Shown here: positions 1-34,175 of the stretch, piece by piece
Layout: each line of letters starts with the position of its first letter
Position numbering within the stretch: position 1 is the first letter of the stretch
NCBI GenBank assembly: GCA_037139415.1
Contig: JBAXGN010000073.1
Location: 1-34,175 of the forward strand
From: Verrucomicrobiota bacterium
Lineage (GTDB): Bacteria; Verrucomicrobiota; Verrucomicrobiia; Limisphaerales; Fontisphaeraceae
Direction: 5' to 3'
Length of the DNA: 34,175 nucleotides
Notes under the pieces: generated by a model
Seen by the model: the letters and a program-made list of their open reading frames with translations, nothing else
Databases searched by the model: none
Told to the model about the DNA's origin: nothing
Program-made: the position numbers and the translations under genes

Positions 1-32
1 TTTATTCAAAAACCTGCAAAAAATCCGCATTG

Positions 33-2363
33 TTAAGTCCGACAGGCTGCTAGGACCTTTGATAACAGTGGTAATTTAACTACCGCCGTGGTGGTTGGCG
101 CGGAATTCTGCGGGACAGTCGCTTTGATAAGCGGGCTGGCGGTAGTGGCCGTTGCCTGCGCTTGCTCCAGCCGTTGTCCAGGTAATTGCTTTCCCAAATA
201 CCACCCGCCCAACGCCAGCAGCGTCAATAACGCAGCTATTCCAGCCCAAATGAGCGCAGGGCTCCCGACCCGCGTGGCTTTATTAGCTTCAGGCACGCCA
301 GCCGCTTGCTGCACTTCCGAAACTTCTCCCGCGCCCCCCGGCGGGTCGGAGATCCGCGCTCCATTGGAATCCGGCGGCGTTTCTTGGGGGACTTCCGCCA
401 GCTTGACCTCCTCCCCGGTCGCCCGCTGACGCTCCGCTTCGGCCCGGAGTTTTTCCTCCGCCAAAGCGTTTAACCGGGCTTCCTCCTCGGCCTGCTCCGC
501 CGCCGCTGCTTCCCGCGCTTTCTGGTCCGCCAAGGCCTTGAGACGTTGCTCTTCTGTGAGTCGTGCCGCTGCCTCGTCTTTGGCCTTTTGTTCGGCCAAC
601 GCTTGTTGCGCTTGCGCCGCCTCACGTTGCCGCTTTTCCTCCTCTGCTTCCGCCTGCGCCTTGGCAGGTTCATCCACCAAAGTTTCCGCCAGCACTACCC
701 GGAAACCAAACATGGAAACTCTACCTGTCGGTGAAGAGTAGTTGCGATGCGAGGATAACATATCCTTGGGGGCACCATTATTCCAAGATGCCCCGCGCTG
801 CACCCGGTGTTTCTTGGGCGGGTCGTACAAATCCTCGCACCATTCCCACACATTGCCGCCCAGATCGTAAAGCCCGAATTGGTTGGGGGAACAGCGCCCC
901 ACGGATACCGTGCCGCGTGTCCCGTCCCCCAAGTACTGTCCCGCCCCCGGTGGCGCCGGCCACTCCTGCCCCCACGGGTAAACCCCCGCGATCTGGCCAT
1001 CCTTTTCCTTGGGTGTATTTCCCGTTTCTGCTGGTAACCCCACCGCCACGCTCCATTCGGCATCTGTGGGCAGACGGTAATACTGGTTGACTCGCAAGTT
1101 CCCCACCGTTTGTTCTTGCCGGGTCAGCCATTTGCAGAACGCCTGGGCATCCTCCCAATTCACCATCACGGCGGGGTGGGTTGGGCTCTGTGTAATCGGC
1201 GGAACTAGGTCGAGCCAAGGGTGTTGGGTGGCCGCGACAAATGCGCGGTAATCCTGGACCCGCGTTGGCCAAATACAAAACCGCACAGTGGTCCCCGACA
1301 CCGGCACAAACGGCATGCCCAAACTGTTGCGCCACGCTAGCGCGGAACTGCCCTTGGGCTTTGGCAGGAACTTTTGAAGTAGTTGCTGCAGTAGTCCAAG
1401 TTTGGGAGATTCTTGCACAACCGGCGGAGTTACCCCCGGCACGGGCGAGACGCCCGAGCCACTGTTTACTTCTGCCTTTTGCCTTTTGCCTTCTGCATTT
1501 TCCAACTGTTCCCAAACTGCTTTGGCGCTGGGCGGACGTTTCTCCGGTGCTTTATCGAGGCAGGCCAGCAGCACAGCGCACACATCCGCCGGGACGGGAT
1601 TCTCCAGGCCCAAGGCTTGCAGGCGCTCCGCCAAGGGTGGCACCGGCATTTCCAGCATCACCGCCAGCATCGCCGCCGGATGGGCCGTATAGGGCGGCTC
1701 ACTGGTCAGCAATTCATACAACGTTGCCCCCAGCGAATAGACATCATCCGTCACCGCCGGGCGCTCGCCCTGCAGTTGCTGCAAGCTCATGTATGCCGGC
1801 GTCCCACTGCTGGCAGATTGCACCGATACCCGGTTGACCGACTGATGCACCACCGCCGCTATCCCAAAATCCGCCAGTTTCAGCCGCTCCTTGCCATCCA
1901 ACATCAAGTTCCCCGGCTTCAGGTCTCGGTGGATCACGCCTTCCAAGTGCGCATAGTGCAGCGCCTCGCACAATTGCTGTACCCAAGGCCGAAGCGTGGC
2001 CCAGCGGAGCACCCGGTTGGGTTGGTCACAGCGCAGTTCCGCCAGATTCCGCCCCGCCACATATTCCATCGCCACAAAGGGCAGTTCCCCCGGAAACGCG
2101 TGGAATTCATAGATCCCAACGATATGGGGATGGTGCAGTTTGCGGGCCTTGGCAGTTTCCCGCTTCAGGGCGTCAATGGCAGTCGCATCCGTCCGCAACA
2201 AGGGAGAGATGAACTTAAGGGCCACCGATTCGTGCAAGGTCTCATCCTGCGCCAGCCAGACCTGCCCCATGCCGCCCTGCCCGAGCAATCGCTCCAGCAC
2301 AAAGCGCCCCGCTCCGACCGTTTGGCCGGAAACAAAGCCTGCATTGCCAAGGGGACTTGCCAT
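33..2363 (-). CDS. Membrane serine/threonine protein kinase with SUMF1 (formylglycine-generating-enzyme-like) domain
   Basis: Predicted protein phosphorylating Ser/Thr on unknown substrates, anchored in the inner membrane. From the ATG at 2363 it is 776 aa. Residues about 20-290 form a Hanks-type kinase: glycine loop GQGGMGQVW (28-36), VALK lysine K50, alpha-C glutamate E69, HRDLKPGN (145-152, catalytic D147) and DFG (165-167). The usual GTPAYMSPEQ is here GTPAYMSLQQ, so the APE region is weak. A linker containing a heptameric repeat leads to a SUMF1-like domain (about 335-585) with the family signatures GGNVWEW, RGASW and FGFRV. A Glu/Ala/Lys/Arg-rich coiled coil and one membrane helix (about 703-724) follow, with a tail of 52 residues. 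By this order the SUMF1 domain should lie on the cytoplasmic side. The frame continues upstream to a TTG at 2447, but ATG 2363 leaves only a short lead before the kinase. Neither start has a clear ribosome site. Kinase call is firm; the substrate is unknown. Confidence 0.9.
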   Translation of the reverse strand: MASPLGNAGFVSGQTVGAGRFVLERLLGQGGMGQVWLAQDETLHESVALKFISPLLRTDATAIDALKRETAKARKLHHPHIVGIYEFHAFPGELPFVAMEYVAGRNLAELRCDQPNRVLRWATLRPWVQQLCEALHYAHLEGVIHRDLKPGNLMLDGKERLKLADFGIAAVVHQSVNRVSVQSASSGTPAYMSLQQLQGERPAVTDDVYSLGATLYELLTSEPPYTAHPAAMLAVMLEMPVPPLAERLQALGLENPVPADVCAVLLACLDKAPEKRPPSAKAVWEQLENAEGKRQKAEVNSGSGVSPVPGVTPPVVQESPKLGLLQQLLQKFLPKPKGSSALAWRNSLGMPFVPVSGTTVRFCIWPTRVQDYRAFVAATQHPWLDLVPPITQSPTHPAVMVNWEDAQAFCKWLTRQEQTVGNLRVNQYYRLPTDAEWSVAVGLPAETGNTPKEKDGQIAGVYPWGQEWPAPPGAGQYLGDGTRGTVSVGRCSPNQFGLYDLGGNVWEWCEDLYDPPKKHRVQRGASWNNGAPKDMLSSHRNYSSPTGRVSMFGFRVVLAETLVDEPAKAQAEAEEEKRQREAAQAQQALAEQKAKDEAAARLTEEQRLKALADQKAREAAAAEQAEEEARLNALAEEKLRAEAERQRATGEEVKLAEVPQETPPDSNGARISDPPGGAGEVSEVQQAAGVPEANKATRVGSPALIWAGIAALLTLLALGGWYLGKQLPGQRLEQAQATATTASPLIKATVPQNSAPTTTAVVKLPLLSKVLAACRT
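1469..1496. repeat. Heptameric tandem repeat, 4 x 7 bp, inside the kinase gene
   Basis: Four contiguous 7-bp units read CTTCTGC, CTTTTGC, CTTTTGC, CTTCTGC on the plus strand. They encode part of the Lys/Gln/Glu linker between the kinase and SUMF1 domains. Seven is not a multiple of three, so gain or loss of one unit would shift the reading frame. Confidence 0.85.
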
Positions 2364-2456
2364 GTACGGGGAGAGTAAGGGAAATGGGCGGGCATGGGAA
2401 AGCGAAAAAAACGGAGCGAATGAAACGTTTGGGCCGGAAACTGCCAAACCGTCATT

Positions 2457-2484
2457 CCGAAATCCGAAATCCGAAATCCGAAAT
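2457..2484. repeat. Heptameric tandem repeat, 4 x 7 bp (CCGAAAT)
   Basis: Four perfect, contiguous copies of CCGAAAT lie between the kinase gene and the Tat-signal gene. The last base of the array is also the last base of the stop codon (TGA, minus strand) of the Tat-signal gene. Unit length and copy number equal those of the repeat at 1469-1496, but the sequence differs. Confidence 0.9.
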
Positions 2485-3464
2485 CAAGTCCCTCTCCACC
2501 CGCGTTCGCGCTGCGCCTCCAGCACGGCTTTGCGTGCCAGCGCCACATTCTCCTCCACCTGCCAGTCGAACATGCCGGCCAGCACAAAATCCGCGCCGTT
2601 ATTGAACGCGTGCGGAAAGGCCACCGCCGGCGGAATCGCGCCCGCCGCCATCACTTTAAATGCGATCCAGGGCTTTTTGACATCCGCAAAGAACTCGATG
2701 ACCTCCTGTGGATTATTGCACCAGCAATTATCATAGTTGCCTAGCCCCCATTTGCCGGTCTCAGCGGCACTGCGCGGAGCGGTGGGGTATTTGTTCCCGT
2801 GCAGGGTCTTGACGTAAAAATCCGCCGGCACGCCGGCTTGCTCGCAGCGTTTGATGACTTCCAGGCCATGCGCGCCGACGCCTGCAATGCCGCCCTGGCG
2901 TTGCACCAGTTCGACCGATTTGGCGATCACATCCACCCGGTCCTCCTCCACCATTTGCTCGGCGACATGTCCCTGCATGTGTACGCCGCAGGCCCCCATA
3001 TCCATCGCCTTCTTGAAATACACGAGGTCAAAATTCTCCCCCAGCTTGGCCTGGGCAATCCACTTCATTTTCCCGCCGCGCTTCCAGTGCTTTTCCAAAA
3101 AGACATTTTCATCCCAGACCGGAGTATTCACGCAGTTGATGCCGAGCGATTCCGCGAGCGCCAGGGTTTCCAAAATTTTCGCCTCGGTATTGTAACGGCG
3201 CATGAGTTGGGAAACGTACCGTAAGTCCCGCGCGTGCGCGTAGCCGGCCAGCAAGTTTCCGCCCAGCATCAATCGGCTGAGTTCCACCTTGCCGATTTTC
3301 CCCATGGGGAGTGATTCCTGTTGGGGAGGCTGCGGCGGCAGAGCGTCGCCGACTGGAGCAGAGGCGGCCTGCGCCGGGGTGGCATTGGCGCAAAGCGCCA
3401 TCGTTGCGGCCGAGGCAAACGCCGTGCCTTTGACAAAATCCCGCCGGTTGACACGTGTTGGCAT
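2484..3464 (-). CDS. Tat-exported TIM-barrel protein, aldo/keto-reductase-like
   Basis: 326 aa starting at ATG 3464. The N-terminus holds a twin-arginine motif (RRDFVKG, residues 7-13), a hydrophobic Ala-rich stretch and an Ala-X-Ala type cleavage region near residue 30, so export in folded form by the Tat pathway is expected. The rest looks like a TIM barrel of the aldo/keto-reductase-like kind: it contains LSRLMLGGNLL, a lysine-bearing WIAQAKLGEN strand, and a late AFKVMAAGAIPP strand. No iron-sulfur ferredoxin cysteine cluster is visible. Substrate and cofactor are unknown. It lies between the kinase gene and the STAS gene on the same strand. Similar Tat-signal barrel proteins are typical of Planctomycetota and Verrucomicrobiota, which is background knowledge and was not tested here. 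Confidence 0.75.
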   Translation of the reverse strand: MPTRVNRRDFVKGTAFASAATMALCANATPAQAASAPVGDALPPQPPQQESLPMGKIGKVELSRLMLGGNLLAGYAHARDLRYVSQLMRRYNTEAKILETLALAESLGINCVNTPVWDENVFLEKHWKRGGKMKWIAQAKLGENFDLVYFKKAMDMGACGVHMQGHVAEQMVEEDRVDVIAKSVELVQRQGGIAGVGAHGLEVIKRCEQAGVPADFYVKTLHGNKYPTAPRSAAETGKWGLGNYDNCWCNNPQEVIEFFADVKKPWIAFKVMAAGAIPPAVAFPHAFNNGADFVLAGMFDWQVEENVALARKAVLEAQRERGWRGT

Positions 3465-3482
3465 GATGAATTGGCTGTGGGG

Positions 3483-4010
3483 CTACGATTCGCCTTGGTT
3501 GTTCTTCAGGTCATCTTCGAGCATGGACACCACGTCCTTGAATTTGGGGACATTGTCGGGGTTGACGGCCATGAGAGTTTGATGCGCCTTCAGCGAGGCG
3601 CGAATCAGCTCCGTTTTGTCCGGCACGCCCTGACCGCACTGGATTTCCTCAAATTTTCCCTGCTGCCAGTCGCCCGTGTCCGCGAGGGGAAACCGTTCCG
3701 CGATACCCAGGTTGTCCAACAGTGTGCGGATACGATCCGTCGGATGGTATAAGAGGATGGCGGCGGGCGGGTTCGAGGCGGGCTGCTCGGCGAGGCGCTC
3801 ATTAAACGCCGCCAAGGTGCCCAGAAAGGTGCTATCCATGGTCAGGCATTGGTCCAGATCCAGAATGAAACGGCGGCTGCCCTGCTCAGCGCAATCTTCC
3901 AGCAGATGTTGAAAATCCACACTGATGGCGCAGGTAGCCCGTCCCGCAATGCGGATACAGACGCCTTGCTCCGTCACACTCACACCCAATCTGCCTGACG
4001 ACTCTTTCAT
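3483..4010 (-). CDS. STAS-domain protein (anti-anti-sigma-factor-like)
   Basis: 175 aa from ATG 4010, preceded by AAGGGG about ten bases upstream; the frame also extends to a TTG at 4055. Residues about 8-115 fit a STAS fold: a beta strand (GVCIRIAG), a helix, then RFILDLDQCLTMDSTFLGTL with the D-S-T segment (D59-S60-T61). In SpoIIAA/RsbV proteins the serine there is the site phosphorylated by the partner anti-sigma kinase. The C-terminal 50 residues are helical, acidic and of unknown role. No HPK-type anti-sigma kinase lies beside it, so its partner must be elsewhere. It sits just downstream of holA and upstream of the Tat-signal gene. Confidence 0.8.
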   Translation of the reverse strand: MKESSGRLGVSVTEQGVCIRIAGRATCAISVDFQHLLEDCAEQGSRRFILDLDQCLTMDSTFLGTLAAFNERLAEQPASNPPAAILLYHPTDRIRTLLDNLGIAERFPLADTGDWQQGKFEEIQCGQGVPDKTELIRASLKAHQTLMAVNPDNVPKFKDVVSMLEDDLKNNQGES

Positions 4011-4072
4011 AATCAACAACCCCTTAATATTCGCCCCGGTAATGGATTTGGTCAAGAACGGGAATGAAGATT

Positions 4073-5215
4073 TCAGCGGACGCGTCCCGGCGGCTGCCCG
4101 GCAATTGCCATCACCGTTTGTTGCAGCACAATGGCTTCATCCGCCCCCGAGGTGACCAGTTTGATATTGCACTGGAGCAGCAGGTTCATTGCGCGCACCA
4201 GTTCATCCGAGGTGTAGTTTTGGGATTGCTGTGCGGCGCGAAACAGCACGTACGGGTTGGTGGCCAGGGGGCTGAACTCCTTTTGCGCGGCGAATTTTTC
4301 CGCCGGCAACCGTTCCAGTTGGGCCTTAAACGGACCGTAACTACTGGTGGGCGACAACAGTTTCTCGCGCATCGCTTCCTTCATGAACAGCATCGCCCGC
4401 ACCTTGGAAATCAGCCCATACAACATCCCGACTTCGCTTTTCTTTTTATCAAACTGCATGGCCCACAATTCCTCGTCGAGGGTGCGCAGCAGTTTCGGCA
4501 GGTTGCGGTCGCCCAAGGCGTCGCCCAAGGCAAAGGCGCGCGCCTGCTTGTTCTGGCTGACGACGGCCAACACATCACGCAACCCAATCTGTTTGCGGTC
4601 ACCCACGTATAGGGAAAGCTTCTCCGCCTCGCTGGTGAGTTGGCGCAGGTTGGGCCCGACGCGGGTCACCAGTTCCGCCAGTGCTTCCTCGGCAATTTCC
4701 TTGTTCCGGGTCTGGATTTCCTTGAAGACATGTCGCTCGGCCTGGTCGGCCCAGTCCTTGGTTTCCAAGCTGAGCCCGGCAAACACTTCCACCGTCCCGT
4801 TTTTCTCGATGGTTTTATAAAAACTCTTGCGCTTATCCACCTTCGCGGCGCTGATCAGCAGGCGCACGTTGTCCCATTTGAACACCTTCAAGTCTTCGCC
4901 CAAGGCGGACAGGTTTTCGGTGATGGTAGCCGAACCGGCCGTACGGTCATCGCCCAGAAAGGTGCAATCCTTGAACCAGACCACTTTGCCGCCGCCAAAA
5001 AACGGCAAGGTATTCAGCGCTTCGCGCAGCCGGCGCAGGCAACGCACCGCCTCATCCACCGTATTGGCGCCGGCCTCCACGATTTCGTGGTCCATGCCCC
5101 CCAGTTCCTGGCACCATTGGTCAAAGAGCGCCCGGGCACGCTGGCGCACATTGTAATCGTCATCCCCGTGGATCAGGGCCAGGGGATTGCTGGTTTTGGT
5201 GGAAGCGACGGCCAT
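4073..5215 (-). CDS. holA: DNA polymerase III subunit delta
   Basis: 380 aa from ATG 5215. This is the delta subunit of the clamp-loader complex, which opens the sliding beta clamp during replication. The N-terminal LALIHGDDDYNVRQRA matches the delta opening strand and helix (L-x-G-x-D-x-Y in homologues). NTLPFFGGGKVVWFKDCTF matches the conserved L-F-x-x-x-R-V-V region. The middle contains the EIAEEALAELVTRVGPNLRQL and SEAEKLSLYVGD helices typical of the lid. Length is close to the usual 330-350 aa. Like most delta subunits it lacks a functional Walker A motif. It is followed by the STAS gene after 62 bases and preceded by the DUF151 gene, all on the same strand. Confidence 0.9.
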   Translation of the reverse strand: MAVASTKTSNPLALIHGDDDYNVRQRARALFDQWCQELGGMDHEIVEAGANTVDEAVRCLRRLREALNTLPFFGGGKVVWFKDCTFLGDDRTAGSATITENLSALGEDLKVFKWDNVRLLISAAKVDKRKSFYKTIEKNGTVEVFAGLSLETKDWADQAERHVFKEIQTRNKEIAEEALAELVTRVGPNLRQLTSEAEKLSLYVGDRKQIGLRDVLAVVSQNKQARAFALGDALGDRNLPKLLRTLDEELWAMQFDKKKSEVGMLYGLISKVRAMLFMKEAMREKLLSPTSSYGPFKAQLERLPAEKFAAQKEFSPLATNPYVLFRAAQQSQNYTSDELVRAMNLLLQCNIKLVTSGADEAIVLQQTVMAIAGQPPGRVR

Positions 5216-5241
5216 GGTTGAAGCAGGGCTAAAGCAACGGT

Positions 5242-5706
5242 TTATTCCGGCTCGTTGCCCGGCTCATCGGAGGGATGATTCAGTTTCTGCAACACCTCGG
5301 ACATGTCTTCCACCTGGCTGAAGAGCGCGGCGGTGACAAAGATGGGGCGTTTCTGGGCGGCGGCGAGCGCCAGGCAATCAGAAGGGCGCGCGTCCAATTC
5401 CACGATTTTTCGGCCCAGTTCATTCTGCTGTTGCAGGATCAGCCGGGCGAAATACGTGCTGCTTTGCAGCTTGGTGATGACCACGCGTTCCACCGAGATG
5501 CCGAAGCCCTTGAACATGTTCAGCATCAGATCGTGCGTGAGCGGGCGTTCCTTGGTGGTATCGCGCATGAACATGCCGATGACCGCGCCCATGTTCAACT
5601 CGACCTGGATGATAAACACCTTCTGGTCATTGCCGATGAAGATCGCGCAGCCACTGTTGGATGGCACGATTCCGCGTATCTCGACCGCTATGACTTCGTT
5701 ATTCAT
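5242..5706 (-). CDS. Bifunctional nuclease family protein (DUF151)
   Basis: 154 aa from ATG 5706. AGGAGG lies about ten to fifteen bases upstream, somewhat far but purine-rich; the frame runs on to TTG 5742. The sequence carries the DUF151 hallmarks: AIFIGNDQKVFIIQVE, RPLTHDLMLNMFKGFGISVERVVI, FARLIL and DARPSDCLALA. Some plant and bacterial DUF151 proteins have been described with DNase/RNase activity, but the role in most bacteria is uncertain. The length is typical. It directly precedes holA (26 bases apart) on the same strand, so co-expression is likely. Confidence 0.88.
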   Translation of the reverse strand: MNNEVIAVEIRGIVPSNSGCAIFIGNDQKVFIIQVELNMGAVIGMFMRDTTKERPLTHDLMLNMFKGFGISVERVVITKLQSSTYFARLILQQQNELGRKIVELDARPSDCLALAAAQKRPIFVTAALFSQVEDMSEVLQKLNHPSDEPGNEPE

Positions 5707-5889
5707 GCGGGGCAATTTAGCCTCCTGCCAGGAAAAATACAAGAATATGATGATGGCCTCCTAAAAGCAGATGAATAAGCCGTTCCATTTCACCCTGCCA
5801 TGGGTGACTTCCCATTGACCACGCCGCCTCTCCATGCAGGTGGAGTAGCATAGCAGCCGATGGAAGAAGATTGGATTTAGGAGGCTTCT

Positions 5890-7011
5890 TCAATCACCCA
5901 GGCACGTGCCAACCGCACGCGCACTTTCAATCCACGGATGATGCAGCGGCACATCCTTGCGCGTGCCTGCCACATCCTTGATGGCCACGGGGTACACGCC
6001 ATCGCCGCGCGCGGCAATCATGACGCCAAAAACGCCTTGCTGGATAAACTCCACGCAGGCTGTGCCCAGCCGCGTCGCCAAAAGCCGATCCACGGCGGAT
6101 GGAGTTCCGCCCCGCTGAACGTACCCAAGAATGGTCACGCGGGATTCCAGGCCCGTCAGCGCTTCAAGCTGGCCGGAAAGCCGCAAGGTGTTCCCCGTAT
6201 GTTGCCGATCCAAGGCGGCCAATTCCGCCTTGGCTTTCAAGAGTTCCGCCTGGGAACCGGCGCGTGCCTTGCGTTGCTTGGCCTGCTTGAAGCGGTTGGC
6301 ATCCTCGCGGGCCAGCGCCCCCTCAGCCACCGCCACAATGGAGAAATTGGTTCCCTTTTCGCTGCGGCGGCGAATCGCCTTCGCGATTTTTTCCACGTCA
6401 TAAGGAAGCTCGGGAATCAGGATAACGTCCGCCCCCCCCGCAATCCCGGCTCCCAAGGTCAACCAGCCGGCTCGATGTCCCATGACTTCCGCAACAATAA
6501 TGCGGTGATGGCTGTGCGCCGTGCTGTGGAGCCGGTCAATCGCTTCGGTCGCGATCCCCAAGGCGGTGTCGAAACCAAAACTGGTGTCGGTCAAGGCAAC
6601 GTCGTTATCAATGGTCTTGGGCAGGGTGACGACGTTTAGCCCTTTTTCGACCAGCCGAAGGGCATTTTTTTGCGTGCCACCGCCGCCGATGCACACGAGC
6701 GCATCCAGGCGGCTTTTCTTGAAGTTCCTGATGATGACATCCCGCAGATCGCACACTTTGCCATCCACTTCATGACGATGCGGCTTGATGCGGCTCGTCC
6801 CCAGAATGGTGCCGCCCACGGTCAAAATACCCGCGAGCGCGGTTTTATCCAGCCGCAGAGTGTGATTATTGATCAAACCCAGGAAACCATCGCAAATACC
6901 AATGACTTCAATGCCGTGTCCCAACGCCGCTTTCCCAACACCGCGCACGGCGGCATTGAGGCCGGGACAATCGCCGCCAGCGGTCAGAATTCCGATTCGC
7001 TTTATTTTCAT
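5890..7011 (-). CDS. ATP/PPi-type 6-phosphofructokinase (group III-like)
   Basis: 373 aa from ATG 7011, chosen because AAGGTG lies just upstream and homology begins at once ([20 protein letters not shown]). The enzyme phosphorylates fructose 6-phosphate in glycolysis. Visible family motifs are GGDCPGLNA (12-20), GTSR (71-74), PKTIDND (131-137, catalytic base D135) and VMGHRAGW. The nucleotide-site segment reads IGGGGT (108-113): the aspartate of E. coli IGGDGS (D103) is glycine G111, the ATP-type glycine is kept (G112), and K132 is the lysine otherwise associated with PPi users. Phosphoryl donor is therefore ambiguous. The frame is open upstream to 7332, but that part has no PFK homology. Confidence 0.88.
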
Positions 7012-7048
7012 AGGCACCTTTTTCCGGGTGAATTGAACATGGGGGAAC

Positions 7049-7077
7049 AGGATAATAGCAACGGTCCCGATTGCCAA
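7049..7077 (-). promoter_or_regulatory. Putative sigma70-type promoter for the phosphofructokinase gene
   Basis: On the minus strand TTGGCA (7072-7077) is followed after 17 bases by TATCCT (7049-7054). This gives a leader of about 35 bases to the ATG at 7011. It is a consensus match by eye only. Confidence 0.4.
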
Positions 7078-7156
7078 TCTCATTATTATCAATTCACCAA
7101 TTGCATTCTCTATTTGCTTGCACAATCCCGACCACCAATTACTCTTCGTATGAAGT

Positions 7157-8161
7157 ATGGGCGCGCGCATAAAAAAGGCAAAACCGACTGGCAACGTCGA
7201 AGACGGGGCTATGGTCGTTTCGCCAGCCAGGAACGCCACCCTGGCCTCCGATTCCGGGCAAAATCCCCATCCACCATCCGCTGCCACCGCACCGCGTGAA
7301 AGTACGGATTTTATTCCAGAGAAAGAAGCCATGCATTACGATGGCGATTCCGCCGTCAAACTCTACCTGCGCGAGATTGGACAGGTCAAATTATTGACCG
7401 CCCAAGAAGAAATTGACCTGGCGGCACGCATCAAACGCGGTGATAAAAAAGCGCGGGAAGCCATGATCAAGGCTAATCTGCGTTTGGTGGTTAAAATCGC
7501 CCATGACTACGAAAATCTGGGACTGCCGCTGCTGGACCTCATCAGTGAAGGGAATCTGGGGCTCATCAAAGCGGTCGAGCGGTTCGATCCCGCCAAGGGC
7601 GGCAAACTCTCCACGTATGGCGCCTGGTGGATCAAGCAAGCGATCAAACGGGCGTTGGCCAACCAATCCAAGACCATCCGCCTGCCCGTGCATTTGGTGG
7701 ATAAAATTGGCCGCATGCGGCGGGTGGCAACCCGAATGCAGGAAGAGCTGAGCCGCGAACCCACCGATGAAGAGCTGGCCGGAGAAATGGGGGTTCCAAC
7801 GCGCCGGGTGACCCAGTTGCGATCTGCCGGGATGCGGCCCACCTCGTTGGACGCGCCCATTAGCAATGACGATACCAATACCTATAGCGACGTAATCGCG
7901 GACGAACAAGCCGACGACCCGTCCGACCAATTGGAGGAACATGGCCTCAGCGACATGTTGCGCGAAATGGTCAAAACCCTGCCGCCACGGGAAGCTGAAA
8001 TCCTTAGCTACCGGTTTGGCCTTGATGGCGGCCCGGAGCGAACACTGGAAGACGTCGGCGTCAAATTTGCCGTTACCCGCGAACGCATCCGGCAAATCCA
8101 AAACATCGCCCTGCGCAAATTGCGGAAAATGATAAATAAGCTGGATAATAAATCGGATTAA
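7157..8161 (+). CDS. RNA polymerase sigma factor, RpoD/SigA family
   Basis: 334 aa from ATG 7157. Recognises promoters for RNA polymerase. After a poorly conserved 60-residue head come region 1.2 ([21 protein letters not shown]), region 2 ([49 protein letters not shown]), region 3 ([14 protein letters not shown]) and region 4 ([15 protein letters not shown] and the helix-turn-helix ending [13 protein letters not shown]). It lacks the large acidic 1.1 region, so it is either a short primary factor or a group 2 (RpoS-like) factor. No ribosome site is seen at 7157. An internal ATG at 7331, preceded by AGAAAGAAG and starting right at region 1.2, is a credible alternative. It heads the sigma-apt-dnaB-bamA-skp run and is divergent from the phosphofructokinase gene. 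Confidence 0.9.
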
Positions 8162-8176
8162 CCTCAATCTCCACGC

Positions 8177-8707
8177 ATGAGCAATATTACTGCTGTTGAA
8201 ATTGCCCGACATATTCGCACGGTGCCAGACTTCCCCAAGCCTGGCATTCAGTTTAAGGACATTACACCGGTCCTGTCCGATGCGCGCCTGTTTGCCGCCA
8301 GCATTGAATTACTTACCGCCAATTTTGCACCGGGAAGCGTGGATGCCATCGTCGGGATTGACGCCCGTGGGTTTATCTTCGCCGCCGCCGCCGCCATGCG
8401 CCTGCAAGCCGGCTTTGTGCCGGTGCGCAAAAAAGGCAAGTTGCCCTATCAGACCATCGAGCAAAGCTACGATTTGGAATACGGCTCCAATACCATTGCC
8501 ATTCATGTAGATGCGTTGAAACCCGGCGACAAAGTGCTGTTGATTGACGATCTGCTGGCCACCGGCGGTACCGCCGCCGCCGCCGTTCATCTGGTGCAAA
8601 AAATCGGTGCCGAAATCCTGCAAGTGGGATTCCTGATCGAACTCAGTTTCCTGAAAGGCCGTGAGAAGCTCCCCGGTCTGCCGATCCAATCACTGGTCAT
8701 CTACTGA
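8177..8707 (+). CDS. apt: Adenine phosphoribosyltransferase
   Basis: 176 aa from ATG 8177, 15 bases after the sigma factor gene. Cytoplasmic purine-salvage enzyme joining adenine and PRPP to give AMP. The family motifs are all present: the N-terminal VPDFPKPGIQFKDITP, VGIDARGFIF, PVRKKGKLP, and the PRPP-binding loop VLLIDDLLATGGTA, which carries the two acidic residues and the Gly-Gly-Thr. Length is standard (170-180 aa). Co-directional with the sigma factor and dnaB. Confidence 0.95.
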   Translation: MSNITAVEIARHIRTVPDFPKPGIQFKDITPVLSDARLFAASIELLTANFAPGSVDAIVGIDARGFIFAAAAAMRLQAGFVPVRKKGKLPYQTIEQSYDLEYGSNTIAIHVDALKPGDKVLLIDDLLATGGTAAAAVHLVQKIGAEILQVGFLIELSFLKGREKLPGLPIQSLVIY

Positions 8708-8836
8708 GCAAGCCAATGCGACTTGGTGAACAAGTCCGTGAACAGCCGGTTAGTTGATGGTGAATTCCCAGTGTAGAACTCCTGACACTTTTGTCTGTTG
8801 CACGGCGACCAATTCAGGTTTGCTTTCCCCTTATTC

Positions 8837-10306
8837 ATGGACACAGAAATGACAGCAGTGAATGCCGGACCGGGTGACGATTCCAAGCGTCCACCCCGCA
8901 ATCAAGGCAATGGCAGAAGAATGGGCGCTCCGTCCGCTGCGGTGGATCGCCTGCCGCCGCATTCCATTGAAGCGGAGCAAGGCGTGCTCGGTTGCATCAT
9001 GCTGGCCCCCAACGAATGCATTGGTGATTGCATTACCAAATTCAAGAGCCAGACCAAGGTGTTTTACGATCTTCGCCACCAGGTTATCTACGAAATGCTG
9101 GTGGAGATGTATGATCAGAAGGAGGCGATTGACACCCTCACCCTGTTCCAGCGCCCCAAGGACAAGCAGCAGGTGGAAATGGTGGGTGGTCTGGCCTACC
9201 TGGCCTCCCTGCCCGAAAAAGTTCCTTCCGCCGCCAATCTCATGTATTATGCCGAGATTATCTGGGAGAAATCTCTGCTTCGCAAAATGCTCCGCACCTG
9301 TACGGATATCGTTGGGGAAATCTACGATTTTGAAGGGGAAGTGGACCGCTTGCTGGACACGGTGGAAACCCAGATTCTGCGGCTGAGCGAAGAACGGGTG
9401 GAGCAGGATTCCAACAGCATCAAGGACTTGGTGCATAAGGCCATTGATCAGATCGAACATTATCACCAAAACCAAGGCATCCTCGAAGGCATTCCGACCG
9501 GATTCAGCGATCTGGACAAAATGACCAGCGGATTGCGCGCCGGGGAAATGATCGTCATTGCCGCCCGCCCCAGCATGGGCAAGACCTCCCTGGCAATGAA
9601 CATCGCGGAACATGTGGCGGTGGATCACAAACTGCCAGTCGGGGTATTCAGCTTGGAAATGACCGCCGCTTCCCTGGTCATGCGGCTCCTCTGTTCCCGG
9701 GCCCGAATCAATCTGCGGAAAATCCAGGGGGGGTTCATCAACGAGTTGGATTTTACCCGCCTGACGACTGCCGCCGGCCAGTTGTCCGGTTCCCCATTGA
9801 TTATTGACGACACCTCGGGATTATCCATCTTGCAGTTGCGTGCCAAAGCCCGCCGGATGCACCAACAATACGGAATCAAGCTTTTAGTGATTGACTACTT
9901 GCAACTGCTCCATTCTACTGCGCAGCGTGCGAAGGACAACCGGCAACAGGAGATTGCCGATATTTCCAACGGCATCAAAGCCTTGGCCAAGGAATTGAAG
10001 ATGCCGGTGATTGTTCTGAGCCAGTTAAATCGCGAATTGGAAAAGAATAAAGGGCGCAAGCCGCAACTGTCTGACTTGCGCGAATCAGGTGCTATTGAGC
10101 AAGATGCCGACTTGGTGGGATTGCTGTACGCTCCCAGTTCGGAAGATGAAGAGTCCGAGCAGCCGGCAGATGGCGATTGCCGGGCGGTGAACCTGTTGAT
10201 AGCCAAGCAGCGCAACGGGCCGACCGGTGATGTGCATCTGACCTTTTTGCGTGGAATAACGCGGTTTGAAAACGCCTCCAAGGTCAGCGCGGAGGATATG
10301 CATTAA
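8837..10306 (+). CDS. dnaB: Replicative DNA helicase DnaB
   Basis: 489 aa from ATG 8837; an ATG at 8849 is equally possible and the frame is open back to TTG 8798. Hexameric helicase that unwinds DNA at the replication fork and works with primase. The N-terminal domain begins at PPHSIEAEQGVLG. The RecA-like domain carries Walker A RPSMGKTS (around K249), Walker B LLVIDYLQLL, the SQLNRELE segment and the DLRESGAIEQDADLV motif. No intein is present. It ends two bases before the bamA start codon, an unusual partner for dnaB. The 129 bases before it show no clear terminator or promoter. Confidence 0.95.
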   Translation: MDTEMTAVNAGPGDDSKRPPRNQGNGRRMGAPSAAVDRLPPHSIEAEQGVLGCIMLAPNECIGDCITKFKSQTKVFYDLRHQVIYEMLVEMYDQKEAIDTLTLFQRPKDKQQVEMVGGLAYLASLPEKVPSAANLMYYAEIIWEKSLLRKMLRTCTDIVGEIYDFEGEVDRLLDTVETQILRLSEERVEQDSNSIKDLVHKAIDQIEHYHQNQGILEGIPTGFSDLDKMTSGLRAGEMIVIAARPSMGKTSLAMNIAEHVAVDHKLPVGVFSLEMTAASLVMRLLCSRARINLRKIQGGFINELDFTRLTTAAGQLSGSPLIIDDTSGLSILQLRAKARRMHQQYGIKLLVIDYLQLLHSTAQRAKDNRQQEIADISNGIKALAKELKMPVIVLSQLNRELEKNKGRKPQLSDLRESGAIEQDADLVGLLYAPSSEDEESEQPADGDCRAVNLLIAKQRNGPTGDVHLTFLRGITRFENASKVSAEDMH

Positions 10307-10308
10307 GA

Positions 10309-12732
10309 ATGTTTAAATTATATCGAGTCATTTTGTCATTGGCCCTGCTAACCGCATGGGTGACGGGGATGAATTATGCCCACGCACAAATGGGGCCAAA
10401 GGTGCTCAAGATTGAAGTGCGAATCCTCGAACCCGCCAACACCAGCGAGTCCCTGATCCGCACGCATATTCGTATCAAGGAAAGCGACGAGTTCAACCAG
10501 ATCAACGTGGATGACGATATTCGTAACCTGTATGGCATCGGGTTTTTCCAAAAAATTCAGGTCAACTACGACTATAAGCCGGAAGGCGTCATTCTCACCT
10601 ATGTTATTGAGGGCAAACCGCGCGTGACGGAAGTCAAATTAACCGGGAATAAAAAATACTCCGACAGCAAGTTGTTGAAGAAAATAACGACCAAGGTGGG
10701 CGACCCGCTCGATCATCGCAAACTCTTCAATGACAAACAGGAATTACTGAAGCACTACGAAAAGTCGGGCTATCACCAAACCAAAATCGAGGTGAAGACG
10801 TATTCCGAGGAAGGCAGTGGCCGCGCCCGGGTCACCTTTGAAATCAATGAAAGTCCTAAAATACGAATCCAACAAGTGGAATTCGACGGCGCGCACGCTT
10901 TCAAGACCAGCAAATTGAAAAAAGAGGTCAAAACCAAACGCCGTTGGTTTTTCTCCTGGCTGACCGGCAGCGGTCGCCTGAAGGACGACGTCTTGGATGA
11001 GGATAAAGAGAAGTTGACCGAGTTTTATCAAAATGCCGGTTACATTGACTTTGATCTCAAGGAAGCCAAAGCCTACCCGACCGGGCCAAAGACCGTGGTG
11101 GTTAAGTTTACCTACGAGGAAGGCCGCCAATACAAGGTGGGCAGCATCACCTTTACGAACAATACGGTTTTTCCCACGACCGAACTCGCCTCTGTACTGA
11201 AAATGAAGGAAGGGAACATTTTTAACCCCAAGACCCTGAACGAGGACGTGGAGGCGCTGAAAGATAAATGCGGCACCAAGGGATATATTGAAGCCGTAGT
11301 GGTGCCCATCAAGCGTCCCAACGTGGAAAAGGGGACCATGGATATGATTTACCTCCTTGAGGAAGGTAAACAGTTTCGCATTGAAAAGGTGGAAATCCGC
11401 GGTAACAACAAGACCAAAGATAAAGTCATTCGCCGCGAACTCGCGGTGGTGCCGGGGGAAATCTTTGACATGGTTCGGGTGAAAACCAGCAAAAAGCGTT
11501 TGGAAGGTCTGAGTTACTTTGAAAAAGTGGATACCGCCCCCGAGCCTAGTGATAGCGGTGTGGAAGATCGCCGCAACCTGGTGGTTTCAGTGGATGAAAA
11601 AGCCACCGCTCACTTCACTTTGGGCGCAGGTTTCAGTTCCGTCACCAGCTTGGAAGGTTACGTGGAATTCACCCAAGGTAACTTTGATCTATTCAATCCG
11701 CCGCGCTTTACCGGTGGCGGCCAAAAGCTGCGTCTGCATGCCACCGTCGGCCTGTTGCGCCAGGATTATCAGGTTTCCTTTATCGAGCCCTGGTTCATGG
11801 AACGCAAACTGCAGTTGGGCATTGACCTGTATCATCGCGCGTTAAACTACGTGAGCCGCCAAGGCTATTACGACGAACGGCGCACGGGATTCAAGCTAAG
11901 CCTGCAACGCGCTTTGGGCAGTGACTATCTTATTGGCTCAGTCTATTATAACCTGGAACGCGTGGGTCTCGTCAATGTATCCGATCAAGCTCCGTCCATC
12001 ATCAAGGACGAGGTTAAATATGGCGAGTATCGGGTCGTTTCAAAACTCGGCGGAACCTTGGCCTATGACACCCGTGATCACAACCTGAATCCCACCAAGG
12101 GACACCGGTCCGTCCTGCTCGGCGAATTCGCTGGTTTGGGTGGCGATACCAAATATTACCGGTTGGAATTGCGCCACGCGCAATACATCAAAGGCCTGTT
12201 TGAAGGGCATCTGTTGGAATTATCGGCCCAAGCAGGTGCCATCGCCCCATACGGCGACAGTCCCAAGGATCAAAAGGTGCCGTTATTTGATCGCTATTTC
12301 TTGGGTGGACTTTCCACGCTGCGCGGTTTTAATTTTCGCGATATTGGTCCGCATGAACCGCAACAGGGCGAACCCATTGGGGGACAGACATTCTGGTTTG
12401 GCTCGGCGGAATACTATATTCCCATTGTGGATCGTCTTAAATTTGCGTTGTTTTATGATATTGGCAACGCGTACGAGCAGCCATGGAGTCTTCATACCAC
12501 TTCATCAAGCCGCCAGCAGGTTTTTTATAATACACAGGGTGGCCGACGGATTGCCTACCTGAGAAATTGGGGCGACCAGGCGGCATTTTACGACAACTGG
12601 GGCCTTGGGCTGCGCCTGGATTCCCCGCTGGGACCGTTGCGCTTTGATTTTGGTTTCCCAATTCATTCCGATCAATACACTGGAGGAAATATGAAATTCC
12701 AGTTCAGCGTGGGTTGGGTTCGCGACTTTTGA
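10309..12732 (+). CDS. bamA: Outer membrane protein assembly factor BamA
   Basis: 807 aa from ATG 10309, two bases after the dnaB stop; GGAGG at 10290-10294 inside the dnaB end may serve as ribosome site. It inserts beta-barrel proteins into the outer membrane. A signal peptide (residues 1-27, ending HAQ) is followed by about five POTRA repeats, seen as recurring G-x-x-x-x-K segments such as VTEVKLTGNKKYSD, IEKVEIRGNNKTKD and GIGFFQKIQV. A 16-strand-type barrel begins near residue 430. The conserved barrel-lumen motif is present as LRGFNFRDIGP (VRGF in E. coli), and the protein ends in phenylalanine within the aromatic outer-membrane sorting signal. Followed by skp, its usual chaperone neighbour. 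Confidence 0.95.
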   Translation: MFKLYRVILSLALLTAWVTGMNYAHAQMGPKVLKIEVRILEPANTSESLIRTHIRIKESDEFNQINVDDDIRNLYGIGFFQKIQVNYDYKPEGVILTYVIEGKPRVTEVKLTGNKKYSDSKLLKKITTKVGDPLDHRKLFNDKQELLKHYEKSGYHQTKIEVKTYSEEGSGRARVTFEINESPKIRIQQVEFDGAHAFKTSKLKKEVKTKRRWFFSWLTGSGRLKDDVLDEDKEKLTEFYQNAGYIDFDLKEAKAYPTGPKTVVVKFTYEEGRQYKVGSITFTNNTVFPTTELASVLKMKEGNIFNPKTLNEDVEALKDKCGTKGYIEAVVVPIKRPNVEKGTMDMIYLLEEGKQFRIEKVEIRGNNKTKDKVIRRELAVVPGEIFDMVRVKTSKKRLEGLSYFEKVDTAPEPSDSGVEDRRNLVVSVDEKATAHFTLGAGFSSVTSLEGYVEFTQGNFDLFNPPRFTGGGQKLRLHATVGLLRQDYQVSFIEPWFMERKLQLGIDLYHRALNYVSRQGYYDERRTGFKLSLQRALGSDYLIGSVYYNLERVGLVNVSDQAPSIIKDEVKYGEYRVVSKLGGTLAYDTRDHNLNPTKGHRSVLLGEFAGLGGDTKYYRLELRHAQYIKGLFEGHLLELSAQAGAIAPYGDSPKDQKVPLFDRYFLGGLSTLRGFNFRDIGPHEPQQGEPIGGQTFWFGSAEYYIPIVDRLKFALFYDIGNAYEQPWSLHTTSSSRQQVFYNTQGGRRIAYLRNWGDQAAFYDNWGLGLRLDSPLGPLRFDFGFPIHSDQYTGGNMKFQFSVGWVRDF

Positions 12733-12755
12733 TTTAACAAATAAATAATCGTACT

Positions 12756-13370
12756 ATGAAAAACATGAAAACCCTGTGGGTCTCCCTGACATTACTGATC
12801 GGCTTGGCTGCAGCCAACGCGCAATCCCCAAAAATCGTGGGCATCGAGTTCCAAAAGCTGTTTAACGGCTATTGGAAAACCGCCCAAGCCACCAACAAAC
12901 TGCAAATCCAGTTTAACGACATCGAACGGGAACGGACCGCTATCCGCCAACAATTCAAAAAGGCGGAAGATGAATACAAAACCTTGCAGGAAAGCGCCAA
13001 CGATCAGGCCATCTCTGCCGAACAACGCGACAAGCGCAAAAAGCTGGCGGAGGAAAAGCTGGGCGAATTGCGCCAGATCGAAGCGGCGTTTCAACAGTTT
13101 AACCAGAACGCCGAAGTCAATTATCGCGAAACGCAGGACCGCATGGTGCGCAACATTGTCAAAGAATTGCGCGAGGCCGTGACCGCCAAAGCCAAAGGTG
13201 CCAATTATTCCCTGGTGGTCAACCTCTCCGTGGATGCCATTCTCTACAGCAGCATGGAAGACATCACCGATGTCCTGTTAAAGGACATCAATGCCAAGGC
13301 GCCACCGGGAGCATTTGAGATCAAACCGGCTGCTGAAACCAAGCCGGATGTCAAAGAAGAGAAAAAATAG
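12756..13370 (+). CDS. Periplasmic chaperone Skp/OmpH family
   Basis: 204 aa from ATG 12756, 23 bases after bamA. Skp-type proteins hold unfolded outer-membrane proteins in the periplasm and deliver them to BamA. A signal peptide (MKNMKTLWVSLTLLIGLAAANA, cleaved after ANA) precedes a strand (KIVGIEFQKLF) and a long charged helical hairpin (residues about 45-130, rich in Lys, Glu and Gln) that forms the tentacles. The conserved C-terminal strand is YSLVVNLSVDAILYSS. Length is a little over the usual 160-180 aa because of an acidic/lysine tail. The order bamA-skp is the standard one. Confidence 0.88.
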   Translation: MKNMKTLWVSLTLLIGLAAANAQSPKIVGIEFQKLFNGYWKTAQATNKLQIQFNDIERERTAIRQQFKKAEDEYKTLQESANDQAISAEQRDKRKKLAEEKLGELRQIEAAFQQFNQNAEVNYRETQDRMVRNIVKELREAVTAKAKGANYSLVVNLSVDAILYSSMEDITDVLLKDINAKAPPGAFEIKPAAETKPDVKEEKK

Positions 13371-13398
13371 CTGTCCGCTGCCGTTGGTAAGGTAATTT

Positions 13399-13427
13399 AA
13401 AAACCCGCCCTTTGGGCGGGTTTTTTT
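13399..13427 (+). terminator. Rho-independent terminator after skp
   Basis: A perfect 7-bp G+C stem, CCCGCCC-TTT-GGGCGGG, is flanked by A residues and followed by seven T's. It lies about 35 bases after the skp stop and ends the sigma-apt-dnaB-bamA-skp run. The A-tract in front would also allow some use from the minus strand. Confidence 0.92.
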
Positions 13428-13545
13428 GCACCCGGTTCGCGCATCAGTTGTGAACGCGGGAGCTTGATCCCTCATGGACTTGCTAAACATCTACCGTTCG
13501 TAGTGGTAGCGTCAAAGGACAAGTAATTTCCGCCGACTTTGCCGG

Positions 13546-14640
13546 TCACCCTTGGCGGTTCCGCGGCAACCGCACCGTCACCACAGTTTGCGTTCCCGGT
13601 TCTGATTCAATCTGAATCGTTCCGCCATGCGCGTCCACGATCCAACGGGCGATGCTCAACCCCAGGCCGCAACCCTCCACTTGCTGGCTGTGACTGGCGT
13701 CCCCGCGGAAAAACGGCTCAAAAATGCGCGGCAGCACAGCGGCGGGAATGCCCGGCCCGGTATTGGCAATGCTCAACACCGCTGTGGCCTCATCTTGCCG
13801 CAAGTTAACCCACACCTTCCCGTCCGGTTGGTTATATTTCACGGCATTATCGCAGAGGTTCAGAAGCAACTGACGCAAACGATGGCGGTCCCCGGTGACG
13901 TTCAAGGAATCACAGTGGCCCAGCTCCACCTTGATCGCGTGCGGTGTGGCCAGACTCTGAGCATCACTGCACGCCTCCCGCACCAGGTCGTTCAAACTAA
14001 TCGCCGCCTTCGCCAGTGACACCTGACCAGCGTCCGCCTTGGTAAGCAAGGTCAACCCGTCCACAATCTTCGTCAACCGCTGCACTTCATCCAACTGGCT
14101 TTCCAACCGCGTCCGGTCGGCGGCGGAAAGTTCCTTTTGCCCAAGCCAGGTTTCCAGTTCCGCATGGATCACTGTCAGGGGGGTCTTAAGTTCATGTGAG
14201 GCGTGCAGGGTGAATTCGCGAATGCGGTTGAACGAATCATCCAACCGTCCCGTCATGGCGTTGAAAACCTCGGTCAAACGATCCAATTCGTCACCGCTGC
14301 CGGTCGGCGGCAATCGTTCCCGCAAATTATGTTCGGTGAGGCGTTCCGCCGCGAGGGTAAGCGCGGTGACTGGTTCCAGCGCCTTGCGCATCAACCACCA
14401 GCCACCGCCCAAAGCCAGCGCCAGCGCTGGCACACCGCACCAAAGCAAAATTTCCACGAGATCACCCAGAGTATTCTCATCCGATTCGTCGCCTGCATTG
14501 GCTTTTTGCGTAACGGCGGGCCGTAACCCGTCACGCTGCGGTTCCAGCACATATTCGTTATAACTCAACAGCCCCATGGCGAGCAGGGCTACGAGGAGCA
14601 CGACGGAAAACCATAATGTCAAACGGGTGCGAATTTTCAT
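13546..14640 (-). CDS. Sensor histidine kinase of a two-component system
   Basis: 364 aa from ATG 14640, overlapping the response-regulator stop by ATGA, so translation is coupled. Inner-membrane sensor. Two membrane helices (about 9-30 and 60-80) frame a short periplasmic loop of about 30 residues, too small for a large ligand domain. A HAMP segment follows (MRKALEPVTALTLAAERL). The dimerisation/phosphoacceptor motif is HASHELKTPLT with H149. The ATPase domain shows the N box (LLNLCDNAVKYN), G1 (NTGPGIP), F box (IFEPFFRG) and G2 (GCGLGLSIARWI). This architecture resembles CusS/CopS/QseC-type kinases. The signal cannot be read from the sequence. Confidence 0.93.
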   Translation of the reverse strand: MKIRTRLTLWFSVVLLVALLAMGLLSYNEYVLEPQRDGLRPAVTQKANAGDESDENTLGDLVEILLWCGVPALALALGGGWWLMRKALEPVTALTLAAERLTEHNLRERLPPTGSGDELDRLTEVFNAMTGRLDDSFNRIREFTLHASHELKTPLTVIHAELETWLGQKELSAADRTRLESQLDEVQRLTKIVDGLTLLTKADAGQVSLAKAAISLNDLVREACSDAQSLATPHAIKVELGHCDSLNVTGDRHRLRQLLLNLCDNAVKYNQPDGKVWVNLRQDEATAVLSIANTGPGIPAAVLPRIFEPFFRGDASHSQQVEGCGLGLSIARWIVDAHGGTIQIESEPGTQTVVTVRLPRNRQG

Positions 14641-15311
14641 GGGATATCATGGACCCGGTAACCCAGCCCGCGCACGGTATGCAGTAATTTTGGCTCATGC
14701 CCGGCGTCAATTTTTTCCCGCAGCCGCATGATATTCACATCCACCAGGTTGCTGCCGGGATCAAAATCATAGTCCCAGACCTTTTCCAGAATTGCCATCC
14801 GGCTGCAGATTCGCCCGGCGGAGCGCATCAGGAATTCCAACAGACGATACTCCCTGGCGGTCAGTTCGATCTGCGCCATGCCGCGCCGCACCTCCCGTGT
14901 GACGGTGTTCAACGTCAAATCTGCGACCCGTAAAATGGCCGGTTTTGATTCTCCACCACGCCGCCCGAGTGCTCGCACCCGTGCCACCAGTTCGGCAATG
15001 ACAAATGGCTTGGCCAGATAATCATCCGCCCCGGCATTCAAACCTGCCACCCGTTCATTCACTTCGCCGCGCGCGGATAGCATCAGGACCGGTATGCCCA
15101 CGTGCTGCTCCCGCAGTTGTCGCAAAATGCTCAAGCCATCCCGCCCCGGCAGCATGATGTCCAAAACCAAAGCGTCAAAGGGCGTGGTCCGCGCCGCCAG
15201 CAGACCGGTTTCGCCGTCGTGACAGACATCCACGGCGAATTCTTCCGCCTGCAACGCCTTGCGGATGAAGGCAGCGGTTTTTTTATCATCTTCGATGACC
15301 AGCACGCGCAT
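14637..15311 (-). CDS. OmpR/PhoB-family response regulator
   Basis: 224 aa from ATG 15311. The receiver domain (1-115) has the acidic pocket E7-D8-D9, phosphoacceptor D51 in LVLDIMLPGRDG, the switch Ser in MLSARG and the conserved Lys in LAKPF. The C-terminal winged helix (about 130-222) has LTAREYRLLEFLMRSAG and the recognition helix segment SNLVDVNIMRLREKID, ending LHTVRGLGYRV. The receiver resembles the CusR/CopR/QseB group. The likely DNA target is the ATGACA cluster upstream of the operon (16453-16490). Stop and histidine-kinase start overlap by four bases. Confidence 0.94.
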   Translation of the reverse strand: MRVLVIEDDKKTAAFIRKALQAEEFAVDVCHDGETGLLAARTTPFDALVLDIMLPGRDGLSILRQLREQHVGIPVLMLSARGEVNERVAGLNAGADDYLAKPFVIAELVARVRALGRRGGESKPAILRVADLTLNTVTREVRRGMAQIELTAREYRLLEFLMRSAGRICSRMAILEKVWDYDFDPGSNLVDVNIMRLREKIDAGHEPKLLHTVRGLGYRVHDIP

Positions 15312-15369
15312 GGGACGAGATTAAAACCTTGCGGGGCGCAAGGCGAGCTTTCTTGTCTGCCTCCGCGAT

Positions 15370-15993
15370 CTACTTGCTGCGGTCAGCATTGACCAGACGT
15401 TTGGCCATTTCGGACAGGTCTTTATAGGCTTCGGCAAAGGCGTCGGCATTCACCTTGTCCATGGCATCTTGGGCCACTGTTTCAATAAGGACCAACCGAC
15501 TCACAATGAGCGGTAAATCGTCAAGGTTGGGATTTTCTGGATCGGAGATGCCGTCCTCGTTCAAGTCCTCGATCAAATCCTTCCGTTCATTAGCCGGCAA
15601 GCTTGCGTCATTGATGGCTTCATACCAATACTGTTCCGCTGCTGCATCGGTCCCAACAAACGCCAGCGCGGTCCGGGCCATTGGGTCTTTGATTGGTTCT
15701 TTGACCGGACGGGTCCCCTGCCCGGCTGAGGTTCCAGGCTTCGGCGCGGACTGGCTTGCCTTCGCAACCTTGGTTGGCATGATTGGGTTGTTAGCTGGAA
15801 GAGCGGAATCGGGCAATGGAACAACGTCTGCTGCCGACGCAGGCGCTGAAACCTGTGCTGCCGCTGGTTTAGGCGCCGCCGGGCGGATGGACGAAAACCC
15901 CTTATCCGCTTCGGCTTTTGGCCAGATCATGAACGTCCCCGCCACACCGCATATCACCGCCGTCACAACCGTCACTCGCACAAATGCATTCAT
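15370..15993 (-). CDS. Hypothetical membrane-anchored/periplasmic protein
   Basis: 207 aa from ATG 15993, with AAGGA eight bases upstream. Not a family I can name. It has one N-terminal hydrophobic helix (residues 5-24, signal peptide or anchor), then a Pro/Ala/Ser/Lys-rich low-complexity stretch (about 30-105) as expected for a spacer across the periplasm. A C-terminal helical domain (105-207) follows, with the segment DLNEDGISDPENPNLDD, which resembles an EF-hand or dockerin-type calcium loop. It lies 58 bases upstream of the response regulator, in the same transcription unit as the PepSY lipoprotein. It may therefore be an accessory sensor or a regulon target. That role is inferred from position only. 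Confidence 0.7.
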   Translation of the reverse strand: MNAFVRVTVVTAVICGVAGTFMIWPKAEADKGFSSIRPAAPKPAAAQVSAPASAADVVPLPDSALPANNPIMPTKVAKASQSAPKPGTSAGQGTRPVKEPIKDPMARTALAFVGTDAAAEQYWYEAINDASLPANERKDLIEDLNEDGISDPENPNLDDLPLIVSRLVLIETVAQDAMDKVNADAFAEAYKDLSEMAKRLVNADRSK

Positions 15994-16045
15994 AGGAATA
16001 TCCTTGAGGGGAGATCAGTAAATTTCGATCCAAAAACGCGTACCT

Positions 16046-16405
16046 TTATTTTTTCTCCTTTTCGTCCTTTTCCTTCTCTTTGGCTTGCGCTTCCGGTGTT
16101 TCCTTTTCCACGGAAACCACTTCGCCAGTCATGGCATCCACCAATACTTCGGTGATGTCCTTTGTGCCAGGGGTGGCAATATCAAACGACCAGACGAGCT
16201 TTCCCTTTTCCTTTTCGATTTCGCTTTCCTTGATCGTCCCGCCGGGTGCTTTGCCCAAGGCAATCTTTTCGGCATCGGCCCTGGTAACTTTTGCCTGGGC
16301 GGTCAGTTCAGCCTGACTTTGCTTGGCAGTGGCACACGCACTCAAGAAACAGGCGCATACTCCCGCACATAACACGGAAACAATAATAATGTTTTTTATT
16401 TTCAT
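16046..16405 (-). CDS. PepSY-domain lipoprotein
   Basis: 119 aa from ATG 16405 (upstream purine run GGAAAAAAA; the open frame runs to 16432). The signal peptide ends in the lipobox LSAC, predicting lipid attachment at that cysteine and export. Residues about 40-100 match a PepSY domain: TRADAEKIALGKAPGGTI, then KGKLVWSFDIATPG and VLVDAMTGEVVSVEKE. PepSY proteins are small extracytoplasmic modulators and often sit beside two-component systems that sense envelope or metal conditions. The lysine/glutamate tail is low complexity. It is the first gene of the operon and lies directly downstream of the ATGACA operator cluster. Confidence 0.85.
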   Translation of the reverse strand: MKIKNIIIVSVLCAGVCACFLSACATAKQSQAELTAQAKVTRADAEKIALGKAPGGTIKESEIEKEKGKLVWSFDIATPGTKDITEVLVDAMTGEVVSVEKETPEAQAKEKEKDEKEKK

Positions 16406-16452
16406 ATTTTTTTCCGGGTACTGCCCGGTCACGAATAGTCCAGCCGATCACC

Positions 16453-16490
16453 ATGACAGGCTGATGACAGCACCATGACAATCATGTCAT
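16453..16490 (-). promoter_or_regulatory. Operator cluster of ATGACA half-sites (CusR-box-like)
   Basis: Three ATGACA hexamers start at 16453, 16464 and 16475, exactly 11 bp apart, i.e. on one face of the helix. The third forms a perfect inverted repeat with TGTCAT at 16485-16490 over a 4-bp spacer (ATGACA-ATCA-TGTCAT). The E. coli CusR box has the same half-site and the same spacer length. The cluster lies 48-85 bp before the PepSY gene and about 60-100 bp before the divergent ROK gene, so it could serve both. Confidence 0.7.
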
Positions 16491-16550
16491 GTAATTTCAG
16501 CCATTCAATTTCAGTTCGACATAAAGACGCCGACACGGCAGCATAACTCC

Positions 16551-17501
16551 ATGCAACAGCGTTTTCTGGGCATTGAAATTGGCGGGACGAAACTGCAAAT
16601 CGTGGTAGGCGATTCGCAGGCGGCCATCCTGGCGCGGCATCGTTATCAGGTGGCGTTGGCCAAAGGCGGCAACGGCATCCGTGCCCAAATCCGCAAGGCC
16701 CTGCCGGGGTTGTTGAAAGCGCATTCGCCGCTCGCCATCGGCGTGGGATTCGGCGGACCGGTGGATTGGCGGAGCGGGCGGATTTGCTGTTCGCATCAGG
16801 TGGCCGGTTGGGCGGAGTTTGAATTGGGAGCGTGGTTGCAGTCACTGGCAAAGGTGCCGGTGCGGGTGGAGAACGACTCGAACCTGGCGACGCTGGGCGA
16901 GGCCACCCTCGGCAGTGGCAAGAGCTTTAACCCGGTGTTTTACACCAATGCCGGCAGCGGCGTGGGAGGCGGATTGGTCGTCAGCGGGCAGATTTACCAC
17001 GGGGCCACGCCAGGTGAGGCGGAACTCGGGCATGTGCGGTTAAACAAGCGCGGAACGATTGTGGAACAGCGCTGTTCGGGTTGGGCGGTGGACCGGCGCA
17101 TCCGGGAGTTGAAAACGCGCCGGGTGAAGAGTTCGCTTTGTGATTGGATCGGCGAACAACCGGGCGGCGAGGCTCGCCATTTGGCGCGTGCCTTGGACAG
17201 CGGGGATAAGGCGGCCCAAAAGATCCTTCGCGCCACCGCCGATGACTGGGCCTTTGCCCTCTCGCACGTGGTGCATCTCATTCACCCGCAGGTGATCATT
17301 CTGGGCGGCGGGTTGTCCCTCATTGGCGAACCGTTGCGCGCAGCAGTGGCGCTGGCGTTGCCGCGTTATGTGATGGCCGCGTTTCAGCCGCCACCCCCCA
17401 TCAAACTGGCCGGCTTGGGCGAAGATTCCGTACCCGTGGGCGCATTGGTGCTGGCCGCCACCACCGAATTGTGTTGCCAAGGACGCAATAACACGTTGTA
17501 A
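16551..17501 (+). CDS. ROK-family sugar kinase
   Basis: 316 aa from ATG 16551. Predicted cytoplasmic kinase for glucose, N-acetylglucosamine or a similar hexose. The N-terminus gives the phosphate-binding strand (GIEIGGTKLQ). GVGFGGPVDWRSGRI, the catalytic ENDSNLATLGEA (Asp of E-N-D) and NAGSGVGGGLVVSGQIYHGATPGEAELGH follow, then the second ATP segment VIILGGGLS. The ROK zinc motif, normally C-x-C-G-x-x-G-C-x-E, is reduced to EQRCSGWAVDRR, so the structural zinc is probably lost while the metal-facing E-x-GH is kept. No helix-turn-helix is present, so this is a kinase and not an NagC-type repressor. A HUH-like gene begins seven bases downstream. Confidence 0.87.
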   Translation: MQQRFLGIEIGGTKLQIVVGDSQAAILARHRYQVALAKGGNGIRAQIRKALPGLLKAHSPLAIGVGFGGPVDWRSGRICCSHQVAGWAEFELGAWLQSLAKVPVRVENDSNLATLGEATLGSGKSFNPVFYTNAGSGVGGGLVVSGQIYHGATPGEAELGHVRLNKRGTIVEQRCSGWAVDRRIRELKTRRVKSSLCDWIGEQPGGEARHLARALDSGDKAAQKILRATADDWAFALSHVVHLIHPQVIILGGGLSLIGEPLRAAVALALPRYVMAAFQPPPPIKLAGLGEDSVPVGALVLAATTELCCQGRNNTL

Positions 17502-17508
17502 AAGAACT

Positions 17509-18693
17509 GTGCCACGACAACCGCGCATTCAATTCCCAGGCGCCCTGTATCACCTCGTGAACCGGGGCGACCGCGACGAAGCGATCGTCCATACGGACGA
17601 GGATCGCCAACGTTTCCTGGAGACCCTTGGCGAGGCGTGTGCCAAGACCGGCTGGATTGTCCACGCCTTCTGCCTGTTACCGGATGAATTCCAATTGGTG
17701 GTGGAAACTCCACAGCCCAACCTGGTGGATGGGATGAAATGGTTTCTCGGCACTTACACCATCCAATTCAATCGCCGGCACCGGATCAAAGGTCATCTAT
17801 TTAGCGGGCGCTATCGCTCGCTGGTGATTGATGCGGTGGGGGATTACCTGCGCCGGGTATGCGATTACGTTCACCTGGCCCCGGTGCGTGCCGGACTGGT
17901 AATGGAGCGGGAACCGTTATGCACGTTCGCCTGGAGCAGCCTGGCCCAATGCCTGCAATCCCCCGAACAACGCGTGCCCTGGTTCCCGGCGGCCAGACTT
18001 TTCCAGCAGGCTGGTTTGAGCGACGATGCCGCCGGGCGCGCTGCCTTTGAAAAAACCATCGAGCAACGCCGGGAAACCTTCCGCGCGGAGGAATGGAACC
18101 ACATCCGGCGCGGCTGGTGTTTTGGCAGCGCGGAGTTCCGGTATCATTTATTAAAGCTCGCGCAAAATCCCGAGGCCGGTTTCACTGTGCCACGCAAGGA
18201 AGCCGGTCCCGTCAAGGCGGAGGAAATGCTGGCCCAACAACTTGCCGCGCTGGGATGGACAGAACAAGACTTGAAGACACGGGCCAAGGGGGACCCGGTG
18301 AAGATTAGTTTGGCCAGACGGTTGCGCGAGGAAACCACGGTGAGCCTAAAATGGGTGGCCAACCGGTTGCGGCTGGGCACCTGGACGTACCTGGCTAATA
18401 ATCTGTACGCCGAGATAGACCTTAAGCCGAAACCGCCGCCCCGCAAACGCGGACGCAAACCCAAGCCGAAGCCTTCCCCAGAATCCCCGGTTACACCGAA
18501 ACCCAAAAGGGCCTTGGCTTCACCACCGGCTGTCATCCCTGAACCGACCGAGTCTTCCCCGTTCGGAGTTCCGGACCCATCAGGTTCCGACCCCGCCCCC
18601 AAAGTGGAAATACCAACTCCCGCGCCTGCTCCAGAACCCGCACCCGAGGCTACCAATACCGGCCCGGAAGAATTGCCGGTGTACTGTTTATAA
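17509..18693 (+). CDS. REP-associated tyrosine transposase (RAYT/Y1_Tnp) homologue with altered HUH motif
   Basis: 394 aa from GTG 17509, where family homology starts (PRIQFPGALYHLVNRGD). The family are single-strand DNA nucleases with an HUH metal site and one catalytic tyrosine. Here the usual MPNHFHLLVETP block reads LPDEFQLVVETP, so both HUH histidines are replaced (E60, Q62). The GHLFSGRY block and the tyrosine-bearing DYVHLAPVRAGLV block (Y120) remain. A helical C-terminal domain about 230-305 (KGDPVKISLARRLREETT, WVANRLRLG) resembles the helix-turn-helix of related proteins. It is followed by a Pro/Lys tail with an AT-hook-like PRKRGRKPKPKP. No terminal repeats were found beside the gene. 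Strand transfer activity is doubtful; a retained DNA-binding role is possible. Confidence 0.82.
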   Translation: MPRQPRIQFPGALYHLVNRGDRDEAIVHTDEDRQRFLETLGEACAKTGWIVHAFCLLPDEFQLVVETPQPNLVDGMKWFLGTYTIQFNRRHRIKGHLFSGRYRSLVIDAVGDYLRRVCDYVHLAPVRAGLVMEREPLCTFAWSSLAQCLQSPEQRVPWFPAARLFQQAGLSDDAAGRAAFEKTIEQRRETFRAEEWNHIRRGWCFGSAEFRYHLLKLAQNPEAGFTVPRKEAGPVKAEEMLAQQLAALGWTEQDLKTRAKGDPVKISLARRLREETTVSLKWVANRLRLGTWTYLANNLYAEIDLKPKPPPRKRGRKPKPKPSPESPVTPKPKRALASPPAVIPEPTESSPFGVPDPSGSDPAPKVEIPTPAPAPEPAPEATNTGPEELPVYCL

Positions 18694-18696
18694 CGG

Positions 18697-19224
18697 TCAT
18701 TCGTCCGCCGAAATACTATCGGACATGATGGCCAACCGAATGCGGCGTTCGGCTTCCATGTCCCAGTCAGGACGCAGCGGGGCAGCCCAGAAAGTCAACC
18801 GGCCCTCCAAATAACTACGCGCCCCGGTCGCTTCAGCCGGAAGTCGGGCAGTCCAGATATTGGCTAATAGCGAGTGCAAAATCTGCTTTAACAAGACGTG
18901 GTTTTGACGACGGAACATCCGTAGCGTCCGGGCATCCGGGGTTGCGCCAGCACAGAGATAATCAAGTGCTTTGCGTTGACGAATGGCTTCCTCAACGTTT
19001 TGGGAGCCGTAAATGCCCATGGCATGAGCGCAAGCAAGCAAACTCAGGAGCATCTGGGGCCGATACGAGCCGGAAGCGGTGACAAAATTAGGCAGAGATT
19101 CAGCCAGCAGCGTCCGCTCCACTGCTTTCAGTACCTTGCGCACCAAGTCAGAGTCACCCAGCAAAGCAGTCACGTCCTCGGGCAATAAACCCGAGGACCG
19201 ATCATTTGTATTCATATTCAGCAT
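18697..19224 (-). CDS. Stand-alone DUF772 transposase-derived protein
   Basis: 175 aa from ATG 19224, preceded by GGAAAGG six to twelve bases upstream; ATGs at 19269 and 19215 are alternatives. The middle (YRPQMLLSLLACAHAMGIYGSQNVEEAIRQRKALDYLCAGATPDARTLRMFRRQN) is recognisable, in pieces, as the N-terminal DUF772 domain of IS5/IS1182-type transposases. The DDE catalytic domain that normally follows is absent. Instead the protein ends in its own short tail with charged residues (EAERRIRLAIMSDSI). No insertion-sequence ends flank it. It converges on the HUH-like gene with only three bases between the stops. It may be a remnant or a domesticated DNA-binding protein. Confidence 0.7.
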   Translation of the reverse strand: MLNMNTNDRSSGLLPEDVTALLGDSDLVRKVLKAVERTLLAESLPNFVTASGSYRPQMLLSLLACAHAMGIYGSQNVEEAIRQRKALDYLCAGATPDARTLRMFRRQNHVLLKQILHSLLANIWTARLPAEATGARSYLEGRLTFWAAPLRPDWDMEAERRIRLAIMSDSISADE

Positions 19225-19469
19225 TGTCAGCCTTTCCGCTTTCAAGCCAACCATTTCATTCGTTATCATCGGGGGTAAGCTAAACCCAGTATGCTACAAA
19301 CATGTGACAGCTAGGTTAATGTCTGGTGTTATCGGCAAGAGCTAACCCAACGCATTTCCTCGCATTGCGCACCGCGTCACCGCCGGGTTGAAGAGAATGG
19401 CCGGCCTTATCCCGATTTTCTTTTATTCCAAGATTGGCTTCCGCCCGGTTTCACAATTATATTCGCCGG

Positions 19470-20540
19470 GTGTTGATTGAATTGACCAATACCTTGATTG
19501 CCGGCAACAAGTTATCGGATGGCGAAGTCGCGCTCGCCGTCCAGGGCTTGACGGATGAACGGCTTTCCGCCGAGGTGAAGGCCGGCTTCCTCACGGCGCT
19601 GGCCAATAAGGGCGAGTCACCTGCGGAACTCGCAGCGTTTGCCGGCGCGCTGCGCGAGTTGTCCATTTTCATCCCGTTGGATGCGGCGACACGGCAACGG
19701 GACATTCTGGATGTCTGCGGAACTGGGGGTGACCGGTTGCACACGTTCAACATTTCCAGCACGGTGGCGATTATCGCGGCGGCGGCGGGCATCACGGTTG
19801 CCAAACACGGTAACCGCGCCATCACGTCTCAATCCGGCAGCGCGGACGTGTTGGAGGCGTTGAATATTCGCGTGGACCTTTCCCCGGACGAGGCGGCGCA
19901 GGCGTTGCGGGAGCATCACTTTGCGTTCTTGTTTGCACCTCGGTATCACCCGGCCTTCAAGCATATCGCCCCGGCGCGGAAGCTGTGCGCGGAACGCGGC
20001 CAGCGCACCATCTTCAATTTCCTGGGGCCGCTGTTGAATCCGGCGCGGCCCACCTGCCAGTTGATCGGCGTGCCTGCGCCGACGCTCTGCGAACATCTGG
20101 CGCGCACCTTGCAGACGCTCGGCATCCGGCGCGGCATGGTCGTCTCCGGCAAGGTGCCGCTGCCCGATGGCACGGTGGCGGGGTTGGATGAACTCTCCAC
20201 CCTGGGCGAAAGCACGGTGGCCGAGTTTTATCAGGAACGCGCCTTGGCGGTTTCGTCGTTTGATCCAGCCTGCCTGCCGTTGCAACCGGCCACGCTGAAT
20301 GATCTGGCGGGTGGCGATAAACACACCAACGCCGCCATCATGCGGCGCATCCTGCGCGGGGAGGAGCGCGGACCCAAGCGGGAGGCGGTGTTGCTAAACG
20401 CTGGCGCGGCGTTATTCGTCGCGGGCCGCGTCAAGAGCATCGCGGCTGGCTGGGAGTTTGCCGCCAGTTTGATTGACGACGGTGCGGCGGCCCGGAAGCT
20501 TCACGATTTGCAGAACGCCTTCCCGGTCGCCACTCCATGA
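19470..20540 (+). CDS. trpD: Anthranilate phosphoribosyltransferase
   Basis: 356 aa from GTG 19470; TTG 19473 and TTG 19434 are other in-frame starts, and none has a clear ribosome site. It joins anthranilate and PRPP in tryptophan biosynthesis. Motifs: DVCGTGGDRLHTFNISS (PRPP-binding GTGGD and F-N-I-S), KHGNRAITSQSGSADVLEALN, the anthranilate-site segment APRYHPAFKHIAPARK, and FNFLGPLLNPA. Late GLDELS and a C-terminal LNAGAALFVAG complete the family pattern. Length is near the usual 340-350 aa. No other trp genes are in the window. Its stop overlaps the next gene by ATGA. Confidence 0.93.
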   Translation: MLIELTNTLIAGNKLSDGEVALAVQGLTDERLSAEVKAGFLTALANKGESPAELAAFAGALRELSIFIPLDAATRQRDILDVCGTGGDRLHTFNISSTVAIIAAAAGITVAKHGNRAITSQSGSADVLEALNIRVDLSPDEAAQALREHHFAFLFAPRYHPAFKHIAPARKLCAERGQRTIFNFLGPLLNPARPTCQLIGVPAPTLCEHLARTLQTLGIRRGMVVSGKVPLPDGTVAGLDELSTLGESTVAEFYQERALAVSSFDPACLPLQPATLNDLAGGDKHTNAAIMRRILRGEERGPKREAVLLNAGAALFVAGRVKSIAAGWEFAASLIDDGAAARKLHDLQNAFPVATP

Positions 20541-21034
20541 ACGCGCTCTACACGATCCGCGGCGCGGATGGCCAACCGTACGGCCCCGTTCCCGCCAGCC
20601 TGTTGCGCGAGTGGATCGCCGAGGGCCGCGCCAATGAAAACACGCTGGCGCAAACTTCGGCCTCCTCCGCATGGCAACCGCTCAACGCGTTTTCCGACTT
20701 CAACGATCTCTTCAACACCCCCCCGCCGTTGGCCGCCGAGCCGCCCCCGCTGGTTGCCCCACCCCCGGTCCCCGCCGCACGCCAACCCGTTCCCAATTAC
20801 TTGGTGCCCGCAATTGTCACCACCTTTTGCTGTTGCACGCCAGTGGGATTGGCCGCCCTCATTTTCGCCACGCTGTCGAACAGCCGGGCCGGAGCGGGTG
20901 ATTATGAAGGTGCATTGAAAGCCGCGTACTGGGCTCGAATTCTGGTCTGGACCGCCTTTTTCGCCTTCGCCTTGCAAATCCTGGCGTACTCGATGCTGTC
21001 GGCGATCTTGTTCCGCAGCCCGGCCCATTTCTAA
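20537..21034 (+). CDS. GYF_2-domain membrane protein, CD225/dispanin-like
   Basis: 165 aa from ATG 20537, overlapping trpD by ATGA. Residues 1-58 form a GYF_2 (DUF4339) module (YTIRGADGQPYGPVP, LREWIAEGRANENTL, WQPL), thought to bind proline-rich peptides. A Pro-rich linker (60-85) follows. Then come two hydrophobic helices with the pattern of CD225/dispanin proteins: NYLVPAIVTTFCCCTPVGLAALIFA, and a polar SNSRAGAGDYEGALKAAYWAR loop before the second helix. Function in bacteria is unknown; a membrane-scaffold role is only a guess. The DUF2752 gene follows with no gap (TAAATG), a pairing seen in other bacteria. Confidence 0.85.
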   Translation: MNALYTIRGADGQPYGPVPASLLREWIAEGRANENTLAQTSASSAWQPLNAFSDFNDLFNTPPPLAAEPPPLVAPPPVPAARQPVPNYLVPAIVTTFCCCTPVGLAALIFATLSNSRAGAGDYEGALKAAYWARILVWTAFFAFALQILAYSMLSAILFRSPAHF

Positions 21035-21436
21035 ATGAATGACACCCCGCCAGAGCCTGCGCCACGCCGCTGGCTGTACGCCCTGCTTGGCAGCGTGCTG
21101 CTGGTGGCGCTAGGCGGATTCTACTGGCTCGACCCGACCCAGCACGCGATTTTCCCACCCTGCTTGTTTCATAAGCTCACCGGCTGGAATTGCCCCGGCT
21201 GCGGTGGTCAGCGCGCCCTGCATCAACTATTACACGGCAACGTTGCCGCCGCCTTTTGGCTGAATCCCATGCTCTTCCTGCTGACGCCGCTCATGGCTTG
21301 GTGGGGGTGGAACCTGCTGCATCGCAAACGTTCAGATGCCATGGACTCTCCTATGCATCTGCGGCCCGCCTTCGGCTGGGGCCTGCTCGCCGCCGTCATT
21401 CTTTTCACGATCGCCCGCAATATCTGGCAAGGATAA
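21035..21436 (+). CDS. DUF2752 membrane protein
   Basis: 133 aa from ATG 21035, immediately after the preceding stop. Three hydrophobic helices (about 14-34, 75-96, 111-130) are visible. The family signature is the Cys-rich segment GWNCPGCGGQRALHQLLHGN between helices one and two, followed by AAFWLNPM. The family has no established biochemical role. Its co-occurrence with CD225-like proteins, as here, suggests a shared membrane complex. Confidence 0.85.
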   Translation: MNDTPPEPAPRRWLYALLGSVLLVALGGFYWLDPTQHAIFPPCLFHKLTGWNCPGCGGQRALHQLLHGNVAAAFWLNPMLFLLTPLMAWWGWNLLHRKRSDAMDSPMHLRPAFGWGLLAAVILFTIARNIWQG

Positions 21437-21624
21437 CGGTTGCCGGAACCATCACGTGCTGCAAACGTTGGCGGCAGTATAGCGCCTCGCAGCTTAGCTG
21501 GGGATTATGCTGGACAGCCGGGGCGATTATGTTTGAGTTCAACGCGATGGACGCAGCACGGGACGGCGCGGATAAGGTGTGCGTTTTGATTTTCAAGCGA
21601 ACCGATTTAACGGGTAATAAATAC

Positions 21625-24600
21625 ATGAAACGATTGGGCATTCATTGGGCGGTGAGTTTGGCGCTGGCTTTGGATTTGGCCGGGGCGGCGGCACAAACGT
21701 TGAAGGACGATTTTTCCAGCTACCGTCCGGGGACCGAGGCTGGGCCGGCGTGGGAGCCGAACGCCGTCGGTTGGAGCGTCGTCTCCGGCGGATATGAGGG
21801 TGACAGCGGCTTCAGTGTATGGCGCAAAGCGCCGTATGCGTCTGCACTGACATTTGCGTGCGATATCACGGTTTTGGAATTGCTGAAAGGGGAATGGCTC
21901 ACCGCCGGCATCAGTATCTACTCCGCAGAAACCAATTTCTGGGGCATGAATCTGGTGGTGACTCCCGAAGCGCAGGGACGGCGGCATCATGTGGAAATGC
22001 AGGAGATGCTGAACGGCCAATGGCTGGCGGCGAATTTGCCGGGAAGCCGGTTGCAGCCGTTGCCGGAAAAGGGCGGCCTCAACTGGCAGGTCGGCCAGAC
22101 CTACCGCATGGAAATGCGCCTCACCAGTTCCAATATCGTGGGCCGGATTTATCAGGCAGGCAATGAGGTGGCGCATTTCGGATATCGTTTTCAACCGGGC
22201 GTGCCTTGCGTTAGCGCAGGGTGGCCTGCGTTGCACGTGAGCGGCTTGCGCGCGCGATTTGATAATGCCACGTTCGAAGTGCAGGAAGTCGCCACCCGTC
22301 CGCTCATCGGGCATCCCCCCATCCCTCGATGGCTCTCCCGCGAGGGAAAAACGATGGCTCCTGGCACAGGCTTCTTCCGGACCATGGAAGCCGATGGCCG
22401 CTGGTGGTTGTTGGATCCCGAGGGCAAGCCTTTCTTTGATGTGGGCACAGATCACATCAGTTACCGCGGGCATTGGTGCGAAAAGCTCGGCTACGCTCCG
22501 TATCACCGCAACGTTGTGGCCAAATACGGCAACGAGGCAGCCTGGTCCTCGAACACCTTGGAACGGCTGACGAGCTGGGGTTTCAACACGCTGCCGGCGG
22601 GACATAGCGCGTCACTGCGCCACCGGGGGTTACCTCACATCCTGTTCGCGTCTTTTGGCTCATCGTTTGCCCGGCGGGAATACCTTTGCGAGCCGATTCA
22701 TTGGACGGGATTTCCCGATGTGTTCAGTCCGCGCTGGGAAGGTCATTGCCGGTTGGTGGCGAAACGCATGGCGCAGGAATCGGCCGGTGATCCCTGGTGT
22801 ATCGGAACGTTTTTGGACAATGAATTGGAGTGGTACGGCAAACAGGAGAGTTTGGTAGATGAAGTGTTCCAGTGTGCGCCGAAAACGGAGGGTAAAAAGG
22901 CGTTGTTTGCGTGGTTGACCCAGCGGTTCGGCACACTGGCGGGCGTCAATCGCGAATTGGGCACGCGCTATGCGGATGAAGCCGGGTTTTTGAATTCGAC
23001 AAACGTTCCCAAGGCATCGGCCACCCTGACCCTGGTGCGTGATGAGTTTCTGGCCGTGATCGCCGAACGTTACTTCAGCGTCCCCTGTCAGGCGTTGCGC
23101 CAGGCGGACCCGGATCACCTGATCATGGGCTGCCGCTTCGCCGGACGCACGCCCAAGCCCGTCCTGGCGGCGGCAGGCAAATACAACGATATCTTCACCT
23201 TCAACACCTATCCGCGCGTGGATTTTGAAAATGTGTGGTTGCCGGATGGCACTGGCGGCGTGGTGGACCGCGTGCCACGGGAACTCAGCGAGTTTTATGC
23301 GACGGTGCGGCGTCCGATCATCATCACCGAATGGAGTTTCCCGGCGTTGGATAGCGGGTTGCCCTGCCAACACGGGGCGGGGATGCGCGTGGATACCCAA
23401 ACGCAGAAAGCCGCGTGCTACCGTATTTTTGCGAACGCCATGGCGGATCTGCCGTACATCATCGGACAACATTATTTCATGTGGGCCGACGAACCGGCGT
23501 TGGGCATCAGCTCCGGTTTTCCCGAAGACAGCAACTACGGTTTGGTGAACGAACAGGACGTGCCGTATGACGCGTTTGTCCGTGTCGTGACGGACGTGAA
23601 CCGGCAGAGCGCGGCGCGTCATGCGCGCAGCCGTTTCTCCGGCGAACTCACCCTGCGCAGCCAGCCGGGAGCTGTGGAAATCGTCAATACCAACGCCACA
23701 GATGCCGTGGGGCGTTTACGCCTCTCCCAGCAGGGACAGAGCGAGATCAAAGAAGTGACACTCAAGCCCGGCGAAACCTTGCGCCTGCCGGTAAAGAGCA
23801 GCGGGGCCTGGGTTGCCGAGTTACAAAATTGGGATGGCCGCAAAATGCGGGTGGCGGGCGGGGCGGTGCCCGGCGCGCGCGCATTGGTGAACGCCTCCGC
23901 CACCGCACTGGCGCAGGTGCCCGTGATCGTGGAGACGCCGCAGGTGATCGCAACGCTGCAAAACACCGCGCCCGGAGAACGAATCAAGCTGACGTCGCCG
24001 AATAATCCAATAGAAAAACGCGAGCGCGTGGAATTGAAGTCCGCCACCACCGTATGGAGTTGCACGCGCAAAGGCGGCAGTTTGTTCGATTCGATTCAGT
24101 CCGGGAACCTGCCGTTGGGCCGGCTGGCGTTTGCGGCGCACCAAAAAATCAATGGTCAGGATCAATGGAATGAGCCAGAACGCGTAGCGGCGCTGGAACT
24201 GCAAGACCAACGCGACGCCTGGGTGGTCGAGGCTGAGGTGGAACGTGCGGCGGCGGCTAGTGGACCCGCCGGCTACCGCGCTCGCCTGCGCGCGGTCGTG
24301 TTCAAACAACTGGACCTGGCGCTGGTGCGACCCTTGTGGGTGGAGAACACAGATCGCCGGACGTGGGAGTTGGCGGAAGCATTCTGGTTTTGCCGCTCCG
24401 CGATTGGCGGTTCCGCTGCCGATGACATCGTGGGTGGGCCGTCCGTGCCGAATTATTATCGCGCGGCGCAGTTCATTACCGATACGAAGCTGGGCGGCTG
24501 CTTCGGTGCCTTGGACCAAGCCGAAGGCTGGCGCGTGACGTTCTGGATGAACCCGGCGGGCGGCATTCATCCCGATTCACGCGTGACGGTGAACCAGGAA

Positions 24601-24732
24601 CTGAAAACCGGCGAGCGATGGACCGCGCGGAACACGCCGTTCCTGTGGGTGTACGCCTCGCAAAACACCAACGTCTGGCAGGACTTCTCGCGCCTGGCGA
24701 AACAGTCCGCCCAAATCCTGATGGAGGAGTAA
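21625..24732 (+). CDS. Secreted glycoside hydrolase, clan A-like (agarase/beta-galactosidase-type)
   Basis: 1035 aa from ATG 21625, where a signal peptide begins (MKRLGIHWAVSLALALDLAGAAAQ). The open frame reaches back to 21190 but overlaps the DUF2752 gene there, so the inner start is chosen. Residues about 26-215 look like a concanavalin-type beta-sandwich (DDFSSYRPG, a phrase common in such domains). A TIM-barrel part (about 240-660) contains FLDNELEWYG with the N-E pair typical of a clan-A acid/base (E400), and IIITEWSFPA with a likely nucleophile E569. This resembles GH50/GH42-type enzymes. The remaining 370 residues are beta-rich accessory domains. The polysaccharide target is unknown. 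It faces the SGNH/DUF4450 genes downstream, with the ATPase/DUF4276 module in between. Confidence 0.75.
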   Translation: MKRLGIHWAVSLALALDLAGAAAQTLKDDFSSYRPGTEAGPAWEPNAVGWSVVSGGYEGDSGFSVWRKAPYASALTFACDITVLELLKGEWLTAGISIYSAETNFWGMNLVVTPEAQGRRHHVEMQEMLNGQWLAANLPGSRLQPLPEKGGLNWQVGQTYRMEMRLTSSNIVGRIYQAGNEVAHFGYRFQPGVPCVSAGWPALHVSGLRARFDNATFEVQEVATRPLIGHPPIPRWLSREGKTMAPGTGFFRTMEADGRWWLLDPEGKPFFDVGTDHISYRGHWCEKLGYAPYHRNVVAKYGNEAAWSSNTLERLTSWGFNTLPAGHSASLRHRGLPHILFASFGSSFARREYLCEPIHWTGFPDVFSPRWEGHCRLVAKRMAQESAGDPWCIGTFLDNELEWYGKQESLVDEVFQCAPKTEGKKALFAWLTQRFGTLAGVNRELGTRYADEAGFLNSTNVPKASATLTLVRDEFLAVIAERYFSVPCQALRQADPDHLIMGCRFAGRTPKPVLAAAGKYNDIFTFNTYPRVDFENVWLPDGTGGVVDRVPRELSEFYATVRRPIIITEWSFPALDSGLPCQHGAGMRVDTQTQKAACYRIFANAMADLPYIIGQHYFMWADEPALGISSGFPEDSNYGLVNEQDVPYDAFVRVVTDVNRQSAARHARSRFSGELTLRSQPGAVEIVNTNATDAVGRLRLSQQGQSEIKEVTLKPGETLRLPVKSSGAWVAELQNWDGRKMRVAGGAVPGARALVNASATALAQVPVIVETPQVIATLQNTAPGERIKLTSPNNPIEKRERVELKSATTVWSCTRKGGSLFDSIQSGNLPLGRLAFAAHQKINGQDQWNEPERVAALELQDQRDAWVVEAEVERAAAASGPAGYRARLRAVVFKQLDLALVRPLWVENTDRRTWELAEAFWFCRSAIGGSAADDIVGGPSVPNYYRAAQFITDTKLGGCFGALDQAEGWRVTFWMNPAGGIHPDSRVTVNQELKTGERWTARNTPFLWVYASQNTNVWQDFSRLAKQSAQILMEE

Positions 24733-24887
24733 CTGGCAGCACCACTCCCCTACCCCCTTTGGACCAAACCGTTGTATGATCGAATGTTCGCGGAGATCAC
24801 GCTGCAAATGATGAAAACCAGCGGGAGTTAGAGAGGAAATCGGACTTGTTAATGATAACAACCGTTCAAAACCCGGCAAGAGCGAGC

Positions 24888-24918
24888 TTGACACTTTTTG
24901 GGCCAGACTTACTGTAAT
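24888..24918 (+). promoter_or_regulatory. Putative promoter of the ATPase/DUF4276 pair
   Basis: Perfect -35 hexamer TTGACA (24888-24893) and TGTAAT (24913-24918, five of six) with a 19-base spacer, slightly long. Inverted repeats sit on both sides: TTGTTA-ATGA-TAACAA at 24846-24861 and ATTGT-N6-ACAAT at 24930-24945. The leader to ATG 24974 is about 50 bases. Confidence 0.45.
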
Positions 24919-24973
24919 GGGCCATGATAATTGTTAGACGACAATGCCAGTTTTTGCCATGAGAACCTGATCT

Positions 24974-26077
24974 ATGCCTGAACTGGATTACATTACCATC
25001 AAAGGGTTTAAGAGCATCGCCTCCATTGAGGAGTTGAAGTTGGGGGCAATCAATCTGGTCATCGGGCCGAATGGCTCGGGTAAATCAAATTTTATAGGTG
25101 TGTTCTCCTTTCTGCATGCCATTCGCCAAGGTCATTTGCAGGAGTATCTTCTAATGGCGGGTGGTGCCGAGAAGGTGCTGCATTTTGGCTCAAAGGAAAC
25201 CGAAGAAATACGGTTGCGAATTTCCTTTCAAGACGGGGTGAATCAATATGAGATCGCCCTGAAACCGCTGGGAGCCGACTCCCTTTTTCCGAGTTCCGAA
25301 GTGGTTTACTTTTGGGACAAGCGTTATCCAAAACCCTATGGCGAAAATTTAGCCAGTGAAGGCAAAGAGGCGGGCATTAGTGGCACTAAGGTTGGAAGGA
25401 TCGGAAGCTATGTTCGTGCCCATTTAGACCGCTGGAGGCTCTACCACTTCCATGATACCAGCCGCAGTTCGCCCATGAAAAAGACGGCGAATCTCAATGA
25501 CAACCGGTATTTGCGCGAGGATGGTTCTAACATTGCCCCGTTCCTTTATTACCTCCGGGAAAAACATGAAAATGCCTACAGCCTGATCCGCCGAACCGTG
25601 CAACGCGTGGCCCCTTTCTTTGACGACTTCCAGTTGGAACCACAAAAGCTTAATCCAGATAAAATTCTCCTCGAATGGAAGCACAAGGGATCGGAAGCGT
25701 ATTTCGATGCCACGGCACTTTCCGATGGCACATTGCGGTTCATTGCCATTGCCACACTCTTTCTCCAACCAGAGATTTATCGCCCGTCGGTCATTTTGGT
25801 GGATGAACCGGAACTTGGCCTGCATCCCTACGCCATCACGATGCTGGCCTCACTGGCAAAACAGGCATCAACCAAGACACAGGTTATCATTTCCACACAG
25901 TCTCCACTGCTGCTTGACCATTTTTCTCCCGAAGACGTACTGGTGGCAGATCGTGTGGATGGCGGTACTCAGTTTACGCGGCTAGATTCCAAGAAGCTGG
26001 GCGGATGGCTTGTGAATTACAGCCTGGGGCAACTCTGGGAAAAAAACGAATTTGGAGGACGGCCCACACCGGAATAA
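24974..26077 (+). CDS. ABC-type AAA ATPase of an ATPase/DUF4276 module
   Basis: 367 aa from ATG 24974. An OLD/RecF-like ABC ATPase of the AAA_15/AAA_21 kind. It begins ITIKGFKSI, with Walker A GPNGSGKS (31-38), an ABC signature LSDGT (249-253), and Walker B VILVDEPELGLHP (D277, E278). The H-loop position reads STQSP, with Gln for the usual His. The insert between Walker A and the signature lacks a long coiled coil, so this is not an SMC protein. The nuclease (TOPRIM) domain found in full-length OLD proteins is absent here and is supplied by the next gene. Six bases separate the two. In related modules such as PARIS the ATPase is the sensor that holds the effector inactive. Confidence 0.85.
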   Translation: MPELDYITIKGFKSIASIEELKLGAINLVIGPNGSGKSNFIGVFSFLHAIRQGHLQEYLLMAGGAEKVLHFGSKETEEIRLRISFQDGVNQYEIALKPLGADSLFPSSEVVYFWDKRYPKPYGENLASEGKEAGISGTKVGRIGSYVRAHLDRWRLYHFHDTSRSSPMKKTANLNDNRYLREDGSNIAPFLYYLREKHENAYSLIRRTVQRVAPFFDDFQLEPQKLNPDKILLEWKHKGSEAYFDATALSDGTLRFIAIATLFLQPEIYRPSVILVDEPELGLHPYAITMLASLAKQASTKTQVIISTQSPLLLDHFSPEDVLVADRVDGGTQFTRLDSKKLGGWLVNYSLGQLWEKNEFGGRPTPE

Positions 26078-26083
26078 GGAATC

Positions 26084-26776
26084 ATGGCCCGCCTACTCAT
26101 CCATGTCGAAGGGGAGACGGAGGAGACCTTCGTTAACGAAGCCCTCGCGCCGCACCTTTACGGCTTTGGTTATCAAAAAGTGAGCGCCCGGCTATTGGGC
26201 AACTCCCGGAACCGTGATCGGCGCGGGGGAATTCGGAGCTGGGTTTCGGTGCGGGAAGACATTCTCAACCACCTGAAGGAAGACCCGCAGTGTCTTGCCA
26301 CCACCATGGTGGATTACTATGCACTGCCGAAAGAGGGACCGAAGGCATGGCCGGGACGTCACGAAGCGGGCTTGATGGCGTTTCCGCAAAAGGCTCAATT
26401 TGTGCAGGCGGCTTTGCTCGCGGACATTTGCGCGGAACTTGGCGATGGATTCAACCCAAGGCGTTTTGTGCCATACGTGATGATGCATGAATTCGAGGGT
26501 TTGCTCTTTAGCGACTGCCAGCGTTTTGCCGAAGCTATCGGGCGGCCTGAATTAGAAAGACAGTTTCAAGCCATCCGGGACGTTTTCAGTTCGCCGGAAG
26601 AAATCAACGATAGTCCGCTAACGGCCCCATCCAAGCGAGTGGCGGAATTGGTGCCCGGTTATGAAAAACCGTTGCTTGGTGCTCTGGCCGTACTGGGGAT
26701 AGGACTCGACACCATCCGTCAAGAGTGCCCACATTTCCGGGCATGGTTGGGGCAACTTGAAAAATGGGTCCAGTGA
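26084..26776 (+). CDS. DUF4276 protein, TOPRIM-like partner of the ATPase
   Basis: 230 aa from ATG 26084, preceded by AAGGA that overlaps the upstream stop. DUF4276 proteins have been proposed to have a TOPRIM-like fold. The first conserved acidic site is IHVEGETEETF (E9, E13), and the second is MMHEFEGLLFSD (H135, E136, E138). These may form a metal site, as in nucleases of the OLD and AriB type. The family is found almost always next to ABC ATPases like the one here. A defence or conflict role, with nucleic-acid cleavage, is inferred from that association. The stop overlaps the possible ATG of the SGNH gene (TGATG). Confidence 0.83.
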   Translation: MARLLIHVEGETEETFVNEALAPHLYGFGYQKVSARLLGNSRNRDRRGGIRSWVSVREDILNHLKEDPQCLATTMVDYYALPKEGPKAWPGRHEAGLMAFPQKAQFVQAALLADICAELGDGFNPRRFVPYVMMHEFEGLLFSDCQRFAEAIGRPELERQFQAIRDVFSSPEEINDSPLTAPSKRVAELVPGYEKPLLGALAVLGIGLDTIRQECPHFRAWLGQLEKWVQ

Positions 26777-26787
26777 TGGAAAAAAGT

Positions 26788-27471
26788 ATGAAAAGATTCA
26801 TTTTATATTCAACCCTGCTATGGACCACCATGACCGGCCTGGCCGCGCCTGATCCCATCCCGGCCTTCACTCCCAACGCGCGCATCCTGTTCCAAGGCGA
26901 TTCCATCACCGATGGCAATCGCGGGCGCAGTGCCGATCCCAATCATATCCTGGGGCACGGCTATGTCTTTATCACGGCCGCCCGGCACGGGGCGGCGTTT
27001 CCCGATGCCCGGTTGGATTTCATGAATCGTGGCGTCAGCGGTAATACCGTGCTGGACCTGGAGAAACGATGGCAGAAGGATTGTCTGGATCTGAAGCCGG
27101 ATATGCTGAGCATCCTCATCGGAGTGAACGATAACGGTAAAAATGTCCCGTTCGACCAATATGAACAGGTCTATGATGCTCTGATCACTGCGGCCAAGAC
27201 GGCCAACCCCAAACTCAAGCTGGTGCTCGGTGAGCCGTTTGTGAAACCCACCGGCAAAGTCAACGAGGGTATCGTGAAGCGGCAGGAAATTGTGGCCCGG
27301 CTTGCAAAGAAACATGGTGCCGCGCTGGTGAAGTTCCAGCGTATCTTCGATGAGGCCGCCAAACGCGCTCCCGCCGATTATTGGATCTGGGACAATGTGC
27401 ACCCGACCTATCGCGGCCATCAGCTCATGGCCGATGAATGGGAGCGCGTGGTCCGCGAATTCTGGAAATAG
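26788..27471 (+). CDS. Secreted SGNH/GDSL hydrolase
   Basis: 227 aa from ATG 26788, with GATGGA nine bases upstream; ATG 26776, which overlaps the DUF4276 stop, is an alternative. A signal peptide (MKRFILYSTLLWTTMTGLAA) predicts export. Catalytic blocks: block I FQGDSITDG (S39), block II NRGVSGNTV, block III GVNDNGKNV and block V DNVHPTYRGH with the Asp/His pair. The group includes acetyl-xylan and rhamnogalacturonan acetyl esterases, which fits the surrounding polysaccharide genes. The exact substrate is not deducible. Confidence 0.88.
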   Translation: MKRFILYSTLLWTTMTGLAAPDPIPAFTPNARILFQGDSITDGNRGRSADPNHILGHGYVFITAARHGAAFPDARLDFMNRGVSGNTVLDLEKRWQKDCLDLKPDMLSILIGVNDNGKNVPFDQYEQVYDALITAAKTANPKLKLVLGEPFVKPTGKVNEGIVKRQEIVARLAKKHGAALVKFQRIFDEAAKRAPADYWIWDNVHPTYRGHQLMADEWERVVREFWK

Positions 27472-27478
27472 CCTGCCT

Positions 27479-27790
27479 ATGAAAAAAGCCATTTTACTTC
27501 TGTTTGTGAGCGCGGTTGTCGCCTTCGCGGCGGCAGAGCCGGCTCCCAAGAATCCCTTTGCCAATCGCTGGCAGCCGGCACCCATCGGCGGCGCGTTCCA
27601 GATGGATGAATTCATCATCTGGTGTGGGTCAGTTATGAACCTGGCCTGGCGGGAAGGTAAAACCATCAGGATGCGCAAGCGCGAGCGCCCGCAAGTTCTG
27701 TTGGAAAATGGCCGCCCCACCACCGTGTTTTTTGCCACGACGCATCCGGATGGCCGCATCTTCAATACCGGCGTCCCGCTGTCGCCATAG
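27479..27790 (+). pseudogene. Collapsed secreted glycosidase (internal deletion remnant)
   Basis: A 103-aa open frame from ATG 27479, eight bases after the SGNH stop. It begins with a signal peptide (MKKAILLLFVSAVVAFAAA) and then NPFANRWQPAPIGGAFQMDEFIIWCGSV. That is the start of a secreted beta-propeller-type glycosidase as I know it from Verrucomicrobiota. At about residue 53 it jumps to NLAWREGKTIRMRKRERPQVLLENGRPTTVFFAT, which resembles the C-terminal end of the same family. The catalytic middle is missing, so an in-frame deletion of several hundred residues is likely. No stop or frameshift breaks what remains. A functional small protein cannot be excluded. Confidence 0.6.
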
Positions 27791-27822
27791 TCATGAAACT
27801 ATAAAACGTGAAAAGATTAAAC

Positions 27823-27877
27823 TCGCCATATATGACGAATAATATTGCAATATTCATCTAATTCGCCATATATGACG
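27823..27877 (+). promoter_or_regulatory. hipBA control region: two 15-bp direct repeats flanking a palindrome
   Basis: TCGCCATATATGACG occurs identically at 27823-27837 and 27863-27877, 40 bp apart (close to four helical turns). Each copy is itself nearly palindromic. Between them is the perfect palindrome AATATTGCAATATT (27841-27854). Candidate promoters lie inside: TTGCAA-N17-ATATAT (27845-27873) and TTAAAC-N17-TAATAT (27817-27845). HipB-type repressors bind such sites to silence their own operon. Confidence 0.75.
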
Positions 27878-27881
27878 TCTT

Positions 27882-28235
27882 ATGAATATCACATCACAGT
27901 TGACCGATGAAGTGATTCTCCAGACCTTGGGCCAACGGTTGACGGGCGCAAGGCTGGAGCGCAACTTGACCCAGGCGGCTTTGGCTGAGCAGGCTGGTGT
28001 CTCCAAGCGCACTGTGGAACGGTTAGAATCGGGTGAGGTGGCGACCCAGTTGTCCGGGTTTGTGCGGGTTTGTCGTGCGCTGGGTTTGGTGGAACGCTTT
28101 GACACCCTGGTCCCCGAGCCCATCCCGAGCCCGATTGCCCAACTAAAGCTGCAAGGCCGGAAACGCCAGCGGGCGTCGCGCAAAAAGACCGGACCCGGTA
28201 CCGTAAAAAACTGGACTTGGGGTGAACCGTCATGA
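27882..28235 (+). CDS. HipB-like XRE-family antitoxin/repressor
   Basis: 117 aa from ATG 27882. Residues about 15-70 form an XRE helix-turn-helix: LGQRLTGARLERNLTQAALAEQAGVSKRTVERLESGEVATQL. The C-terminal tail is basic (KLQGRKRQRASRKK). It should bind the operator just upstream and neutralise HipA. The stop overlaps the hipA start by ATGA. No ribosome site precedes the ATG, and the nearer candidate -10 box (27868-27873) ends only eight bases before it, so the mRNA may be leaderless. Confidence 0.88.
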   Translation: MNITSQLTDEVILQTLGQRLTGARLERNLTQAALAEQAGVSKRTVERLESGEVATQLSGFVRVCRALGLVERFDTLVPEPIPSPIAQLKLQGRKRQRASRKKTGPGTVKNWTWGEPS

Positions 28236-29536
28236 TTGCCAAAGTTCAATTATGGGGGCGAACCATCGGGGCAGTCTCGCTGACGGAAGGGCGTGATCAT
28301 GCCGCGTTCCAGTACGACCCTGCCTTTGCCGGAAGCGGCATCGAACTCTCCCCGTTCACCCTGCCGCTGAGTGATCGGGTTTATGCGTTTCCCGAGTTGC
28401 CGCGAAATACATTCTATGGCCTGCCAGGTTTGCTGGCGGATTCGCTGCCGGATAAATTCGGCCATGCCTTGATCGATGCGTGGCTGGCATCGCAGGGCCG
28501 GACCCCGGAGAGCTTTAATGCGGTGGAGCGGCTCTGCTACATGGGCACGCGGGGCATGGGCGCGCTGGAATTCGCCCCGGCGCTGGGGCCAAAACCGGGC
28601 AAGGCGACCCGGATCGAAATTGACTCCCTGGTCCGGCTGGCGTCTGAAATCCTGATGCATCGGAATAAGCTGAAAGTCTTTTTTTTAGGGGCGGCTCGGA
28701 AGCGGGCGCTGAGCGATATTCTTCGCGTGGGAACCTCTGCCGGCGGAGCCCGCGCCAAAGCGGTCATCGCCTGGAATCGCGCCACCAACGAAGTGCGTTC
28801 GGGGCAGATCGTGGCGGGCGATGGATTCGAGTACTGGCTGCTGAAGTTCGATGGGGTGACCGGCAACAAAGACAAGGAACTGGAAGACCCCAAGGGCTAT
28901 GGCGCGATCGAGTATGCATATCACCTGATGGCACGCGCGGCGGGCGTCACTATGACTGAATGCCGGCTGCTCGAGGAAAATGGTCGTCGCCATTTCATGA
29001 CGCGGCGTTTCGATCGCCTCGCGGGTGGCGAAAAATTGCACCTGCAATCGCTGTGTGCCCTGGCTCATTTTGATTTCAACCAGCCCGGCGCCTACGCGTA
29101 TGAACAGGCGTTGTTGACGATTCGCCGGCTCAATCTGCCCATGGCGGCGGTGGAGGAACAATTTCGGCGAATGGTCTTCAATATCGTCGCCCGGAACCAG
29201 GACGACCACGTTAAGAACATCGCTTTCCTGATGGATAAACAGGGTCGTTGGTCGCTAGCTCCCGCCTTTGACGTTACCTACAGCTATAATCCTTCGGGAG
29301 CCTGGACCGCCACCCACCAGATGACGCTGAACGGCAAACGGGATGCCTTTTCAATGACGGATTTCCGCCAATGCGCGAAGCGCGCGATCTTGAAGCGCGG
29401 GCGCGCCGAAGCCATCATTGAGGAAGTGCAAACCGCAGTGGCCCGCTGGCCGGGGTTCGCCGCGCAGGCACGGGTCTCTGACGCTGTGAGCGCGAAAATT
29501 CAGAAAACCCACCGGCTCACCTTTCCCGCTACCTGA
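28232..29536 (+). CDS. hipA: HipA-family Ser/Thr kinase toxin
   Basis: 434 aa from ATG 28232, coupled to the antitoxin by an ATGA overlap. HipA toxins phosphorylate a translation target (glutamyl-tRNA synthetase in E. coli) and halt growth. The N-terminal subdomain (1-110) is present, so this is a full-length HipA and not a split HipST. The flexible Ser loop is VGTSAGGARAKA (S169, position of the autophosphorylated serine). The catalytic loop is ARNQDDHVKN (N322, D324, D325) and the metal-binding DFG-equivalent is FDVTYSYNP (D347). All key residues are in place, so it is probably active. The 22 bases downstream carry no terminator before the DUF4450-like gene. Confidence 0.9.
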   Translation: MIAKVQLWGRTIGAVSLTEGRDHAAFQYDPAFAGSGIELSPFTLPLSDRVYAFPELPRNTFYGLPGLLADSLPDKFGHALIDAWLASQGRTPESFNAVERLCYMGTRGMGALEFAPALGPKPGKATRIEIDSLVRLASEILMHRNKLKVFFLGAARKRALSDILRVGTSAGGARAKAVIAWNRATNEVRSGQIVAGDGFEYWLLKFDGVTGNKDKELEDPKGYGAIEYAYHLMARAAGVTMTECRLLEENGRRHFMTRRFDRLAGGEKLHLQSLCALAHFDFNQPGAYAYEQALLTIRRLNLPMAAVEEQFRRMVFNIVARNQDDHVKNIAFLMDKQGRWSLAPAFDVTYSYNPSGAWTATHQMTLNGKRDAFSMTDFRQCAKRAILKRGRAEAIIEEVQTAVARWPGFAAQARVSDAVSAKIQKTHRLTFPAT

Positions 29537-29558
29537 AATCACCTTACCTCACCCACCC

Positions 29559-32500
29559 ATGAGAACCACCCCCTCAAAGTTTATCGTCACTGCCTGCTTG
29601 ACCACCGCGCTGGTCACCAACCTGATGCAGGCGGGGTCCGTCGGGCGGGTCAATCACGCCGATCTGGCCAAGCCCGCTTACACCCTGGAGGGCGATGCCT
29701 TCGTGCGCCATAACAGCGAGCGGTTCAACAATCGGCCGCTCTATTGCAACCAGATTTCCGCCATTGTGGTGGCGGGTGACCGGCCCTTGATCCGGTATGG
29801 CAGCGGCTCCTCCCATCACGGCAACTTCATGCTCGCCCTGGCGCGCGGCCAGCAGGCTAAGTGGTTGCATGATTGTTCCGAGATCACTTCCAAATATCGG
29901 CCCGGACGCATGGAATGGATCATCAAAGACGCCGCCTTTGGCGACACCACGCTCATTCTTGAAGCCGTGCCCCCTGCTGAGGGGGCGGGTATGGCGGCGC
30001 GCCTGCGCGTCGAGCATGCTCAGCCGGGTGATCGCCTCATCTGGGCTTGCGGCGGCGCAGTGCAACTCGCCCGTGAAGCCATGGTGAATTACTGGGATGT
30101 CACCACCGCGGGCCGGGAGAAAATGCTGAGTCGCAGCTTCCAGCCCGAGGATTGTCGCACCAACCAGGTGACGCTCGCAAACGGCCGTTTCACGCTGCAA
30201 ACGCCGCCCGGCAAGCGCATGGGCATCAGCGTGGGGAGTTGCAGCGCCTCCGGCAAACTCACGGTGGCGGATGCCGCCAACTGGCAGTCACCGCTGGCTC
30301 TAGCAGCCAGCACGGCCAAAGAACTGCCCATGGTGTGCGGGGTGATCTCACTCGATAAACCCTCCGAGATTTGCTGGGCCTTCCAAGGCTTTGAAGGCGC
30401 GAAGGTGGGTGATACCTCGGCGATGACGTCCCCGGCGGATTTCTTTGCCGCCGGCCTGAAGCGCGCCAAGGACATCGGCGAGCGCGTGGTGGTGAATACG
30501 CCAGATCCATGGCTAAACGCCGCCGTGGGTGCTTCCAGCACGGTGACGGATGGCGTGTATCGCAAGGGCATCTTCACGCATGCCGGTATGCGTTGGGGCG
30601 TGCCGTTGCTGGGCTGGCGCTGCATCTACGGCGGCACCGCCTATGGCTGGCATGACCGCGTCAAGGCCCAGGCTCAGTTTTGCCTGGCGAAACAGATCAC
30701 CGAGTCGAAGAAGACTCAAGCGGTCGGCGATCCCAAGTGCGGGTTGGCCTGCCAGTCGCTCGATTCCCGGCTGTTCGGCAAGGGGCGGGTGGATGCCCAT
30801 CATACCTGGCACTATGACATGCAGAGCCAGTTCTTTGATCAGCTCATCCATGCCTGGCGCTGGACCGGAGATGCGGAATTGGAGAAAATCCTGCGCCCCG
30901 CTCTTGAACTGCACTTGGAATATATCCGCGATTGTTTCGATCCCGATGACGATGGCCTCTACGAGAGCTACGCCAACACCTGGCCCACCGACAACCAATG
31001 GTACAACGGCGGCGGCACAGCCGAGGAAACCGCCTATGCCTACGCCGGCCATAAGGCCGCGCTGGAACTCGCCCGCCGCGCCGGGGACACAGCCGCAGTA
31101 ACCCGCCACGAGGCCCGGTTGGCGAAGATCAAGAAGTCCTTTTTCGATAAGCTGTGGATTCCCGCCAAAGGCCATGCCGGAGCCTTTGTCGAGCAAGGCG
31201 GGCTCCAGCGTCTGCATGAGGAATGCTGGCTCTACAGCATCTTCTGCCCGATTGATGCCGGTCTGCTCCCCCCGGACCTCGCGGCGCAGTCGCTGTACTT
31301 TACCGAGTGGGGGCTCGAACGCGAGCAGATGCCTTATGGCGGCGAGCGCGTCTGGCCCTCCAACTGGGTGCCCAGCATCTGGTCCTTGAGGGAAATGTGG
31401 CCCGGCGACGATTACCATCTGGCCCTGGCCTATTTCCAGACCGGCTTGGCGGACGAAGGGTGGAGTGTGTTGCGCGGCACCTTCCCGCTGCTGATGTTCT
31501 TTGGCCCCGTCCCCGGCGACCTCGGCCATCCGGCGGGAGCCACCGATTTTAATGATGACGCCAGCATGTTTTGCCGCACGGTCGTCGAGGGACTGTTCGG
31601 CTACCGGCCTGATTATCCCAACGGCACGGTGACCATCGCTCCGCAATTCCCGAGCACATGGGATCACGCCTCCATCAAAACCCCCGATTTCTCCCTCGAC
31701 TTCAGCGGCGGCAAATATCGAGTCACCCTCGCGAAACCCGCCGCGCTCGATCTGCGCCTGCCCGTGCGCGCAAAAAACGTCACTGCCGTCACTGTCAATG
31801 GTCAACCGGCTGAGTGGAACCTGGGGCCCGCTTTTGGGCGCAGTGAACTGCGCGTCCGGGTACCCGTCTCGAAAACCGCGAGCGTCGAAGTGACCGTCGC
31901 GGAACCATTGCCGCAATTTGCCGCCGTACCGCTGGAGGTGGTCGCTGGCGCGAATCCGCACCCACCGGTCGGGGACGCCAAGCTCACTTATTACGCCACG
32001 TTCCCAACTAACGCCGGCAATCATCTGGTTGACGCGCTGGTGCAATTTGGCAAGACGCCTCAGTGGCGGCTGTTCAAAGTCAAAGTTAGCGATCCCAAGG
32101 CCGACGCCGCGCGCGCCGCAAAAGTCCTGACCAATGTTCCGCCCAATGCCCGGTGGGAGCCCGTGAATCTTGAGGGTCGGTTCAACGCCGATGTCCGCAC
32201 GATGTTCCAGCAGCAATACCTCTCGCCGCGTCCACCGACGTGTTCACTGCGGCTGGCGACCGATGGTTATTCCACCTGGCAGATGATGCTCGATCCCAAG
32301 CACAAAACCCCGGCCATTGACTTTTCCCAGACGCCGCAGTTGTTAAATCCGCAGGGTCGCCTGCTCACGCCGCAGGGCGTGCCGTTCCAATGGCGCGGCG
32401 ACCAGCAAAACATCCTCTTCACCTCGCAATGGGATAATTGGCCAAAGCAGGCCACCGTCCCGGTGGGCCGGCAGGCGGATGCCGTCTGGTTCCTCGTCGG

Positions 32501-32831
32501 CGGTTTTACGCCGCCCATGCAAGTCCGCATCGCCAATGCCGTGCTGAAATTGAAATACGCCGATGGCGTCGTCGAACCCTTGGAGTTGGTGCCGCCCTTC
32601 AACTTCTGGTCCCTGTGCCCGTACGGTGGCGTGGATTACAACTATGCCCGCGACCGCTACAGCCTGCCGCAGGACCCGCCGCCCACCGTGCAACTCGGCC
32701 GGAACTGCCGCATGATGGTCCTGAACTTGCGGCTGCGCCCCAACGTTGCCCTGGAAAGTGTCACCCTCGAAACCCTGTCGCAGGAAGTGATGGTGGGCTT
32801 GATGGGGATGACCCTGATGAATCCCCGATGA
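29559..32831 (+). CDS. Secreted DUF4450-like six-hairpin glycosidase
   Basis: 1090 aa from ATG 29559, with a signal peptide (residues 1-25, ending MQAG). The first 300 residues are a beta-sandwich containing NRPLYCNQ and GDRPLIRYGSG, as in DUF4450 proteins. An (alpha/alpha)6 barrel follows (about 310-730), with HHTWHYDMQSQFFDQLIHAWRWTGD and DPDDDGLYESYANTWPTDNQWYNGGGTAEET (given in parts); the acidic residues there are candidate catalysts. A C-terminal beta-domain of about 360 residues completes it. This architecture is shared with rhamnosidase-type enzymes, but the substrate is unknown. Set between HipA and a second SGNH esterase, it belongs with the carbohydrate genes. Confidence 0.78.
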   Translation: MRTTPSKFIVTACLTTALVTNLMQAGSVGRVNHADLAKPAYTLEGDAFVRHNSERFNNRPLYCNQISAIVVAGDRPLIRYGSGSSHHGNFMLALARGQQAKWLHDCSEITSKYRPGRMEWIIKDAAFGDTTLILEAVPPAEGAGMAARLRVEHAQPGDRLIWACGGAVQLAREAMVNYWDVTTAGREKMLSRSFQPEDCRTNQVTLANGRFTLQTPPGKRMGISVGSCSASGKLTVADAANWQSPLALAASTAKELPMVCGVISLDKPSEICWAFQGFEGAKVGDTSAMTSPADFFAAGLKRAKDIGERVVVNTPDPWLNAAVGASSTVTDGVYRKGIFTHAGMRWGVPLLGWRCIYGGTAYGWHDRVKAQAQFCLAKQITESKKTQAVGDPKCGLACQSLDSRLFGKGRVDAHHTWHYDMQSQFFDQLIHAWRWTGDAELEKILRPALELHLEYIRDCFDPDDDGLYESYANTWPTDNQWYNGGGTAEETAYAYAGHKAALELARRAGDTAAVTRHEARLAKIKKSFFDKLWIPAKGHAGAFVEQGGLQRLHEECWLYSIFCPIDAGLLPPDLAAQSLYFTEWGLEREQMPYGGERVWPSNWVPSIWSLREMWPGDDYHLALAYFQTGLADEGWSVLRGTFPLLMFFGPVPGDLGHPAGATDFNDDASMFCRTVVEGLFGYRPDYPNGTVTIAPQFPSTWDHASIKTPDFSLDFSGGKYRVTLAKPAALDLRLPVRAKNVTAVTVNGQPAEWNLGPAFGRSELRVRVPVSKTASVEVTVAEPLPQFAAVPLEVVAGANPHPPVGDAKLTYYATFPTNAGNHLVDALVQFGKTPQWRLFKVKVSDPKADAARAAKVLTNVPPNARWEPVNLEGRFNADVRTMFQQQYLSPRPPTCSLRLATDGYSTWQMMLDPKHKTPAIDFSQTPQLLNPQGRLLTPQGVPFQWRGDQQNILFTSQWDNWPKQATVPVGRQADAVWFLVGGFTPPMQVRIANAVLKLKYADGVVEPLELVPPFNFWSLCPYGGVDYNYARDRYSLPQDPPPTVQLGRNCRMMVLNLRLRPNVALESVTLETLSQEVMVGLMGMTLMNPR

Positions 32832-32858
32832 GGTAATTACGTCAAAAAAACAAACATA

Positions 32859-33674
32859 ATGAAATTATTGTTCAAATCAGTATGTCTGGCGGCGCTGGCC
32901 GCCGGCATCGTCACCGCGTATGCCGCCGAGCCCACCAACGCCAAAGAGGCGGCGGAGAAAAAGGCCGCCCAGGATGCGGCGGTCAATGAAAAGTACCAAG
33001 CCCTGGTCGCCACGCTGCCACCCGAGCAGCAGGCCTGGGAGCGCACCTTGCAGGAAAACCTGGGGAACTTTTACCTGCCCATCCACAAGCGGGATAAGCT
33101 GGCTGGAAAATCCTCCGCCTGGGATTTCGTGGCGGACAATCCCAAGCTGCCGCGCGTGCTGCTGATCGGCGATTCCGTATCGCGCGGCTACACGCTCGCG
33201 ACGCGCAAGGCCCTCGCCGGCAAGGCGAACGTGCATCGCGCCCCGGAGAACTGCGGGCCATCCGCCAATGGGCTGAAGAAGCTGGATATTTGGCTCGCGG
33301 GCGGGAAGTGGGATGTCATCCATTTCAACTTCGGCATCCACGACCGCGCCGCGAAGGCCGCCGAGTACGAGCAGCGCCTGGATGCCATCGTCACCCGGCT
33401 CAAGGCCACCGGCGCCAAAGTCATCTGGGCCAGCACCACCCCCATTCCGCCGGACACCAAGGATGGCCCCGCCGCGGCGGAAGCCATCGTCGAGAAAAAC
33501 CGCCTCGCCGCCCAGGTCATGGCCAAGCACGGCGTCGCCACCGACGACCTGTTCACCTTTATCACGCCCCACCTGGCCAAGGTGCAGAACCCGAAGGACG
33601 TCCATTTCTCCATGGAGGGCTACGATCTCCTCGGCAAACAAGTGGCCACCTCCATCGAAGCCGCCCTCAAATAA
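32859..33674 (+). CDS. Secreted SGNH/GDSL-type hydrolase
   Basis: 271 aa from ATG 32859, 27 bases after the DUF4450-like gene. Signal peptide MKLLFKSVCLAALAAGIVTAYA is followed by a short Lys/Ala-rich helix. The catalytic Ser lies in VLLIGDSVSRGY (S106). NFGIHDR takes the place of the usual block III G-x-N-D, and DVHFSMEGY provides the Asp/His pair. It is of a different subgroup from the SGNH protein at 26788. A role in removing ester groups from polysaccharides attacked by the neighbouring enzyme is plausible but not shown. Confidence 0.85.
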   Translation: MKLLFKSVCLAALAAGIVTAYAAEPTNAKEAAEKKAAQDAAVNEKYQALVATLPPEQQAWERTLQENLGNFYLPIHKRDKLAGKSSAWDFVADNPKLPRVLLIGDSVSRGYTLATRKALAGKANVHRAPENCGPSANGLKKLDIWLAGGKWDVIHFNFGIHDRAAKAAEYEQRLDAIVTRLKATGAKVIWASTTPIPPDTKDGPAAAEAIVEKNRLAAQVMAKHGVATDDLFTFITPHLAKVQNPKDVHFSMEGYDLLGKQVATSIEAALK

Positions 33675-33696
33675 CCCGCGTATCAGCCGAAGTCAT

Positions 33697-33733
33697 GAGG
33701 CTACATTAAAAACACCAAAGGTGTTTTAGCCTC
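33697..33733. repeat. Nested hairpin element
   Basis: AAAACACC-AAA-GGTGTTTT (33709-33727) is a perfect 8-bp stem. Outside it GAGGCTA (33697-33703) pairs with TAGCCTC (33727-33733), leaving a small bulge. It follows the SGNH stop by 22 bases and could act as a terminator or mRNA-end structure. Confidence 0.7.
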
Positions 33734-33736
33734 CAG

Positions 33737-33782
33737 CCTAGGGTTGGTTTACCAATGGGGGAGGGGGTGAGCCAACCCTAGG
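33737..33782. repeat. 11-bp inverted repeat with G-rich loop
   Basis: CCTAGGGTTGG (33737-33747) and CCAACCCTAGG (33772-33782) are perfect reverse complements separated by 24 bases, which include a purine-rich GGGGGAGGGGG tract. Second of three consecutive hairpin elements. Confidence 0.8.
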
Positions 33783-33802
33783 TATGAATGCCCCGTTTCC
33801 AT

Positions 33803-33819
33803 CAACTCCAACGGAGTTG
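33803..33819. repeat. 7-bp-stem hairpin CAACTCC-AAC-GGAGTTG
   Basis: Perfect inverted repeat with a three-base loop, third of three hairpin elements between the SGNH gene and the partial gene at the right edge. Sequences of this kind are common as dispersed repeats in Planctomycetota/Verrucomicrobiota genomes, as far as I recall. Confidence 0.75.
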
Positions 33820-33920
33820 CGGCACATCCTGCCTCTCCTCAACTGATGCTGGAAACTGTTTCGCATTTTTTATGCTCCCCAAACCCTTTCAAATAAACAA
33901 ACCCCGGTAAACATTTCTGT

Positions 33921-34175
33921 TCACGGCCTTAACAACCGCGTGTTCACCGAGAATCCTTGTGGGTTCACCTTATCCAGACTGTTGCTCAGCTTCTGCCAAT
34001 GCGCCACGCCGCCATTCGTACCGACCAAACTTACATAGCCCAGCCACATCCCCTTGCCGCTGTACAATGATTGGTACATCACCACTTCTTGTTGCCTCGT
34101 CAACGGCAGGGAGCCCGTAAGCTCAGAACACCGCATCTGCGCCGAATAATTTGATACCATTGGGGATTGGCGGGT
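33921..34175 (-). CDS. C-terminal end of a secreted protein (partial)
   Basis: The frame is open to the window edge, so this is the last 84 residues of a longer protein; the ATG at 34160 is probably internal. The visible part (TGSLPLTRQQEVVMYQSLY, then GKGMWLGYVSLVG, NPQGFSVNTRLL) resembles a beta-rich C-terminal module I know from large Verrucomicrobiota surface or secreted proteins. There the phrase on simple sugars or functions is missing, so no activity can be assigned. It points toward the SGNH gene, with three hairpins between. Confidence 0.55.
   Translation of the reverse strand, partial: TRQSPMVSNYSAQMRCSELTGSLPLTRQQEVVMYQSLYSGKGMWLGYVSLVGTNGGVAHWQKLSNSLDKVNPQGFSVNTRLLRP

Follow-up and report, generated by a model that had tools for sequence, protein, structure and literature searches.

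An array of four half-sites at 16453-16490 of the window (the whole 34,175-nucleotide stretch of verrucomicrobial DNA analysed here) lies ahead of an operon that encodes a response regulator (RR) and its histidine kinase (HK), recurs before orthologous operons, and matches the operator of the Escherichia coli cus locus. The array is very probably the operator of the CusR/CopR/AgrR-type RR encoded at 14637-15311, through which this protein would drive positive autoregulation of the PepSY-P0004-RR-HK operon.

Array architecture and operon context

The preliminary description of this DNA reported three copies of ATGACA with exact 11-bp periodicity, the last of which forms a perfect inverted repeat with a 4-bp spacer, and the coordinates bear this out. 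Copies of ATGACA begin at 16453, 16464, and 16475, in steps of 11 bp, and TGTCAT occupies 16485-16490. The exact ATGACA-N4-TGTCAT inverted repeat is found at 16475-16490 and agrees with the pattern ATKACA-N4-TGTMAT. Read on the minus strand in the sense of the operon, from 16490 to 16453, the array is ATGACA-TGAT-TGTCAT-GGTGC-TGTCAT-CAGCC-TGTCAT (columns 1-38): one 6-4-6 inverted repeat followed by two direct half-sites, each with an 11-bp step. A distance of 48 bp separates the array from the ATG of the PepSY gene, which lies within the RR/HK operon. The features of the region are the following:

16475..16490, minus strand: predicted core operator, half-sites 1 and 2, ATGACA-TGAT-TGTCAT (same core near 25/27 RR orthologues)
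16464..16469, minus strand: half-site 3, direct TGTCAT, 11 bp past half-site 2 (conserved as nTTCAT in relatives)
16453..16458, minus strand: half-site 4, direct TGTCAT, 11 bp past half-site 3 (in 17/21 sites)
16437..16442, minus strand: position of a -10-like element of the putative promoter, 10 bp past half-site 4; the window hexamer, TGGACT, is a weak match
16046..16405, minus strand: PepSY-domain protein (Pfam PF03413) with an N-terminal signal and a lipobox-like LSAC, the latter from reading of the sequence
15370..15993, minus strand: P0004, uncharacterised; hydrophobic N-terminus, EF-hand-like DLNEDGISD stretch
14637..15311, minus strand: OmpR-family RR (Response_reg + Trans_reg_C), the presumed operator binder
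13546..14640, minus strand: sensor HK (HAMP, HisKA, HATPase_c) with a short loop between transmembrane segments
13404..13427, no strand assigned: intrinsic-terminator-like hairpin and T run between the operon and a convergent OmpH-like gene, from reading of the sequence
16551..17501, plus strand: divergent ROK-family kinase (Pfam PF00480), considered outside the regulated unit

The operon runs PepSY, P0004, RR, and HK on the minus strand and ends at the terminator-like hairpin. P0004 has no family match in Pfam or NCBIfam, and its homologues are found in the orthologous operons of loci L067, L104, and L220. Directly after the ROK gene, 17509-18693 encodes an IS200-like transposase domain (Y1_Tnp).

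Chance expectation

The inverted repeat by itself is weak evidence because 0.91 matches to ATGACA-N4-TGTCAT are expected per window when two mismatches are allowed; the window copy is exact. The triple direct repeat, with three mismatches allowed, is found once in the window, where shuffles predict 0.01 occurrences. For the genome-wide scan, we used patterns with mismatches and applied the weight matrix to loci. The exact 38-bp array occurs once in the 7.9-Mb genome, and allowing up to three mismatches yields the window's exact copy and one weak three-mismatch match (contig C39); the reversed pattern, used as a control over the whole genome, has no match at the same tolerance. The exact pair TGTCAT-N5-TGTCAT is found nowhere else in the genome. 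Its one-mismatch matches fall nearly all within open reading frames, as chance predicts, and a functional role for these other pairs was rejected on that ground.

Conservation before orthologous regulator operons

We compared 27 orthologous RR loci from many families, whose regulators are 67-100% identical and which were picked nearly all by protein similarity only; locus L220 and some additional boxes came from the pattern search itself. The orthologues that protein similarity turned up are 67-78% identical. Each locus was scored with a leave-one-locus-out matrix over up to 4.5 kb upstream of the RR, with thresholds of at least 20 bits for the array and at least 12 bits for the core. The inverted core is found in 25/27 loci and the extended array in 20/27, so the half-sites are retained upstream of orthologues, where their loss would have spoken against an operator. 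For the two remaining loci, L074 and L218, the stretch scanned contains no site, that of L218 being interrupted by a contig end. The consensus in relatives is ATGACR-N4-TGTCAT-N5-nTTCAT-N5-nTTCAT. In the window, the site scores 32.1, the runner-up place 7.1, and the maximum of the reversed sequence 9.2. The autoregulation by the RR proposed in the preliminary description gains support from this comparison, which places the array, with its extra in-phase half-sites, before orthologous RR operons.

Half-site 4 offers a measure of conservation outside the selection pattern. Sites were selected on columns 1-27 only, and a match to half-site 4 was taken as at least 4/5 bases in columns 34-38. It is present in 17/21 sites (16/20 without the window). 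When the flanks were shuffled in 20,000 rounds, the mean was 0.53 sites and no round exceeded 6, and 0/10 control pattern matches away from the operon carry it. Functionless chance repeats would leave one two-mismatch inverted repeat to be expected about once per window, but the whole array lies far beyond the shuffles and many families conserve its unselected columns too; these comparative data refute chance as an explanation, and we give it next to no weight. Further downstream, column 54, 16 bp beyond the end of half-site 4, is T in 20/21 sites, and column 47 is G in 16/21. Together these columns are suggestive of an extended -10 element, set 10 bp beyond half-site 4, a spacing that fits class II activation.

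Control loci with more distant RRs reach 20 bits in 2/21 cases and the core threshold in 4/21; the site is thus not strictly confined to the RR clade, and weaker versions of the operator may exist beyond it. Gene content of the orthologous loci, with varying completeness and order, comprises PepSY, a YVTN-propeller protein, RR, HK, TolC, an adaptor, and an RND pump. Where the pump is transcribed apart from the RR (L072, L211, L214, and L215), boxes or cores precede the pump too. Locus L211 has overlapping boxes in both orientations before the RR (L211:5515-5552) as well as one more box in the HK-TolC interval (L211:7822-7848), which suggests separate control of the pump.

The same loci bear on whether the operator also, or mainly, governs the divergent ROK kinase gene, as the preliminary description had allowed. 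The site ends 60 bp ahead of the ROK start codon, the inverted core is symmetric, and operators of the cus type can be divergent, as at E. coli cusR-cusC, but the array is kept while ROK is non-adjacent at every other locus examined, and its orientation points toward the PepSY/RR operon. Because of this separation and orientation, control of ROK is left without comparative support, and we regard it as quite unlikely.

Relation to known operators

The likeness to the E. coli CusR box, recognised in the preliminary description, holds for both half-sites and spacing. The E. coli cusR-cusC intergenic region contains ATGACA-ATTT-TGTCAT-TTTTC-TGTCAC, that is, the ATGACA-N4-TGTCAT core and, 11 bp on toward cusC, a third half-site, TGTCAC; unlike in the window, a fourth half-site is weak or absent. 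Applied to this region, the verrucomicrobial matrix ranks the operator first in the locus at 29.4 bits. Efflux pump genes adjoin the E. coli operator, whereas the window operon has the PepSY and P0004 genes inside and the pump outside.

AgrR of Cupriavidus metallidurans provides a second counterpart, with a 6-4-6 inverted repeat (ATKACANNNNTGTMAT) and in-phase direct half-sites upstream and/or downstream; both kinds of repeat contribute to binding and activation, and mutating either impairs activation (PMC7380067). AgrR likewise autoregulates, and its boxes mostly take a class II position (PMC7380067). It differs in its half-site, ATTACA rather than ATGACA, and only some AgrR operators carry extra half-sites, in contrast to the two downstream ones conserved in the verrucomicrobial loci. 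Pseudomonas CopR boxes are inverted repeats of the TGACA-N4-TGTCA type (PMC12428095, PMC11195947), and the footprints of P. putida CopR reach over several TGACA motifs (PMC12428095); the genes controlled are other ones, and the available portions of both reports do not describe a regular 11-bp array. Since the E. coli cus, AgrR, and P. putida CopR operators share these features, the arrangement is of a known kind. The extra in-phase half-sites are not new either, being documented for AgrR (PMC7380067) and visible at E. coli cusC. On PepSY/CusRS-like operons or a verrucomicrobial CusR regulon, we found no directly relevant title among the papers listed.

The direct repeats also resemble a Pho box, in which case PhoB would bind the 11-bp tandem TGTCAT repeats and the operon would be phosphate-regulated. 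The E. coli pstS box, TGTCAT-AAAAC-TGTCAT, agrees in half-site and period with the direct repeats of the window. However, it is without an inverted core and belongs to phosphate genes, while what relatives conserve is the inverted core with nTTCAT after it instead of tandem TGTCAT. The operator matrix gives the E. coli Pho box 12.0, against the 29.4 of the cus operator, two pst operons checked in the genome of the window are without such repeats, and in relatives the genes alongside encode efflux pumps. On these grounds, the Pho-box reading was rejected as very improbable.

Regulator, kinase, and efflux pump

The best NCBIfam family of the RR is cztR_silR_copR (TIGR01387), at 241.4 bits, under the cut-off of 279.2, and the protein shares 47% identity with E. 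coli CusR. Its two closest named relatives (72% and 61% identity) have records labelled Verrucomicrobia, the closer one subdivision 3. The kinase scores 229 bits against cztS_silS_copS, under the cut-off of 292. It is without a CusS-like periplasmic domain: its loop is only ~40 residues, and the CusS domain is much longer. The loop is acidic in the window and in several orthologues. We counted the scores of both proteins below the heavy-metal cut-offs against the operator reading.

An RND pump is linked in most orthologous loci, where TolC, adaptor, and RND are encoded together with the regulator genes. Of the relatives' RND proteins, one tested exceeds the CusA/CzcA cut-off; a second RND type, at other loci, does not. 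The genome under study has its own TolC-adaptor-RND trio on contig C34 (L101:3041-8605), apart from the regulator and homologous to the pumps at the relatives' loci; its RND scores 692 against the CusA/CzcA cut-off of 701. A matrix scan found no operator upstream of this trio, which, with the missing CusS domain, also counts against the operator reading. The earlier suggestion of a response to metal or envelope stress is thus sustained in part: the relatives' RND pumps, one above the CusA/CzcA cut-off, favour it, but the kinase without a CusS-like sensor domain does not.

Another CusR-like regulator of the genome could be the main binder, the adjacent RR having a minor role, as in the cross-regulation of Pseudomonas cusR-pcoA2. 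One palindrome is common to Pseudomonas CusR, CopR, and CzcR (PMC11195947), and the genome has at least ~50 related RR matches, two of them 53-57% identical. Yet the site travels with the RR clade over many families, and the loci of the closest paralogues in the same genome (L077 and L078) are without such a site. Residue 211 of P0001, in the wing before TxRG, is H or Q in the box-bearing RRs and in E. coli CusR, and E in most of the no-box paralogues compared; it is possibly a specificity residue. We consider cross-regulation improbable and the adjacent RR the likely binder.

Model and implications

We infer that the RR binds the array, that it does so cooperatively, and that it activates the operon instead of repressing it; the kind of signal is inferred too. 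Upon a periplasmic signal, the kinase would phosphorylate the RR, a dimer of which would occupy the 6-4-6 inverted repeat. Further RR monomers would then fill the two direct half-sites, laying protein along one face of the DNA up to the -10 element, and this row would act as a class II activator that recruits RNA polymerase. A metal cation is the presumed signal, and the PepSY lipoprotein may serve as an accessory or feedback component in the periplasm. In a more specific and rather doubtful version, the symmetric pair nucleates a tandem RR row reaching the -10 element, and the kinase, without a real periplasmic sensor domain, senses the state of metals or of the envelope by way of the PepSY lipoprotein expressed with it.

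Most likely, judging from sequence comparison, the site adds a well-supported new case to a known type of switch: a metal-resistance-type regulator acting on its own operon. The comparison indicates that Verrucomicrobia have retained, one half-site after another, the copper/silver-type operator described from Proteobacteria, and that selection acts there on a longer array, one that extends to the -10 element. The operator matrix is ready for seeking such regulons outside Proteobacteria, and the array lends itself naturally to testing in what way OmpR-family regulators join symmetric with tandem binding within one operator.
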